64,000 bases of DNA. Source: Falsiruegeria mediterranea M17. Its GTDB lineage: Bacteria > Pseudomonadota > Alphaproteobacteria > Rhodobacterales > Rhodobacteraceae. Every line of letters starts with the position of its first letter. Positions within the stretch are counted from its first letter, which is position 1. The stretch is from positions 186,001 through 250,000 of the forward strand of contig NZ_ONZG01000002.1 in assembly GCF_900302455.1 (NCBI RefSeq), written 5' to 3'. A program made the translations under genes and the position numbers. Shown here piece by piece: positions 1 to 64,000 of the stretch. The notes under the pieces were generated by a model. That model was not told the origin of the DNA, ran no database searches, and saw only the letters and a list, made by a program, of their open reading frames with translations.

Positions 1-875
1 TCAGTCGAATACATCACCACTGTGTTGTCGGCGATGCCAAGCTCATCCAGCTTGTCGAGCATCTGACCGACCATCTTGTCATGTTCGACCATGCCGTCCG
101 GATAGACGCCCAGACCGGTCACACCCTCGCTCTCTTCCTTGAGATGGGTATGAATGTGCATCCGGGTGGTGTTGTACCACAGGAAGAAGGGCTTCTCCTG
201 ATCGGCCGCGCGAACGATGAAATCCAGAGCCCCGGCAGTGACCTCTTCATCAATCGTCTCCATCCGCTTGCGGGTCAGCGGCCCGGTGTCTTCGACACTG
301 CCATCGGCCGAGGATTTGATCACCCCGCGCGGACCGAATTGTTCACGAAAGGCTGGGTCTTGTGGATAGTCCGCGTTTTCCGGCTCTTCTTCGGCATTCA
401 AGTGATAGAGGTTACCAAAGAACTCATCAAACCCGTGATTTGTCGGCAGGTGCTCATCCAGATCGCCCAGATGGTTCTTGCCGTACTGCGCCGTCATGTA
501 GCCCTTGGATTTCATGTATTCGGCAATCGTGGGATCTTTTTCGCTGATCCCCTCTTTGGCGCCGGGTAACCCGACCTTCAGCAACCCGGTGCGAAATCCC
601 GATTGCCCTGTCACAAAAGATGCGCGCCCTGCGGTACACGATTGCTCGCCATACCCGTGGGTGAACAACATCCCCTCCTTAGCGATCCGGTCGATGTTGG
701 GGGTCTCATACCCCATCATGCCCTGATTATACGCGCTGACGTTCCAGTACCCGATGTCATCGCCCCAGATGATCAGGAAATTCATCGGCTTTTCTTGGGC
801 CAAGCCGGCCCCCGTCCCTGCAAGGCCAATGGCACCTGCCAGCAACGTCTTTCTCAAATGGCTTAGTCCAGTCAT
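1..875 (-). CDS. Sulfatase family protein, N-terminal part (cut by the window edge)
   Basis: Hydrolase of sulfate esters, probably periplasmic. Reading the minus strand from an ATG at 875 gives an uninterrupted frame of 291 codons that runs off the left edge, so the C-terminus is missing. Residues 1-27 look like a signal peptide ending near AGLAQ. Metal-binding residues of the family are visible in the early IIWGDDIGYWN segment, and the type I sulfatase signature CTAGR (C-x-A-x-R) places the formylglycine cysteine at residue 80. A good ribosome site (GGGGAG) precedes the ATG by five to six bases. The visible part ends just before the usual STDNG motif. The natural substrate cannot be read from this fragment. 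It is transcribed divergently from cobS. Confidence 0.9.
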   Translation of the reverse strand, partial: MTGLSHLRKTLLAGAIGLAGTGAGLAQEKPMNFLIIWGDDIGYWNVSAYNQGMMGYETPNIDRIAKEGMLFTHGYGEQSCTAGRASFVTGQSGFRTGLLKVGLPGAKEGISEKDPTIAEYMKSKGYMTAQYGKNHLGDLDEHLPTNHGFDEFFGNLYHLNAEEEPENADYPQDPAFREQFGPRGVIKSSADGSVEDTGPLTRKRMETIDEEVTAGALDFIVRAADQEKPFFLWYNTTRMHIHTHLKEESEGVTGLGVYPDGMVEHDKMVGQMLDKLDELGIADNTVVMYST

Positions 876-1198
876 TTTTCTCCCCAAAAACAACATGTGT
901 TGGAATTCAGGGTCGCCGGCGTAGTCGTATCAAGGCGACCCGGTTCAATATATATAGTATAGCGCGCATCGGGCGAGGCGTCCCATTGTTTTCGCTCGCC
1001 ATTGGCTGCTCTGGTCCATGCCACGTCAAAACCCGGCAGAATTGGCGCAAATGACGCGCGCCATAAGTCCAGTTCACAACCTTTTTTCAGCACAACTGAA
1101 AGGAACGTCCGGTTCCCCTTGCCCTTGCCCCAAAGATGTTGCACCAAACGCAGGTTCATGCCCCGCAGACAGGGGCCGAGAGGATAAGGACGAACGGC
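876..1198. other. Divergent intergenic region between the sulfatase and cobS
   Basis: No convincing gene here. Minus-strand frames continue across it but have no protein-like composition. It must hold promoters for both the sulfatase and cobS. On the minus strand an AT-rich block containing TATACTATATATAT lies about 75 bases upstream of the sulfatase start and could include a -10 element; no clear -35 partner was seen. Confidence 0.5.
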
Positions 1199-2185
1199 AT
1201 GGCTGACGGTTTGATCGACATCAACGCAAAACCCACCGAAGAAATCTCGGTCCGTGAGGTGTTCGGTATCGACACCAACATGACGATCAAGGGATTTGCC
1301 GAGAGCTCGGACCGCGTGCCCGAAATCGACCACACCTACAAGTTCGACCCCGACACCACGATGGCGATCCTGGCCGGATTCAGCCACAACCGTCGTGTCA
1401 TGGTTCAGGGCTACCACGGTACGGGCAAATCGACCCACATCGAACAGGTCGCCGCGCGCCTGAACTGGCCCGCCGTCCGTGTGAACCTGGACAGCCATAT
1501 TTCCCGTATCGACCTGATCGGCAAGGACGCGATCAAACTGCGCGACGGCAAGCAGGTCACCGAATTCCACGAGGGCATCCTGCCCTGGGCCCTGCGCAAC
1601 CCGGTTGCGATCGTGTTCGACGAATACGACGCAGGCCGTGCTGACGTGATGTTCGTGATCCAGCGCGTTCTGGAACATGACGGTAAGCTAACGCTGATGG
1701 ACCAGAACGAGATCATCACGCCCAACCCGCACTTCCGCCTGTTTGCCACCGCAAACACCGTGGGTCTGGGTGACACCACCGGCCTCTATCACGGTACCCA
1801 ACAGATCAACCAGGCCCAGATGGACCGCTGGTCGCTGGTCGCGACGCTGAACTACCTCAGCCACGACGCCGAGACGATGATCGTCCTGTCGAAGGCACCG
1901 CATTACAACACCGCCGATGGCCGCAAGACCGTCAGCCAGATGGTCACCGTTGCCGACCTGACCCGGACCGCCTTCATGAACGGCGATCTGTCGACCGTCA
2001 TGTCGCCCCGGACGGTGATCAACTGGGCGCAAAACGCCGAGATCTTCCGCGATGTGGGCTATGCCTTCCGCCTGTCGTTCCTGAACAAATGCGACGAGCT
2101 GGAACGTCAGACCGTGGCCGAGTTCTATCAGCGCTGTTTTGACGAAGAGCTCCCCGAAAGCGCCGCCAGCGCGAGCATGGGGTAA
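1199..2185 (+). CDS. cobS: Cobaltochelatase subunit CobS
   Basis: AAA+ ATPase subunit of the aerobic cobaltochelatase, which inserts cobalt into hydrogenobyrinate a,c-diamide with CobN and CobT in vitamin B12 synthesis (cytoplasm). The 328-residue product matches the family length. A Walker A motif GYHGTGKST lies at residues 71-79 and a Walker B-like VFDEYD near 141-146. The frame extends upstream, but the ATG at 1199 gives the family N-terminus (MADGLIDI) and has purine-rich sequence (AGGATAAGGA) ahead of it. It heads an operon: a racemase-like gene begins 42 bases after the stop, then cobT. No cobalamin riboswitch was recognised upstream. Confidence 0.95.
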
Positions 2186-2227
2186 GCCCCGCGCTCCCCA
2201 TACGGCGTTCGCAAAAGGGGGGACGTG

Positions 2228-2923
2228 ATGCACATCGGTTTGATCGGAGGCATTGGCCCGGCAGCCACGGCAGCTTATTACCTAAAGCTGTCGGATCGCT
2301 GTCGCGCAGCGGGTGTTCCACTTGACCTGACCATCGTCAACACGGACATTCAGGTGCTTGCGTGCAATGCGCAGGCATACCGTCGCGACGATCAGGCACG
2401 CGTCTATGCAGATGTCATCACCCGCCTTGCCGCCTCCGGCGCTGAGGTGGCGGCTATCACCTCGATCGGTGGCAGCTTTTGCGAGGATGAAACCCGCGCA
2501 ATGTCTTCGCTGCCTTTGATCAGTGCGTTTGGGGCCTTGGACGATCACTTTGCCAATCAGGGGATCGCCAGCGTCGGCATCCTGGGCACCGAGACTGTCA
2601 TGCAAAGCCACCTTTATGGGCGGATGGAAAAAACCCGCACGGTTGTGCCGGACGGTCAGATCGCCGAGGTCGGCCAGGCCTATGTAGAGACCGCCCTAGC
2701 GGGGCGTGCAAACGATGCTCAACGAGACTTGTTTTTCACTGCAGGACGCAGAATGGTTGATGAAATGGGAGCAGATGCCGTGGTGTTGGCTGGCACCGAT
2801 CTGGGACTGGCCTTTGATGGTCAAGACCCCGGTTATCCGGTCATCGACACGATCGACGTGCATGTCGATCAACTCTTCCTTCTTGCCTCTGGCGCCCTGA
2901 AACTGCAGGATTTGTCCCTATGA
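2228..2923 (+). CDS. Aspartate/glutamate racemase-like protein lacking both canonical cysteines
   Basis: Member of the Asp/Glu racemase superfamily by its N-terminal GGIGPAAT signature (residues 7-14) and length (231 residues). Known racemases use two cysteines, in a CNTAH-type motif and a GCTE-type motif. Here the first reads TSIGGS (Ser79 in place of Cys) and the second reads LAGTDLG (Gly in place of Cys), so ordinary two-base racemisation is unlikely. The ATG at 2228 follows AAAAGGGGGGAC; a GTG three bases earlier is the alternative. The stop overlaps the cobT start as ATGA, so it is translationally coupled to cobT and sandwiched in the cobaltochelatase operon. Function unknown; a link to B12 synthesis is only inferred from position. 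Confidence 0.8.
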
Positions 2924-4797
2924 AAAAGCCCAACGACAACCCCGCCGATCCGTTCAAGAAGGCCCTGGCCGAGGCGACCAAGGTCATGGCCGACGATCCC
3001 GAGCTGAACGTCAGCTACACGGTTGATCCCTCGGGCGTCTCGGGCGACTCGATGCGGCTGCCGCAGGTCAGCCGTCGCATGTCCCGCGAAGAGGTTCTGC
3101 TGGCCCGCGGCACCGCTGACGCTCTGGCCTTGCAACGCAAGTATCACAACGCCGAAACCCACGCCCGCTATGCCCCTCCGGGCAATATGGCGCGCGATCT
3201 CTATGAGGCGATGGAAACCGCCCGGTGCGAGGCCATGGGCGCGCGCGACATGCCGGGCACGGCATCCAACATCGACGTCAAGATCACGCATGAGGCACTT
3301 CGCCGGGGCTATGACCAATGCACCCAGGCCGCCGATGCCCCCCTGCCCGTCGCGGCCGGTTACCTGATCCGCCATCTGGCCACCGGGCGCGACTTGCCCC
3401 CGGCTGCGGCCAACGTGATGGAACTGTGGCGCGGCTTCATCGAAGAGCAGGCAGGCGGCACGCTGGACAACCTCCAGGACATGCTCAGCGATCAGGCCGA
3501 GTTTGCCAAATTCGCCCGCCAGGTGATCGAGGATCTGGGCTATGGCGATCAGCTGGGCGATGACCCCGACGAGCTGGACGAAGACCAGGAGGATCAGGCC
3601 GAAGACGACGCCGAAGAGCAGCCCGATCCTGACAGCACCGGTCAAGATGATCAGGATCAGGAAGACGCCGACGCCAACCCCGAGCAGTCTCAGGAAGAGC
3701 AGCAGGACCAATCCCAGGCCCAGGTCTCGATGGACGAGATGGCCGATGAGGAGTTGGGTGAAGAGGCCGAAATGCCCGAGGGCGAAGCTCCGCTGGAGCC
3801 GCCCGCGCCGCAACCCGTCTCGGACGCGGACCCGGACTATCTGGTTTATCTCTCTGAACACGATGAAGAAATCGCCGCCGAAGATCTGGCCGAACCTGCC
3901 GAGCTGGAACGCCTGCGCGCTTATCTGGATCAGCAGCTGGAGCCACTCAAGGGCGCGGTAAGCCGTTTGGCCAACAAGCTGCAGCGCCGCCTGCAGGCAC
4001 AGCAGAACCGCAGTTGGGAGTTCGACCGCGAAGAGGGCATCCTGGACGCGGGCCGTCTGGCACGTGTTGTGGCCAACCCGACCACGCCGCTCAGCTTCAA
4101 GGTGGAAAAAGACACCGAATTCCGCGACACCGTGGTGACGCTCCTGCTGGACAACTCCGGCTCGATGCGCGGCCGCCCGATCTCGATCGCGGCGATCTGT
4201 GCCGATGTTCTGGCCCGCACGCTGGAACGCTGCAACGTCAAGGTTGAAATCCTGGGCTTCACCACTCGTGCTTGGAAAGGCGGTCAAGCGCGCGAGGCGT
4301 GGCTGAACGACGGCCGCCCACAACAGCCCGGCCGCCTCAATGACCTGCGTCACATCATCTACAAAGGGGCCGACTCGCCCTGGCGTCGTGCCCGTCCCAA
4401 TCTGGGCCTGATGATGAAAGAGGGTCTCTTGAAGGAAAACATCGACGGCGAGGCGCTGGAATGGGCGCACCGCCGGATGATGGCACGACGCGAGCAGCGC
4501 AAGATCCTGATGGTGATCTCGGACGGCGCGCCGGTCGATGACAGCACGCTCAGCGTCAACCCCGCCAACTATCTGGAAAAACACCTGCGCGACGTGATCG
4601 CCATGGTGGAAAAGCGCAAGATGGTGGAACTGCTGGCCATCGGCATCGGCCACGACGTGACCCGCTATTATGACCGCGCGGTAACCATCACAGACGTCGA
4701 ACAGCTGGCAGGTGCAATGACCGAGCAGCTCGCCGCGCTCTTCGACAGCGACCCCCGCGCCCGTGCCCGTGTCATGGGCATGAAGCGCGCAAGTTGA
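2920..4797 (+). CDS. cobT: Cobaltochelatase subunit CobT
   Basis: Partner of CobS in the aerobic cobaltochelatase; the CobS-CobT complex drives the CobN chelatase with ATP. The product has 625 residues. The first ~200 residues form the CobT N-terminal domain, residues ~205-310 are a strongly acidic, Asp/Glu/Gln-rich linker, and the C-terminal half is a von Willebrand A domain with the MIDAS sequence DNSGSMRG near residue 411. The start overlaps the preceding racemase-like gene by four bases (ATGA). This linker is why the opposite strand contains a long spurious frame. Confidence 0.95.
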
Positions 4798-4806
4798 TCT
4801 GAGCCG

Positions 4807-4828
4807 GGGCGGCATAGCGTCGCCGCCC
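4807..4828 (+). terminator. Possible terminator after cobT
   Basis: GGGCGGC (4807-4813) pairs with GCCGCCC (4822-4828) across an eight-base loop, ten bases after the cobT stop. It is followed by TATTTCACC, which is only weakly T-rich. A second palindrome, GGGGGC-AGC-GCCCCC at 4872-4886, abuts the end of the convergent gene and may serve that strand. Confidence 0.5.
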
Positions 4829-4886
4829 TATTTCACCCTATTAAAATACACCGGGGGAGTCGCGCAGCGACGGGGGCAGCGCCCCC

Positions 4887-5246
4887 TTACTGCTCCAATA
4901 TCTCGCGGAATGCCTGATAGTCCTCGCCGTAACAGTCCGAGATCAGGCCAGTCACATTGCGGGTGCTCACAACCTCGGTCCCGTCTTCGTTCAGAGTGAC
5001 CTCCCAATAGGTCCGTCCGATGTAGGTGCCGCCTGCGGTGTGCGAATCCGTCACCGAGCACAGGGTCGGCCGCCCCTCTTTCGAGAACAGCCGTGACACC
5101 CCGGCCTGTCCCGGATTGGACGGCTCACTCATGCTCTCGGCTATGGCTTCGGCCGCGGTTTGACGGGCCCGCTCCACAAACTCCGACTGCTCCTGTGCGA
5201 CGGCGGGACAGGCAAGACATAGGATCGCGGCAAGATATCGTATCAT
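4887..5246 (-). CDS. Small secreted protein of unknown function
   Basis: 119 residues. The first ~18 (MIRYLAAILCLACPAVAQ) form a clear signal peptide with an Ala-x-Ala-like cleavage region, so the protein is probably periplasmic. Two cysteines remain in the mature part (in TLCSVTD and SDCYGED) and may form a disulfide. I do not recognise the family. It converges with cobT and is divergent from the aminopeptidase P gene, with 115 bases between the two starts. Confidence 0.75.
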   Translation of the reverse strand: MIRYLAAILCLACPAVAQEQSEFVERARQTAAEAIAESMSEPSNPGQAGVSRLFSKEGRPTLCSVTDSHTAGGTYIGRTYWEVTLNEDGTEVVSTRNVTGLISDCYGEDYQAFREILEQ

Positions 5247-5361
5247 GCGGCCACCTTACCCCAGACCCAGCGATTGCCAAGACCGGGCTTTCCCGTCTGG
5301 ACTTTTCCCGCCCGCCCCCTCACCTTTCGCCTCGACACACGACAGCACAGAAGAGGCCCCC

Positions 5362-7152
5362 ATGTTTCAAAGCTTTGAGGTCACCGCCCGCCCCGAGCAA
5401 GGCCCTCCGCGCCTGAGCGCACTGCGCGCCGAGATCGCCAAACAGGGCTTGAACGGCTTCCTGGTGCCCCGCGCCGATGCGCATCAGGGCGAATACGTCG
5501 CGGCCCGCGACGAACGACTGGCTTGGCTGACCGGCTTTACAGGCTCGGCAGGGTTTTGCGTGGTGCTGGAGCAAATCGCAGGCGTTTTCATCGACGGGCG
5601 CTATCGCACCCAGGTCAAGGCGCAGGTGGCTGCGGAATACACCCCAGTCCCCTGGCCCGACATTACCCTGTCAGTCTGGTTGAAAGAGAAGTTGCCAAAC
5701 GGCGGCAAGGTTGGTTACGACGCCTGGCTGCATTCCGCAGGACAGATTGCGCAGGCCGAAAAAGAGCTCAACGGCACGGGCATCGAGCTGATCCGCACGG
5801 AAAACCTGGTCGATGCGACTTGGCAGGATCAGCCTGAACCACCCATGAACCCGGTCAAGGCCCATCCGCTTGAGTTTGCCGGCGAAAGTGCAGCTAAGAA
5901 AACGACGCGACTGGCCGCAGATCTGGCGAAAGCAGGGCATAGCTCCGCCGTGATCACCTTGCCGGATTCGATCATGTGGCTCTTGAACATCCGCGGCGCC
6001 GACATCCCGCGCAACCCGGTGGCGCATGGCTTTGCCATCCTGCACGACACAGGCGCAGTGGATCTGTTCATGGCCGCCGAAAAGCTCAAGGAACTGGGTG
6101 ATCATTTCCCCGACACGGTGACCATCCAAGATCCGACGGACTTCCTGAATGCTGTCAATACGCTCGCTGGCCAGGTCCAGGTCGACGCGGGAACCGTGCC
6201 GCAAAAGGTGGCCGACATCCTGGGCGACCGGATGGTGGATGCGGGCGATCCCTGCGCCCTGCCCAAGGCGCGCAAAAACGCTGCCGAAATCGAAGGCTCG
6301 GCCGAGGCGCATTTACGCGACGGGGCGGCCATCGTCGAACTGCTGGCTTGGCTCGACGCGCAAGAACCCGGCACCTTGACCGAGACACAGGTGGTCACCG
6401 AGCTTGAGGCCCGTCGCCGCACCGACAACGCTCTGCAGGACATCAGTTTCGAGACGATTTCCGGCACCGGTCCCAATGGCGCGATCATGCATTACCGCGT
6501 GACCGAGGAAACCGACAGCACGATCCAGGATGGCCATCTGCTGGTTCTGGACAGCGGCGGTCAGTATCTGGACGGCACCACCGACATCACCCGCACCATT
6601 GCGATTGGCGAGGTCGGCGACGAGGAGAGGGCCTGTTTCACCCGTGTCCTCAAAGGCATGATCGCCATGTCGATGCTGCGATGGCCTGCGGGCCTTGCGG
6701 GCCGTGACATCGAATGCGTCGCGCGCATGCCGTTGTGGCTGGCGGGGCAGGATTTCAACCACGGGGTCGGTCACGGCGTTGGTGCCTACCTGAGCGTTCA
6801 CGAAGGCCCGCAGCGTCTGGCCCGCACCAGCCACGTGCCGTTTGAGCCGGGCATGATCCTGTCGAACGAGCCGGGGTATTACCGCGAAGGGGCCTTTGGC
6901 ATCCGCATCGAAAACCTGGTGGTGGTGCAAGAGGCCCCGGACCTTCCGACCTCGGACCCGGAACGGGCGATGCTGTCGTGGCGGACTTTGACCTTTGCCC
7001 CCATTGACCACCGCCTGATCGTCGTGGATATGTTGTCCGCCGAAGAACGGGATTGGCTGAACGCCTATCACCGCGATGTGGCCGACAAGATCGGCCCGCG
7101 TGTGGGACCCGAGGCGCGCCAGTGGCTGGAGGCCGCAACCGCGCCAGTTTGA
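5362..7152 (+). CDS. Aminopeptidase P (Xaa-Pro aminopeptidase, M24B)
   Basis: Removes N-terminal residues that precede proline. The 596-residue product is the long, three-domain type: two N-terminal creatinase-like domains and a C-terminal pita-bread domain. Dinuclear metal ligands of the family are visible: Asp in VLDSGG (~397), Asp in GTTDITR (~408), His in HGVGHGVG (~471), Glu in NEPGYY (~503) and Glu in RIENL (~517). The frame is open further upstream, but the ATG at 5362 starts the recognisable domain and has AGAGG about seven bases before it. No signal peptide, so cytoplasmic. Confidence 0.92.
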   Translation: MFQSFEVTARPEQGPPRLSALRAEIAKQGLNGFLVPRADAHQGEYVAARDERLAWLTGFTGSAGFCVVLEQIAGVFIDGRYRTQVKAQVAAEYTPVPWPDITLSVWLKEKLPNGGKVGYDAWLHSAGQIAQAEKELNGTGIELIRTENLVDATWQDQPEPPMNPVKAHPLEFAGESAAKKTTRLAADLAKAGHSSAVITLPDSIMWLLNIRGADIPRNPVAHGFAILHDTGAVDLFMAAEKLKELGDHFPDTVTIQDPTDFLNAVNTLAGQVQVDAGTVPQKVADILGDRMVDAGDPCALPKARKNAAEIEGSAEAHLRDGAAIVELLAWLDAQEPGTLTETQVVTELEARRRTDNALQDISFETISGTGPNGAIMHYRVTEETDSTIQDGHLLVLDSGGQYLDGTTDITRTIAIGEVGDEERACFTRVLKGMIAMSMLRWPAGLAGRDIECVARMPLWLAGQDFNHGVGHGVGAYLSVHEGPQRLARTSHVPFEPGMILSNEPGYYREGAFGIRIENLVVVQEAPDLPTSDPERAMLSWRTLTFAPIDHRLIVVDMLSAEERDWLNAYHRDVADKIGPRVGPEARQWLEAATAPV

Positions 7153-7232
7153 CACAAGAGGTCTGACACAAGGCTGTTACACGGGCGGGCGACAAGACCG
7201 CCCACCACTAAGACGATGGGGAAGGAGACAAT

Positions 7233-7577
7233 ATGACAGATCACATCAAGATCCGAAGACCGGGCGGCAAATGGAGCGTACGTTCCGGTGGGGCCATCCT
7301 TGGCGAAAGCAGCGAGGTGCTGGAACTGAGCGAAGGCGACATGGATCCGGTGATCTACTTCCCCCGCAAAGACATCGCCATGGCGTTCCTCGACGCCTCG
7401 GACAAGACCACGCACTGCCCCCACAAGGGCGATGCCACCTACTACTCGATCGTAAATCGCTCGTCCGTCACCAAAGACGTGGCCTGGTCCTACGAGGCCC
7501 CGATCGAAGCCGTGGCCGAGATCAAGGACTATCTGGCGTTTCACCTGCGCGATGGTGTGACCGTCGAGCAGCTCTAG
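7233..7577 (+). CDS. DUF427 domain protein
   Basis: 114 residues matching the compact DUF427 fold: the conserved PxxVYFPRxDV-like stretch reads PVIYFPRKDI, followed by THCPHKGDATYYSI. The biochemical role of the family is not established. A strong ribosome site (AAGGAGA) lies about six bases upstream of the ATG. It stands alone behind the aminopeptidase gene, 80 bases after its stop, and ends shortly before a strong bidirectional terminator. Confidence 0.9.
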   Translation: MTDHIKIRRPGGKWSVRSGGAILGESSEVLELSEGDMDPVIYFPRKDIAMAFLDASDKTTHCPHKGDATYYSIVNRSSVTKDVAWSYEAPIEAVAEIKDYLAFHLRDGVTVEQL

Positions 7578-7606
7578 GAACAGACCTCAAACTGTATTGA
7601 AAAAAC

Positions 7607-7640
7607 AAACGGGCGCGTCACATGGATGACGCGCCCGTTT
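7607..7640. terminator. Bidirectional intrinsic terminator
   Basis: A perfect 14-base inverted repeat, AAACGGGCGCGTCA (7607-7620) with TGACGCGCCCGTTT (7627-7640), loop CATGGA. The minus strand continues into GTTTTTTC, a good U-tract for the CHAP gene; the plus strand gives a shorter T-run for the DUF427 gene. It separates the two convergent genes. Confidence 0.85.
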
Positions 7641-7686
7641 GCAATTTATCCCTGACAGCCCGCCCCGTGGCGATCGGCAGTTGAGC

Positions 7687-8247
7687 CTATCCGTCAACTT
7701 TCGGATAAATGAACCCATTCACCGGATAAAACTTGCCATACCGCCCTGGCTGGCTTTCGACCCGGACCAGCGTCCAGTCGTTGTTTTTCGAAACGTCTTT
7801 GACGCCCATTTTCAACGACACCTGATTGCGGTTCCAATTGGCGTGATTGACGATGATCTCGCGGTCGCTGATAACGCCGGCCACAACGGCCACATGGCCC
7901 AGGGGCATCCCGCGCGTTGACCGAAACGACATCACCGAACCGACAACTGGTTCAGAACCGCGCTCATATGTGCTGCGGGCCTTGCCCCACCAGTCCTTGG
8001 CGTTGCCGCGAATTTGGATCCCGCTGAGGTTACGTGCGTAGGGCACACACCACACCCGTTGTCCCCGCGCCTGCTTTTGCTCAACCTCCAAGAGCGCCAT
8101 CGACTGACGTTCTGGGTCAAGTGTCAGGTACGTCGGGCCCTTGGCGCAGGCCGCAATAAGACCGACGAACCCCAAAGCAAGCGCGACCCGAACGCTCCCG
8201 AACCGGCGTGGTTTGATCGCATCTGTTGTGTAGGCGTTGTCCTGCAA
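7687..8247 (-). CDS. CHAP-domain amidase-like protein
   Basis: 186 residues. An N-terminal hydrophobic segment ends in a lipobox-like GLIAAC (Cys34), suggesting an envelope-anchored lipoprotein. The remainder is a CHAP (NlpC/P60-superfamily) amidase domain with catalytic Cys67 in WCVPYAR and His118 in PLGHVAVV, plus a downstream Asn (VNHANWN). Such enzymes cleave amide bonds in peptidoglycan peptides. A long N-terminal tail (residues 1-20) before the hydrophobic stretch is unusual, so the start could lie further in. It converges with the DUF427 gene. Confidence 0.8.
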   Translation of the reverse strand: MQDNAYTTDAIKPRRFGSVRVALALGFVGLIAACAKGPTYLTLDPERQSMALLEVEQKQARGQRVWCVPYARNLSGIQIRGNAKDWWGKARSTYERGSEPVVGSVMSFRSTRGMPLGHVAVVAGVISDREIIVNHANWNRNQVSLKMGVKDVSKNNDWTLVRVESQPGRYGKFYPVNGFIYPKVDG

Positions 8248-8493
8248 GACACGTCCCCCCCATTTGAACGTTCCCGAGGTTCTACGGCGATATCATTGTT
8301 TGTGAAAAGTGGCTTGCCTTACCCGTCGGCAAGATTTCGCCTGTTCCTGCTGCACCACCAGGGCAAAAGGTCAAAAATTGGGCGCCTTTCTACGGCTTGG
8401 CTTGGGGAACCAACTAAATGACATCAGCTTTTTGGGCCAGAGCCACCCGGCGATTGTCGCCCACATAGGCCACTTGCCCCATCGGGCACACAG
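8248..8493. other. Intergenic region between CLC and CHAP genes
   Basis: No gene that I can support. Minus-strand bases about 8413-8497 form a 27-codon frame starting GTGA on the CLC stop codon, but it is too short and unlike anything recognised. The part near 8250 should contain the promoter of the CHAP gene; no clear hexamers were seen. Confidence 0.4.
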
Positions 8494-10179
8494 TCACGAA
8501 TGCTCTTCTGCCGCCGTCGCCGCCAGCGCCCGGTTATATGCCTTGAGCGCGTCTATGTGGAACAAGGCCCCGACGAGCTTGGGTGGCATGTTTTCTTTGT
8601 GCACGACAACCGGAACAAACGGCACATCGGCCCGGTCGAAATACGGCATCGCGGCCTCAAGCGTGGCAGTTGCTTCGACACATAGACCCTCGCCGATCAG
8701 TTGCTCGCAGGCATCCACATCCGCGCAACGCGGATCATCCAGAGGCCGCATCACGGTCGAGCATCGCATCATCGCCAGCAGGTAAGCCTGTGGTCCGGCG
8801 GCAAGGTGGATGTTGCGGCGTTCCAGCTGCGTCAGGAAGAACGAGCGATCCACAAGGCGTGAAGCAAGGGCCGTGGACATCGAGACAGAGACCATCACCG
8901 CGATCCCGATCTGCCAATCCCCGGTCAGTTCGAACACGATAAGCGTTGTCGAGATCGGAGCGCCCAAAACGGCAGCGGCCACCGCGCCCATCCCGGCAAA
9001 GGCATAGAGCGTATGGGTGCCCGACACATCCGGCAGCAGACCGGTGGCGATCAGGCCAAAAGCCAGACCCGACAGGGCGCCAATCATCAAAGAGGGCGAA
9101 AACACCCCTCCCCCCATGCGTCCGCCAAAGGTGATGGCCACAGCAATGGTTTTGAGGACGGCAAAGATGATCGCATTGTGCAAGAGCAGATCACCGCTCA
9201 ACGCGAGGGTCGTCGTTTCATATCCCACGCCGATAATGTGCGGAAACCAGATCGCCAGCCCGCCCAACATAGCCCCCGAGATCGCGGGACGAATCCAACG
9301 CGGGATGGTGAATTTCTCTTGCAGGTGATTGGCCAGATCCTCGGCCAGAAAGATCGACCGCATCAACACGACGGCAATCACACCACACAATAGCCCAAGC
9401 AGCAGGAACGCCGGTAACTCGACGTAGAATTGTAGCGAACCCGGGGTATTAAGGACAAATTCGGTGACGTCCCCAAACTCCAAGCGGTTGATCACCGTTC
9501 CGGCAACCGAGGCAATCACGATGGGGGCAAAGGCGTGGACCGCAAAATGTCGCAACACGACCTCGAGCGCAAAAAGCGCCCCGGCAATGGGTGCGTTGAA
9601 GCTGGCCGAGACGGCCGCAGCCACAGCACACCCCAACAGGTCGCGCCCGGTGATCCCATCGGCATTGATCCGATCGCTGACCCAGGTCGACACCACGCCC
9701 GCCATATGCACCACCGGCCCTTCGCGGCCTGTTGAGCCGCCCGAGCTGAGCGTGATGAGCGAGGCAAACATCGAGGCGATCCCGGCCTTGGTTTCGACCC
9801 GGCCATCGGTCATCGCCGCCCCCTCGATCACGTCCGCGACCGAGCGCACACGACCATCCTCGGTGAAATTGTGCAGGATGATCCCCACGATCAGCCCACC
9901 CGCAATGGGGATGAGAAGCACCCAGTACCACGGCAATTGTTCGGCAAAGCTGTGCAGGAATTGCACATCCTCGGTGCCATAAAGCGCCGCCTGCAGCGCG
10001 TGGATGCCTTTGCGGAAGAACAGCGCGGCAAACCCGGCCACGATCCCGATGGCAAGCGCAATGAACCAGAACTGGATCTGGCTGGGGCCGCGATGACGCA
10101 TCACGCGCCAGCCGTCTTTTACAGCGGCCATGGCCTGGGTGATCTGCTGTCGCAGAAGCGCGCGGGTAGATGGGGTCAT
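8494..10179 (-). CDS. CLC-family chloride channel/antiporter with C-terminal CBS region
   Basis: Inner-membrane CLC protein of 561 residues moving chloride, possibly against protons. About ten hydrophobic helices are visible up to residue ~430. The conserved GxEGP-type motif is GSTGREGPVVH, which provides the gating glutamate. The first CLC motif (GSGIPE) is not preserved and reads EGAAMTDGR in its place. The last ~130 residues resemble a CBS-type regulatory region. I chose the ATG at 10179, preceded by GAGG at six bases, over a GTG at 10218 with no clear ribosome site. Ion selectivity cannot be read from the sequence. Confidence 0.88.
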   Translation of the reverse strand: MTPSTRALLRQQITQAMAAVKDGWRVMRHRGPSQIQFWFIALAIGIVAGFAALFFRKGIHALQAALYGTEDVQFLHSFAEQLPWYWVLLIPIAGGLIVGIILHNFTEDGRVRSVADVIEGAAMTDGRVETKAGIASMFASLITLSSGGSTGREGPVVHMAGVVSTWVSDRINADGITGRDLLGCAVAAAVSASFNAPIAGALFALEVVLRHFAVHAFAPIVIASVAGTVINRLEFGDVTEFVLNTPGSLQFYVELPAFLLLGLLCGVIAVVLMRSIFLAEDLANHLQEKFTIPRWIRPAISGAMLGGLAIWFPHIIGVGYETTTLALSGDLLLHNAIIFAVLKTIAVAITFGGRMGGGVFSPSLMIGALSGLAFGLIATGLLPDVSGTHTLYAFAGMGAVAAAVLGAPISTTLIVFELTGDWQIGIAVMVSVSMSTALASRLVDRSFFLTQLERRNIHLAAGPQAYLLAMMRCSTVMRPLDDPRCADVDACEQLIGEGLCVEATATLEAAMPYFDRADVPFVPVVVHKENMPPKLVGALFHIDALKAYNRALAATAAEEHS

Positions 10180-10218
10180 GCGTGACCTCGGGTCGTCAGT
10201 TTCCCCTGTGTAGGACAC

Positions 10219-10548
10219 TCAAGGTAAACAGAAAAGGCGCATTCCCGCAGGAAGCTGTGGGAAAGGCGTCATATTTTCGCGATGATGCACGCAATACCCG
10301 AATTTGTGGATCTCAGCGGTGCGCTGGTTGACGGGGCACTCCCGCCCGTCGGGACATGCATCAAAGATGCATACCCTCCCGTTGGGCCGAGCCTCGCTGC
10401 GCTCGGCGGTTGGTACTTGTGGCAAACCAGATGCTCCAAGCGGGACCGCGCCGGGCTTTGCCCGGCGCCCGGCCCAAGGCCGTTGGCGGTGCTGACGCAG
10501 TCAGGACCGTCCGGGTGCGGGAGTGCCCCCGCCCCAATGCAGAACATT
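10219..10548. repeat. Intergenic region rich in short palindromes
   Basis: No gene seen. The stretch from about 10320 to 10545 is a string of GC-rich inverted repeats: ATGCATC-AAA-GATGCAT, GCCGAGC/GCTCGGC (10386-10392 with 10401-10407) and GCCGGGC-TTT-GCCCGGC. The composition resembles a dispersed intergenic repeat element rather than a single terminator. It separates recN (ends 10549, same strand) from the CLC gene. Confidence 0.5.
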
Positions 10549-12198
10549 TCAGGATGTAAGAAGGGCCTTTGCCGCGGCGCGTGCTTCATCGGTGATGGTG
10601 TCGCCAGCGACCATGCGGGCGATCTCGTCTACACGGTCGTCCGCTGACAGTGGCACCACCGTCGACAACGTCGTGTTGTCCTCGACCTGTTTCTGCACCC
10701 GCCAGTGATGCTGACCCCGTGCCGCGACCTGCGGCGAGTGGGTCACCACCAACACCTGGCCACCGCTTGCAAGAGCCGCCAGACGTCGGCCAACTGCATC
10801 TGCCGTTGCTCCACCAACGCCACGGTCAATCTCGTCAAAGATCATCGTGCGGGCACTGTCGTCGCCAGTCAGACACACTTTCAGCGCCAGAAGGAACCGG
10901 CTGAGCTCGCCGCCAGAGGCGATCTTGTTGAGCGGACCGGCGGGCGCGCCCGGGTTTGTAGCCACGGTAAAGGCCACCATATCGCGGCCCTCCGGCCCCG
11001 CTTCACCCTCGGTCATCTTGGTTTCGAACACCGCGCGCTCCATCTTGAGCGGCGCCAGTTCCGACATCACGGCCGCATCTAGTCGCCCTGCCGCCTCAGA
11101 CCGGGCCAGGGACAGGGCAGAAGCTGCCGCATCATAGGCCGCTTGCGACGTCGCCAGATCCGCCTGTTGCTGCTCAAAGTCCGCATCGCCTGCGTCCAGA
11201 GCAGCCAGCTTGCCGCGCAGAGTGTCGGCGTAGTCGCCAAGTTCGTCGGGTAAAACATCGTGCTTGCGCGCCAAGGCTCGGATCGCAAATAGGCGTTCCT
11301 CGGCCGCTTCCAACTCAGCCGGATTGAACTCCAGCGCGTTCAGGCAGCGTTCCACCCCGTTCTGCGCCTCTCCCAGTTCGAGCATCGCCCGCCCAAGGGC
11401 CGCAATCGGCTCTTCCAACTGGCCGCCAGCCTCGGTTGTGACCCCTTCGAGCCAGCGCATTGCATCGCCCATGGCACCTTCGGCCCCGTCGCCGCTCAAC
11501 AGGGCAAAGGCACGGACGACATCGTCACGGATCTTTTCGGCGCCTTGCATCAAGCGGCGGCGGGCGTCCAACTCAGCGTCTTCGCCCGGCATCGGGTCCA
11601 GTTGATCCAATTCGGCCACGGCGTGGCGCAAAAACTCTTCTTCGGCGCGCACCGTCTCCAACGCGGCTTGGGTCGCCTCGACCGTTTTGCGCGCCTTGGC
11701 AACCTGGACCCAGGCCGCGCGCGTGTCCGCCAGCATCCCATCCAGCCGCGCAAAGGCATCCAGCATCGCCCGATGCCCGCGTGGGTTCAACAAGCCACGG
11801 TCGTCGTGCTGCCCGTGCAACTCGATCAGGGTTTCAGACAGGGCGCGCAGCACGTCGCCAGAACAGCGACGGTCATTGACCCAGGCCGTCTTTCGACCAT
11901 CGGCGCGATTCACCCGGCGCAGTATCAACTCTTCGCCTCCCGGCAGTCCTGCCTCGACGAGAATGCCATGGGCCGGATGCCCCTCTGGCAGATCAAATTC
12001 GGCGACCACCTCGCCTTGCTCCGCGCCTTGGCGCACCAGTTCGGCCCGGCCCCGCGAGCCCAGCACAAACCCCAGCGAATCCAACAGGATCGACTTGCCT
12101 GCTCCGGTCTCACCCGTCAGCACATTCAAACCCGGCTGGAACATAAGCTCCAGCCGGTCGATGATCAGCATGTCCCGGATATCAAGCGCGCGCAGCAT
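10549..12198 (-). CDS. recN: DNA repair protein RecN
   Basis: SMC-like ATPase that acts early in double-strand break repair with RecA. 549 residues, the usual length. Walker A GETGAGKS at residues 29-36, a central coiled coil (~150-370), and a C-terminal ATPase lobe with the ABC-type signature SGGELSRF and Walker B MIFDEIDRGVGG. It begins 24 bases after bamD stops and is the last gene of the minus-strand dcw block. No LexA box was seen directly in front of it, so it is probably co-transcribed with bamD. Confidence 0.95.
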   Translation of the reverse strand: MLRALDIRDMLIIDRLELMFQPGLNVLTGETGAGKSILLDSLGFVLGSRGRAELVRQGAEQGEVVAEFDLPEGHPAHGILVEAGLPGGEELILRRVNRADGRKTAWVNDRRCSGDVLRALSETLIELHGQHDDRGLLNPRGHRAMLDAFARLDGMLADTRAAWVQVAKARKTVEATQAALETVRAEEEFLRHAVAELDQLDPMPGEDAELDARRRLMQGAEKIRDDVVRAFALLSGDGAEGAMGDAMRWLEGVTTEAGGQLEEPIAALGRAMLELGEAQNGVERCLNALEFNPAELEAAEERLFAIRALARKHDVLPDELGDYADTLRGKLAALDAGDADFEQQQADLATSQAAYDAAASALSLARSEAAGRLDAAVMSELAPLKMERAVFETKMTEGEAGPEGRDMVAFTVATNPGAPAGPLNKIASGGELSRFLLALKVCLTGDDSARTMIFDEIDRGVGGATADAVGRRLAALASGGQVLVVTHSPQVAARGQHHWRVQKQVEDNTTLSTVVPLSADDRVDEIARMVAGDTITDEARAAAKALLTS

Positions 12199-12222
12199 GT
12201 TCAGATCCCGTTTGCCCGGGCT

Positions 12223-13074
12223 TTACAGCCACTCGCCCTTGACCGATTGGCGATAAATCTGGCTCAGCCAGTTGTTGCCGCGATCCTTGAGTTTGAGACC
12301 CGCAGCCGTCAGCAGTTTGTAGCTGCTTTCGTACCATTCGGACGACTGATAGTTGTAACCCAAGATGGCCCCCGCGGTCTGCGCCTCGTTCACCAGACCA
12401 AGTGAAAGATAAGCCTCGACCAGACGGTGAAGCGCTTCGGCGGTGTGCGACGTGGTCTGGAAGTCCTCGACCACAACGCGGAACCGGTTGATGGCAGCGG
12501 TATAGTGATCCCGACGCAGGTAATAGCGTCCGATCTCCATCTCCTTGGCCGCCAAATGATCAAAGGCCAGGTCGAACTTCAAAATCGCCGACGTTGCATA
12601 CTCGCTGTCCGGATAGACCTCGATCACGGTGCGCAACGCTTGAAGTGCCTGAAAGGTCAGGCCCTGGTCACGTCCCACTTCGTCGATCTGATCATAGTAG
12701 CTGAGCGCCAGAAGATACTGGGCATAGGCCGCATCCTCGTCCGCCGGATAAAAGTCGATATAGCGTTGCGCGGCTGCGCGGCTTTCGGGATAGTCCTGGC
12801 CTGTGTGATAGGCAAAGGCCTGCATGATCAGCGCGCGTTTAGCCCAGTTCGAATAGGGATAGAGTCGCTCAATTTCCGAGAAATACCAAGCAGCGTCATC
12901 TGTCCGCGACTGTGCAAGCTCAAACTCACCCCGTTCAAAGATCTGCTCGGGTGAAAACCCATCCAAGTCCTGGGTTCGATCGGCTGAGTTTCGCAACCCA
13001 CCGCTACAAGCGGCCAAAAATGCCGCCAGAATAAGTGCACCAACAACCCTGGCCCCCACCTTGCCGCCGATCAT
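12223..13074 (-). CDS. bamD: Outer membrane assembly lipoprotein BamD
   Basis: Essential lipoprotein of the BAM complex that inserts beta-barrel proteins into the outer membrane. 283 residues with signal peptide and lipobox (FLAAC, Cys23), followed by five TPR-like helical repeats rich in Tyr/Ala typical of YfiO/ComL. It lies between lpxC and recN, the usual order in this family, 24 bases ahead of recN and 139 bases after lpxC, so it may have its own promoter in that gap. Confidence 0.93.
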   Translation of the reverse strand: MIGGKVGARVVGALILAAFLAACSGGLRNSADRTQDLDGFSPEQIFERGEFELAQSRTDDAAWYFSEIERLYPYSNWAKRALIMQAFAYHTGQDYPESRAAAQRYIDFYPADEDAAYAQYLLALSYYDQIDEVGRDQGLTFQALQALRTVIEVYPDSEYATSAILKFDLAFDHLAAKEMEIGRYYLRRDHYTAAINRFRVVVEDFQTTSHTAEALHRLVEAYLSLGLVNEAQTAGAILGYNYQSSEWYESSYKLLTAAGLKLKDRGNNWLSQIYRQSVKGEWL

Positions 13075-13213
13075 ACTCGCTCATCCTTGTCGTCTTGCCG
13101 TGTCGGTTCCCCCGACTGAGCTTCGGTCTAGCACAATAATTTCCGCTGCAAAACGTCTTAACGACCTGTTGAGAAAAAGAGCCGCGATCCGTGATCAAAA
13201 CCGGATTGGCGGG

Positions 13214-14146
13214 TCAAGCGACCTGGGGAATTTCAGCCCAGATCAGACCCTGGCCGGGCAGACGCTCGGCCGTTTCAGGGTCACACAACACCGGGCGCAC
13301 GGCGCCGGGGGTTGCAAACAGTTCGCGCAGCAGCGTGTTGGTCAGTGAATGACCTGCCCTCTCACCAACGTACCGCCCCAGAAGCGGGCCACCCGCAAGA
13401 TACAGATCACCAAGCGCGTCCAGCATCTTGTGGCGCACGGCCTCGTCCGCGTGGCGGAACCCACCGGGGCTAAGAACTTCGTCGCCATCCACGACAACAG
13501 CGTTGTCCAATGTGCCACCCAGGGCCAGACCGTTTTCATGCATCGCATCCACATCCGCCTGACGGCAGAAAGTGCGGCTGTCGCTCAATTCGCGGGCGAA
13601 GGTGCCGTTGCGCATGTCCAGCACCTTGCTCTGACGACCGATTGCGGGGTCGGCAAAATCAATGTGGAATTCAATCTCCAGACAGTCGGACGGCAGCAGC
13701 GTTGCCTTGGCACCGTCCTTTTCGACTGTGATCGGCTTGAGCACTTCATAGGCCAGAACAGGAGCCGCCTGCTGGCGTACGCCCTTGGCCATGATACCGC
13801 GGACAAACTCGATCGACGAGCCGTCCATGATCGGAACCTCGGGGCCGTCGATCTCGATCAGCGCGTTGTGGATGCCGCAGCCCGCCAGGGCCGCCATGAT
13901 GTGCTCGACCGTCGAAACGGTGACGCCTGCGCCATTCACCAGCTTGGTGCACAGCGGCGTGCGCTCCACAAGATCATAGATTGCGGGAACCATTGCATCG
14001 CCCACCTGGATATCGGTCCGCTTGAACCAGATACCATGCCCTGCTGCCGCGGGCTTCAGAACCATCTTCACCGATGCACCGCCATGCAGGCCAACACCTT
14101 TGAAGGTTACCGAGGTTTTGAGCGTATTTTGCAAGCTGTGCCTCAT
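13214..14146 (-). CDS. lpxC: UDP-3-O-acyl-N-acetylglucosamine deacetylase LpxC
   Basis: Zinc enzyme of the first committed step of lipid A synthesis. 310 residues. Family motifs are visible: SVTFKGVGLHGG at the N-terminus, the zinc histidine in VEHIMAAL, and the HKMLDALGDL motif carrying the second His and the Asp ligands. It follows ftsZ after a strong terminator and a ~200-base gap, so it is likely transcribed from its own promoter in 14147-14290. Confidence 0.95.
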   Translation of the reverse strand: MRHSLQNTLKTSVTFKGVGLHGGASVKMVLKPAAAGHGIWFKRTDIQVGDAMVPAIYDLVERTPLCTKLVNGAGVTVSTVEHIMAALAGCGIHNALIEIDGPEVPIMDGSSIEFVRGIMAKGVRQQAAPVLAYEVLKPITVEKDGAKATLLPSDCLEIEFHIDFADPAIGRQSKVLDMRNGTFARELSDSRTFCRQADVDAMHENGLALGGTLDNAVVVDGDEVLSPGGFRHADEAVRHKMLDALGDLYLAGGPLLGRYVGERAGHSLTNTLLRELFATPGAVRPVLCDPETAERLPGQGLIWAEIPQVA

Positions 14147-14289
14147 AGAGCAGTGTCCAGCGTCCCCATGCGCTGTGTTGAACCTGAGGTAAGCGAGGCA
14201 GGCCTTGGGCTCAACTCAATCTTTGTAACCGAATGAAACATCAATGTAACAGATAGGCGAAACCCTGCTTATTAACCCCTAATAGGCTG

Positions 14290-14323
14290 TAATAAAAAAG
14301 AAAAAGGCCACCCGAAGGTGGCC
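14290..14323 (-). terminator. Intrinsic terminator of ftsZ
   Basis: On the minus strand GGCCACC-TTCG-GGTGGCC forms a seven-base stem with a stable TTCG tetraloop (14306-14323), followed by TTTTTCTTTTTT. It lies 26 bases past the ftsZ stop and should end most transcripts of the upstream dcw genes, separating them from lpxC. Confidence 0.92.
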
Positions 14324-14348
14324 TGTTTTACCATTTTTGTGACCGCTA

Positions 14349-15995
14349 TCAGTTGGCCTGACGGCGCAGGAAAGCGGGAATTTCGATGCGGTCCTGCTCG
14401 GGGTCGTTTTCAACCGGAGCAGGTGCCGTAGCGTCAGCTTGGCGCATCATGGGTTGTTGGCGAACCTGCGCGGCCGGGCGTTCGACCGGCGTGTCAGCGG
14501 CGTGTCCGGTCATTCGGTCAATCAGGCGATTAAAGCCGAAACGACCCTTTTCCTGTGCCGGAGCCGCCGCGGGTGCCATACCCTGCTGCGGGGCCGACGG
14601 GGCCTTTTGCGCTGCGGCCTGCAGGCGCTGCATCGCTTCGGGCGACGGAGTTCCCGGGGCCGGTGCACGCGGCGCGACAAAGGCTTCGGCCTCGGTTTCC
14701 ACCTCTTCGTGGCGCGGCTCAAAGGCTGCGACCTGGGGCTGGTACGCCGGGGGCGGCAGACCGTCGTCGTTCTGCAGTTCGGGCTCTTCCGCCTCAAAGA
14801 TATCCTCCCCCAGGTCTTGGGCGGCCACTTCTTCAACGCCCATACCCGAGAAGAGGCTCGGCTCTTCGGCGGCTTCAGCCACCGGGGCCGGTGCAGGAGT
14901 ATCCAGTGTCAGCGGAGCTTCGGTCACCGGAGCTGGAGCTGCGGTGGGAACCGGCTCTTCCGCAGAGACTTTTTGCTTGAGCGGTGCAGCCATCGGACGA
15001 CGCGGAACTGGCATGTCGGCCTGAACATCCGTGGCGTCGATACCGGTTGCAACAACCGAAACGCGCATGCCGCCTTCCATTGCGGTGTCCAGTGTCGAGC
15101 CGACGATGATGTTCGCCTCCGGGTCCACCTCTTCGCGGATGCGGTTGGCGGCTTCATCCAGTTCGAACAGGGTCAGGTCGTGCGCACCGGTGATGTTGAT
15201 CAGCACGCCTTTGGCGCCACGCAGGCTGATTTCGTCCAGCAGCGGGTTTGCAATGGCTTTCTCGGCGGCCTGGATGGCGCGATCTTCGCCCTCGGCCTCG
15301 CCGGTGCCCATCATCGCCTTGCCCATCTCGTCCATCACGGCGCGAACGTCCGCAAAGTCGAGGTTGATCAGGCCCGGACGTACCATAAGGTCGGTGACGC
15401 CTTTGACACCCTGATACAGAACGTCATCTGCCATCGAAAACGCCTCGGTAAAGGTCGTCTTTTCGTTGGCCAGACGGAACAGGTTCTGGTTCGGAATGAT
15501 GATCAGCGTGTCGACGACCTTTTGCAGCGCCTCGACGCCATCTTCGGCCTGACGCATACGCTTGGCGCCTTCGAACTGGAACGGCTTGGTCACGACACCA
15601 ACTGTCAGAACACCCAGTTCACGCGCGGCTTGCGCAATGATCGGGGCTGCGCCGGTTCCGGTGCCACCGCCCATACCGGCGGTGATAAAGCACATGTGTG
15701 CGCCCGCCAGGTGATCAACGATCTGTTCGATGCTCTCTTCGGCAGCTGCCGCCCCAACGCTGGCACGGGCGCCTGCACCCAGACCCTCGGTGACTTTCAC
15801 ACCCAGCTGGACGCGGCTTGTCGCCTGGTTCTGCTGCAACGCCTGCGCGTCGGTGTTGGCCACAACGAACTCGACTCCGTCGAGTTCTTTTTCGATCATG
15901 TTGTTGACTGCGTTGCCGCCTGCGCCGCCGACGCCAAAGACCGTGATCCGCGGCTTCAAATCGTCCTGACCGGGCATCGAAAGGTTCAATGTCAT
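14349..15995 (-). CDS. ftsZ: Cell division protein FtsZ
   Basis: Tubulin-like GTPase that forms the division ring. 548 residues. The globular domain (to ~320) has the tubulin signature [10 protein letters not shown] (~108-117) and the T7 synergy loop [11 protein letters not shown]. Residues ~320-530 are a long, low-complexity Pro/Ala/Glu linker, and the protein ends in the conserved tail [11 protein letters not shown] that binds FtsA and other partners. The length is far above the ~383 of Escherichia coli but fits alphaproteobacterial forms. A 346-base gap upstream points to a separate promoter from ftsA. Confidence 0.97.
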
Positions 15996-16341
15996 GCTCT
16001 GTCCGCCTGTTTTACGTGCCCGCTTTCGCGCGCTTTTTTCTTACCTATCCACAGACGACTCTACCGTGATCTGTGAAGGGCGTCATTAAAAAAACGTAGA
16101 AAAACCCCAAAATATCGAGGGTACGTAAGCGATATCAGCAGCATTTCGCCGGCATCCCCAAGATATTGCGGGCGAACATGCGCACAGCACAAAACACCCC
16201 ACTCGGCTGCCACAATTACGTCTGAGGCACCGGTGGACGCGTGTAATACTCATTTTGGGCGACTGCTCATCCTGCCGCCGGGTTTCTGATGAACCTTGTG
16301 GACAGTTTGGGGGATAACTCTGTGGTCCGCAAGCAGCTTTT
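15996..16341 (-). promoter_or_regulatory. Intergenic region upstream of ftsZ
   Basis: No gene seen. The AT-rich part next to ftsZ (about 16080-16130) and a stretch with CTATCCACAG near 16047 could hold regulatory sites. An ftsZ-specific promoter is inferred from the gap and from common practice in alphaproteobacteria; I could not fix -35/-10 boxes. Confidence 0.4.
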
Positions 16342-16746
16342 TCAACTCATGGGCAGAGTTTCACATGTCAGAGGCTCGTTCGAAATGCCCTCGATCCGCT
16401 GCATCCCTCGCGTGAATTCACCGACAGGACGCACGATGATCCCACCGTCATATTCATAAGGCCACCAGCAAGCAGGCATATCGCCACGAATGTCCTCATA
16501 GACAAAGCACACGCGCCCGCGATCCACATAGAGCTGCCCGGTGACGCAACCGTTTTCCGGTGTTTTCCAGATGGTCTGTGTTCGGCTTACGAACTGCTCA
16601 TCTCCGACCAACCTGCCCGAATTCAAGTTTACAAACCGCAAGGTCTTGCCAAGAGCTAAGTCTATGAAGACCTCGGCAGGCATGAGGGTTTGCGCCGACA
16701 AAGGCGACGCAAACATCCATGTTGCCAATGCGATGACGCGCCACAT
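16342..16746 (-). CDS. Secreted protein of unknown function between ftsA and ftsZ
   Basis: 134 residues with a signal peptide (first ~18, ending SPLSAQ), so probably periplasmic. The mature part contains four cysteines (NGCVTG, RVCFVYE, PACWWPY, LTCETL) and many aromatics, suggesting a small disulfide-stabilised domain. It starts six bases after the ftsA stop and is therefore in the ftsQ-ftsA transcript. I do not recognise the family. Confidence 0.75.
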   Translation of the reverse strand: MWRVIALATWMFASPLSAQTLMPAEVFIDLALGKTLRFVNLNSGRLVGDEQFVSRTQTIWKTPENGCVTGQLYVDRGRVCFVYEDIRGDMPACWWPYEYDGGIIVRPVGEFTRGMQRIEGISNEPLTCETLPMS

Positions 16747-16752
16747 CAGCGA

Positions 16753-18090
16753 TCACCAATTGTCGCGGAACCACTTCACCGCCCGCTTGAGCGAACGCCC
16801 CGCATAGCGGTCGATCGGGATCTCAAAATCCCACCATTCGTCCTGCGGATGCGCTGCAAAGAGGCTGAGACCCACGGCACTGGAAAAACCCGGCCCGGTC
16901 GCCGACTGCGGCAAGCCATGTACGCGCAACGGACGCCCCAAGCGCACACGTTGGCCCAGGATACGGCTTGCCAGCCCATCCAGCCCCATGATCTGGCTAC
17001 CGCCGCCTGTCAGAACGATCTGCTGGCTGGGCAAATGATCAAAGCCTGCGGCGTCCAGACGGGCACGCACCTCCTCCAGGATCTCTTCGACCCGGGGGCG
17101 CATGATACCGATCAACTCGGCCCGGCTGACGGTGCGGCGGTCGTGTTCCCAATCGCCGGTATCTCCGCCAATGTCGATCATGTCACGATCATCGGCGCCG
17201 GTTGCATGCACGCCGCCACAGAACGTCTTGATCCGCTCGGCATTGGCCATCGGCACACCCAGCCCCATCGAGATGTCGCTGGTGACGTGATCGCCGCCCA
17301 TACGCACGCTGTCGGCATAGATCATGTGCTTTTTCAGGAAGATCGAAATGCTGGTCGATCCGCCACCCATGTCGATACAGGCCGCACCCAGTTCCTGCTC
17401 ATCCTCGACCAGTGACGAGATGCCGGACACATAAGCCGACGAGGCAATGCCCGCGAGTTCCAGATCGCAGCGCTTGATACAGTGGATCAGGTTCTGGATT
17501 GCGGCACCATCCACGGTCAGCATATGCATGTCCACGGCCAGGCTCTGCCCCAACTGCCCACGCGGATCGCTTAGGCCCGAGCGGTGATCGAGGGCAAAGT
17601 TCACTGGCTGCGCATGCAGCACCTCGCGCCCCTCGCCATATTCCGGCACATCGCAGGCGCTCAGGACACGGGCCACTTCGGCCTCGTTCACCATCTGGCT
17701 TTCCAGCTCGATCTGCGCATCCAGGCCATACGAGCGCGGGTTCGCGCCAGAGAAACAGGCGATCACATGGTCAACGCGGATCTCGGCCATCTTTTGCGCC
17801 GCCTGCAGCGCGGTGCGGATGGCGCGCTCGGTCTCTTGCATGGCGTTGATCTCGCCAAACTGCACCCCGCGTGAACGCGTCGTGGCGGCCCCGATCACCC
17901 GGAACCCGGTCTGCCCCGCCATCGAGCCGATGGAGTTGTCTTCGCTCAACCGCCCCGTGCCGTCAAACCGCAGCACCAGGCAGGAGATTTTGGAACTGCC
18001 AACATCCAGAATAGCAACAACACCGCGCTGCATCGCCTGCCGTCGCATCTGCCGCATCGCGCGCTGAGACTGATAAAGATCCGCCATCAT
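16753..18090 (-). CDS. ftsA: Cell division protein FtsA
   Basis: Actin-like ATPase that tethers FtsZ to the membrane. 445 residues with the phosphate-1 loop (AILDVGSSKISCLV), the SHS2/1C insertion, the DMGGGSTSI phosphate-2 motif and the adenosine motif VLTGGGSQIMG. The C-terminal amphipathic helix is present (RSLKRAVKWFRDNW). It starts three bases after ftsQ ends. Confidence 0.96.
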   Translation of the reverse strand: MMADLYQSQRAMRQMRRQAMQRGVVAILDVGSSKISCLVLRFDGTGRLSEDNSIGSMAGQTGFRVIGAATTRSRGVQFGEINAMQETERAIRTALQAAQKMAEIRVDHVIACFSGANPRSYGLDAQIELESQMVNEAEVARVLSACDVPEYGEGREVLHAQPVNFALDHRSGLSDPRGQLGQSLAVDMHMLTVDGAAIQNLIHCIKRCDLELAGIASSAYVSGISSLVEDEQELGAACIDMGGGSTSISIFLKKHMIYADSVRMGGDHVTSDISMGLGVPMANAERIKTFCGGVHATGADDRDMIDIGGDTGDWEHDRRTVSRAELIGIMRPRVEEILEEVRARLDAAGFDHLPSQQIVLTGGGSQIMGLDGLASRILGQRVRLGRPLRVHGLPQSATGPGFSSAVGLSLFAAHPQDEWWDFEIPIDRYAGRSLKRAVKWFRDNW

Positions 18091-18093
18091 GAT

Positions 18094-19098
18094 TTACTGT
18101 CCGTTCCCGCTTGCTTTTCTTATCCGCCACCATTCCTCGATGGCGTTTTCCGTCATTCTGATCGTCGGCCGGTTGCCCAGGCGCATGTCCACGGCGGCCA
18201 CATCGCGTTCGAGCAACTCTTGCACCTCGTTCACCGCCAGCACCCGTTCAAGGGCGCGCACCGGGCGTTCAGTCGGCAGCATGATGCGTTGCCCGCGATC
18301 CAGCACCACGTCCCAGCGGCGCTCGCCAATCCGTGCCAGCCCCCGCAGTCGCTTGCCCAAAGGCTGCGCCGCATGCAGCAAGGCCATCGCCTCGGTCACG
18401 GATTTGTCCGCCGCGTCGCCCACGATCAGGGGCAGATCGGCACGATCGGACCGCGCCTTCAGGTCGTCAACATGGGCGCCCGTTTCATCCAGAATTTCGA
18501 TCCCTTCGCGCGTGCGCCAGACCACGACCGGCACCCGCTCGACCACGTCGACCTGTAGGATACCACCGGGCCGAATACGCACAGTCGCCGATTTCACCGG
18601 ATCAAGGCCCACGACGATCTCGCGGATCTGTTCCACATCCAGATCAAACGAGCTGGTGGGGAAATCAAACGGCACGACCTCACGAATGTCCGCCGACAGG
18701 CTGTCGCCTGCCCCGTCGATGGCCATCAGGTTGACCATGAATTCCGGCCGCTCCTGGATCGAGGCGCGAACGTCCGCCACAAACATGTTCAATGCATCAC
18801 GGCGCTTTTCGCTGGACAGAAATGCACTGCCAATCGCAAAGGCCAGGCAAAACGGCACCCCGATCCGCAAGCCCAGGCGAATACCTGGCGTCAACATCCA
18901 GCGTTGCAGACGATAGCTCCACCGCGATGGGGCCGGGTCCGCGCGCTTGCCCGACAGACGAATGCGCCCTGCCCCTTCCAGTGGGATGCCGTGCCCCTGC
19001 GGGTCGTGGTCCCCACTGGCAAAGTCCGCGTCCTGTGCGGCAGGCACCTTGGACCGGAACAGCACCGGCAACAGGCGGTTGCGCTTTACCGATTGCAC
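18094..19098 (-). CDS. ftsQ: Cell division protein FtsQ
   Basis: Bitopic divisome protein that recruits FtsB/FtsL. 334 residues: a ~75-residue cytoplasmic N-terminus, one transmembrane helix near 78-95, a POTRA domain starting around residue 120 and the FtsQ beta domain. The start is a GTG at 19098 inside the end of ddl, giving a 13-base overlap. The chain is longer at its N-terminus than in enterobacteria. Confidence 0.93.
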   Translation of the reverse strand: MQSVKRNRLLPVLFRSKVPAAQDADFASGDHDPQGHGIPLEGAGRIRLSGKRADPAPSRWSYRLQRWMLTPGIRLGLRIGVPFCLAFAIGSAFLSSEKRRDALNMFVADVRASIQERPEFMVNLMAIDGAGDSLSADIREVVPFDFPTSSFDLDVEQIREIVVGLDPVKSATVRIRPGGILQVDVVERVPVVVWRTREGIEILDETGAHVDDLKARSDRADLPLIVGDAADKSVTEAMALLHAAQPLGKRLRGLARIGERRWDVVLDRGQRIMLPTERPVRALERVLAVNEVQELLERDVAAVDMRLGNRPTIRMTENAIEEWWRIRKASGNGQ

Positions 19099-20006
19099 GA
19101 GGCATCCTCCACCATCCAGGCGCAGAGCTGACCGAATGTCATACCCAACTCGCCCGCCTGTTCCGGCACCAGCGAGGTCGGCGTCATGCCGGGCTGCGTG
19201 TTTGTCTCCAACAGGAACAACCCGTCAGCGCCCTTGCTGTCATCCCAGCGAAAGTCCGTCCGACTGGCACCGCGACAGCCCAAAGCCTGATGGGCGCGCA
19301 GGGCATAGTCCAAGCAAAGGTCAAAGATGTCTTGCGGGATGTTGGCGGGCACCTCGTGGCGCGAACCGCCGGGGGAATACTTGGCCTCGTAGTCGTACCA
19401 CCCATCGGCAAAGATTTCCGTCACGGTCACCGGCTTGTCGCCCACTACCGTGGTCGTCAATTCGCGCCCCGGCACATATTGCTCGACCATCACCTGCTGC
19501 GGCATGGTGGATTCCAGTTGTGGCGGGCTGTTGGCGGCCTCGTGCACGATATAGATCCCGACCGAGGACCCTTCGTTGTTGGGTTTGACCACGTAAGGCG
19601 GCGCCAGCACATGGCGCTTCTTCACCTCATCGCGATCCGCAATCACGCTCTCGGCCACCGGCAGACCAGACGCGCGAAACATCTCTTTGGCGCGGTCCTT
19701 ATCCATCGCCAAGGCCGACGACAGCACGCCCGAATGCGTATAGGGGATGCCCAGCCATTCCAGCAAACCCTGGACACAGCCATCTTCGCCCCAGCGGCCA
19801 TGCAGGGCGTTGAAGACAACATCCGGTTTGATCTTTTGCAGACGTTCGGACAGGTCTGGACCGGCGTCCAGCTCAATCACGTTATATCCTTCGCCCTTCA
19901 GCGCGGCGGCGCATTCACGCCCACTGGACAGGGAAACCTCGCGTTCAGCCGAAGGTCCGCCCATCAATACCGCCACTGTCCGGGGTGCCCTGCTCGACTG
20001 ACCCAC
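19086..20006 (-). CDS. ddl: D-alanine--D-alanine ligase
   Basis: ATP-grasp enzyme making the D-Ala-D-Ala dipeptide for the peptidoglycan stem. 306 residues. Motifs: VLMGGPSAEREVSL at the N-terminus, LHGRWGEDG, KPNNEGSSVG, and the metal-binding FLLETNTQPGMT. The GTG start at 20006 has GAGG about eight bases upstream. It overlaps ftsQ at its end. Confidence 0.95.
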   Translation of the reverse strand: MGQSSRAPRTVAVLMGGPSAEREVSLSSGRECAAALKGEGYNVIELDAGPDLSERLQKIKPDVVFNALHGRWGEDGCVQGLLEWLGIPYTHSGVLSSALAMDKDRAKEMFRASGLPVAESVIADRDEVKKRHVLAPPYVVKPNNEGSSVGIYIVHEAANSPPQLESTMPQQVMVEQYVPGRELTTTVVGDKPVTVTEIFADGWYDYEAKYSPGGSRHEVPANIPQDIFDLCLDYALRAHQALGCRGASRTDFRWDDSKGADGLFLLETNTQPGMTPTSLVPEQAGELGMTFGQLCAWMVEDASCNR

Positions 20007-20110
20007 AACACGTGCCTCGAATTTTTCGGACCTTATTTGGTGGTCCGTGTCTGCTATTTGCCGCCGTTTCCGCCTGTTTTATTGGCCTGATCAGGTTCGG
20101 AAACGGGGTG

Positions 20111-21037
20111 TTATTTATCCAGCGGCTCACCGACCCGCATGATTTCCCATTCTAGCGTGATCCCGCTGGAATCGTAAACCTTTTTTCGCACCTCTTCGCC
20201 AAGGCCCTCGAGGTCTGCGGCAGTTGCGCCACCGGTGTTGATCATGAAATTCGAGTGTTTTTCGCTCATCTGAGCGCCGCCAACCCGTGCTCCACGCATG
20301 CCCGCGTTGTCGATCACCTTCCACGCTTTCAGGTCATGCACGTCATCTGCGCGCCCCGTGGATGAGAACCCGGCGGGGTTGCGAAAGGTCGATCCAGCGC
20401 TGCGGTCCTTGGTGGGCTGCGTCTCGTCACGCTTTTGCAGCTGCGCCGCCATGCGGGCGTGCAGCTCTTCAGCCTCGCCCGGCACCCCCTTGAGCGTGGC
20501 CGTCACCAATACCGCGCCCTCGGGCATATCGGTTTGACGATAGCGAAAGTTCAGCTCGTCAGGCCCAATCTCGCGCAGCTCTCCCTGCCGCGTCACGATA
20601 AGACCGGATTGGAACACATCCGCCGTATAGCTGCCATAGCAACCAGCGTTCATCCGCACCGCGCCGCCGATGGAGCCGGGGATGGTGCGCAAGAACGTCA
20701 GATCAACCCCCTCATCCGCTGCCTTGCGCGCCACATGCGCATCCAGCGCTGCGGCGCCTGCGGTGACAGTCAGCCCATCAACCTTGATCCCGTTGAACCC
20801 GCGCCCCAGACGGATCACCACGGCGCGCAGACCACCGTCGCGCACGATCAGGTTCGAGCCGACACCCATGGGGAATACATCCACATCATCAGGCAGCTGT
20901 CGCATGAAATCCCGCAAATCCTCGACATCGGCAGGCTGAAACAGATAGTCCGCCGGACCACCCACCCGCAGCCACGTCAGATCGGAAAGCTCTCGCTGGG
21001 GGGTCAGTTTTCCGCGAAGTGCGTCAGGTGAAATCAT
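20111..21037 (-). CDS. murB: UDP-N-acetylenolpyruvoylglucosamine reductase MurB
   Basis: FAD enzyme reducing UDP-GlcNAc-enolpyruvate to UDP-MurNAc with NADPH. 308 residues. FAD-binding segments ([28 protein letters not shown]) and the catalytic serine motif GSTFRNP are clear, with the C-terminal acidic residue in TLEWEI. A 104-base gap separates it from ddl. Confidence 0.95.
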
Positions 21038-21103
21038 GGGGACATCCGGTTTGCAAAGTTGCTTGTCGCATCTAGCCCAAGCCGCCCCGATTTCACAATG
21101 CCT

Positions 21104-21382
21104 TCAACGACGGTGAAGCAAGCCCCATAGAAACCCCAAAAGCGTCCCCACACTTAGTCCAGCTATGGAAGGAAAAAGGACAATATAGAACATGGCCGCC
21201 ATCAGGTAATCTCGTCCAGTTGGCGCACCATCGGACTTGAACGCAAAGATCAACGCGGAAGATACGCCCAAAAGGGCCAATGTCCAAAAGGAACGGCTGT
21301 ATAGGTTCCGCCTTGCAAATCGGAACCCAACAAAGGCCGTCACTATGAGAACAAACGAGGGTATGAACAGGTAAATGGCCAT
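21104..21382 (-). CDS. Small membrane protein between murB and the DUF2484 genes
   Basis: 92 residues from the ATG at 21382, with three hydrophobic segments (about 1-17, 29-44, 57-85) separated by short polar loops, so an inner-membrane protein. The frame is open to 21442, where a TTG would overlap the preceding gene; no convincing ribosome site marks either start. I do not recognise the family. Its position in the dcw cluster suggests an envelope role, which is inference. Confidence 0.55.
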   Translation of the reverse strand: MAIYLFIPSFVLIVTAFVGFRFARRNLYSRSFWTLALLGVSSALIFAFKSDGAPTGRDYLMAAMFYIVLFPSIAGLSVGTLLGFLWGLLHRR

Positions 21383-21396
21383 GTAAGGGTCAGGCG

Positions 21397-21636
21397 TCAG
21401 CTTTTTCCCCGCACCCAACGCCCAAGATAGATCACTGGCCAACGCAGCACGGACATGCCGCCCAGCAACACGAACAACCCGACCCAGGGGCCGTTTTCAT
21501 AGGTGACGTATCCCAACAGCGGGATGCCGATGGCGATAAGAACATAGGCGTTGCGCCAGTGGTTGTCTTTGCTCGGCGTCATCGCCAGCACGTTGGCAAC
21601 GATGGCCCAAATGCAAACAAGCGCAATCGACAGCAT
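21397..21636 (-). CDS. DUF2484 family membrane protein (second copy)
   Basis: 79 residues, mostly two or three hydrophobic helices ending in a basic tail (LRWPVIYLGRWVRGKS). It resembles the preceding gene product in layout: short N-terminal helix, an NVLAMTP turn, and a C-terminal LRxPxxYLxRW motif comparable to the FRNPLRYFWRKW of its neighbour. The start codon overlaps the previous stop (TGATG), so the two are translationally coupled. Function of the family is unknown. Confidence 0.75.
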   Translation of the reverse strand: MLSIALVCIWAIVANVLAMTPSKDNHWRNAYVLIAIGIPLLGYVTYENGPWVGLFVLLGGMSVLRWPVIYLGRWVRGKS

Positions 21637-21902
21637 CAGTCCCGCCCCTTGATCAGTTCCTCGACGTCCCCACCCGTCCATTTGCGCCAAAAATAGCGCA
21701 GCGGGTTGCGGAACATCGAGATAAACGCGGCAGCGGCGGCCAAACCAACAACCCAGCCGAACTCGCGCCCCAAAAGGTAAATCAAAACCGGCGCTGCCAG
21801 CATTAAGGCAACACCCGGCACGTATTGACGTCGCAGCGGCAACATCGCGACACCTGTAGCGGCCAGAACCCAAAGGGCGGAAACTGCAATCAGCAGGGTC
21901 AT
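21636..21902 (-). CDS. DUF2484 family membrane protein (first copy)
   Basis: 88 residues with three hydrophobic stretches and the C-terminal FRNPLRYFWRKW motif. I recognise this as the DUF2484 type found in Rhodobacteraceae division clusters; its function is not established. It begins 21 bases after murC stops and overlaps the second copy, forming a murC-DUF2484-DUF2484 transcript. Confidence 0.8.
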   Translation of the reverse strand: MTLLIAVSALWVLAATGVAMLPLRRQYVPGVALMLAAPVLIYLLGREFGWVVGLAAAAAFISMFRNPLRYFWRKWTGGDVEELIKGRD

Positions 21903-21923
21903 GCCACCTCTCCTTTTGTCGCG

Positions 21924-23318
21924 TTAACCCAAACGTGCGGGCAACCCATTGGCCCAGGCACTGATCGTACCTGCGCCCAGGCAGACCACCATATCACCCG
22001 GCTTTGCCTGTTCACGTACAAGACGTTCCAGATCATCCTCGTTCAGGATGGCGCGTGCATGACGGTGGCCATGACGAATGAGCCCCTCGACCAGAGCGTC
22101 GCGATCCGCGCCCTCGATCGGGTCTTCGCCCGCCGCAAAAACCTCGGCAATCGCCACAACGTCGGCCTCGTTGAAACAGGCGCAGAAATCATCGAACAGG
22201 CTGTGCAAACGCGAGTACCGGTGCGGCTGATGGACGGCGATCACCCGCCCCTCGGTCGCCTGACGCGCGGCTTTCAGCACGGCTGCAATCTCGACCGGGT
22301 GGTGGCCGTAATCGTCGATGATGGTCACACCGTCGACCTCGCCCACCTTGGTGAAGCGGCGGTTGACGCCCCCGAAGTCGGCCAGCGCCTGCCGGATCTC
22401 TTCTGCCTTCATGCCCAGATGACGGGCCACGGCAATGGCTGACAAAGCGTTCGAGACGTTGTGATCGCCCGGCATCGGCAGGGTGCAGCCCTCGATCACC
22501 ATGTCTTCGTGCTGCAGATGCACATCGAAATGGGCCACCCCGCCTTTGTAGGTCAGGTTGACAGCACGGACATCGGCCTGCGCGTTGAAGCCATAGGTGC
22601 GGACGCGGCGATCGGTAATGCGACCCACCAACGACTGCACCTCGGTGTGATCGGTGCAGCAGACGGCCAGCCCATAAAACGGAAGGTTCGAAACGAACTC
22701 ATAGAACCCATCGCGCAGCGTGTCGAAATCGCCCCAATGCTCCATGTGCTCGGGGTCGATGTTGGTGACAATGGCAATGGTTGCAGGCAGACGGTTGAAC
22801 GAGCCGTCGCTCTCATCCGCCTCGACCACCATCCATTCGCCCTGTCCCATCCGCGCGTTCGAGCCATAGGCGTGGATGATGCCGCCGTTGATTACGGTGG
22901 GGTCAAAGTCCCCGGCCACCATCAACTCGGCCATCATGGTCGTAGTAGTTGTTTTGCCGTGGGTGCCCGCAATCGCGATGTTCGATTTCAACCGCATCAG
23001 CTCGGCCAGCATGTCCGCCCGGCGCACCACCGGCAGGCCTTGTGCCCGCGCGCCGTCCAGCTCGGGGTTGCCCGGTTTGATCGCAGTGGACACCACCACA
23101 ACTGCGGCCCCTTCGAGGTTCTCGGCGCTTTGACCGACAAAGATGCGCGCACCCAGTTCCGTCAGACGGTCGGTGATTTTCGACGCCTTCAAGTCCGAGC
23201 CCTGCACACTGTAGCCCAGGTTCAACAGAACCTCGGCAATCCCTGACATGCCAATCCCACCTATACCCACAAAGTGGATCGGTCCGACGTCAGTGGGGAG
23301 CTTGGTTGCAGGGGTCAT
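21924..23318 (-). CDS. murC: UDP-N-acetylmuramate--L-alanine ligase MurC
   Basis: Adds L-Ala to UDP-MurNAc. 464 residues with the Rossmann-like start [15 protein letters not shown], the ATP motif GTHGKTTTT and the Mur ligase central and C-terminal domains ([16 protein letters not shown]). It begins 11 bases after the murG stop. Confidence 0.97.
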
Positions 23319-23329
23319 CAGCTATCCTT

Positions 23330-24427
23330 TCAGGCCGCACCTTGGGCCAGATCTTCGACTAGGGTCACCAGACGCTCGGTTGCGTCCGGGACACCAACGC
23401 TCAGCGCGGCATTGGCCATCTGCTGGGCTGCGCCTGGGTTGGTGAGAACCGCCGCCATCTGCTCTGCCAACACGGCAGAGTCAAGGCGGCTTTCGGGGAT
23501 CATGATCGCGCCACCGGCCTCGACCAGCCCGCGCGCATTGGCGGTCTGTTCGTCGCGAATGGCCGCCGCCAGCGGCACCAGGATCGAGGGACGGCCAATG
23601 ACCGACAGATCCGCAATGGTGGATGCACCCGCACGGGTCACCACCAGCTGCGCCTCGGACATGCGGCGGGGCACGTCGTTGAAAAACGGTTTCACGTCGG
23701 CGCTGATGCCATGTTCGGCGTAGAATGCCGTCACGCGGTCTTCGTCCTCGGGGCGGGCCTGATGGGCCACGCGGATGTATTGGCGCAAATCGTCGGGCAA
23801 TGCTGCAATGGCGGCGGGCACCACATCCGACAGGATGCGTGCGCCTTGGCTGCCGCCCATGACCAGCACCGACATCGGGTAATCGCCGGGCGTGATGTAT
23901 CCTGCGCCAGCCCGCTCCAGGATCGCGGCACGTACCGGATTGCCGACGTGACCGGCCTCGACGCCTTCGGGCACTTCGGTCGGCCAGGTGCCACAGGCAA
24001 TTCCCGCAACCCGCTTGGCAAAGAGCTGATTGACCCGGCCCAGAACGCCGTTCTGCTCGTGGATCATGCGGGGCAACCCCAGCAACGTCGCCGCGCCAAG
24101 CGCCGGGATCGACGGGTAACCGCCAAACCCCACGACCACATCCGGCGTATCCCGCTTCATCTGCCAGGCCATGCTGGCGATGCCGGTTGCAATCTTCGGT
24201 GCCACCAGCGCCTTGGCCAGCATACCACCCCGCGCAAATGTTGCGCTGGACGCCTCGACAATCTCGGTCGTATGCGGAAAGCCGCCCGTGTATCGCGCAC
24301 CGCGCGCATCCGTAGACAGGCGCACGCGCCAACCCTTTTTAAGCATCGCTTCGGCAAGCGCCTGCGCGGGGAACATGTGCCCCCCGGTGCCGCCCGCCGC
24401 AATCAGCAGATAGTTTTGCGTCATCAT
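23330..24427 (-). CDS. murG: Lipid II synthase MurG
   Basis: Membrane-associated GT-B glycosyltransferase that adds GlcNAc to lipid I. 365 residues with the N-terminal glycine-rich loop [23 protein letters not shown], and the donor-site motifs GGSQGA and [10 protein letters not shown]. The ATG at 24427 overlaps the ftsW stop as ATGA; a second ATG follows directly. Confidence 0.97.
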
Positions 24428-25587
24428 CCCCGTCCGCGCAAAATGTCCCCAAACTCACCCTGAGGTCGCGTTCTTGTAAACGCCAGCAGCATCCCCAGAG
24501 CAATTCCGCCTGCAATCAGCGACGATCCACCGTAGCTGACAAAGGGCAGTGTCATACCTTTGGCGGGCAGCAATCGCACCGCCACACCCATGTTGATCAT
24601 CGCCTGAACGCCAAACATGCAGGCCAAACCAGTTCCCGCCAGGCGGATGAACGGATCGCGTTCCCGCATCAAACGCAGAAGCGAGCGCACCACGATCGAG
24701 GCATAGAGCAGGATGATGATCATAACCAGGATCAACCCATACTCCTCGGCGGCCACGGCGATGATGAAATCCGTGTGCGCATCCGGCAGCGACCATTTCA
24801 CCTGCCCCTCACCGACACCCACGCCAAACAAACCGCCCTCGCGGATCGCGTTGGTGGCATAGCCAAGCTGGGTTGTTGGATCCACATCGGGGTTCAGGAA
24901 CCCATCGATGCGGCGCGCAAAGTGTTCCGAGTTGGAGTAGGCCACCATGCCGCCCAGAACGACAACACCGGCCATGCCCACCAAGAGCAGCATCGGCGCA
25001 CCGGCTACAAAATACATCACGCCCCAGCCAAAGAGCACGAGGCAGGCCTGACCAAAGTCAGGCTGCATCACCAACATCGCCACAATCGACATGCATAGCG
25101 CAAAGGACCACAGTCGCCCCGGCGGGCCGTTGATCTCTTGGCTGGCAGCAAACAGCCAGGCGACAACCACCACAAAGCCTGGCTTCAGAAACTCGGACGG
25201 CTGTACCGAGGCAAAGCCCAAAGAATACCAACGCACGGCACCCTTGCCGAAATCGGTGCCAAAGACCGGCAACAGCGCCAACGCCACAAAGGAGCAAAGA
25301 AACCCAAGAACAGCCAATCGCCGCACCAAAGTGGGCGACATCATCGACGTCAGCAGCATCGCAACCAGTGCAGCCCCGCCAAAGATCGCCTGCCGTTCGA
25401 CATAGTGGAACGGATCAAACCCGTTTCGCGCAGCCAGGGGCGGCGACGCCGCCAGCCCCAACAGCAAGCCGATCCCAAACAGGATCAACACACAGGACAT
25501 CGACCATTTGTCGAGCGTCCGCCACCATTTCGGAAGAATTGGCTCGCCACCCTGCGCGGGCACGGCACCATACACCATCTCAGTCAT
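24424..25587 (-). CDS. ftsW: SEDS glycosyltransferase FtsW
   Basis: Polytopic divisome protein that polymerises lipid II together with FtsI. 387 residues with about ten hydrophobic helices. SEDS signatures visible: [20 protein letters not shown] and [10 protein letters not shown] near the C-terminus. It is the first gene of the second half of the dcw cluster; the gene upstream is on the opposite strand, so a promoter must lie in 25588-25774. Confidence 0.95.
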
Positions 25588-25774
25588 GAGATTACCGCCA
25601 CTGATCTGCCTCGTTGATGTCCCTTTTCGGGATCTGAAGCCGACTCTACAGGCAAAAAGGGAATCAGGCCAGCCCTAGTACGGCACAGCAGCGAATACCT
25701 GCCCGTATCCAATTTCACTGATTTGCTGTATCGTAGCGCTATTTTGAAACGCATTTTTATTTGGAGTTACTATT

Positions 25775-26812
25775 ATGCCTTCCAATTGGGAGCAGTTGAT
25801 CCACACCTATGCTCAATCCACAATCCCCGCCCCCGACCTGAAACTCATCACGCTGGCGCAATGGGCGCTGGAATCAAATTTTGGGACCAGCAAACTGGCC
25901 ACTGAGCACTTGAATTTTGCAGGCCTCAAATTCCGCGCCCGCATCAACCGCGACCAGCACTATGCTGAACCGGTTGATTATCTGGCGCACGATGGGTGGG
26001 ACACCTATTGCAAATTCGCTTCGCACCAGGACTTGATCGGCGGATACTGGGCCTTCATCAACAATGGCGCCATGTACGATGGGTGGGACGCCTATGCCGA
26101 GGATCCGGCAGGCTATATTGGTCATTTACAGCGCGGTGGCTACGCGGAGGATCCCAATTACCTGTCCAAAATTCGAAGTGTTCTGCCACGCATTCGTCAG
26201 CAGGTAGATGACCTGGGTCATGCCGCCCTGCTGCAAGCCGGAGCCCTTCAACCGCGAGCCAAGTTCCGTCTGGCAGTTCTGATCGGGCACAACAGCCACG
26301 CCAAAGGAGCGCACTCGGACCATCTTATGGTATCGGAATGGCCCTATAACCAGCGGGTCTATCGGCACATGGCCGAACTTGCTCCTGAATTTGAGATCGA
26401 ACCGAAACAGTTCTTTCGCCACCCCGGCAAACCCTACGAAGACGAGATCAAGGAAGCCTACGCTCTCGTCGATACCTGGGGACCGGACGCCATATTGGAA
26501 CTCCACTTCAATTCCGGGGGCGGCCGAGGCACCGAAACTCTGTACTGGGGCGGATCGGCCAAGGGCGAGGTTCTGGCTCGCGCCGTGCAACGCGCCCTAC
26601 TGACAGAGTTGGGCCTCTCCAACCGCGGCATCAAGGATCGCCGGACCGGACGGGGTTCGTCCTCACTGGGTGCTTCAGCCCACCCGACAATTCTCACCGA
26701 GCCGTTTTTTGGAGACTCGGCCAATGACTGTGCCAAAATGGTTTCCGTGGGTGAAGACACTCTCGCCCGCGCCTATCTGATCGGTGCGCGCGACGCGATG
26801 GAGGAATTCTGA
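25775..26812 (+). CDS. Bifunctional peptidoglycan hydrolase: glucosaminidase plus amidase_3, no signal peptide
   Basis: 345 residues. Residues ~1-150 match the glucosaminidase/FlgJ-type lysozyme fold with the catalytic glutamate in WALESNFGTSKLA (Glu33). Residues ~165-345 look like a zinc N-acetylmuramoyl-L-alanine amidase (type 3): a first His in LIGHN, a Glu in VSEWPYNQR, His in ELHFNSG, the NRG loop and a final Glu in LTEPFFGD. There is no signal peptide or membrane segment, which is odd for a wall hydrolase. It could be a phage-derived endolysin or a protein exported another way. It sits between ftsW and a flavoprotein gene, against the direction of the dcw genes. The domain reading is by eye. 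Confidence 0.8.
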   Translation: MPSNWEQLIHTYAQSTIPAPDLKLITLAQWALESNFGTSKLATEHLNFAGLKFRARINRDQHYAEPVDYLAHDGWDTYCKFASHQDLIGGYWAFINNGAMYDGWDAYAEDPAGYIGHLQRGGYAEDPNYLSKIRSVLPRIRQQVDDLGHAALLQAGALQPRAKFRLAVLIGHNSHAKGAHSDHLMVSEWPYNQRVYRHMAELAPEFEIEPKQFFRHPGKPYEDEIKEAYALVDTWGPDAILELHFNSGGGRGTETLYWGGSAKGEVLARAVQRALLTELGLSNRGIKDRRTGRGSSSLGASAHPTILTEPFFGDSANDCAKMVSVGEDTLARAYLIGARDAMEEF

Positions 26813-26896
26813 CGCCGTGGCGGCGGGCATGTCTCTCACTGCCGGGTCGAACTGAAACTGCTTGCCTTTGCCCCCAAGCTCTGGCTTTGGGGGCAT

Positions 26897-28075
26897 ATGG
26901 ACTTTGACACGATTATACTTGGCGCCGGCGCTGCCGGCATGATGTGCGCCACCCGTACGGGCGGACGAACGCTGGTGGTGGATCACGCCAAAAACCCGGG
27001 CGAGAAAATCCGCATCTCGGGCGGCGGGCGGTGCAATTTCACCAATATGTATGCCGAGCCCCGGAACTTCCTGTCGCAGAACCCGCATTTCTGCAAATCT
27101 GCGCTGGTGCGCTACACCCAATGGGATTTCATCGAATTGGTGGACCAGCATGGCATCGCCTGGCACGAAAAAACGCTGGGGCAGCTCTTTTGCGATGGCT
27201 CGTCCAAACAGATCATCGCCATGCTGGTGAGCGAGATGGAGCGCGCAGGCGCTGAACTCTGGCTGAAAACCGCGCTGGTGGATTTGGCAAAGACCGAAAG
27301 CGGCTACCGCCTGACCCTCGACAAGGACGGAAAACGGGTCACGGCCTCTTGCCGCAACTTGGTGCTGGCCACTGGTGGCAAGTCGATCCCCAAGATGGGC
27401 GCCACCGGCCTTGCCTATGAGATTGCACGCCAGTTCGACATCCCCGTGACCGAGACCCGTCCCGCTTTGGTCCCCTTCACCTTCCCCGAAGGCCGCTTCA
27501 AACCGCTTGCTGGTGTCGCCACACCAACGCGCCTCAGCAACGACCACGCCAGCTTTGACGAGGCACTGCTGTTCACCCATCGGGGCCTCAGCGGGCCTGC
27601 CGTGCTGCAGCTGTCGTCCTATTGGCGCGAAGGAGAGGAAATTCACGTCAACCTCGACCCTGAGGGAACCCTGCTCGATGCGCTGCGCAACCAGCGCCAA
27701 AAATCCGGCCGCAAGGCACTGACGACGGAATTGTCAAACCACCTGCCCGCCCGCCTGGTCGACGCACTGAAGACAGACATTGAGATGGACGGCAATCTGG
27801 CCGATCAGTCCGACGCCAAGCTGCAAGTGCTCTGCGCTGCGCTCGCGGATTGGCGCCTGACCCCTTCGGGCACCGAAGGGTACCGCACCGCCGAGGTGAC
27901 CTTGGGTGGCATCGACACGAACGCCTTGTCGTCGCGCACGATGGAGGTCACCTCCGTCCCCGGACTCTACGTCATCGGCGAAGCCGTCGATGTCACCGGC
28001 TGGCTCGGTGGGTTCAACTTCCAATGGGCATGGTCATCTGGCCATGCAGCCGGAACCGCCATCGCCGCGGCCTGA
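26897..28075 (+). CDS. HI0933/BaiN-family flavoprotein
   Basis: FAD/NAD(P)-dependent oxidoreductase of the 'aminoacetone oxidase family' (TIGR00275-type) group. 392 residues with the dinucleotide motif ILGAGAAGMMCA at the N-terminus, the RISGGGRCNFTN motif typical of this family, LATGGKSIPKMGATG in the middle, and a C-terminal GGFNFQWAWSSG that closes the FAD site. The physiological substrate is not established for most members. It follows the hydrolase gene by 84 bases, and converges with the protease gene eight bases further on. Confidence 0.9.
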   Translation: MDFDTIILGAGAAGMMCATRTGGRTLVVDHAKNPGEKIRISGGGRCNFTNMYAEPRNFLSQNPHFCKSALVRYTQWDFIELVDQHGIAWHEKTLGQLFCDGSSKQIIAMLVSEMERAGAELWLKTALVDLAKTESGYRLTLDKDGKRVTASCRNLVLATGGKSIPKMGATGLAYEIARQFDIPVTETRPALVPFTFPEGRFKPLAGVATPTRLSNDHASFDEALLFTHRGLSGPAVLQLSSYWREGEEIHVNLDPEGTLLDALRNQRQKSGRKALTTELSNHLPARLVDALKTDIEMDGNLADQSDAKLQVLCAALADWRLTPSGTEGYRTAEVTLGGIDTNALSSRTMEVTSVPGLYVIGEAVDVTGWLGGFNFQWAWSSGHAAGTAIAAA

Positions 28076-28083
28076 CGCAGGTC

Positions 28084-28908
28084 TCAGATCGGTTCAAGGA
28101 AGCGAGAAAACAACGAGGCAGGAACACCGAAACTGACAACGTCGTCGCCAACACTTGAGAGCTGGGACAAAATCCCGATGACCTTGAGCTTGTCCCCGTC
28201 GATCATCAACAGCGGCGCTCCGGAATCTCCGTTCATCGCCGAGCATCGCTGAATGATCAGTTCCTTAAGTCGGCTGGGTTCCGGCGCACCACAGTCCACG
28301 GCAAGTGAAAGAACGTTCTTGCGCAACCCAGCATAACCCGCCATCGCGAAGTTCGCTGTCGGGTTTATGTCCGATTGTACGTCCAGATACCCGATGCTCT
28401 TTCCGAGTGGCTTGTCCAACACGAGCAGGGCCCAATCAGAGCCCGGGTGTCGTTTGAACACACGCGACTTGGTGTCGTGGATGTCGGGCAGTATGTACCT
28501 TGTCACGCTGGCAACAGCTGCGGCCTCACCGCGTTGATACCCCGCAACAAACCGTATCGACGTCGGCGGAATCCAAGATTTGCGAGGCCCGTTAAACAAA
28601 CAATGCGCTGCAGTCAGGACCAAGTGTTCTGCAACAAGGGTTCCGGTGCAATATCCAAGGATCTGGCGGCTGGCGAAATTGACGCGACCAATGGCGCGCC
28701 AGGGGACGCTGGATGCATCCAGTATGTCACGCGCCCGAATTGCGGCGCATCCATGCTCGAGCTTTTGTCCAAGAGCGCAAATCCCATCGAGTTGATCGAT
28801 ATGAAGTTGGGCCTTGATCAGCTGTTCAGATGGACGGGATGCATCATTGGCAACGGCTGCAATCGCCGTACAAAAGACTACCAGAATTGCAAAAGGAAAC
28901 GCCCGCAC
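28084..28908 (-). CDS. Secreted trypsin-like serine protease
   Basis: 274 residues: signal peptide (first ~20), then a chymotrypsin-fold domain with the full triad, His102 in LTAAHC, Asp158 in SDWALLVLD and Ser229 in MNGDSGAPLL. Several cysteines could form disulfides. It starts nine bases after the murD stop on the same strand, so it is probably read from the murD transcript. A role in envelope turnover or quality control is inference; no PDZ domain is present, so it is not a DegP type. Confidence 0.9.
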   Translation of the reverse strand: MRAFPFAILVVFCTAIAAVANDASRPSEQLIKAQLHIDQLDGICALGQKLEHGCAAIRARDILDASSVPWRAIGRVNFASRQILGYCTGTLVAEHLVLTAAHCLFNGPRKSWIPPTSIRFVAGYQRGEAAAVASVTRYILPDIHDTKSRVFKRHPGSDWALLVLDKPLGKSIGYLDVQSDINPTANFAMAGYAGLRKNVLSLAVDCGAPEPSRLKELIIQRCSAMNGDSGAPLLMIDGDKLKVIGILSQLSSVGDDVVSFGVPASLFSRFLEPI

Positions 28909-28917
28909 AACGAACCC

Positions 28918-30321
28918 TTATCTGTCAGACAACCTGTCGTGAACTTCGCTTACAAAATCTTCGCCACGTTGCTCGAAATTGTCATATTGATCAAAGCTGG
29001 CAGCCGCAGGCGCCAGCAAAACTGTGTCTCCCGGCTGTGCGTCGGACATGGCCCGCTCGACGGCCTGTTCCATAGTTTTGCAGACCTCGGCTTCGACATC
29101 CAACTGCATGGCAAAACCAGCCGCTTCACGCCCGATGACATAGGCTTTGATCACGCCCCCCGCCGCGTCGTTCAGCGCAGACAGGCCGCCATCTTTCTCC
29201 AATCCGCCACAGATCCAGCGGATCTTCTTGAAGGCACTGAGCGCCTTGACCGCCGCATCCACATTGGTGGCCTTACTGTCATTCACGAACGTCACACCGC
29301 TCGCCTCGGCCACGATCTGACTGCGGTGGGGCAGGCCCGGGAAGGTGTGCATCGCATCCTCGATCACCCGCGGCGCCAGCCCCAGCGACCGGCAGGCCGC
29401 ATAAGCCGAGCAGGCGTTCTGATGGTTGTGTGCGCCTGGCAAACCCTTGACCCCGCGCAGGTCGATCGCTCCTGCTTGCCGCCCCTTGCGGTACTCGCTC
29501 AGGAACCCCTTGCGGGCAAAAACCTGCCACCCTGGCCCACTCAGCTTCTGCGCTACAGACACCCTGATCACCCGATCATCCGCAGCGCCTTCCGACAGCT
29601 GCCCCGCCAGAAACAGCCCCTCGGGCTCATCAATTCCGATGACAGCACGATCCGGCCCGCCCTCGGAAAACAACCGCCGCTTGGCCGCGAAATACCCGCC
29701 CATGCCGCCATGCCGATCCAGATGATCAGGGCTGAGATTGGTGAACACAGCCACATCCGGCGTCAATGAGCGCGCCAGTTCAGTCTGATAGCTCGACAGT
29801 TCCAACACGACGACCGATCCATTTTCGGCCGGATCGATGTCCAGAACCCCACGCCCGATATTGCCCGCCAATTGCGAGGGTCGCCCGGCCTCGGTCAAAA
29901 TGTGATGGATAAGTGCCGCCGTGGTGGACTTCCCGTTGGATCCGGTGACCGCCACCACCCGCGGCAGGGTTTCGAAATTATGCCAAGTGTTGTCCGCAAA
30001 CGAGCGAAAGAACAAACCGATGTCATTGTCCACCGGCACGCCTGCCTCAAGCGCGGCGCGCACTACCGGGTTCGGCGCAGGATAGAGGTGCGGAATACCG
30101 GGGCTGACAATCAGCGAGGCGACACCTTCGAAATCCCCCGCCCGACGCAGCTCGACGCAGTCAAACCCCTCGGCCTCTGCCGCCTCTCTCGCGGCCGGAT
30201 TGTCATCCCAACAGAGCACATCCGCCCCGCCCGCCAGCAAACTGCGCGCTGCCGACAGCCCAGACCGCCCCAACCCCAGAACGGCCACTTTCTGGCCCTT
30301 GCACCCTTTGACCGGGATCAT
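28918..30321 (-). CDS. murD: UDP-N-acetylmuramoylalanine--D-glutamate ligase MurD
   Basis: Adds D-Glu to UDP-MurNAc-L-Ala. 467 residues with [13 protein letters not shown], the ATP loop TGSNGKST and the C-terminal [15 protein letters not shown] motif typical of MurD. It follows mraY after 154 bases. Confidence 0.96.
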
Positions 30322-30475
30322 GCGCTACCCTCGTGAAGTCTTGTCATTTGATCGACACCCTGCCCGCAATTCAAGACCCTGTGCAAGCCACCAAATAGGC
30401 TCGCGCGTCAGCGGGAGCCGGGCCCAACAGGGTGCAGGCGGGCAAAGCCCACCGTGACCCTGGCGGGAGCGCTTG
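30322..30475. other. Intergenic gap between mraY and murD
   Basis: 154 bases without a gene. It contains GC-rich palindromic sequence (for example GCGGGAGCCGGGCCC and GGCGGGCAAAGCCC around 30410-30455) similar in style to the repeat-rich gap before recN. It may carry a weak terminator for mraY or a promoter for murD; neither is clear. Confidence 0.4.
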
Positions 30476-31558
30476 TTATCTGACTTTCAGGGTCGCCAGT
30501 CCGATCATCGCCAGGATCAGAGAAATGATCCAGAAGCGGATCACGATGGTGGGTTCGGCCCAGCCCTTTTTCTCATAGTGGTGGTGGATCGGGGCCATCA
30601 GGAACACACGCTTGCCGGTGCGCTTGAAATAGAGCACCTGGATGATCACGCTCAACGCTTCGACCACGAACAAACCACCGACAATGGCAAGTACCAGCTC
30701 GTGCTTGGTGGCCACCGCGATGGCTCCCAGAGCACCGCCCAGGGCCAGCGAGCCGGTGTCGCCCATGAAGACGGCCGCAGGCGGGGCGTTGTACCACAGG
30801 AAGCCCAGACCGCCGCCAAATAGCGCAGCGGTGAAGATCAGGATCTCACCGGTGCCAGGCACATAATGCACGTCGAGGTATTCGGTAAAGTCGACCCGCC
30901 CCACCGCATAGGCGATCACGCCCAGGGTTGAGGCCGCGATCATCGCGGGCATGATGGCCAGCCCGTCCAGGCCGTCGGTCAGGTTCACCGCATTGGCTGC
31001 GCCGACAATGACGCAGATCGAGAAGGGAACGTAGAAAAGACCCAAGTTGATAAGGGTATCCTTGAACACCGGCAGAGCCAGTTGGTACTGCAACGCCTCT
31101 GGGTGATTGTAGGCCGCCCAAACAGACGCGATCACGGCAATGATGATGCCCAGGGCCAACCGCAGCTTCCCCGGTACGCCCTTGGTGTTCTGTTTCGACA
31201 CTTTGGCATAATCGTCGGCAAAGCCGATGGCGGCGTAGGACAGTGTCACAAACAGCACCAACCAGACAAACGGGTTGTCGAGCCGCGCCCACATCAGGGT
31301 CGACGAGATGAGCGCACCCACAATCAGCAACCCGCCCATCGTGGGCGTGCCCGCCTTTTGGAAATGCCCTTCGGGACCGTCATCGCGGATCGGCTGGCCC
31401 TTGCCTTGCTTGCGGCGCAGCACATTGATCAGTGGGCGTCCGAACAGAAAACCAAACAGCAGAGCCGTCATGAATGCCCCGCCCGCGCGGAAGGTGATAT
31501 AGCGGAAGAGGTTCCAGAAATCCCCTCCGTCCGACAGCGCGGTCAACCAATATAGCAT
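30476..31558 (-). CDS. mraY: Phospho-N-acetylmuramoyl-pentapeptide transferase MraY
   Basis: Integral membrane enzyme making lipid I from UDP-MurNAc-pentapeptide and undecaprenyl phosphate. 360 residues, about ten helices. Conserved motifs: the aspartate pair in [21 protein letters not shown], and the histidine cluster [11 protein letters not shown]. Starts 12 bases after murF stops. Confidence 0.97.
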
Positions 31559-31570
31559 CTGCTCTTGCCC

Positions 31571-32974
31571 CTACTCGTCCGTGTTCTCTTGCGATCCGGC
31601 CCCTTGGCCCATTTCACGCAGCCCGTCAACAACCCGCGCCAATCCCATGCTCAAAGAGCCCTTGGCAAGCACGATATCGCCGGTTTGGATCAGTTCCGGC
31701 AGCTTGGCCGCCATTTCAGCGCTAGTCTCAGTCCATGCGCCCCGTTTGCCCTTGGGTAGGGCGTCATGCAACGCCTGCATCAACGGGCCGATACAATGGA
31801 CCTGCGCGATGGTGTTAATCGCGTCCAGATCGGCCAGGCCCGCATGCAGCGCATCAGCCTGCGGCCCCAGTTCCTTCATGTCGCCGACAAACGCGATCCG
31901 GCGTGGCCCTTTGGCCGCCGCGAGCACCGCCAATGCTGCGGCCATCGAGGTCGGATTGGCGTTGTAGCTGTCATCGAGCAACTCGATGGAGCCTCCGGGA
32001 ACAGCCAGCGTTTCGCGCACGCCTCGTCCTTTGAAGGGGGTCCAGGTGCCAAGCCCCTCGATCGAGGCGTGCAAATCGGCGCCAAGCGCCCTGGCCGCAG
32101 CCAAAGCTCCTAAACCATTCATCGCAAAATGCGCACCAGCCGATTGAATTTCAAAGGTAATCTCTTGCCCATCAATTTGCGCGTGCGAAGTTGTCAGATC
32201 GCCTTCCAACCCAACGCTCAGCAAGTGATACTCTCGCGCCTTGGTGCCGAAAGACAAGGTTTCCGCCTGAGCAGCGTCCGCAGCATCGCGCAGAACCTGC
32301 GCATCATCGATGTCGGCGTTGACGACGGCCACACCGCCCGGTTCCAGCCCTTCGAAAATCGAGGCCTTTTCTCGAGCAATCGCCGTGACACTCTCGAACG
32401 CCTCAAGGTGCGCCGCAGCAACGGTGGTCACCATCGCAACATGCGGGCGCGCCTGTTTGGCCAGGGGCGCAATCTCGCCAGGGTGGTTCATGCCGATCTC
32501 GATCACGGCAAACTCGGTGTCGCGCGGCATCCGCGCCAACGTCAGCGGCACACCCCAATGGTTGTTGTAGCTGGCGACACTGGCGTGAGTCTTGCCCTGT
32601 CTGCCCAGCATCGCAGCCAGCATTTCCTTGGTCGAGGTTTTGCCGACCGAACCGGTCACGGCCACAACACGTGCCTCTGTCCGGGCACGGGCGGCGCGGC
32701 CCAGATCCTCAAGCGCGGCTTGCACGTCATCGACCAGCAACAGCGGAGCATCACCGGGCAAACCATTGGGAATATGGGATACCAAGGCCGCTCCGGCCCT
32801 TTTTTCAAGAGCCTGCGCTACAAACTCATGCCCGTCGCGCGCCGCCTTCAAGGCCACAAACAGATCGTCGGCTTCAATGGTACGGGTGTCGATGGACACG
32901 CCGTTGACCGCCCAATCGCCAATGGCGCGCCCGTTGGTGGCCGCTGCGGCCTCGGTTGCGGTCCAGAGCGTCAT
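31571..32974 (-). CDS. murF: UDP-MurNAc-tripeptide--D-alanyl-D-alanine ligase MurF
   Basis: Adds the D-Ala-D-Ala dipeptide made by Ddl. 467 residues with the ATP loop TGSVGKTSTKEM and the Mur ligase motif LDDSYNANPTSM. It overlaps murE by four bases (ATGA), so translation is coupled. Confidence 0.96.
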   Translation of the reverse strand: MTLWTATEAAAATNGRAIGDWAVNGVSIDTRTIEADDLFVALKAARDGHEFVAQALEKRAGAALVSHIPNGLPGDAPLLLVDDVQAALEDLGRAARARTEARVVAVTGSVGKTSTKEMLAAMLGRQGKTHASVASYNNHWGVPLTLARMPRDTEFAVIEIGMNHPGEIAPLAKQARPHVAMVTTVAAAHLEAFESVTAIAREKASIFEGLEPGGVAVVNADIDDAQVLRDAADAAQAETLSFGTKAREYHLLSVGLEGDLTTSHAQIDGQEITFEIQSAGAHFAMNGLGALAAARALGADLHASIEGLGTWTPFKGRGVRETLAVPGGSIELLDDSYNANPTSMAAALAVLAAAKGPRRIAFVGDMKELGPQADALHAGLADLDAINTIAQVHCIGPLMQALHDALPKGKRGAWTETSAEMAAKLPELIQTGDIVLAKGSLSMGLARVVDGLREMGQGAGSQENTDE

Positions 32975-34452
32975 GCCAGCCCCCCGTCCAATGCGGCCAC
33001 GGCGATGCTGGCCTGTTCCACGTCATCAAAAGGAAGCACCTGATCGCCAACGATCTGGCCGGTCTCATGCCCCTTGCCGCAAATCAGCAAGGCGTCACCC
33101 GGCTGCAAGGCGTCCACTCCGCGCAAGATGGCTTCGGCCCGGTCGCCCACTTCGGTCGCATCGGGTGCACCACCCATGACAGCGGCCCGGATGGTGGCCG
33201 GGTCCTCGCTGCGGGGGTTGTCGTCGGTGACAAAGACGATGTCGGCGTTTTCTGCCGCCGCCTGGCCCATCAGCGGGCGCTTGCCCGCGTCCCGGTCCCC
33301 ACCCGCACCAACAATGGCAATGAGGCGCCCCATGACATGAGGGCGCAGGGCTTTGAGCGCAGTCGAAACCGCGTCAGGCGTATGCGAGTAGTCGACAAAG
33401 ACCGAGGCGCCATTGCTGCGGGTCGCGGCCAGCTGCATCCGACCGCGTACAGTGGTCAGATGCTCCAGCGTTTCGAATACGCGCTCAGGCTCATCCCCGC
33501 TGGCGATCACCAGGCCACAAGCAAGCAGGATGTTTTCGGCCTGAAACCCGCCAATCAGGTTCAGGCGCGTCTGATAGGGCTTGTCGCGCCACGAAAACCG
33601 CAAATCCTGCCCCGTGGCATCGAAGCGTTGATTCAGCAGGCTCAGATCACCGTTTGCGCGACCTACAGTTAGCACCTTTTGGCCCCGTGCCGCTGCAATC
33701 GCGCGCATTTCGGTGCCCTTGGGATCGTCCATGTTGATCACTGCGGTGCCGTCTTGGGGCAAGACACGACGAAACAGGCCCGCTTTGGCTGCAAAATACG
33801 CCTCGAACGTATCGTGATAGTCCAGATGATCCTGGGTGAAGTTGGAAAACCCGGCAGCTGTCAGATGCACGCCGTCGAGGCGGCGCTGTTCCAGACCGTG
33901 GCTGGACGCCTCCATCGCGGCGTGGGTCACCCCGTTCTCTACCGCCTCGGCCAAAGTGCGATGCAGCGTGATCGGTTCGGGCGTGGTATGAGCAAGCGGC
34001 GCGGTCCAGGTGCCTTCGACGCCGGTGGTGCCAAGGTTGATGGCGGAATGATCCAGCTCGGCCCAGATCTGACGCACAAAGGTCGAAACGGATGTTTTGC
34101 CGTTGGTGCCAGTGACCGCGATCATCGTCCTGGGCTGTTTGCCGAACCAGAGCGCCGCGGCTCCGGCCAAGGCCTGTCGCGGGTCTTCGGCGACAACAAC
34201 CGCAGCATCTGATTGCGCCAGTTCATCTGCCGCAATCTCGGCTCCTTTGGCGTCGGTCAGGATGGCCGTGGCCCCCATGCGCAGCGCGTATGTGATGAAT
34301 TCCGCCCCATGCACCCGTGTGCCGGGCATGGCGCCGAACAGAAAGCCGGGTTTGACCTCGCGGCTGTCGACGGCCACGCCTGTGACTTCGGGGTCCAGAC
34401 CACCACGCGCGGTCAGGGCCAGCTGGCTGAGTTTCTTTGCCGGTGTGCCCAT
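32971..34452 (-). CDS. murE: UDP-MurNAc-L-Ala-D-Glu--meso-diaminopimelate ligase MurE
   Basis: 493 residues. ATP loop TGTNGKTSVS and, in the C-terminal domain, the DNPR motif (TDDNPRSED) that marks specificity for meso-diaminopimelate rather than lysine. I chose the ATG at 34452, which has AGGGG upstream, over a TTG at 34467. It lies 19 bases after ftsI. Confidence 0.96.
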   Translation of the reverse strand: MGTPAKKLSQLALTARGGLDPEVTGVAVDSREVKPGFLFGAMPGTRVHGAEFITYALRMGATAILTDAKGAEIAADELAQSDAAVVVAEDPRQALAGAAALWFGKQPRTMIAVTGTNGKTSVSTFVRQIWAELDHSAINLGTTGVEGTWTAPLAHTTPEPITLHRTLAEAVENGVTHAAMEASSHGLEQRRLDGVHLTAAGFSNFTQDHLDYHDTFEAYFAAKAGLFRRVLPQDGTAVINMDDPKGTEMRAIAAARGQKVLTVGRANGDLSLLNQRFDATGQDLRFSWRDKPYQTRLNLIGGFQAENILLACGLVIASGDEPERVFETLEHLTTVRGRMQLAATRSNGASVFVDYSHTPDAVSTALKALRPHVMGRLIAIVGAGGDRDAGKRPLMGQAAAENADIVFVTDDNPRSEDPATIRAAVMGGAPDATEVGDRAEAILRGVDALQPGDALLICGKGHETGQIVGDQVLPFDDVEQASIAVAALDGGLA

Positions 34453-34471
34453 GACGCCCCTGCCCAATTGG

Positions 34472-36259
34472 TTAGTTTGAGGTCAGCGTTATACCAGCGG
34501 TTTCGCCGGGCTCAACCTGTGGCCTGAGGCCCAAGAGCGGCGCGACGCGGCCAATCATCTCGGCCGCCACCGGAACCGCGGTCCAGCCCGCCGTCCGGCG
34601 CTTTTCGCCGTAAGCCAGGATCGACGGCTCATCCAGCGTCACCACCAGCACGTATTTCGGGTCGTTTGCCGGGAAAAGCGTTGCGAACGTGGCGATGACC
34701 TTGTCCTCGTAATAGCCGCCGCGCGGCTTGGGCTTGTCGGCTGTGCCCGTTTTGCCGCCAACCGCATAGCCCGGAACCTCGCCAAAGCTGGCCGTGCCGC
34801 TGGTCACAACCTTGCGCAACATCTTGCGCGCCTGACGCGCCGCTGTCGGCGACATCACGCGCGGGCCATATTGCGGCCCCTTCTGGCGCAGAACCGTCGG
34901 GCTGACGTAATGCCCGCCATTGGCGATGGCCGCATACCCCGCTGCCAGATGCATTGGGCTGGTCGACAGCCCGTGCCCATATGAAATGGTGACGGTGCTC
35001 AACTCACCCCATTGTTTCGGCAACAGAGGCTGACCGCCTTTGGCCTCGACGATTTCGAACGGTGTCGGATCGAACATGCCCAAAGAGTTCAGGAAGTCCT
35101 TTTGCCGCTTGACCCCGATCTGCATCGCCAGCCGACCGGTCCCCCGGTTCGAGCTTTTGACGATGATGTCGGCGACGCTCAGCTTTCCGTAATTCTTGTT
35201 GCGGAACTCACCAATCGGAAAGCCCCCCACCCGCATCGGGCCGGATGTGTCGATGATGGTTTCGGAATTGACCAACCCCAGGTCAACCGCCTGCGCAGCC
35301 GTAAAGATCTTGTAGACCGAGCCCAATTCATAAACACCCTGCACCGCACGATTGAACAGCGGGCTGTCCGAGGGGTCAAATCCGCTGGTGGGTGGTCGTG
35401 GGCGGTCGTTTGGGTCGAATGCGGGCAATGAGGCTACGGAAATAACCTCGCCCGTGTGCACATCCATCAGAACCGACGAGGCCCCTTTGGCATTCATGAT
35501 CTTCATGCCACCCAGCAGGACACGCTCGGTCGCGGCCTGGACAGTCAAATCCAGTGAAAGCTGCAGCGGCTTGGCCCCATTGGCCGGGTCGCGCAGGTAG
35601 CCGTCGAACTGTTTTTCCACGCCAGCGACGCCGATCACTTCGGCGGCGTTCACGCCTTCCTTGCCAAAGCCCGCGCCACCCAACACATGGGCGGCCAGCA
35701 TGCCGTTGGGGTACAACCGCATTTCGCGCGGTCCAAAGAGCAGACCGGGATCGCCGATGTCATGCACCGCCTGTTTTTGCTCGGGTGAGATGCGTTTCTT
35801 GATCCAGATGAATTTGCGCTTGCCGGTGAAGTCCTTGATCAGACGCTCTTTATCCAGGTCCGGGAACACTTGCATCAACCCTTCGGCGGCGGCGATCGGG
35901 TCCACCATCAGCGGCGGCTGAGCGTAAAGCGAGTGCGTTTCAAAGTTTGTCGCCAGAATACGCCCCTCGCGGTCGACGATGTCGGCGCGTTGGGTGGCGA
36001 TGTTGGCACCCGTGGCACTGGCCAGCGGTTCTTGCGCCTCGGATGTGGCCAAGAGCCCCATGCGCGCACCCACGACCGAAAAGGCACAGAAAAAGAAGAC
36101 ACCCAGAACCAAAAGCCGCCCCTCGGCACGGGCGCGGGCACGGTCCTGCATCTCTTCGTGGCGTTGGCGGATGTTCTCACGTTCGATTGCGTCGGGGTTT
36201 TCGCCCTTGCTGCGGGCGTCCAGAATGCGGGCCAGCGGGCGCAGAGGGATACGGCTCAT
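34472..36259 (-). CDS. ftsI: Division transpeptidase FtsI (PBP3)
   Basis: Class B penicillin-binding protein that crosslinks septal peptidoglycan with FtsW. 595 residues: cytoplasmic basic tail, one transmembrane helix at about 49-68, a dimerisation domain, and a transpeptidase domain with SVYK (catalytic serine), KSSNRG (SxN) and VGGKTGTAD (KTG). It overlaps ftsL by four bases. Confidence 0.96.
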   Translation of the reverse strand: MSRIPLRPLARILDARSKGENPDAIERENIRQRHEEMQDRARARAEGRLLVLGVFFFCAFSVVGARMGLLATSEAQEPLASATGANIATQRADIVDREGRILATNFETHSLYAQPPLMVDPIAAAEGLMQVFPDLDKERLIKDFTGKRKFIWIKKRISPEQKQAVHDIGDPGLLFGPREMRLYPNGMLAAHVLGGAGFGKEGVNAAEVIGVAGVEKQFDGYLRDPANGAKPLQLSLDLTVQAATERVLLGGMKIMNAKGASSVLMDVHTGEVISVASLPAFDPNDRPRPPTSGFDPSDSPLFNRAVQGVYELGSVYKIFTAAQAVDLGLVNSETIIDTSGPMRVGGFPIGEFRNKNYGKLSVADIIVKSSNRGTGRLAMQIGVKRQKDFLNSLGMFDPTPFEIVEAKGGQPLLPKQWGELSTVTISYGHGLSTSPMHLAAGYAAIANGGHYVSPTVLRQKGPQYGPRVMSPTAARQARKMLRKVVTSGTASFGEVPGYAVGGKTGTADKPKPRGGYYEDKVIATFATLFPANDPKYVLVVTLDEPSILAYGEKRRTAGWTAVPVAAEMIGRVAPLLGLRPQVEPGETAGITLTSN

Positions 36260-36606
36260 GGGAATTGCTCCCCATTCAGGGTGGAAACATCAACTGCATT
36301 TGTGATCGGTGGCAGAGGCGCCGGGGGATAGGCCACCTCATCCACGCGGCCGAACTGATCAGGGCGCAGGGGCAAAAGCCCGAGGCGGTCAAAGTTCAGA
36401 TCGGCCAGCTCGCGCAGCCGGTCGGGACGGTTCAGATAAGCCCATTCGGCCCGCAGAACGCTCAACCGGATCTGAGCGGCACCAATCTCGCGTTGCAAAC
36501 GCTGGGTGTCCTTCAAAACCTGCTGCGTCTTGTAATTTTCCTGATAGGCCCAGAGGGCAAGGCCAAAGACCGCCAAAGCAGTCAGGACATAAATGATGCT
36601 TCTCAT
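36256..36606 (-). CDS. ftsL: Cell division protein FtsL
   Basis: Short bitopic divisome protein of 116 residues: a transmembrane helix at residues ~4-21, then a heptad-like coiled coil (~25-70) expected to pair with FtsB. Assignment rests on this layout and on the position between rsmH and ftsI, overlapping both by four bases. Confidence 0.88.
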
Positions 36607-37595
36607 CGCTTCCCCCCTTTCAACATCGGCATGCCGATGCTCTTGCCATCGACGGGCCCGGCAGGTGCGTCAGTGCGAATGGCCACACGCAGCTTGGCAG
36701 AGCGCGAACGCGGGTTTTCTTCCAGCTCTTGCGCATCGGGTCCAACGGCCTTGCGCGTTTTGATGGTGAACTGCGGCGCACCCTGCGCGATCTCGGGTGC
36801 ATATCGGTTGGCGCGCCCGGTCTTGCCCGCCCGCGCCTGCAAGAAGCGCTTGACCATCCGGTCTTCGACAGAATGAAACGTGACCACAGCCAATTGCCCG
36901 CCGGGCTTCAAAGCCCGTTCAGCTGCCATGAGGCCGCGAAAAAGCTCGCCATATTCGTCATTCACTGCGATCCGCAGCGCCTGAAAACTGCGCGTGGCGG
37001 GATGCGATTGGCCGGGCTTGGGGCGCGGCAGGCAGGATTCGATGATCTTTGCCAAATGCAGGGTCGTCGTGATCGCAGCCACTGTCCGCTCTCGCACGAT
37101 GGCCTTGGCGATCCGACGGCTGGCACGTTCTTCGCCATAGTGGAATAGGATGTCGGCCAGATCCTCTTCGCTGGCCTCGTTCACCAGATCAGCGGCCGAG
37201 GGGCCATCCTGCGACATGCGCATGTCCAGCGGGCCATCCTTCATGAAGGAAAACCCACGCTCGGCCAGATCCAGTTGCATCGACGAGACACCCAAATCCA
37301 GCACGACGCCATCCAGATCGCTGGCATATTCATCCATGCGCGAGAACACACCGGCCTGCATCACCAGACGATCGCCATAGTCGCCGGCCCAATCGGCGGC
37401 CATCTCAAACGCCAGCGGGTCGCGATCGACGCCAATGACCGTGTCCGCGCCTGCGGCCAGCAAACCACGGGTATATCCCCCTGCCCCAAAGGTGCCATCC
37501 AGCCACCGCCCCGACACAGGGGACACGGCAGCCAGCAAAGGACGCAACAATACAGGGATGTGAGGGTCTTGATCGGGGTTGGCCGCAGCAGCCAT
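36603..37595 (-). CDS. rsmH: 16S rRNA (cytosine1402-N4)-methyltransferase RsmH
   Basis: SAM-dependent methyltransferase acting on C1402 of 16S rRNA. 330 residues from the ATG at 37595, which lies four bases after the mraZ stop. SAM motif [25 protein letters not shown] and [12 protein letters not shown] are typical. The frame is open much further upstream inside mraZ, but that extension is not part of the protein. Confidence 0.96.
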
Positions 37596-37599
37596 GCCG

Positions 37600-38103
37600 T
37601 TACGCGCCCCCCGCGCCATCAAGGAAGGCCATCGGATCAAAGTCGTCTGGCAGCTCGTCCAGCCACTCTTCGGCCTTGGCCAGTTCTTCGGTCTCGTATG
37701 TCTCGGGCTTCCAGATCTGGAAGGTGTCACCGGCCGCGATAAAAAAGGCTTCTTTGTCCAGGTCGATTTTCTTGCGCAGCTTGGCGGGCAGGACCAGACG
37801 GCCAGTTTCATCCACGGCTGTGGGAAACGACTGACCGTGGAACATGCGCTGAAGCATCTTGCGCTCCATCGAGCCGCGCGGCAGCGCGTCGATCTTGGCA
37901 TCGACCTCGTCGATCGCCTCCATCGTGTAGCATTCCAGGAACTTGCGGCGGTGGTCGCCGTAGACAATCACAAGCTCGGGCTGATCGCCCGACTGCCAGT
38001 TCGGGTCGCCAGCCTCCAGAACACGACGAAACGAGGCAGGAATCGACACCCTGCCTTTCGTATCCACCTTATTCTGGCTCTCGCCTCTGAACCTGCGCGC
38101 CAA
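37600..38103 (-). CDS. mraZ: Transcriptional regulator MraZ
   Basis: DNA-binding repressor of the dcw cluster in other bacteria; forms a ring and binds TGGGN repeats. 167 residues with two SpoVT/AbrB-like halves: [14 protein letters not shown] near the N-terminus and [14 protein letters not shown] in the middle. I take the TTG at 38103 as start, preceded by AAAGGGAC, because the protein then begins LARRFRG at the domain edge. The ATG at 38181 would lie inside the terminator hairpin of the leader. Two groups of TGGGA repeats upstream fit autoregulation. Confidence 0.92.
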
Positions 38104-38149
38104 AACGACTGTCCCTTTCGCTATGCGCCAACTTGCTTTTCGCCCCCAG

Positions 38150-38195
38150 AAAGTAGAAACGGCGGGTTGATCTGCTGCCACTGATCAACCCGCCG
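38150..38195 (-). terminator. Strong intrinsic terminator just upstream of mraZ
   Basis: On the minus strand CGGCGGGTTGATC (38195-38183) pairs perfectly with GATCAACCCGCCG (38172-38160) across a ten-base loop, followed by TTTCTACTTTCT. It sits about 50 bases before the TTG start of mraZ, so it must attenuate transcription entering the dcw cluster. Confidence 0.85.
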
Positions 38196-38420
38196 CCTGA
38201 TCCCGCTGTGCGGGGATGTCCGACTGCGCGCGCCACCTGGGGGGATGTCTGCTCGCTCGCGCGCCGGATCTCTTGGTTCTGATGAAAGCGAAGCGCCTGT
38301 ATGAAACCTGCTTATTGTTGGTTTGGGGTCGTTTGCTGCCCCTGCTGTCTCGTTCTCATCCGATGAACAAGGGATGCCATGGGAATTCATGGAAATCAAT
38401 AGGAAATTTTGGAGGGATTC
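38150..38420 (-). ncRNA. UpsM-like leader RNA of the dcw cluster (candidate)
   Basis: In Rhodobacter sphaeroides an abundant small RNA, UpsM, comes from the 5' leader of mraZ by termination before the gene. Here the same arrangement is seen: a long non-coding region on the minus strand, ending at a perfect 13-base terminator stem directly before mraZ. A TTGACT hexamer at 38452-38447 could be a -35 box giving a start near 38417, but no good -10 follows, so the 5' end is a guess. The identity with UpsM is by position and architecture, not by sequence comparison. Confidence 0.5.
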
Positions 38421-38468
38421 GGGAAACTGAGTAAAACTGCTTACAGAGTCAATCCCCCAATAGCCAAG

Positions 38469-38477
38469 TTATCCACA
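38469..38477 (+). promoter_or_regulatory. Perfect DnaA box upstream of mraZ
   Basis: TTATCCACA matches the DnaA-box consensus exactly. It lies about 370 bases upstream of the mraZ start, close to the possible TTGACT promoter element. Two copies of CATATAGACAA (38480-38490 and 38510-38520) flank it. A single 9-mer can occur by chance, but the location before the division operon makes it worth noting. Confidence 0.45.
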
Positions 38478-38540
38478 GCATATAGACAATAGTGAAACCA
38501 AGGCACCCACATATAGACAAAATGATGCCTTTCAAAAATA

Positions 38541-38555
38541 TCCCATCTATTCCCA
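38541..38555 (-). promoter_or_regulatory. MraZ-type operator, proximal pair
   Basis: On the minus strand TGGGA-N5-TGGGA, a ten-base period, the spacing known for MraZ-binding repeats in other bacteria. It lies about 440 bases upstream of mraZ. Confidence 0.6.
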
Positions 38556-38663
38556 AAAAAGTTCTGCCATCGGGGACTGAATAGCAAGAAAGCCACGGCA
38601 ATCACCGAAAACACGCGAAATCATCTACTTCTCAAACGCCATCCGAGCCTGCGAAAACAAGCC

Positions 38664-38713
38664 ATCCCATGGTTTCCCACAGCTCCCATGCAATCCCGTA
38701 CCATACATTCCCA
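38664..38713 (-). promoter_or_regulatory. MraZ-type operator cluster, distal
   Basis: Five GGGA cores on the minus strand at 38712-38709, 38697-38694, 38687-38684, 38678-38675 and 38668-38665; four of them are spaced 10, 9 and 10 bases apart and most read TGGGA. This is the repeat pattern bound by MraZ. The start of transcription relative to these sites is unknown. Confidence 0.65.
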
Positions 38714-38991
38714 CCTCTACCCTGGGCAGCTGCATGGCCGGGCGCATCCATCGCCACCGCCCCTAGTAATCGAGTCGACGCCCCCACGCGACCGCGGTTT
38801 TTTTCAAGAGCCAAAACCGCGTCACGCTGCGTAAAAAAACGGCGTTCAATCATGTGTGACAAGAATTCGCCCGCCGCAGGAACGTATCAGGCACATCGAA
38901 ACCCCAATAAAATATGTGTCTTTCGCGAAGTCCGTGATTTTGTGGGACAATCCATGCAATTGCTGCATAGCAGCATTGATCCGGTAAGCTA

Positions 38992-39019
38992 TTGTGCAAT
39001 TGCAGCATTTGCTTATTTT
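38992..39019 (+). promoter_or_regulatory. Candidate promoter of the DUF1127-small RNA operon
   Basis: TTGTGC (38992-38997) and TATTTT (39014-39019) are separated by 16 bases, 60 bases before the DUF1127 start. Just upstream is a palindrome TGCTGC-ATA-GCAGCA and two copies of GCAATTGC. Related operons in Rhodobacter are driven by heat-shock sigma factors RpoHI/RpoHII; I cannot tell from sequence which sigma factor acts here. Confidence 0.35.
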
Positions 39020-39078
39020 CAGTCTCAAGCAAACGCCGCACCGACGCGGCAGAGACGATACGACGATAGGTAAAGATC

Positions 39079-39303
39079 ATGGCTGTCACCAGCGACTACA
39101 CCGCCGCAAAAGGCGCAACATTCTTCGGCTTCTCCTCGCTGATCGAGGCCGCAAAAACTCGCTACATCCGCAACCGGATGTATCGCCAGACTGTAAATGA
39201 GCTGAGCGCCCTGTCGGCGCGTGAACTGGCCGATCTGGGCCTGCACCGCTCGATGATCAAGCGCGTAGCACAGCAGGCTTCGGCCGAATACACCGCACGT
39301 TAA
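39079..39303 (+). CDS. DUF1127 protein heading a CcsR-type small RNA array
   Basis: 74 residues. The C-terminal half carries the DUF1127 pattern (YRQTVNELSALSARELADLGLHRSMI), rich in Arg. In Rhodobacter sphaeroides the small DUF1127 protein RSP_6037 (CcaF1) is described as an RNA-binding protein encoded directly upstream of the CcsR1-4 small RNAs; the present gene has the same position relative to four very similar RNA units. An equivalent role is therefore inferred. The ribosome site is modest (AGGTAAAG). Confidence 0.9.
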   Translation: MAVTSDYTAAKGATFFGFSSLIEAAKTRYIRNRMYRQTVNELSALSARELADLGLHRSMIKRVAQQASAEYTAR

Positions 39304-39322
39304 GCGGAAAAAAGATACTGAA

Positions 39323-39394
39323 TTCAGACTCCTCTCCTCCTCCCTGGGGTCTGAGTTAAGCGGCGGCATCTTCCTCCTCCCTGATGTCGCCGCA
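39323..39394 (+). ncRNA. CcsR/cuckoo-type small RNA, unit 1
   Basis: Two hairpins: TCAGACTCC/GGGGTCTGA (39324-39332, 39346-39354) and GCGGCGGCATC/GATGTCGCCGC (39360-39370, 39383-39393). Both loops are pyrimidine-only and contain CCTCCTCCCT, complementary to Shine-Dalgarno sequences. This is the hallmark of the cuckoo RNA (CcsR) family of Rhodobacterales. It begins 20 bases after the DUF1127 stop and is presumably processed from the same transcript. Confidence 0.85.
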
Positions 39395-39509
39395 CCCAAA
39401 TACCGGCCTTTGATGCCGGAACGCAGATACATCCGGGTCTCTCCTCCTCCCTGACCTTGGATGTTGAAAGCACGCGGTGGCTTCCTCCTCCTCCCTGAAG
39501 CCGCCGCGA
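39395..39509 (+). ncRNA. CcsR/cuckoo-type small RNA, unit 2
   Basis: A short CCGGC/GCCGG stem (39403-39419), then CATCCGGGTC/GACCTTGGATG (39430-39439, 39453-39463) and the 12-base CGCGGTGGCTTC/GAAGCCGCCGCG hairpin (39473-39484, 39497-39508). Both large loops carry CCTCCTCCCT. Unit 3 is close to identical, indicating tandem duplication. Confidence 0.85.
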
Positions 39510-39623
39510 CCTCATACCGGCCTTGGACGCCGGAACGCGGATACATCCAGGTCTCTTCTCCTCCCTGACCCTGGATGTTGAAAGCGCGCGGTGGCTTCGT
39601 CCTCCTCCCTGAAGCCGCCGCGA
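39510..39623 (+). ncRNA. CcsR/cuckoo-type small RNA, unit 3
   Basis: Same plan as unit 2: CCGGC/GCCGG stem, CATCCAGGTC/GACCCTGGATG (39544-39553, 39567-39577) and CGCGGTGGCTTC/GAAGCCGCCGCG (39587-39598, 39611-39622). Loops are TCTTCTCCTCCCT-like and GTCCTCCTCCCT. Paired changes relative to unit 2 keep the stems intact. Confidence 0.85.
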
Positions 39624-39740
39624 CCTCATACCGGGCTCAAACCCGGGTTCGAATACATCGGGGCTCTCCTCCTCCCTGTCTCGATGTTGTCATGAACGGC
39701 GGTTCCCCTCCTCCTCCCTGGGAACCGCCGTTTTTTGTTT
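39624..39740 (+). ncRNA. CcsR/cuckoo-type small RNA, unit 4, with terminator
   Basis: A CCGGG/CCCGG stem, a weaker hairpin ACATCGGGGC with GTCTCGATGT (39655-39664, 39678-39687), and a perfect 13-base hairpin AACGGCGGTTCCC/GGGAACCGCCGTT (39695-39707, 39720-39732) followed by TTTTTT-rich sequence. The last hairpin serves both as CCTCCTCCCT display and as the terminator of the whole operon. Confidence 0.85.
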
Positions 39741-39788
39741 TTGAGCAAGAGTGGTAGACTGGCGGTATCTGCAGCCAGGGAGTTCAAG

Positions 39789-40079
39789 ATGCCCGCCTAT
39801 TTCTTTGCACAGCTGAACATCCACGACCCCGAAGGGTACCAGGAGTACCTAAAGGGGTTCATGCCGATCTTTGAGCGACACCAGGGGCGCATGCTTACGG
39901 TTTCATCCAAAACCGTCGACCGTGTCGAAGGGGAATGGCCCGAGGGCGGTGTGGTGTTGATGGAGTTTCCAGACCTGGAAACCGCCTATGCGTGGAAAAA
40001 CGACCCCGAATATGTCAAGCTTGCGCGCATTCGGCACGCAACGGCTTCAACCAACGCAATCATAGTAGACGGGCTTTAG
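39789..40079 (+). CDS. DUF1330 family protein
   Basis: 96 residues forming a ferredoxin-like dimeric alpha/beta barrel fold by family. The conserved pattern MPAYFFAQLNIHDPEGYQEY and WPEGGVVLMEFPDLETAYAW is typical of DUF1330. Function is not established. The ATG at 39789 has CAGGGAG upstream. It converges with the helicase gene, overlapping its stop by four bases. Confidence 0.88.
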   Translation: MPAYFFAQLNIHDPEGYQEYLKGFMPIFERHQGRMLTVSSKTVDRVEGEWPEGGVVLMEFPDLETAYAWKNDPEYVKLARIRHATASTNAIIVDGL

Positions 40080-42496
40080 AACGGCACATCGTCGCTGGCG
40101 GACAGGAACTTGGCCACGACCTTTTTGGTGCCTGCCTTTTCGAAATCGATCTCAAGCTTGTCGCCCTCAATCCCGATCACCGCGCCGTATCCAAATTTCT
40201 GGTGAAACACGCGCTCGCCAAGCGTGAAGCTGGATACCGCGTTCAGATCAATCACCGTGTTACGGCTTTCCTTGGGTTGCGACAGGCCCCGCTGCCCCTG
40301 CCGGGCCTGCAGGCGCTTCCAGCCCGGAGAGTTGTAGACATTCGCCTCGGCCGCGCGCGTTTCGATGCCTTGAGAACTGACGCCGCCCGCACCACCACCA
40401 TACAGGCCGGATGGGGTTAGGACATCAACGTGATCCTCTGGCAGTTCATCGACAAATCGCGATGGCATGGAGTTCTGCCATTGCCCGAACACCCGCCGAT
40501 TGGCTGCGAAGGAGATCGTGCACAACTCTTCGGCGCGGGTGATGCCCACGTAAGCCAGGCGGCGTTCCTCTTCGAGGCCCTTGAGACCGGATTCGTCCAT
40601 CGAACGCTGCGAGGGGAACAGGCCATCCTCCCACCCTGGCAAAAAGACGGCCGGGAATTCCAAGCCCTTGGCCGCGTGCAGGGTCATGATCGACACCTTG
40701 GCGCCATCTGATTCCTGCTCGTTGTCCATCACCAGGCTGACATGTTCCAGGAACCCTTGCAGGTTCTCGAAATTGTCGAGCTGGTTCACCAGTTCCTTGA
40801 GGTTCTCCAGCCGCCCCGGTGCTTCGGGCGTTTTGGTGTTCTGCCACATGGTCGTATAGCCGGATTCGTCCAGGATGATCTGGGCCAGCTCGATGTGGCT
40901 GACCTCGGGCTGGCCAAACGCCAACTGCGGCTCGACCCCGTCGTCGATCACCTCATCTTCATTGGCCTCGATCACAGGTCCGCGGGTCATCGACCGCCAG
41001 CGGGCCAGATCTTCGACCAGTTTACGCAAGGCACCTGCGCCCTTGCCCTTGATCAACCCTTGCTCCAGCGCAATCCGCGCGCCATCGACCAATGACACCC
41101 CGCTTGAGCGCGCTGCAATCTGAATGGTTTGCTGCGCCTTGTCGCCCAGGCCACGCTTGGGTGTGTTGACGATACGTTCGAATGCCAGATCATCGTCGGG
41201 CGAGACCACCAACCGGAAATACGCCATGGCATCGCGAATCTCCAACCGCTCATAGAACCGCGGGCCGCCGATCACCCGGTACGGCAGACCAATGGTCAGA
41301 AACCGGTCCTCGAACGCGCGCATCTGGTGCGAGGCGCGCACGAGAATCGCAATATCATCCAGGCTGAAAGAGCGCATGCCGCGGGTGCCGCCTTGCATGG
41401 CGTCAATCTCTTCGCCAATCCAACGCGCCTCTTCCTCGCCGTCCCAATGGCCGATCAGACGAACCTTTTCGCCCTCATCGGCTTCGGTCCAAAGCTCTTT
41501 GCCCAATCGGTCCGCGTTGCCGCGAATGACGTTCGAAGCAGCGGCCAGGATATGCGGGGTCGATCGATAGTTCTGTTCCAGCCGCACCACGTGGGCGCCC
41601 GGGAAGTCCTTTTCAAAGCGCAGGATGTTGCCAACCTCGGCCCCACGCCAGCCATAGATCGACTGATCGTCATCGCCGACACAACAGATGTTCTTGTGTG
41701 CCCCCGCCAGCAGCCGCAGCCACAGATACTGGGCCACGTTGGTATCCTGATATTCGTCCACCATGATGTAGCGGAACCAGCGCTGATACTGCTCGAGCAC
41801 GTCCGGATGCGCTTGGAAGATCGTGACGACATGCAAGAGCAGATCGCCGAAATCGACCGCGTTGAGCTCCTTCAGGCGGGTTTGGTACTGCGCGTATAGT
41901 TCCACGCCTTTGTTGTTATAGGCCGCGGCATCACCTGCGGGCACCTTGCCCGGTGTCAGTGCGCGGTTCTTCCAGCCGTCGATCACATTCAACAACAGCC
42001 GCGCAGGCCAGCGTTTGTCGTCGATCCCTGCCGCCTGCACCAGCTGTTTGATCAGGCGCAGCTGGTCGTCGGTATCCAGAATCGTGAAGTTCGACTTGAG
42101 CCCCGCAAGCTCGGCATGGCGGCGCAGCAGCTTGACGCAGATCGAGTGGAACGTGCCCAGCCACGGCATCCCTTCGGCCGGTTGCCCCAGCATACGGCCA
42201 ACGCGGTTCTTCATCTCGCGCGCGGCTTTATTGGTAAAGGTCACCGCCAGAATCTCGTTCGGGCGCGCCTTGTGCGTGTTGAGCAGATGCACGATGCGCG
42301 TGGTCAACGCCTTGGTCTTGCCTGTGCCGGCACCAGCCAGCATCAGCACCGGTCCATCCAGCATCTCGACCGCTTCGCGCTGCGCCGGGTTGAGGTCGTC
42401 CAAATACGGCACAGGCCGCGCGGCCATGGCGCGCGCGGACAAGGATGGCTGCTGTGCGGCGCCTTCAAAGGCGTCCATTTCATCGAAACTGCTCAT
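40076..42496 (-). CDS. uvrD: UvrD/PcrA-type DNA helicase
   Basis: 3'-5' superfamily 1 helicase of DNA repair and replication restart. 806 residues. Walker A AGAGTGKTKAL (~residues 54-64), VDEYQDTN (motif II), QNYRST (motif IV), VSIMTLHAAKGLEFP and AYVGITRAEE (motifs V-VI) are all present. The C-terminal ~50 residues form the Tudor-like element that starts GERVFHQKFGYGAV. The gene stands alone, divergent from the diguanylate cyclase gene. Confidence 0.95.
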   Translation of the reverse strand: MSSFDEMDAFEGAAQQPSLSARAMAARPVPYLDDLNPAQREAVEMLDGPVLMLAGAGTGKTKALTTRIVHLLNTHKARPNEILAVTFTNKAAREMKNRVGRMLGQPAEGMPWLGTFHSICVKLLRRHAELAGLKSNFTILDTDDQLRLIKQLVQAAGIDDKRWPARLLLNVIDGWKNRALTPGKVPAGDAAAYNNKGVELYAQYQTRLKELNAVDFGDLLLHVVTIFQAHPDVLEQYQRWFRYIMVDEYQDTNVAQYLWLRLLAGAHKNICCVGDDDQSIYGWRGAEVGNILRFEKDFPGAHVVRLEQNYRSTPHILAAASNVIRGNADRLGKELWTEADEGEKVRLIGHWDGEEEARWIGEEIDAMQGGTRGMRSFSLDDIAILVRASHQMRAFEDRFLTIGLPYRVIGGPRFYERLEIRDAMAYFRLVVSPDDDLAFERIVNTPKRGLGDKAQQTIQIAARSSGVSLVDGARIALEQGLIKGKGAGALRKLVEDLARWRSMTRGPVIEANEDEVIDDGVEPQLAFGQPEVSHIELAQIILDESGYTTMWQNTKTPEAPGRLENLKELVNQLDNFENLQGFLEHVSLVMDNEQESDGAKVSIMTLHAAKGLEFPAVFLPGWEDGLFPSQRSMDESGLKGLEEERRLAYVGITRAEELCTISFAANRRVFGQWQNSMPSRFVDELPEDHVDVLTPSGLYGGGAGGVSSQGIETRAAEANVYNSPGWKRLQARQGQRGLSQPKESRNTVIDLNAVSSFTLGERVFHQKFGYGAVIGIEGDKLEIDFEKAGTKKVVAKFLSASDDVPF

Positions 42497-42685
42497 ACCC
42501 GCAAAGTAATTCGGAATTTACCAGAGGGAAAGGGTTTGTTCACGTCCTGTTCGCAATAACCGTGCAATTTATGCAGAATTTGCACGATCCTGTGTTCCGG
42601 TGAGAGCGGGCTACAGGCCGATCGTTAACCTCATATCAATCTCTGTTTCACATGGTCTCAGATGGAAATACGGGAGCGCGGAACG

Positions 42686-44449
42686 ATGACGACGGAATAC
42701 AAGGCTTTGGCTGCACAGCAGTTGAAGTGGGCCAGCGCGGGCATTTTGCTAATTGCAATGATCGTGACGGCCGCATGGGGTGTCTACACTCTACCAACCC
42801 CGATCGTCGACGGCATGCTCGAAGCGGACATTCGCAAACAGTCCGAAATGTGGAAGCGCCGTGTGTTGCTGCATATTGAAAGCCCCGAGGCAACGTTTCA
42901 AACCAGTTTGATGGATGCTCATGATCAGGAGTTCCTGGAACTCATGCCCGAAGCTTCGGATGTGTACCGGTTCAAACTCTTCCACGCTGACGGCACTGTA
43001 TTCTGGTCCACCCGGCCGTCGGACATCGGCTCGACCAACACCAAATCCTACTTTTCCAGCACTTTGAAGAACGGCGAGGTCTACTATACCCATGAGGAGG
43101 TACCGGCCTCGGAAATCGACGATTTGATCCTGCATTCCGGCCTGGTTGATACGAGAATGGATCACCATGTGGCCGAAGTGTTCGTTCCAGTCATGCAAAA
43201 CAACAAATTTCTGGGCGCGATCGAGTTCTACACCGACATCACTGAGCTGCGTGAAACCTTCATCTGGCGGGTTCGATTGCTGCTTGGCGCGTTGTGCGGT
43301 GTCGCTCTGACCGCGATGACCATTGTGACTTTGGTGCTGTTTCGCACCAACCGCAATCAGGTCAACGCGCTGCGTGCCCGCTCACAAAACGAACGCGAGC
43401 TGATGGACGAGCAACTGCGCCTGGCGCGCGAGGTTCGTCTGTTGGGAGAGTTGAATGAATGGCTGCAATCCAGCCGATCTCTGGAAGAGCTGTTCGACAT
43501 GGTTGCCAAGTTCATGACGCATATTCTGCCCGATGCCGAGGGGAGTGTTTACGTCTACTCCAACTCACGCGACGTGTTGGACGGCAGCGCCAGTTGGAAT
43601 GGCGGCACGCATAAGGACCATATCCATCCCGATGGCTGTTGGGGGCTGCGTCGCGGACGGACCTACGAGTATGGCGCCACCGAGGTGGATTTTGTCTGCG
43701 AACACGCCGAGCCGCACGATGGTCGACCCTACTTCTGCTTTCCGATCCTGGCGCATGGGGAAACTGTTGGCCTGATGCATTTGCGGTCGCAACATGACAG
43801 CGAAGAGCAGTTTGCCCAGAACAAGAAACTGGCCCAGATGTGCGCGGAACAGATCAGCATGGCCATCGCAAATGTGCGGATGCGCGACCAACTGCACGAC
43901 CAATCCGTGCGGGACCCGCTCACCGGCCTGTACAACCGACGCCACATGACCGATCAACTGCGCAAACTGATTTCGCGCAGCCAGGCCAGCGGAGCGCCGG
44001 TCAGCTTGATCGCGGTCGACGTGGATCACTTCAAGAAGTTCAATGACAACCACGGTCACGATGCAGGCGACATGGTGCTGCGCGCCGTGGGATCGGTACT
44101 GCAGCAATCCTGTGACGGCGATGAAATTGCGTGCCGCATGGGCGGTGAGGAATTCACCCTGATCTTGCCCGGCAGCAGCCCGTCCGAAGTGCAGGGCCGC
44201 GCCGAAAAACTGCGTAAAGCGGTCGAGGACATCGCCGTACGTTACGGAGAGAAGACACTGCCGCGCATCACGATTTCCCTTGGGATCGCGCATTACCCGA
44301 CCCACGGCACCATGCCTCAGGACCTGATGCGCTCAGCAGATGACGCGCTTTATGACGCCAAGGCCAAAGGGCGCAATCAGGTGCGCATCGCGGCCTTGGC
44401 GCATCAGGCCGAAGACAACAAAGAACACCCTCAAATCGCGGCGGAATAA
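42686..44449 (+). CDS. Membrane-bound diguanylate cyclase (Cache-like, GAF, GGDEF)
   Basis: Makes cyclic di-GMP. 587 residues: transmembrane helix ~17-37, an extracytoplasmic sensor of ~160 residues resembling Cache/PAS, a second helix ~205-226, a short coiled coil, a GAF-like domain (~250-400) with several Cys and His, and a GGDEF domain from DPLTGLYNRR (~410). The active site reads RMGGEEF (~488), which is compatible with activity. No RxxD product-inhibition site precedes it. I prefer the ATG at 42686 (GGGAG nine bases upstream) to one at 42662. Confidence 0.9.
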   Translation: MTTEYKALAAQQLKWASAGILLIAMIVTAAWGVYTLPTPIVDGMLEADIRKQSEMWKRRVLLHIESPEATFQTSLMDAHDQEFLELMPEASDVYRFKLFHADGTVFWSTRPSDIGSTNTKSYFSSTLKNGEVYYTHEEVPASEIDDLILHSGLVDTRMDHHVAEVFVPVMQNNKFLGAIEFYTDITELRETFIWRVRLLLGALCGVALTAMTIVTLVLFRTNRNQVNALRARSQNERELMDEQLRLAREVRLLGELNEWLQSSRSLEELFDMVAKFMTHILPDAEGSVYVYSNSRDVLDGSASWNGGTHKDHIHPDGCWGLRRGRTYEYGATEVDFVCEHAEPHDGRPYFCFPILAHGETVGLMHLRSQHDSEEQFAQNKKLAQMCAEQISMAIANVRMRDQLHDQSVRDPLTGLYNRRHMTDQLRKLISRSQASGAPVSLIAVDVDHFKKFNDNHGHDAGDMVLRAVGSVLQQSCDGDEIACRMGGEEFTLILPGSSPSEVQGRAEKLRKAVEDIAVRYGEKTLPRITISLGIAHYPTHGTMPQDLMRSADDALYDAKAKGRNQVRIAALAHQAEDNKEHPQIAAE

Positions 44450-44493
44450 AGCCAGGCGCTTGCAGAATCGCCCGTTGCAGCCGATCAATCGGC

Positions 44494-45651
44494 ATGGATC
44501 TGCACAGCACCTATCCCGGCGTCATGGACTTGAAGTGGCGCGCCAAGCGCAGGCTTCCCAAGTTTGTTTGGGAATACCTGGACAGCGGCACGGGGGGCGA
44601 AGCCACCAAAGCCCGTAACCGAAAGGCGCTCGACCGGATCGGGTTTGATCCTTCGATCTTGCATGGCGCCCTGGAATGCGACCTGTCGACCCGCCTGCTG
44701 GGGCAGGAGTTCCACCTGCCCTTTGGCGTCGCCCCGATCGGCATGTCCGGCCTGATCTGGCCCGGGGCCGAACCGCTGCTGGCGCGGGCCGCCGCCCAGG
44801 CCGGGGTGCCCTATACGCTGTCGACCGTGGCCAGCCGCAGCCCCGAAGAGCTGGCGCCGCACCTAGGATCGCATGCCTGGTTCCAACTGTATCCGCCCAA
44901 AAGCCCCGAAATCCGCCAAGATGTCTTGAACCGCGCCCGTGATGCAGGGTTTTCTACGCTGGTGCTGACCGTGGACATACCGGTTGCTTCGCGCCGCGAA
45001 CGTCAGACGCGCTCGGGGCTGACACAGCCGCCCAAGCTGTCCCCGCGCCTGCTGGCCCAGATCGCACGGCGTCCCGCCTGGGCCATAGGCATGATGCAAG
45101 AAGTGATCCGGGATGGCATGCCGCGTATGCGAACACTGGACAAATACGTCACCAAGCAGCTGAACCTGCCCCCCACTGCGCACATCGGATACCTGCTGCG
45201 CACCTCACCGGACATGGACTACGTCAAATGGCTACGCGATCATTGGGACGGTCCATTTATCATCAAGGGCGTGATGCGCGCCGAGGACGCCGAGCCTCTG
45301 GAGCGTGCAGGCATCGATGCCCTATGGGTGTCAAATCATGCGGGCCGTCAGTTTGACGGGGCTCCTGCTTCGATTGAAGCTTTGCCTGCAATCCGGGCCG
45401 CGACACAGCTGCCGCTCATCTTTGACAGTGGTGTCGAGAGCGGCTTGGACATCCTGCGCGCCATCGCCTCTGGCGCCGATTTCGTGATGCTGGGGCGAGC
45501 GGTTCACTTTGCACTTGCAGCATTGGGCGCATGCGGACCGGCCCATGTGATCGATGTGCTGAAACAGGACCTGATCGCCAATATGGGCCAGATCGGAGCG
45601 CCCTCCCTTTCGGATTTGCCACCACACCGAATCCTTCCAGAGCTGACCTGA
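44494..45651 (+). CDS. FMN-dependent alpha-hydroxy-acid dehydrogenase (LldD-like)
   Basis: Oxidises L-lactate or a related 2-hydroxy acid. 385 residues forming a TIM barrel. FMN/substrate residues appear in PIGMSGLIWPGAE, FQLYPPK, TVDIPVASRRE, FIIKGVM, and the catalytic histidine in SNHAGRQFDG, with the phosphate site in DSGVESGLDIL and MLGRAVHFAL. SNHAGR in place of the usual SNHGGR is a mild change next to the catalytic base. Stands between the cyclase (44 bases) and pyruvate carboxylase genes. Confidence 0.9.
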   Translation: MDLHSTYPGVMDLKWRAKRRLPKFVWEYLDSGTGGEATKARNRKALDRIGFDPSILHGALECDLSTRLLGQEFHLPFGVAPIGMSGLIWPGAEPLLARAAAQAGVPYTLSTVASRSPEELAPHLGSHAWFQLYPPKSPEIRQDVLNRARDAGFSTLVLTVDIPVASRRERQTRSGLTQPPKLSPRLLAQIARRPAWAIGMMQEVIRDGMPRMRTLDKYVTKQLNLPPTAHIGYLLRTSPDMDYVKWLRDHWDGPFIIKGVMRAEDAEPLERAGIDALWVSNHAGRQFDGAPASIEALPAIRAATQLPLIFDSGVESGLDILRAIASGADFVMLGRAVHFALAALGACGPAHVIDVLKQDLIANMGQIGAPSLSDLPPHRILPELT

Positions 45652-45789
45652 AGACGAAACCAATCACTGCACTGCAGAAAAAACGGCGTTTGCGAGCGAT
45701 AACATGCCGGTTCTACCCAGAACTACCCATATACGTATGCTTATTGTCCGCCTAAAACCCACGCCCAACGAAGAGAGCCGGGACTTGCC

Positions 45790-48700
45790 ATGACAGACTT
45801 TAGAAAAATCCTGATCGCGAACCGCGGGGAGATTGCGATCCGCGTGATGCGGGCCGCCAATGAGATGGGCAAGAAGACGGTTGCCGTCTTTGCCGAAGAG
45901 GACAAGCTGGGCTTGCACCGGTTCAAGGCGGATGAGGCCTATCGCATTGGTGAGGGCATGGGGCCGGTTGCCGCGTACCTGAGCATCGACGAGATTATTC
46001 GTGTGGCCAAAGAAAGCGGTGCGGATGCGATCCACCCCGGCTATGGCTTGCTGTCGGAAAACCCCGACTTCGTGGATGCCTGCACAAAGAACGGCATCAC
46101 CTTCATCGGGCCGAAGGCAGAAACCATGCGCGCGCTTGGGGACAAGGCCAGCGCCCGTCGCGTTGCCATTGAGGCAGGTGTTCCGGTCATCCCGGCGACT
46201 GAGGTTCTGGGCGATGACATGAATGCGATCCGGGCCGAGGCGGCCGAGGTTGGCTATCCGCTAATGCTGAAAGCGTCCTGGGGCGGTGGTGGTCGCGGCA
46301 TGCGTCCGATCCACGGGCCGGATGAGTTGGAAGAAAAGGTGCTTGAGGGCCGCCGCGAGGCTGAAGCCGCCTTTGGCAATGGCGAGGGCTATCTTGAAAA
46401 GATGATCACCCGCGCCCGCCACGTCGAAGTGCAGATCCTGGGCGACAAGCATGGCGAGATCTATCACCTTTATGAGCGTGACTGTTCGGTTCAGCGCCGC
46501 AACCAGAAGGTGGTTGAGCGCGCACCTGCCCCGTATCTGACCGAAGAGCAACGCGCCGAGATCTGCGAACTGGGCCGCAAAATCTGCGCCCACGTGAACT
46601 ATGAATGTGCGGGCACTGTAGAATTCCTGATGGATATGGCCTCGGGTAAGTTTTACTTCATCGAAGTAAACCCCCGCGTGCAGGTGGAACATACAGTCAC
46701 CGAAGAGGTGACCGGCATCGACATCGTGCAGGCACAGATCCTGATTGCCGAGGGCAAACCCCTGGCCGAGGCCACCGGCAAGGCCGCACAGGATGAAGTC
46801 CAGTTGAACGGCCATGCCTTGCAGACCCGTGTGACGACCGAAGATCCGCTCAACAACTTCATCCCCGATTATGGCCGCATCACCGCTTATCGCTCGGCCA
46901 CCGGCATGGGTATTCGCCTGGACGGAGGCACCGCTTACGCGGGCGGCGTGATCACACGGTATTACGACTCGCTGCTGACCAAAGTCACAGCCTGGGCCCC
47001 GACGCCAGAAAAGGCGATTGCCCGGATGGACCGCGCGCTGCGCGAATTCCGCGTACGCGGTGTCAGCACCAACATCGCCTTTGTCGAGAACCTGCTGAAG
47101 CACCCGACCTTCCTGTCGAACGAATACACCACCAAATTCATCGACGAGACGCCGGATCTGTTCGACTTCAAACGTCGTCGTGACCGGGGCACCAAGGTGC
47201 TGACCTACATCGCCGACATCACGGTTAACGGACACCCCGAAACCAAGGACCGCCCTCTGCCCGCCGCCGATCTGAAGATCCCGCGCTCGCCGGAACGCCG
47301 TGCCGAGCCGATGATGGGCACCCGCAACCTGCTGGAACAGAAGGGCCCACAGGCGGTGGCCGACTGGATGAAAGCGCAGCGTCAGCTGTTGATCACCGAC
47401 ACCACCATGCGGGACGGGCATCAGTCGCTGCTGGCAACGCGTATGCGGTCGATCGACATGGTCCGTGTGGCGCCGACATATGCCTCGAACCTGCCGCAGC
47501 TCTTCTCGGTCGAATGCTGGGGCGGCGCGACCTTCGATGTGGCGTATCGGTTCCTGCAGGAATGCCCCTGGCAGCGTCTGCGCGATCTGCGCGAGGCGAT
47601 GCCGAACCTGATGACGCAAATGCTGCTGCGCGGGTCAAACGGTGTGGGTTACACCAATTATCCCGACAACGTTGTGCAAGCCTTCGTCAAGGAAGCGGCC
47701 AAGAACATTGACGTTTTCCGTGTCTTCGACAGCCTGAACTGGGTCGAGAACATGCGAGTGGCGATGGACGCAGTGATCGAGCAGAACAAGATCTGTGAAG
47801 GCACCGTCTGCTACACCGGCGACATCCTGAACCCCGAGCGCTCCAAGTATGACCTGAAATACTATGTCGCCATGGGCAAGGAACTGCGCGATGCCGGGGC
47901 GCATGTTCTGGGCCTGAAAGATATGGCCGGTCTCTTGAAGCCCGCCGCTGCCCGCGTGCTCATCAAGGCGCTGAAAGAGGAAGTTGGCCTGCCTATTCAC
48001 TTCCACACGCACGACACGGCGGGCATCGCCTCCGCGACCATCCTGGCTGCCGCAGAGGCGGGCGTGGATGCGGTCGATTGCGCGATGGACAGCTTCTCGG
48101 GCAACACCAGCCAAGCGACGCTGGGATCTGTGGTCGAGGCGCTGCGCAACACCGACCGCGACCCTGGGCTGGACATCAAGGCGATCCGCGAGATCAGCGA
48201 CTACTTCGAGGCCGTGCGCGGCCAGTACGCGGCCTTCGAGTCGGGACTGCAGGCACCGGCCTCCGAGGTTTATCTGCATGAGATGCCCGGCGGTCAGTTC
48301 ACCAACCTCAAAGCGCAGGCGCGCTCGCTGGGGCTGGAAGAGCGCTGGCATGAGGTGGCGCAGATGTATGCGGACGTGAACCAGATGTTCGGCGATATCG
48401 TCAAGGTAACGCCCTCGTCGAAGGTCGTGGGCGACATGGCACTGATGATGGTGAGCCAGGGGCTGAGCCGCGATGACGTCGAAAACCCCGGCACTGATGT
48501 GGCCTTCCCGGATTCGGTGATCGACATGATGCGCGGCAATCTGGGTCAACCTCCGGGTGGCTTCCCCGACGCCATCGTAGGCAAGGCGCTGAAGGGCGAA
48601 GCGCCCAACACCGAGCGTCCGGGCAAACATCTAGAGCCCGTCGACCTGGATGCGCTGCGCGCCCAGATCTCGAAAGAACTGGAAGGCAAGGTGGTCGATG

Positions 48701-49227
48701 ACGAGGATCTGAACGGATATCTGATGTATCCCAAGGTCTTCATGGACTACATGGGCCGCCATCGCACCTATGGGCCGGTGCGCGCCCTGCCAACCAAGAC
48801 CTTCTTCTACGGCATGGAGCCGGGTGAAGAGATCACGGCGGAAATCGATCCGGGCAAGACGCTGGAAATCCGACTGCAAGCCTTGGGCGAGACCGACGAG
48901 AACGGCGAAGTGAAGGTGTTCTTTGAACTCAACGGCCAGCCCCGCGTGATCCGGGTGCCGAACCGACTGGTCAAATCCTCGACCATCCAGCGGCCCAAGG
49001 CCGAGGCGGGCAATGCCGACCACATCGGCGCGCCAATGCCGGGTGTTGTGGCCAGCGTTGCGGTGCAGGCAGGCCAGCAGGTGAACGAAGGCGATCTGCT
49101 GCTGACCATCGAAGCGATGAAGATGGAAACAGGCATCCACGCCGAGCGGTCCGCCACCGTCAAGGCGCTGCATGTACAGCCAGGTGGCCAGATCGACGCA
49201 AAGGACCTCCTCATCGAACTGGAGTAA
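45790..49227 (+). CDS. pyc: Pyruvate carboxylase
   Basis: Biotin enzyme converting pyruvate and bicarbonate to oxaloacetate, the main anaplerotic step. 1145 residues in the single-chain layout: biotin carboxylase (KILIANRGEIAIR at the start, GGGGRGMRP in the ATP-grasp), carboxyltransferase (ITDTTMRDGHQSLLATR near 530), allosteric linker and a biotinyl domain with the lysine in EAMKMET near residue 1111. Followed by a clear intrinsic terminator. Confidence 0.97.
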   Translation: MTDFRKILIANRGEIAIRVMRAANEMGKKTVAVFAEEDKLGLHRFKADEAYRIGEGMGPVAAYLSIDEIIRVAKESGADAIHPGYGLLSENPDFVDACTKNGITFIGPKAETMRALGDKASARRVAIEAGVPVIPATEVLGDDMNAIRAEAAEVGYPLMLKASWGGGGRGMRPIHGPDELEEKVLEGRREAEAAFGNGEGYLEKMITRARHVEVQILGDKHGEIYHLYERDCSVQRRNQKVVERAPAPYLTEEQRAEICELGRKICAHVNYECAGTVEFLMDMASGKFYFIEVNPRVQVEHTVTEEVTGIDIVQAQILIAEGKPLAEATGKAAQDEVQLNGHALQTRVTTEDPLNNFIPDYGRITAYRSATGMGIRLDGGTAYAGGVITRYYDSLLTKVTAWAPTPEKAIARMDRALREFRVRGVSTNIAFVENLLKHPTFLSNEYTTKFIDETPDLFDFKRRRDRGTKVLTYIADITVNGHPETKDRPLPAADLKIPRSPERRAEPMMGTRNLLEQKGPQAVADWMKAQRQLLITDTTMRDGHQSLLATRMRSIDMVRVAPTYASNLPQLFSVECWGGATFDVAYRFLQECPWQRLRDLREAMPNLMTQMLLRGSNGVGYTNYPDNVVQAFVKEAAKNIDVFRVFDSLNWVENMRVAMDAVIEQNKICEGTVCYTGDILNPERSKYDLKYYVAMGKELRDAGAHVLGLKDMAGLLKPAAARVLIKALKEEVGLPIHFHTHDTAGIASATILAAAEAGVDAVDCAMDSFSGNTSQATLGSVVEALRNTDRDPGLDIKAIREISDYFEAVRGQYAAFESGLQAPASEVYLHEMPGGQFTNLKAQARSLGLEERWHEVAQMYADVNQMFGDIVKVTPSSKVVGDMALMMVSQGLSRDDVENPGTDVAFPDSVIDMMRGNLGQPPGGFPDAIVGKALKGEAPNTERPGKHLEPVDLDALRAQISKELEGKVVDDEDLNGYLMYPKVFMDYMGRHRTYGPVRALPTKTFFYGMEPGEEITAEIDPGKTLEIRLQALGETDENGEVKVFFELNGQPRVIRVPNRLVKSSTIQRPKAEAGNADHIGAPMPGVVASVAVQAGQQVNEGDLLLTIEAMKMETGIHAERSATVKALHVQPGGQIDAKDLLIELE

Positions 49228-49247
49228 TCCAGATCAACTCGATTGCG

Positions 49248-49282
49248 CGCTGTCCCGGTCTTTGACTGGGGCAGCGTTTTTT
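49248..49282 (+). terminator. Intrinsic terminator of pyc
   Basis: CGCTGTCCCGGTC (49248-49260) pairs with GACTGGGGCAGCG (49264-49276), 13 pairs including two G-T, with loop TTT, followed by TTTTTT. Located 20 bases after the pyc stop. Confidence 0.88.
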
Positions 49283-49299
49283 GTTTGCGCACTTGAGAC

Positions 49300-49449
49300 T
49301 TAGGACAGCACTGAGACCTTGATTGCAACAGGAGGCTGAAGGATCGGCAAATCCTCGGGCTGGGTGGCATCCTGGGCCGGATTGAACGCCGCGAAGGAGC
49401 CGATTGCGGCCAACAGCCCCGCTGTCATGAAGAATTTTCCCGAAACCAT
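49300..49449 (-). CDS. Possible small secreted protein (49 residues)
   Basis: A short minus-strand frame starting ATG at 49449 with GAGG six bases upstream. It encodes MVSGKFFMTAGLLAAIGSFA followed by a Pro/Asp/Gln-rich tail and ends before the pyc terminator. The N-terminus has a basic start and hydrophobic core like a signal peptide. No family recognised. The evidence is the ribosome site plus the signal-like composition. Confidence 0.5.
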   Translation of the reverse strand: MVSGKFFMTAGLLAAIGSFAAFNPAQDATQPEDLPILQPPVAIKVSVLS

Positions 49450-49602
49450 GGGAGACCTCGTCCAACTGTGAAAGGGGTTGGTTCAGTTTGGGTGAAACGG
49501 GTGAACAAAGCCTTTCCGTCGAAACGAATAATTTTGGCTTTTCTTCACTTTTGCTCTTGCGGTGCGGCCCCAGAAATTCTAATTCACGCCTCACTCAAGG
49601 AG

Positions 49603-49677
49603 GCGGGCGTAGCTCAGGGGTAGAGCATAACCTTGCCAAGGTTAGGGTCGGGCGTTCGAATCGCCTCGCCCGCTCCA
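49603..49677 (+). tRNA. tRNA-Gly (GCC), copy 1
   Basis: Cloverleaf with acceptor GCGGGCG/CGCCCGC, anticodon loop containing GCC (AACCT-TGCCAAG arm), TTCGAAT T-loop, discriminator T and encoded CCA. 75 bases. First of three tandem copies. Confidence 0.97.
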
Positions 49678-49717
49678 TTGAGAACCGGATCACCCATCCG
49701 GGCACAGACTTGATAGT

Positions 49718-49792
49718 GCGGGCGTAGCTCAGGGGTAGAGCATAACCTTGCCAAGGTTAGGGTCGGGCGTTCGAATCGCCTCGCCCGCTCCA
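49718..49792 (+). tRNA. tRNA-Gly (GCC), copy 2
   Basis: Identical over all 75 bases to copy 1, including CCA. The 40-base spacer contains CGGATCACCCATCCGG, which recurs before copy 3. Confidence 0.97.
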
Positions 49793-49834
49793 TCAAGATC
49801 CGGATCACCCATCCGGAGACAAAAGATATAGGTT

Positions 49835-49909
49835 GCGGGCGTAGCTCAGGGGTAGAGCATAACCTTGCCAAGGTTAGGGTCGGGCGTTCGAATCGCCTCG
49901 CCCGCTCCA
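49835..49909 (+). tRNA. tRNA-Gly (GCC), copy 3
   Basis: Identical to copies 1 and 2. The spacer before it repeats CCGGATCACCCATCCGG, showing that the duplicated unit included flanking sequence. Confidence 0.97.
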
Positions 49910-50000
49910 ATATCTTCTCTCTCTTTCACTTGATTGGTGACTTGGCGGCGACAGACGTTTTGCGTCATGCTTGGGGCGTTCAATCCTCAAGGTGCTTTCA

Positions 50001-50864
50001 ATGTCCACAGACTATGCCATCCGCCCCCTTACCCCTGACGAAGTGCTGATCGCCGTGGATTGGGCCGCGCGCGAGGGGTGGAACCCGGGGCTGTCAGATG
50101 CTCGGTGTTTTCTGTCCGTAGATGCGGACGGGTTCTGGGGTGGATTTCTGAACGGAGAATTAATCGCCACGATTTCGGTGGTGAATTATGACGCTCAATT
50201 CGCCTTTCTGGGTTTCTATATCGTGCACCCCGATCATCGTGGACAAGGGTACGGACTGCGCCTGTGGCAGGCTGCAACAGCGCATGCGGGCGACCGTCTG
50301 ATTGGCCTGGACGGTGTACAGGAAGAGCAGGCAAACTATGCCAAATCCGGGTTTCAGCTGGCCTATCGCAACATTCGCTTTGGCGGGCCGATCCGAGAGG
50401 CGCTGAAGGGCTTACCGGACGGGGAGCAATCAACTTCTTTGAACGAATTGACGGCAGAGGTGGAGGCGTTTGACCGGGCGGCCTTCCCTGCCCCGCGCTC
50501 GAAATTCCTGAGCCATTGGCTGACTGCCGAAGGCCATGTTGCACGGGCGCTCTACCTGGATAACGAACTGCGTGGCTATGGCGTCATTCGGCCCTGCCGC
50601 AGCGGTTTCAAGATCGGGCCTGTGATTGCGGATGATGCAGAGATCGCGCGCGCGCTTACGAGCGCGCTCCTACGGGCTGTACCTGACACAGTTCACGATC
50701 AGGACGTGTTTCTGGACGTGCCGGAACCGAATTCTGCAGCGGGTGAGCTCGCGCGAGACATGGGCCTGACGCCTGTGTTTGAAACCGCGCGCATGTACAC
50801 AGGTCCGGCCCCAAAGATTGCTGTGGACCGGATCTTTGGTGTGACAACGTTTGAGTTGGGATAA
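50001..50864 (+). CDS. GNAT family N-acetyltransferase
   Basis: 287 residues. The N-terminal half is a GNAT domain with the acetyl-CoA loop motif VHPDHRGQGYGLRLW (motif A). The C-terminal ~130 residues form a second domain (Acetyltransf_18-like: GYGVIRPCRSGFKIGPVIAD), as in the two-domain YitI-like group. The ATG at 50001 is preceded by AAGGTG. Substrate unknown. Its stop is three bases from the convergent Lrp-like gene. Confidence 0.88.
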   Translation: MSTDYAIRPLTPDEVLIAVDWAAREGWNPGLSDARCFLSVDADGFWGGFLNGELIATISVVNYDAQFAFLGFYIVHPDHRGQGYGLRLWQAATAHAGDRLIGLDGVQEEQANYAKSGFQLAYRNIRFGGPIREALKGLPDGEQSTSLNELTAEVEAFDRAAFPAPRSKFLSHWLTAEGHVARALYLDNELRGYGVIRPCRSGFKIGPVIADDAEIARALTSALLRAVPDTVHDQDVFLDVPEPNSAAGELARDMGLTPVFETARMYTGPAPKIAVDRIFGVTTFELG

Positions 50865-50867
50865 GCC

Positions 50868-51107
50868 TTAGAACGCTTTGAACGTCATCGTGGTCAGGGA
50901 CCGTTCGATGTTTGGGATCACCAACAGGTGTTCGTTGATATAGTGGCCCACGTCCTGGTCCTCGGGGATGTAGAGCTTGAGCAGCAAGTCGTATTCGCCG
51001 CTGGTCGAATAGAGCTCGGAGTGGATTTCGCGCAGGGCGATATCCTCGGCCACCTTGTAGGTCGAGCCTGGTTTGCAGCGGATCTGGATAAAGACACAAG
51101 TGGCCAT
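50868..51107 (-). CDS. Lrp/AsnC effector-domain protein (stand-alone RAM domain)
   Basis: 79 residues corresponding only to the ligand-binding, oligomerising RAM domain of Lrp/AsnC regulators; the DNA-binding helix-turn-helix is absent. Typical pattern: [41 protein letters not shown]. Such stand-alone domains can form rings and bind amino acids. The frame is open upstream but without a helix-turn-helix, so this is the normal short form, not a truncation. Confidence 0.88.
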
Positions 51108-51289
51108 TTGGGCGCCCTTTTTCGGGGGATTTGTTCTGCCGCCAAGCTGCCATGCGGTGCAGGCAGGCGCAATCCCCTGCTGCCGCGGTGTTTTGCGCAA
51201 CACTTGTGTCGCAGGTCGCGCGCGCGGGGTGGCAATGCGCGCCCTGTTTTGCCTATAAGCGCCTCTGTGATCATCAGGGAACAAACGCC

Positions 51290-51877
51290 ATGCGCCGCGC
51301 TACCATCACCCGCCAGACCGCCGAGACCGAGATTTCGGTCGAGATCAATCTTGACGGCACCGGAGCTTATGACAACCAGACCGGCGTCGGGTTCTTTGAT
51401 CACATGCTGGATCAGCTGGCGCGTCATTCCCTGATCGACATGACGATCCGCGCCAAGGGTGATTATCACATCGACGATCACCACACGGTCGAAGACACCG
51501 GAATTGCCCTGGGTCAGGCTTTGACCGCCGCACTTGGCGACAAGAAGGGCATCAATCGCTATGGCGAATGCCACCTGCCGATGGATGATGCCCAGGTGCG
51601 CTGTGCGCTGGATCTGTCGGCGCGCCCCTTTCTGATCTGGAACGTGGACCTGCCAACGCAGAAAATCGGCGCGTTTGATACCGAATTGGTGCGGGAGTTC
51701 TTTCAGGCCTTCAGCACCCATGGCGGTATCACGCTGCACATCGATCAGTTGCATGGGTTCAACAGCCACCACATCGCCGAGGCCGCGTTCAAGGCGGTGG
51801 CGCGTGCGCTCCGCATCGCAGTCGAGACCGATCCGCGCAAAGCGGATGCGATCCCATCCACCAAAGGTGCGTTGTAA
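51290..51877 (+). CDS. hisB: Imidazoleglycerol-phosphate dehydratase HisB
   Basis: Sixth step of histidine synthesis. 195 residues, the monofunctional form. Manganese-binding repeats are clear: [10 protein letters not shown] and [12 protein letters not shown]. The ATG at 51290 has CAGGGA about ten bases upstream. First gene of the his group here. Confidence 0.96.
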
Positions 51878-51928
51878 GTGCGCACAGCGCGCTGAATTTG
51901 GAACAACAAGAAGAACTGGGACCACGTG

Positions 51929-52567
51929 ATGCTGACCGCGATCATTGATTACGAATCGGGCAACCTGCATTCGGCGGAAAAGGCGTTTCAGCGTATGGCC
52001 CGCGAGACGGACGCGGGCGAGGTTGTGGTGACCTCGGACGCCGACGTCGTGGCGCAGGCCGATCGGCTGGTATTGCCCGGCGACGGTGCGTTCCCGGCCT
52101 GCGCTGCCGAGCTGCGTGGGCACAAGGGCATCTATGACGCCATGGTCGAAGCGGTCGAGATCAAGGGCCGCCCCTTCCTGGGCATCTGCGTGGGCATGCA
52201 ACTGATGGCCTCCAAGGGACATGAGTACCGCGAGACCGACGGTCTGGACTGGATCGCAGGCGATGTGGTCAGGATCGAACCTGCGGATGCATCGCTGAAA
52301 GTGCCTCACATGGGGTGGAATGATCTGGTCATCGATCATCCCCACCCGGTGTTTGACGGTGTTGAAACCGGCGATCACACCTATTTCGTTCACTCCTACC
52401 ATTTCCGCGTGACCAACCCGGCCGAGCGTTTGGCCCATGTGGATTATGCGGGCGATGTGACGGCGGTGATCGGTCGGGACACGATGGTGGGCATGCAGTT
52501 CCACCCCGAGAAAAGTCAGGCCACAGGCCTGCGCCTGATCGCGAACTTTCTGAACTGGGCGCCTTAA
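51929..52567 (+). CDS. hisH: Imidazole glycerol phosphate synthase glutaminase HisH
   Basis: Supplies ammonia to HisF. 212 residues, class I glutamine amidotransferase with the nucleophile Cys88 in GICVGMQL and the His-Glu pair in FHPEKSQ. Start taken at the ATG at 51929; a GTG directly before it is possible. It begins 51 bases after hisB. Confidence 0.96.
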   Translation: MLTAIIDYESGNLHSAEKAFQRMARETDAGEVVVTSDADVVAQADRLVLPGDGAFPACAAELRGHKGIYDAMVEAVEIKGRPFLGICVGMQLMASKGHEYRETDGLDWIAGDVVRIEPADASLKVPHMGWNDLVIDHPHPVFDGVETGDHTYFVHSYHFRVTNPAERLAHVDYAGDVTAVIGRDTMVGMQFHPEKSQATGLRLIANFLNWAP

Positions 52568-52652
52568 ACCCCGACCTGCGTGAACTTTACACTTTGGATG
52601 GCGCTGATTCTGCGCCTAGGGTTGCGCATTGGAATGCCCAAGGACCAAAGTC

Positions 52653-53357
52653 ATGTTCAAAAAAGCCATTTTCGCCACCACTTCTGCGGCGTTTCTTGCT
52701 GGATGCCAGCCCGATGCCGAAGGGATCGAAGATGTCATCAACGGCTACAACTTCATCAGGCTGAACCCACCCACAACCCTCTATCAACCCGGCAGTCTGG
52801 TCCATCGCGTCAACTATGACCCGCGCGACCGCGCGCCGGATGACGCCTCTCTCGGGTTTTTGTGCAATCCCAAGTATTCAACCGATTTGTATGAGGACGC
52901 GCCATTGCGCAGCGAGACGGAATCCAAACAGGTTTCGCGCCGCTTGTCGGGCTCATTCTCGGTCTCACCGGTGACTTTGGGCCAGGTGTTCAATCTGGGC
53001 GCAACGGCGGCTGCGGCAAAAACGGTCCAAGTCTCGCTCAGGGATGCCACGGTGTCGACCTATGCTCTGGACGATCTCGCCCGCATCAGGGCAGGCCTTG
53101 GCCCCCATTGCCAGGCAACCCTGCAAAAGAACATCCGCAAACAGAACGCCTATCAGATCCAGAAGATTCTGACCGCCAATGTCAGCTTCAAGGTCACGTT
53201 CGACACCAGCCTGAGTGCCGAGGTTCGCGCCGCCGCGATTGCGGAACTGGGCGAGATCGGCGCCACCCTGGAAAAAAGCGACGAGGTCGAGGTTACGGGT
53301 GACGCGCTGATTTATGGGATCCACTGGGAGCACCTGGCCCCGCCAGTGGAGGGGTGA
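52653..53357 (+). CDS. Lipoprotein of unknown function
   Basis: 234 residues with a lipoprotein signal (FLAGC, Cys18) and Asp/Ala after it. The rest is a mixed alpha/beta sequence including a segment that looks beta-rich (VSFKVTFDTSL, EVEVTGDALIYGIHWEHL). No family recognised. It follows hisH on the same strand by 85 bases and may share its transcript. Confidence 0.75.
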   Translation: MFKKAIFATTSAAFLAGCQPDAEGIEDVINGYNFIRLNPPTTLYQPGSLVHRVNYDPRDRAPDDASLGFLCNPKYSTDLYEDAPLRSETESKQVSRRLSGSFSVSPVTLGQVFNLGATAAAAKTVQVSLRDATVSTYALDDLARIRAGLGPHCQATLQKNIRKQNAYQIQKILTANVSFKVTFDTSLSAEVRAAAIAELGEIGATLEKSDEVEVTGDALIYGIHWEHLAPPVEG

Positions 53358-53361
53358 AGGA

Positions 53362-53760
53362 TCACTTCACCCGCTTCCAATCTTGACCGCGGCAGATCAG
53401 GCCACCCGCAACGCAACCTTTGACGGTCAGCGTATTACCGCTGAGTGACATCTTGGAACTGTAGGTCTTGTCCGAATCCGGGGCCCAGATCTTGCCACCG
53501 GAATATGCGCCGCCACCGTCGGCGGTCATGTCCCAGATGATCTGCTTACCCAGATTTTCATATTCAGGAGACATGTTGCCGTTTGCGTCAAAGGCAGTGT
53601 TGATGGTGCCGCAGATGGCGCTGCCACAGGGCGCGATACCGACGTGCAGATATCCGCCCTCTTCGCCCTCGGCGGTTTTCCAGATGCCAGCAACCGGATC
53701 AGCTGCGGCCATACCAGCCAGCCCCAGCCCAAGAGCCATGCTCAGGATCAGTTTCTTCAT
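53362..53760 (-). CDS. DUF2147 family secreted protein
   Basis: 132 residues with a signal peptide (ending GMAAADP). The mature part shows the DUF2147 pattern: AGIWKTAEGEEGGYLHV, CGSAICGTI, GKIWAPDSDKTYSSKMSLSGNTLTVKGCV. These are small lipocalin-like envelope proteins of unknown ligand. Converges with the lipoprotein gene, four bases apart, and is divergent from hisA. Confidence 0.88.
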   Translation of the reverse strand: MKKLILSMALGLGLAGMAAADPVAGIWKTAEGEEGGYLHVGIAPCGSAICGTINTAFDANGNMSPEYENLGKQIIWDMTADGGGAYSGGKIWAPDSDKTYSSKMSLSGNTLTVKGCVAGGLICRGQDWKRVK

Positions 53761-53896
53761 GATGCGTTTCTCCCTGTTTTGCCTGACTGTGGCGCGCCTG
53801 CCCTGCGTCTGGCAAGCTTGACTTTGGGTCGCGTTGCATCCACCGGCGGTCTCATGCCATATCGCCGCCAAACGTGATGCGAAAGGCTGCCCTCTC

Positions 53897-54619
53897 ATGA
53901 TCCTCTACCCTGCCATCGACCTCAAGGACGGCCAGGCCGTGCGCCTGCTGCGCGGCGAAATGGAAAAGGCGACCGTGTTCAACGACGATCCTGCAGCGCA
54001 AGCGCGTGCGTTTGTGGACGCGGGCTGTGAATGGCTGCATCTGGTGGACCTGAACGGCGCCTTTGCGGGTGAGCCCGTGAATGCGGCCCCGGTTGAGGCG
54101 ATCCTGGCCTCTTGCGACGTACCCGCCCAGTTGGGTGGCGGCATCCGCGACATGGCCACCATCGCAACCTGGATCGAAAAGGGGCTGGCCCGCGTGATCC
54201 TGGGCACCGTGGCGGTCGAAAACCCCGATCTGGTGCGCGAGGCCGCACGTGAGTTTCCGGGCAAGGTTGCCGTCGGCATCGACGCGCGCAACGGCATGGT
54301 TGCAACCAAAGGCTGGGCCGAAGAGACGGACGTGCAAGTGACGGATCTGGCAAAGTCGTTTGAGGACGCGGGCGTGGCCGCCATCATCTACACCGACATC
54401 AACCGCGATGGTGCAATGCAGGGTCCAAATATCGACGCCACCGCTGATCTGGCCCGTGCAGTATCGATCCCTGTGATCGCCAGCGGCGGCGTCAGCTCGC
54501 TGGCCGATCTCATCGCGTTGCGCGATTGCGGCGTTGAACTGAACGGCGCCATCTCGGGCCGCGCGCTTTACGACGGTGCGCTTGATCTGAAAGAGGCTCT
54601 GGCCACGCTCAAGGGTTAA
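53897..54619 (+). CDS. hisA: Phosphoribosylformimino-AICAR ribotide isomerase HisA
   Basis: Amadori isomerase of histidine synthesis. 240 residues, (beta/alpha)8 barrel with the catalytic Asp in AIDLKDG and the second Asp in YTDINRDG; phosphate sites GGGIRD and ASGGVSSL. The longer open frame upstream is not part of the protein. Confidence 0.96.
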
Positions 54620-54987
54620 CCACCCGCAGGTTCTACAATGGTCCAGACGTTGGGCAGTTTCTGCTGCCCGACATAGGGCTGCAACGTCGTCTCGTCGACG
54701 CGCTCAATGCGCCAGCATTCGGACCGGTTGCTCCAACTTTCGCACCACAGGTCCTGCCGGATTGACCAGGAACTGGTATAGACCCGCTCACCGAAGGTGC
54801 CCTCTCCTGTCCCGGACGTCTCTCCGGGGTCATAGGTCTGGACCCAGCGGGTGGTGTAATCCTCATTCGAAATCCCTGACAGGGTCGCGCCGGGGATGGT
54901 TTGCCTCAGATCTTCGGCGCTCATCATCTCGGCCGCATGACCGGGTACAGCGCAGACCATCAGGGCAAATGTGGTCTCTTTCAACAT
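54616..54987 (-). CDS. Secreted protein of unknown function
   Basis: 123 residues. Signal peptide of ~18 residues ([20 protein letters not shown]). The mature part has an [12 protein letters not shown] segment often seen in small periplasmic proteins of this group and two cysteines ([14 protein letters not shown]) likely bonded. Its stop overlaps the hisA stop by four bases on the opposite strand. Family not recognised. Confidence 0.7.
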
Positions 54988-55052
54988 CGGGTTCCCCCTT
55001 CATGCACAGTCTAGCACGAAGGGAGGGTTTGCCCGAATCCCTATCAGCCGGG

Positions 55053-55496
55053 TTACTCTGCCGCTGCAGTTGTCAGTTTACTCAACGCACCTTGCATCTT
55101 TTCGATCACCGGCGCGTCGCTTACGCGATCCAGATCGCTCATCGTGTGCTTTGGGTCCTCATACGCCAGCCAGACCTGACCCTCGGCATCCTGATAGGCT
55201 AGCACTTTGAGCGGTAGGAATAGACCGGCCAGCGGATCAACCTGCATCGCTGGCGTGCCCAGCTTGGGACTACCGAACACCAACAGCTGGCTGTCGGCCA
55301 GCTCCAGGTCCACCTTAACTGCCCCTGCTGCGTGATCCACGCGCGCAAAGACGGTCGCGCCTGCGTTGCCAACCACGGTTTCCAGCGCATCCATCGCGCC
55401 TTGCACCGTTTTGTCGGTCTTTACCTTGATGATGTCCTGAGCCATTGCTGCCCCACCTGTGATTGCCAGAAGTCCTGCCCAAATCAGAGCGCGCAT
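55053..55496 (-). CDS. DUF302 family secreted protein
   Basis: 147 residues from the ATG at 55496, which has AGGAGG seven bases upstream. Signal peptide ends near GGAAMAQ. The mature part fits DUF302: IKVKTDKTVQGAMDALETVV, VFARVDHAAGA, QLLVFGSPKLGTPAMQ, DLPLKVLAY-type core. Family function is unknown, though similar to small heme- or copper-related periplasmic proteins in some bacteria (not claimed here). Divergent from hisF. Confidence 0.88.
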   Translation of the reverse strand: MRALIWAGLLAITGGAAMAQDIIKVKTDKTVQGAMDALETVVGNAGATVFARVDHAAGAVKVDLELADSQLLVFGSPKLGTPAMQVDPLAGLFLPLKVLAYQDAEGQVWLAYEDPKHTMSDLDRVSDAPVIEKMQGALSKLTTAAAE

Positions 55497-55618
55497 TTTC
55501 AAACCTCCTTTGATTGAATTCACGCATCAGATTTCACACCTGCGGCGCTTCATCCAATCACGACTCTGGCATCGGCAGGCCTTTGCCGCTACACGTGCCC
55601 CGACCCAGAGGAATGCCC

Positions 55619-56380
55619 ATGCTCAAGACCCGTATCATCCCCTGCCTTGATGTCGCCGACGGCCGTGTGGTCAAGGGCGTAAACTTTGTTGGCCTGCGCG
55701 ATGCAGGTGATCCGGTGGAATCGGCCAAGGCCTATGATGCGGCCGGCGCCGATGAGCTGTGTTTCCTGGACATTCACGCAACCCATGAAAACCGCGGCAC
55801 CATGTTCGACGTGGTCCGACGCACGGCCGAGCAATGCTATATCCCGTTGACTGTGGGAGGCGGTGTGCGCACCAAGGAGGACGTGCGCGATCTGTTGCTG
55901 GCAGGCGCCGACAAGGTGAGCTTCAACTCCGCCGCCGTGGCCCGCCCGGATGTGGTGGCCGAGGCCGCAGATCAGTTTGGCAGCCAGTGCATTGTCGTGG
56001 CCATCGACGCCAAAACCGTAAGCCCCGGCAAATGGGAGATCTTTACCCACGGTGGGCGCAAGGAAACCGGCATCGACGCAGTGGAATTTGCCAAAACCGT
56101 GGTCGCCAAAGGCGCAGGAGAGATCCTGTTGACCTCTATGGATCGTGACGGCACCAAGGCGGGTTTCAACCTGCCCTTGACCCGTGCGATCAGCGATGCG
56201 GTGGATGTGCCGGTGATTGCCAGCGGCGGTGTCGGCAACCTGGATCACCTTGTCGAGGGCGTGACCAAAGGTGGTGCAAGCGCGGTGCTCGCGGCCTCGA
56301 TCTTTCACTTTGGCGATTACACCATTCAAGAGGCCAAGGAACACATGGCCGCTGCTGGCATCCCGATGAGGCTGACATGA
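55619..56380 (+). CDS. hisF: Imidazole glycerol phosphate synthase cyclase HisF
   Basis: Partner of HisH; forms IGP and AICAR. 253 residues, the usual length. Catalytic Asp11 region in [12 protein letters not shown] and Asp130 region in VAIDAK; phosphate sites GGGVRT and ASGGVGNL. The ATG at 55619 has GAGGA at a good distance; an in-frame ATG six bases earlier is too close to it. Confidence 0.97.
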
Positions 56381-56691
56381 GCATTCTGCACGACCTGGCT
56401 GCGATCATCGACAGCCGCAAAGGCGCGGACCCCGACGGCAGCTGGACCGCCAAACTGCTGGCCAAAGGCCCCGAGAAATGCGCCGAGAAATTCGGCGAAG
56501 AAGCGATCGAGGCGATCATCGCCGCCGCCAAGGATGACCGCGAGAACCTGACCTATGAGGCAGCGGATGTGCTCTATCACCTGCTGGTGATGCTGGCCGC
56601 GCGCGACATTCCGCTGGATGACGTGCTGAACGAACTGGCCCGGCGCCAAGGCATCAGCGGAATTGCGGAAAAGGCCGCGCGCGATACCTAA
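56377..56691 (+). CDS. hisE: Phosphoribosyl-ATP pyrophosphatase HisE
   Basis: Second step of histidine synthesis. 104 residues; MazG-like helical fold with [29 protein letters not shown] and [16 protein letters not shown] carrying the acidic metal ligands. Overlaps hisF by four bases. Confidence 0.96.
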
Positions 56692-56767
56692 TCAGGGGTT
56701 CTCAGGCCGCTGCGAAGTTTGTTAACGTTTTGCCAGAGTATCCAGTCAACTGCGGGACCGTTTTGAC

Positions 56768-57352
56768 ATGAAGACCTTGTTTGCCGTTCTCGCGTGCTGC
56801 GCCGGCCTGATCTTGAGCGGCTGCTCGGCGACACCGCCCAGCTACACCCAAAACGATGTGACCAAGCTGGCACAGACCCTGACCGCGCTTGGCCCCGAGG
56901 TCGATCCGGCAGAGGCCACCCGCGCCGCCCAGATCGCCTTTTCCTATTCCAAGCAACTGGCCACCGAATATGGTGTGACCACCTCGCCCATCATCCACAA
57001 TGTGCGCGTCAACGAAGGCGACAAGGAACGTGGCCTGTGTGTGCATTATGCCGAAGACATGCAACGCCGCCTGAACCAGGAAGGGTTCAAGACGTTGCAG
57101 ATGCACCGCGCGATCGCCTTGCCCAAAACGCCGTTCAACATCGACCACAGCACCGCCATCATCAGCCGTCGGGGGGATGACATGTACGCCGGTGTGATTC
57201 TGGACCCATGGCGAAATGGAGGCGATCTGTTCTGGTCACCAACGCAGGACGACACCCGCTACAACTGGCGCCCCCGGATGGAAGTTCTGGAAGAGCTGCA
57301 TCCCGAAGAGTTCGCAGCAGCACGGGCGGCGGGCCTTTTACCCCAACTTTGA
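56768..57352 (+). CDS. Lipoprotein of unknown function
   Basis: 194 residues with lipobox LSGC (Cys19). The mature part includes a conserved-looking GLCVHYAEDMQRRL and DHSTAIISRRGDDMYAGVILDPWRNGGDLFW, suggesting a papain/transglutaminase-like arrangement of Cys, His and Asp, but the match is tentative. It follows hisE by 76 bases and overlaps the convergent CoA-binding gene by 15 bases. Confidence 0.75.
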   Translation: MKTLFAVLACCAGLILSGCSATPPSYTQNDVTKLAQTLTALGPEVDPAEATRAAQIAFSYSKQLATEYGVTTSPIIHNVRVNEGDKERGLCVHYAEDMQRRLNQEGFKTLQMHRAIALPKTPFNIDHSTAIISRRGDDMYAGVILDPWRNGGDLFWSPTQDDTRYNWRPRMEVLEELHPEEFAAARAAGLLPQL

Positions 57353-57811
57353 CGAGATGATGCCGGTTGCAAAACCACCCATGCGCAGCTCGCCGAACAG
57401 GCGCTGATACTCGATCTTGGGACAGCGGTTCTGGATCACATCCACCCCCTGCTCCTCGGCCCTGGCAGCGGCTTCGGCATGTTCCACGCCGATCTGCATC
57501 CAGATGGTCTTGAGCTGAGGAAACAACTCCAGTGCCTCATCCACAATCGGCGGCACCGCCTCGGACCGGCGAAAGATGTCGACCATGTCCACAGGTTCGG
57601 AAACCTCGCTTAGTCCAGCGCGCACCGTCTGACCAAACAGAACCTTGCCCGCATGGCCGGGATTGACCGGTATCACGGTGTAACCTTTGAGCCCCAGATA
57701 GCGCGCCACATAATAGCTGGGTCGAACCGGGTTCATGGAAACACCCACCACGGCGATAACCTTGGTGCGTTTCAGAATGGTGGTGAGATGGTCGTCAGAA
57801 TAGCTGGTCAT
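57338..57811 (-). CDS. CoA-binding domain protein (YccU-like)
   Basis: 157 residues forming a single Rossmann-like CoA-binding domain: KVIAVVGVSMNPVRPSYYVARYL, YTVIPVNPGHAG, TIWMQIGVEHAEAAARAEEQGVDVIQNRCPKIE. Role in metabolism unknown. Directly upstream, 30-60 bases before the start, is a strong terminator-like hairpin on the same strand. Confidence 0.88.
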   Translation of the reverse strand: MTSYSDDHLTTILKRTKVIAVVGVSMNPVRPSYYVARYLGLKGYTVIPVNPGHAGKVLFGQTVRAGLSEVSEPVDMVDIFRRSEAVPPIVDEALELFPQLKTIWMQIGVEHAEAAARAEEQGVDVIQNRCPKIEYQRLFGELRMGGFATGIISSKLG

Positions 57812-57836
57812 GACCGCACCCTAGCCATGTCTCTGG

Positions 57837-57955
57837 AAAGAAAAAAGCGCCCATGGAACGATGCCATGGGCGCGAGGTATGGAACGAGGGACAGTGAAAT
57901 GACCCGCGGCAGTTCCGTTCCGCGGTCACTGTGTTATTTAAGCCCGAGTCAAGAT
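57837..57955 (-). ncRNA. Candidate small RNA ending at an intrinsic terminator
   Basis: On the minus strand a hairpin (GACCGCGG with CCGCGGGTC, loop AACGGAACT) is followed by an unpaired TTTCACTGTCCCTCGTTCC and then a perfect ten-base stem GCGCCCATGG/CCATGGGCGC (57873-57864, 57856-57847) with TTTTTTCTTT behind it. The loop GGAACG can pair with the unpaired CGTTCC. No coding frame fits. Either a ~100-base small RNA or an attenuator for the CoA-binding gene, which starts 26 bases further on. No clear promoter was found; the 5' end is a guess. Confidence 0.45.
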
Positions 57956-58115
57956 AAAAAAAGGGGTAATGGTCAATTTTTTTAGTGACACCGGCATTTT
58001 TTAGAAATCTTACGGAAATTCGGCGAGTTTCGGCTAAACCACACAAAAAAAACAAGAACGCCTCTCATGCGCCATTGCAGTGAGGGGTGATTCGCAATCG
58101 GAAAGTTTGATTCGG
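57956..58115. other. AT-rich intergenic region
   Basis: No gene. Contains several A- and T-runs (AAAAAAAGGGG, TTTTTTTAGTG, CACAAAAAAAACAAG) that give locally low GC. It would contain the promoter of the candidate small RNA and the end of the YHS gene transcript. Confidence 0.4.
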
Positions 58116-58571
58116 TCAGTCGCGCAGGACCTGAGGCCAATGATCCTCGGCCATTGCGATGTTGCCCTGCACATCCCGTTCCCACATCTTTTCGATGGAT
58201 GAAGAGTGAACAAGGTACAGTTTGTCGTCCACGATCTGCCACACCATGGGATCGGTACCGACCGTATAGCCGCGCGACACCGCATAGGCACAGTAACCGC
58301 CGAACTGCGGCGCATAAGCATGGGGATTGGCCTCAAAGGCTTCGCGGTTCTCGTGGCTGGAGAAATACCAGACCGCCCCTTTCCACATCACGGCAATTTC
58401 GGGGTTCCCGCGCATCGGCGCGTCACCCATGAAATAAGAAACAGTGTCATAGCCATCAATCGCCGCGCCATCATCTGCATAGAAAATCTGGATCTGCTCA
58501 GCGTGAACCGCCGGGGCAGATAAAGTCAGCGCGCTGATGGCGCATGCAAGGATGGTGCGTCGGTCGAGCAT
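58116..58571 (-). CDS. YHS-domain secreted protein
   Basis: 151 residues from the ATG at 58571. N-terminal LDRRTILACAISALTLSAPAVHA looks like a signal peptide with an Arg pair (possible Tat export). The mature part carries the YHS pattern: AIDGYDTVSYF, AVMWKGAVWYFSSHENREAFEANPHAYAPQFGGYCAYAVSRGY, with the Cys and His often involved in metal binding. Earlier in-frame ATG codons at 58589 and upstream have no ribosome site. Confidence 0.85.
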   Translation of the reverse strand: MLDRRTILACAISALTLSAPAVHAEQIQIFYADDGAAIDGYDTVSYFMGDAPMRGNPEIAVMWKGAVWYFSSHENREAFEANPHAYAPQFGGYCAYAVSRGYTVGTDPMVWQIVDDKLYLVHSSSIEKMWERDVQGNIAMAEDHWPQVLRD

Positions 58572-58693
58572 TTCAGTCCGTTTGGTCATGTGTGTGCTGC
58601 ACAAAATGACCGTAACGCACGCCCGAGCCAAGCCCCCCTGACGGGGATGTGATCAGACTGTGTCATGTGGTTCGCGGTGCCGTGATCCGGGGA

Positions 58694-59017
58694 TCAGTCG
58701 AAAATGTCCTCAACCGCGTCCCAGGCCTCGTCCAGAAAGCGGCTCATCAGACCTTTGCGCTTTTTCACCTTCTTGGGTTTGCTGCGCGGCTTCTCGTACC
58801 AATCCGACTTGCCTTTTGTCTTTTTAGGCTTCCTGGCCTTGGGCTTGGGCAGATGGCTGACCGCTGCGTCCGGTTTGGCCTGACGCAGCATCTTGAGGTC
58901 ATGCAAAGGCGCGCCACAGGCAGAACAGCTCAGCTCGTGGCGGCCATCTTGGCGCAGCACCAGCGCCGCCCGTGTCCCGCAGTAACTGCAGGTGGCAATC
59001 TTGGTCGGATGGGAAAT
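58694..59017 (-). CDS. Zinc-ribbon basic protein with a probable ATT start
   Basis: 107 residues. Two CxxC pairs (Cys10/Cys13 in TCSYCGT and Cys31/Cys34 in SCSACGA) make a zinc ribbon, followed by a Lys-rich tail (KPKARKPKKTKGK and KPKKVKKRK) and an acidic end. A perfect AGGAGG sits five bases before an ATT codon at 59017, and no ATG, GTG or TTG lies near it; the next GTG in frame (58960) would delete the first CxxC pair. ATT is therefore the best start. Function unknown; nucleic-acid binding is inferred from composition. Confidence 0.75.
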   Translation of the reverse strand: MSHPTKIATCSYCGTRAALVLRQDGRHELSCSACGAPLHDLKMLRQAKPDAAVSHLPKPKARKPKKTKGKSDWYEKPRSKPKKVKKRKGLMSRFLDEAWDAVEDIFD

Positions 59018-59057
59018 GGCTGCCTCCTGTCAAACGGGCCTGTGTTAAGTGGCCTGT

Positions 59058-59831
59058 TCAGTGGGCCTTTGATGCATATAGGGCAATCGCCGCCGCATTT
59101 GAGACGTTGAGCGAGCCAAATCCGCCTGCGGCATCAATTTTCACCAACTGATCCACGGTTTCCTTGGTCTTTTGCCGCAAACCCGGCCCCTCGGCCCCCA
59201 GTACAAGCGCCACCGGGTGATCCCGACGCCCGTCCAGGGCGGTCTCGATCGTCTCTTCGGCCTCGCCATCCAGCCCCAGCACCAGGAACCCCATCCGTTG
59301 CAGTTCAACAATTGTGTCGGCCAGGTTGCGCATTCGCAGATAGGGTTGACGCTCCAATGCCCCACTGGCGGTTTTGGCCAGTGCGCCGGTCTCGGGTGCC
59401 GAGTGATGCCGGGTACCGATCACGGCGCTGGCCCCAAGAACCTCGGCCGAGCGCAGAATCGCGCCCACATTGTGCGGATCGGTGACCCTGTCCAACAGAA
59501 TCACGCGGGGCGATTCTGCTCCGATACAATTTTCCGAGAGGCTCCCCCAGTTGAGCGGCTTCACCTCCATCGCGGCCCCCTGATGCACCGATCCGGAATC
59601 GATCGGGGCCGAGAATTTACGCGGATCAACCACCTCGGGTTCAATCCCGCCCTGTGCAATGGCATCGGCCAGCTTGTCGTAGGCGTTTTTGGTCACAATC
59701 AAGCGCAATTTCTCGCGTTTCGGGTTCAAAAGCGCGTCTCTGACAGCATGCAATCCGAACAGCCAGACGGTCTCGGACCCCGTTGCCTTGCGCGCCTGTT
59801 CCTTTTCAACGACCCATTTGGGTTTCTTCAT
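59058..59831 (-). CDS. rlmB: 23S rRNA (guanosine2251-2'-O)-methyltransferase RlmB
   Basis: SpoU-type methyltransferase modifying G2251 in the ribosomal P loop. 257 residues: N-terminal substrate-binding domain (VWLFGLHAVRDALLN) and a SPOUT knot domain with motif 1 LLDRVTDPHNVGAILRSAE, motif 2 LVLGAEGPGLRQ and motif 3 GSLNVSNAAAIALY. Divergent from the tRNA-Tyr gene. Confidence 0.93.
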   Translation of the reverse strand: MKKPKWVVEKEQARKATGSETVWLFGLHAVRDALLNPKREKLRLIVTKNAYDKLADAIAQGGIEPEVVDPRKFSAPIDSGSVHQGAAMEVKPLNWGSLSENCIGAESPRVILLDRVTDPHNVGAILRSAEVLGASAVIGTRHHSAPETGALAKTASGALERQPYLRMRNLADTIVELQRMGFLVLGLDGEAEETIETALDGRRDHPVALVLGAEGPGLRQKTKETVDQLVKIDAAGGFGSLNVSNAAAIALYASKAH

Positions 59832-59947
59832 TTGACCGGCCTCCGGGCCTTGAATTCAGTTTCCTGCGCCCAGGTGATATTTTCCTGTTGACGCTCCTTT
59901 GGGGTGCTTGTAATCACGCCTCCACAGCAGGCGCAACGCCTGAAAGT

Positions 59948-60031
59948 GGGCGACAGGCCGCAAGGTGTGGCAGGGGACTGTAACTCCCTCGCGGAGACGC
60001 ACGCCTGGTTCGATTCCAGGGTCGCCCACCA
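59948..60031 (+). tRNA. tRNA-Tyr (GTA)
   Basis: Class II tRNA: acceptor GGGCGAC/GTCGCCC, anticodon arm GGGGA-CTGTAAC-TCCCT with anticodon GTA, long variable arm CGCGGAGACGCACG, T-arm CCTGG-TTCGATT-CCAGG, discriminator A and encoded CCA. Confidence 0.95.
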
Positions 60032-60383
60032 CTTTCCCAAAACGAAATCGCTTTCAAGTGAGTGGTATAGCAAACCCGCCTGCTCTGCCCAAAGGGTTCT
60101 TGTAACCCGCGACCAGAATGCACCCGGAATGTGCGCCACGGAGTGTCTTGTTTCTTAACGCAGGTGGTTCTGTCGGGTTGTTTGGCTATTCACACAGTTC
60201 GGTAATCGATTGAAGCCGACATTGGTCAGGGCCAACAAAGGCGCCAGACAGGTCAAGCACGTGTCGCCGCGTTTCAAGTTTGAATGATCAGTTTCCTATC
60301 ACAGCAGACTGGCAACGGAATGCCTCAGGCATCCCAAGACGTGCAGATGCCAGTCAGAACGCATTTTCTCTGAGCCAGTTGGC
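60032..60383. other. Intergenic region between tRNA-Tyr and the RTX gene
   Basis: About 350 bases without a gene. Contains GGGTTCTTGTAACCC (~60095) and a palindrome TGAGCCA-GT-TGGCTCA near 60371-60386, the latter overlapping the end of the RTX gene; neither is followed by a good T-run. Confidence 0.4.
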
Positions 60384-61865
60384 TCAAAGGATCAGGTCAC
60401 CATCCGCGAACTGAAGGATATCGATGTTACCTAGAATGTCCGTGCCGTCGCCAACGCCAGGTCCGATGTACTTGACCACGGCATAACTGGAATTTCCGGT
60501 GACTTCATATTGGTCGCGATCGTAGAAATAAACGGCCGTATCCTGCCCTGCCCCCCCATTGAGATAATCATCGCCGGCTGCACCGGTCAGTGTGTCATCA
60601 CCATGAGCTCCGTAGAGGGCATTTGCCCCGCGGTCACCGATCAACGTATCATCGCCGCTCCCACTGTCGATGCGCTCCACATTGCGAAAGCGATCGCCCG
60701 CTGCGTCACCTTCCCATCCACGGCCACGCAAAAGCGACACGTGAATTCCGTCGGTCGATCGAGTGTAATCCAAAACGTCTTTGCCGGCACCGCCGTCAAA
60801 GAACCCAGTGCCAGCGTGCATTTTTGCAAAATCTCGCGAGCCGAGGCCCCGGAAATAAAACTCGTCGGTGCTGTTGAACAAATCCGTTTGGCTGGTACCG
60901 GTGATCCCCTCGATCCCAAGCAGCACATCATTGAACTGCACCCCACCAGGTGCGAATCTATTCCAAACGCTTGTACCGGCAGCGCTCTGCGCAAAGTAAA
61001 TGCCCGATGTGGTGATGTTGGCATAGCTGGCAAAATCCCAACCATCACCGCCGTCCAGAGTGTCATCTCCCAGGCTTCCCAGGATCCAGTCGTTGCCGCC
61101 AAGTGCAGAGATCTGGTCCAAACCATCCGTGCCGAAGAGAACCTCATTTGCGTCAGTGCCAGTTATCCTTCGGGGGACCATCGCCTCTAGCTCGGCATAA
61201 CTCAAAAGCGTCGGATTGCGGGAAAACGTATCCAACTCCAGAAACTCCACATCATTCTGCAGAGTGAACTGGTTTCTGCCTGACGACAAAAGCAAACCGT
61301 TGACGACTTCGGCGACGGTCAGATTGCCCAGTTCGATACCCTGGTCGGTCCCTTCTGTATTAAATATGTCAGTGCCCGGACCACCGCTGACAAGAACCGG
61401 GCCGCTTGATGCTCCGTTGATCGCAAAGAGGCGATCATCGCCGGCTCCACCAAACAAATCGACGTCTCCGCCATAACTTTGAATTGTGTCATTCCCGGCA
61501 CCGCCATAAATTTCGCCCTGTCCAAATTCCAAAGAAAGAAAATTGTCCTGCGCATCCCCCCGGATCAATGCACGATTGTCGAAATTGATGACATCAACTC
61601 TCTCGACACCTGCTATTTCAAACGAGGTCCCAACACCCCCGGGAACCCAATCTCCCGGCTCGACACCCAGACCAATTGCACCAAAACCCGCTTCCAGCTC
61701 GACTGCGAAATTGCTTTGGTTCAGCTCGACATAAAGCCCATCTATGCCAACAAGCCCATCTATGCTGTCCATCCCACCTGCGCTGCGCTCAAGCAAAAAG
61801 AACCAGTCATTTTCATTTGTTCCGGTGAGCGTGTCATTTCCGCTCGTAAATTCAAATTGTGCCAT
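60384..61865 (-). CDS. RTX-type calcium-binding repeat protein, probably type I secreted
   Basis: 493 residues with no N-terminal signal peptide. Nonapeptide RTX-like repeats (GGxGxDxUx) occur in several blocks: GNDTLTGTNEND at the N-terminus, GGAGNDTIQSYGGDVDLFGGAGDDR (~115-140), LGGNDWILGSLGDDTLDGGDGWD (~255-280) and GSGDDTLIGDRGANALYGAHGDDTLTGAAGDDYLNGGAGQD near 405-450. The C-terminus (DILQFADGDLIL) ends with the aliphatic/acidic pattern of type I secretion signals. No enzymatic domain seen; perhaps an adhesin, matrix protein or remnant of a larger toxin. No type I exporter lies in the window. GC looks lower than in the neighbours. Confidence 0.85.
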   Translation of the reverse strand: MAQFEFTSGNDTLTGTNENDWFFLLERSAGGMDSIDGLVGIDGLYVELNQSNFAVELEAGFGAIGLGVEPGDWVPGGVGTSFEIAGVERVDVINFDNRALIRGDAQDNFLSLEFGQGEIYGGAGNDTIQSYGGDVDLFGGAGDDRLFAINGASSGPVLVSGGPGTDIFNTEGTDQGIELGNLTVAEVVNGLLLSSGRNQFTLQNDVEFLELDTFSRNPTLLSYAELEAMVPRRITGTDANEVLFGTDGLDQISALGGNDWILGSLGDDTLDGGDGWDFASYANITTSGIYFAQSAAGTSVWNRFAPGGVQFNDVLLGIEGITGTSQTDLFNSTDEFYFRGLGSRDFAKMHAGTGFFDGGAGKDVLDYTRSTDGIHVSLLRGRGWEGDAAGDRFRNVERIDSGSGDDTLIGDRGANALYGAHGDDTLTGAAGDDYLNGGAGQDTAVYFYDRDQYEVTGNSSYAVVKYIGPGVGDGTDILGNIDILQFADGDLIL

Positions 61866-61889
61866 AGCGATCTCACATAAAAAATTGGA

Positions 61890-62177
61890 TTATTGGTGTT
61901 CATAGAAATAGATACTTATGCGTGAATGTTGCCCTTGATTTACAACCCAATCAACCAGTTTGAATAAATCGCGCCAATTCGCGATCATTTCCGCGCTTTC
62001 GTTGGACAGCATTACAGGGACTTCCACCTCGGTAGGAAACCGATTTCGTGGCGTTGGCTTCCTTGACCTACGCGGGATGAAAGGTTCGCCTTTCGGCCAA
62101 TGTGGCCCCTGCGGAACAACGACATGCGCAATCCAACGCACTGTCGTTAGCGCATTTGTGCGCAGAATGGACGTCAT
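61890..62177 (-). CDS. Hypothetical protein, weakly supported
   Basis: 95 residues from the ATG at 62177 (a longer frame runs into the tRNA-Leu gene and cannot all be real). The composition is plausible for a protein (MLSNESAEMIANWRDLFKL, SRISIYFYEHQ) but there is no good ribosome site and no family match that I know. It could equally be non-coding DNA upstream of the RTX gene, whose start at 61865 is 24 bases past its stop. Confidence 0.35.
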   Translation of the reverse strand: MTSILRTNALTTVRWIAHVVVPQGPHWPKGEPFIPRRSRKPTPRNRFPTEVEVPVMLSNESAEMIANWRDLFKLVDWVVNQGQHSRISIYFYEHQ

Positions 62178-62240
62178 CACAGTATCAAAGGAAGAGACCT
62201 GAGCCACCAAGCGCCTCTGCGCTCGTTTTTGCTCATGCCT

Positions 62241-62327
62241 TGGTGCGGTCGAGAAGACTCGAACTTCCACGGGTGTTACCCCACAGCGACCTCAACGCTG
62301 CGCGTCTACCAATTCCGCCACGACCGC
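62241..62327 (-). tRNA. tRNA-Leu (GAG)
   Basis: Class II tRNA on the minus strand: acceptor GCGGTCG/CGACCGC, anticodon arm CAGCG-TTGAGGT-CGCTG with anticodon GAG, long variable arm around TGGGGTAACACCC, T-arm with TTCGAGT, discriminator A and encoded CCA. 87 bases. Its 3' end faces the RTX region. Confidence 0.95.
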
Positions 62328-62540
62328 ACTGTCTAGGCTTGGTGAGGCCGGGGTCTAACGTGAAGCGCTGCCGTTGTGAAGAGGGAAATCACAGAAAATT
62401 TCAATGCTCGCTGCTTGGTATCTGCTTGACGATATCCTTTGACATTCTGGCGCACGGATTTCGGTTCGATGCCCGCCTGCCCCTTGAATTCGCGCGCAAG
62501 ACACGCACCTTGGTGGGACAGCAAAACAAGGACGATCAAA
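62328..62540. other. Divergent region between tRNA-Leu and the DsbA-like gene
   Basis: No gene. TTGACG (about 62433) and TTGACA (about 62449) occur on the plus strand and either could be a -35 box for the DsbA-like gene, but no matching -10 was evident. Confidence 0.3.
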
Positions 62541-63200
62541 ATGCCCAACGACCCGACCCGCGCCATCGTTCAGGTCGATATCGTGTCAGATGTAGTCTGT
62601 CCTTGGTGCATCGTAGGCTTTCGCCAATTGGATCAGGCGCTGACGCGCTCGGGTTTTCTGGCCAACCTGCGCTGGCATCCATTTGAGCTGAACCCGTCAA
62701 TGCCACCCGAAGGGCAAAACCTGCGCGAGCATATCACCGAAAAATATGGCACCACCGCCGAGCAGAGCCAACAGGCCCGTGATCGGCTGAGCGCACTTGG
62801 GGCTGAATTGGGCTTTGCCTTCAACTTTACTGACGACAGCCGCATGGTGAACACCTTCAAGGCCCATCAACTGTTGGATTGGGCCGAAGATCAGCAGCTT
62901 CAACATCCTTTGAAGATGGCGCTGTTTGATGCGTATTTCACCCAAGCCCGCGACGTGTCCGATGCACAAGTGCTTGCCGATGTGGCCCAGTCTGTCGGCT
63001 TGGACCGTGATTCTGCCACGCAGGTTCTGGACAGTGGCGAACGTCGGCAACAGGTGCGGGAAAAGCAAGGGTTCTGGACCAGCCGGGGTATCTCGGGCGT
63101 GCCTTCGATGGTGTTTGGTGGCAAATATCTGGTGACCGGGGCCCAAGGCGCCGACACCTACGAGCAACTGTTGCGACGCTGCGTGGAAGAAGCCGCCTGA
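62541..63200 (+). CDS. DsbA-family oxidoreductase (FrnE-like)
   Basis: 219 residues, thioredoxin fold with the redox motif CPWC (Cys20, Cys23) in VDIVSDVVCPWCIVG and a late cis-proline SGVPSMVFGGKYLVTGAQ. No signal peptide, so cytoplasmic, as in FrnE-type proteins. Start taken at the ATG with AAGGA nine bases upstream; the frame is open earlier. Followed by lipB after 42 bases. Confidence 0.9.
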   Translation: MPNDPTRAIVQVDIVSDVVCPWCIVGFRQLDQALTRSGFLANLRWHPFELNPSMPPEGQNLREHITEKYGTTAEQSQQARDRLSALGAELGFAFNFTDDSRMVNTFKAHQLLDWAEDQQLQHPLKMALFDAYFTQARDVSDAQVLADVAQSVGLDRDSATQVLDSGERRQQVREKQGFWTSRGISGVPSMVFGGKYLVTGAQGADTYEQLLRRCVEEAA

Positions 63201-63242
63201 GGCCTCTTCCCCTGCCCCACACAGACACCTATAGAGCACGCC

Positions 63243-63896
63243 ATGGAATGGATCACATCAGACGAGTTGGTCGCCTATCCCGACGCGGTCGCGTTCATGG
63301 AGGACCGTGCTGCCCAGATTGCGGCCGGAACAGCGGATGAATGCATCTGGCTGGTCGAGCATCCGCCCTTGTACACCGCGGGTACATCGGCCAAACCCGA
63401 AGATCTGACCGATCCCGACCGGTTTGAGGTGCATATCAGCAAACGTGGCGGACAATACACCTATCACGGGCCGGGCCAGCGTGTGGTCTATGTGATGTTG
63501 GATGTCGGCAAACGTGGCCGCGACGTACGCAAGTTTGTCGAACAGCTCGAAACATGGGTGATTGCCGCATTGGCCGAGTTCAACGTGCGCGGCGAGATTC
63601 GCGAAGGGCGCGTTGGCGTTTGGGTCGAACGCGACGACAAACCGTTGGCCGCATCAGGTGCCCGAGCCGAAGACAAGATTGCCGCGATCGGCATTCGCCT
63701 GCGCAAATGGGTCAGCTTTCACGGCATCTCGATCAATGTAGAGCCCGACCTGGACCATTTTGGCGGCATCGTGCCCTGTGGAATTGCGGAACACGGGGTG
63801 ACATCTCTGGTGGACCTGGGATTGCCTGTGACCATGGATGACGTGGACCTGGCTCTCAAGCGGACCTTTGATCAAGTGTTTGCAGGCAATAGCTGA
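63243..63896 (+). CDS. lipB: Octanoyltransferase LipB
   Basis: Transfers octanoyl from acyl carrier protein to lipoate-dependent enzymes, first step of lipoate assembly. 217 residues with the family signature [16 protein letters not shown], the lysine-containing [22 protein letters not shown] and the catalytic cysteine in GIVPCGI. Possibly co-transcribed with the DsbA-like gene. Confidence 0.95.
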
Positions 63897-64000
63897 CGGC
63901 GTCACCGACACCCTGCCTCGTTTGTTTCAAGCGCCTCGCAGCAACAGTTCCCGCCGCAAACAGTGCCTTCGTTCAGCCAACACCGAGCATTGCCAGATCA
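63897..64000. other. Right edge of the window
   Basis: The last 104 bases after lipB hold no frame or motif that I can support; a gene may enter from beyond the edge. Confidence 0.3.

Follow-up and report, generated by a model that had tools for sequence, protein, structure and literature searches.

In a 64-kb stretch of the Falsiruegeria mediterranea M17 genome (the window; coordinates count from its first base), a gene for a small DUF1127 protein is followed by eight stem-loops with near-identical anti-Shine-Dalgarno (anti-SD) loops, and the evidence from sequence and conservation supports this locus as the Roseobacter counterpart of ccaF1-CcsR1-4 (cuckoo/CIN1) of Rhodobacter sphaeroides. 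We consider it probable that it functions as a cuckoo (CIN1) locus, in which a DUF1127 mRNA from a stress promoter carries a 3' UTR of loop RNAs that block ribosome sites, chiefly those of uptake genes. In this model, one stress-type promoter would give an mRNA encoding the small DUF1127 protein followed by a 3' UTR of four two-hairpin RNAs; RNase E and the DUF1127 protein would cut the transcript into small RNAs, by analogy with R. sphaeroides; each stem would display the loop UCCUCCUCCCUG, which would pair with CAGGGAGGA-type ribosome sites in mRNAs and block translation; repetition of the unit would supply more loops per transcript; and the main targets would be uptake genes, above all those for periplasmic solute-binding proteins. 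Stress induction, processing and the role of the DUF1127 protein are here carried over from papers on R. sphaeroides, and the repression of uptake genes by the array is a prediction from complementarity.

Few targets have been reported for CcsR/cuckoo RNAs, and DUF1127 proteins are disputed as RNA binders. The locus yields a checkable list of 38 target genes in the window's genome, 13 of them with likely orthologues that keep the ribosome site, together with a natural series of arrays, mostly of 4 to 14 loops, from marine bacteria that can be cultured, and it adds a conserved operator upstream of the DUF1127 gene. If the model is true, it would tie a stress RNA to the way in which an abundant group of marine bacteria takes up nutrients.

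Structure of the array

The array begins 17 bases 3' of the DUF1127 gene, and the locus and its neighbours comprise the following features.

37600..38181, - strand: divergently oriented gene that we take to be mraZ, with which the dcw cluster starts (homologue next to the array in 68 of the best 80 of 196 loci)
38952..38978, + strand: operator-like element CCATGCAATTGCTGCATAGCAGCATTG (motif in 78 of the best 80 of 196 loci, also in genomes G024 and G029)
38990..39019, + strand: candidate promoter TTGTGC-N16-TATTTT, fitting the RpoHI/RpoHII TTG/TAT signature (PMC10673084)
39079..39303, + strand: DUF1127 gene, 74 aa, CcaF1-like (PF06568, E 9.1e-14, 51.4 bits)
39321..39357, + strand: unit 1, hairpin A, anti-SD loop (fold)
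39360..39393, + strand: unit 1, hairpin B, anti-SD loop (fold; CcsR1 39.0 bits over 39320-39398)
39403..39419, + strand: small spacer hairpin 3' of unit 1 (local fold; spacer class conserved)
39428..39466, + strand: unit 2, hairpin A, anti-SD loop (fold)
39474..39507, + strand: unit 2, hairpin B, anti-SD loop (fold; CcsR1 28.5 bits over 39426-39512)
39517..39533, + strand: small spacer hairpin 3' of unit 2 (local fold)
39542..39580, + strand: unit 3, hairpin A, variant loop TTCTCCTCCCT (fold)
39588..39621, + strand: unit 3, hairpin B, anti-SD loop (fold; CcsR1 26.7 bits over 39551-39626)
39631..39646, + strand: small spacer hairpin 3' of unit 3 (local fold)
39655..39690, + strand: unit 4, hairpin A, anti-SD loop (fold)
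39695..39737, + strand: unit 4, hairpin B and intrinsic terminator (fold; CcsR1 34.9 bits over 39651-39736)
40076..42496, - strand: uvrD/pcrA-type helicase gene, convergent neighbour (PF00580, 308.6 bits; homologue in 72 of the best 80 of 196 loci)

Folding of the region places eight stem-loops at 39321-39737 on the + strand, bearing out the number claimed by an earlier, sequence-only reading of this DNA. CTCCTCCC occurs eight times in the window, every copy lying in the array on the + strand with starts within 375 bases, and was not found on the - strand of the 64 kb. For the 442 bases that follow the DUF1127 stop codon, the folding energy is -197.4 kcal/mol, against a mean of -139.3 (sd 6.0) for 100 dinucleotide shuffles, none of which was equally stable (z = -9.64). 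The plan of a unit is a large hairpin A, a large hairpin B and a small GC hairpin; unit 4 closes with a terminator, and the T run at the end of its last hairpin agrees with the terminator role that the same reading had proposed.

That reading had also described the loops as uniform and pyrimidine-only, which applies to most of them: CCTCCTCCCT is present in seven of the eight, but the fifth loop is TTCTCCTCCCT (TCTCCTCCCT), and the sixth has a G at its edge (TTCGTCCTCC) that is base-paired in the predicted fold. Small stems between the units do form at 39403-39419, 39517-39533 and 39631-39646 in local folds, but the first two are absent from the whole-region fold, where spacers 1 and 2 pair with each other, so that in the window sequence the small hairpins are a local alternative. 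Units 2 and 3 (114 and 112 bases) are near copies across both large hairpins; the view that their differences preserve the stems is correct for one change, from G-U to A-U in the stem of the first hairpin, which keeps the pairing and shifts the bulge (as read from the two folds), but two further changes lie in or at loops, and the small third stem has diverged more than the large hairpins.

Conservation of loops, stems and spacers

An alignment anchored on CTCCTCCC comprised 515 hairpins, 470 of them distinct, of the window and its relatives. The loops are near-invariant, with T at +8 kept in 447, T at -2 in 440 and C at -1 in 432 of the 470 distinct hairpins outside the anchor itself, whereas stem columns (-22 to -6 and +10 to +29) hold at most 0.42 bits. 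The stems vary in sequence yet remain paired: in a dereplicated set of 110 hairpins with flanks less than 65% alike, 75% have stems of at least 8 pairs, compared with 15% after 5' and 3' flanks were exchanged among hairpins. This combination of a conserved CCUCCUCCC-type loop with helices lacking sequence conservation, by which the cuckoo/CIN1 RNAs are defined, is also found in the window array. In addition, the small third hairpin belongs to the unit; a folding energy of -3 kcal/mol or lower is reached by all 176 inter-unit spacers (median -9.1), as against 49% of shuffled spacers (median -2.85).

Most arrays end like the window array, TTTT standing directly 3' of the last hairpin in 71 of the 79 arrays with at least four loops. 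The terminator-like end would suit an array that merely stabilises and terminates the 3' UTR of the DUF1127 mRNA, without action on other RNAs; a single hairpin suffices for a terminator, however, where 4 to 14 are present, and a fixed loop sequence would be unneeded, which makes this explanation very unlikely. That the array is a translated repeat peptide or a DNA-level repeat element seems hardly credible, even though the window array is overlapped in part by two antisense ORFs (101 and 173 aa) and at least one of the six frames is open throughout in 27 of the 79 arrays: no frame is open across the entire window array, the stems compensate, and the distances between loops are not kept modulo 3 within units (91, 83 and 80 in the three classes, an even distribution; 78, 59 and 39 between units, less even). 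A conserved translated frame, which the sequence-only reading had named as the observation that would speak against it, is therefore not what the arrays display.

Family assignment

At gathering scores, Rfam reports only four tRNAs in the 64-kb window. In a permissive search, CcsR1 (RF02791) matches all four units at 39.0, 34.9, 28.5 and 26.7 bits (E 1.3e-7 to 5.6e-4), and ar14 (RF02344) matches two stretches of the array at 52.7 and 43.0 bits, short of its gathering score of 58.8, with 52.7 bits as its best score across the window's genome. A covariance-model search, proposed earlier as a check on the cuckoo assignment, thus gave a mixed outcome, since every unit matches CcsR1 and every score, the best unit's 39.0 bits included, stays below the gathering cut-off of 65.3 bits; this shortfall counts against our explanation. 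Among 61 genomes, 30 have an RF02791 match (28 of 37 from the same genus or family, the window's own included, and 2 of 24 more distant ones), and only two (G024 and G029) pass the gathering score, which suggests that the Rfam model is narrow for the CcsR/cuckoo family. In the part of PMC3927594 available to us, a covariance model is described as inadequate for families that keep the loop alone. Single weak RF02791 matches can be chance, because one of 14 control genomes, that of Thermus composti, gave such a match and locus L050 (G047) has no CTCCTCC loop despite its match.

Orthology to the CcsR locus of R. sphaeroides, which the sequence-only reading had put forward, is nevertheless supported, because a DUF1127 gene lies upstream, four two-hairpin units all match CcsR1, and the flanking genes are conserved; four two-hairpin units 3' of a DUF1127 gene with a terminator at the end, the arrangement of ccaF1-CcsR1-4, is the one found in the window. 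A second ar14-like match in the same genome, at G000:C31:126108-126240 (L085, 30.7 bits), was dropped, having a different pyrimidine-rich loop and no CCTCCTCCC. The seven other places with CTCCTCCCTG in this genome do not fold into an array-type hairpin, and five of them are antisense to ribosome sites. Among the literature matches listed, none dealt with a CcsR-type RNA in Roseobacters by its title or the start of its abstract, and the accessible text of a paper on R. pomeroyi sRNAs (PMC4809877) does not contain Rhodobacter, Shine, mraZ, uvrD or hairpin.

Linkage to the DUF1127 gene and loop number

The association with a DUF1127 gene that characterizes the cuckoo/CIN1 locus holds for the window and well beyond it. 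Searching from the RNA side (30 loci, one per genome, the window's own included), we found that 26 of the 30 have a DUF1127 gene in the same orientation, with its end 16-94 bases 5' of the first loop motif; the four loci without a DUF1127 match, L032 (seven loops), L046 and L047 (three each) and L050 (none), count against our explanation. From the protein side, at least three loops lie 3' of the DUF1127 gene in 79 of the best 80 of 196 confirmed loci, a count subject to selection because the query alignment was built from 20 proteins drawn from the 30 loci most similar to the window protein, every one of which bears loops, so that the RNA-side figure is the independent count. Loop numbers are even in 72 of these best 80 of 196 loci, with six loops in 35, eight in 17, four in 15, five in 4, ten in 3, fourteen in 2, and one, three, nine and eleven in one locus each; three records named Salipiger bermudensis have 14, 8 and 10. 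The array of Ruegeria pomeroyi strain SZCCDBG043 (L096) counts six loops. The DUF1127 proteins of the window and of Tropicibacter sp. R16_0 (L087) share 99% identity. CTCCTCCC was not found in the 3-kb loci of the five other DUF1127 genes of the window's genome.

L032 (G026:C11:660952-664031), with seven anti-SD loop motifs and no DUF1127 match in its 3 kb, is possibly a stand-alone array, and L157 (Sulfitobacter mediterraneus), a DUF1127 locus with one recognisable loop and an operator-like element unusually far upstream (-402), possibly reflects array loss. In genome G010 (L168, G010:C6:18500-27500, at about 2100-4100), four tandem DUF1127 genes lie between mraZ and uvrD, and the loop motif follows 28-30 bases past the open frame of three of them; protein and hairpins seemingly duplicate together, which suggests that they were duplicated as joint modules in this genome.

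The tightness of this linkage from both sides and the gene and loop layout of G010 also favour a different role for the hairpins, in which they would chiefly offer binding sites to the DUF1127 protein; such a platform on the protein's own mRNA would titrate the protein or feed back on its level, with base pairing secondary. The R. sphaeroides CcaF1 protein is reported, in the passages available to us, to bind RNA and to affect CcsR maturation. In contrast, stem sequences vary freely while the loop is fixed to the anti-SD sequence, and the excerpted text of PMC12501420 has DUF1127 proteins acting through protein contacts, with complementation by CcaF1, and cites no RNA binding for YjiS. We therefore regard a platform as unlikely.

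Genomic neighbourhood

Five longer stretches from other genomes extend the comparison of flanking genes, mraZ being matched in four (in G175 over 46 residues only) and uvrD in three. Of the two genomes above the CcsR1 gathering score, G024 has mraZ and uvrD flanking the locus as in the window, and G029 has mraZ nearby and no uvrD within 10.5 kb; neither gene was matched in the longer stretch of G005. Upstream of mraZ, at 38377-38427, direct repeats of the type TGGGA/TGGAA/AGGAA resemble MraZ boxes. The R. sphaeroides UpsM RNA derives from the mraZ 5' UTR (excerpt of PMC7866481), so the mraZ-array intergenic region may, by analogy, be shared by two stress sRNAs, one of CcsR type and one UpsM-like.

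Two observations stand apart from the array itself. A record titled Nocardioides marinus (L155, JAHVJD010000007.1) holds what is clearly a Roseobacter locus of DUF1127 gene and array, flanked by mraZ and uvrD, and is probably misnamed or contaminated. At 49603-49906 the window has three tandem tRNA genes with identical scores and the anticodon GCC (read from the alignment), that of glycine.

Promoter and operator

Searching for a 19-mer with at most four substitutions within 450 bases upstream, we located the operator-like element, near CYATGCANTTGCTGCATAGCRGCATTG, mostly 100-140 bases 5' of the DUF1127 gene. The element resembles PhaR-like sites of the same genome, the neighbours of which we take, from their translations, to encode phasin, PhaR and PHA synthase. 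It also resembles the reverse complement of the VtlR-binding motif CAATGCAGCCATGCA (given in an excerpt of PMC12595884), sharing 13 of 15 letters in the window and 14 of 15 in some relatives; LsrB/VtlR is apparently unique to Rhizobiales according to part of PMC11975290, which counts against VtlR. The candidates for the regulator of this operator are thus a PhaR-like and a VtlR/LysR-like protein. Elsewhere in the genome, a similar site, TTCTGCATTGCAGCA (G000:C22:491581-491595, L183), lies about 260 bases 5' of the matched part of a second DUF1127 gene (C22:491214-491318), which is without a hairpin array.

On the 3' side of the operator stands TTGTGCA-N2-TGCAGCA, followed by TATnTT, and a pair of the type TTG[TC]G-N-TATnTT is found in 67 of 79 promoters, 66 of them at identical spacing. 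The RpoHI/HII signature consists of TTG at -35 and TAT at -12 (figure legend in PMC10673084), and an RpoHI/HII promoter precedes ccaF1 (figure legend in PMC10253847).

Predicted targets

Because the loops share the sense of the 16S tail, they should bind the ribosome sites of mRNAs and not ribosomes; the loop core UCCUCCUCCCUG is the complement of CAGGGAGGAGGA. The 10-mer loop complement CAGGGAGGAG occurs at seven places outside the array, five of which are ribosome sites 5-9 bases 5' of ATG that precede ORFs of 178 to at least 497 aa. The pattern AGGGAGGA-N4-11-ATG is present at 41 places in the window's genome, and the reversed pattern at none; leaving out two places in the array and one duplicate gives 38 genes, every ORF having at least 75 aa. 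By Pfam, 14 of the 38 encode solute-binding proteins (DctP 4, Peripla_BP_6 4, TctC 3, and SBP_bac_5, NMT1_3 and Peripla_BP_4 one each); together with five further genes, for permeases or transporters, uptake components number 19. Among control genes behind AAGGAGGT or AAGGAGGA sites, with an ORF of at least 40 aa in 30 of the 36 places, 1 of 30 encodes a solute-binding protein (Fisher p = 9e-4 for solute-binding proteins and 2.6e-5 for uptake components, or 1.4e-4 if a second control is counted as transport). As a site before ATG, AGGGAGGA (38 genes) is commoner in this genome than AAGGAGGT (20 places) or AAGGAGGA (16 places). GGGAGGA stands upstream of the start in 9 of 18 DctP genes of the genome, compared with 1 of 49 long window ORFs, the DctP starts having been picked by script on the best ribosome-site motif, a choice that favours finding one. 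In a related genus (G065), 13 of 25 AGGGAGGA genes are likely orthologues of members of the window-genome set, 62-99% identical over partial sequence, and keep the identical ribosome site.

We computed duplexes of these sites with the loop and with the 16S tail, the latter in the sequence that we take to be that of the tail. The loop outbinds the tail on all 38 AGGGAGGA sites (means -17.8 and -13.0 kcal/mol), on none of 14 AAGGAGGT sites (-11.3 and -14.4 kcal/mol) and on 10 of 16 AAGGAGGA sites (-13.2 and -13.2 kcal/mol); since the AGGGAGGA class was chosen as the loop complement, these energies show the size of the effect and not its use. The ribosome site of the DUF1127 gene itself hardly pairs with the loop (-3.8 kcal/mol).

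The association between AGGGAGGA and uptake genes is wider than the array. In the array genomes G065, G175 and G029, about 31 of 70 AGGGAGGA genes match solute-binding families among the matches listed, and in genomes without an RF02791 match (G037, G040, G050 and G051) at least 17 of 59 do so; both figures sum separate Pfam families, the 25 commonest, and assume that no protein is counted twice, and the second group of genomes is defined by RF02791 alone. For these counts, array places (two in G065, three in G029), one duplicate in G175 and ORFs below 40 aa (6 of 76 and 5 of 64) were dropped, and 16 of the 20 listed non-array places of G029 were used (23 of its 29 places being listed). Among the genomes without a CcsR1 match, G037 has 30 AGGGAGGA sites, as rich as the array genomes, and the others have 7, 8 and 19. 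With solute-binding genes common behind AGGGAGGA in such genomes, the link between array and uptake is suggestive, not proven; the AGGGAGGA class may exist for a different reason, or anti-SD RNAs of other kinds may read it. As an analogy, the link fits a general alphaproteobacterial habit, seen in the action of NfeR1 and AbcR on transport genes: NfeR1 silences some mRNAs through three anti-SD loops, and its predicted targets are mostly transport genes (PMC7143759, in part).

The breadth of the uptake signal would also be expected if that signal were incidental and the array served as a sponge or regulator for one or few RNAs, not as a broad repressor. In line with such a role, few CcsR targets are reported in the R. 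sphaeroides literature available to us, and a Caulobacter sponge RNA pairs with sibling sRNAs bearing an anti-SD motif (excerpt of PMC12559287). However, the array loops have the same sense as anti-SD sRNAs, so that no pairing with those sRNAs is expected, and of the seven places outside the array that match the loop complement over all 10 bases, five are ribosome sites; we judge a sponge to be distinctly improbable. Returning to the repression of uptake genes, the CcsR RNAs of R. sphaeroides are reported to target flhR and to affect C1 metabolism, glutathione and pyruvate dehydrogenase, in the parts of those papers available to us; that uptake genes are not the reported target counts against our explanation. 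We raise, with considerable doubt, a more far-reaching version of it: AGGGAGGA sites in Roseobacters would mark uptake genes with a common tag, bound less well than canonical sites by the ribosome but ideal for a CcsR-type loop, so that a stress transcript with 4-14 loops would shut down many solute-binding proteins at once, the number of units setting the strength and an activator of VtlR/LysR or PhaR type tying the response to carbon or redox state.

Comparison with known systems

As in CcsR1-4/ccaF1 (RSP_6037; RF02791), the DUF1127 gene of the window precedes four units, each of two hairpins with CCUCCUCCC loops, and the last unit closes with a terminator; the candidate promoter of the window fits a signature of RpoHI/HII type. 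The mraZ and uvrD flanks are shared in so far as they occur in G024, which exceeds the Rfam score. In contrast to CcsR1-4, the window stems have diverged so far that all units score below the gathering cut-off, a small third hairpin is seen between the window units, and the host is a marine Roseobacter. Free stems, a fixed loop motif and the DUF1127 link are likewise common to the window and the cuckoo family or CIN1 locus (Reinkensmeier and Giegerich 2015, as cited in parts of PMC4504443 and PMC10253847); whereas the cuckoo motif is summarised as 2-4 hairpins in an excerpt of PMC4504443, we counted 1 to 14 loops, mostly 4, 6 or 8.

Similar loops occur in other alphaproteobacterial RNAs. The alpha-r14/NfeR1 RNA of Sinorhizobium (RF02344) has identical CCUCCUCCC anti-SD loops on variable stems, and most of its predicted targets, in the source as excerpted, are transport mRNAs; unlike the window array, a 3' UTR array behind a DUF1127 gene, NfeR1 is a stand-alone sigma-70 sRNA with three hairpins. 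AbcR1/AbcR2 and alpha-r8 (SisA-D, MmgR) are, like the window array, alphaproteobacterial sRNAs with anti-SD-like motifs, but, going by literature descriptions, they are not known to form hairpin arrays. AbcR1 acts on many transport genes (PMC7486931, in part). The CcsR/cuckoo kind of RNA is already known, and what the present locus and its relatives add to it is a copy-number series, a spacer hairpin, a promoter and operator, and a predicted target class.
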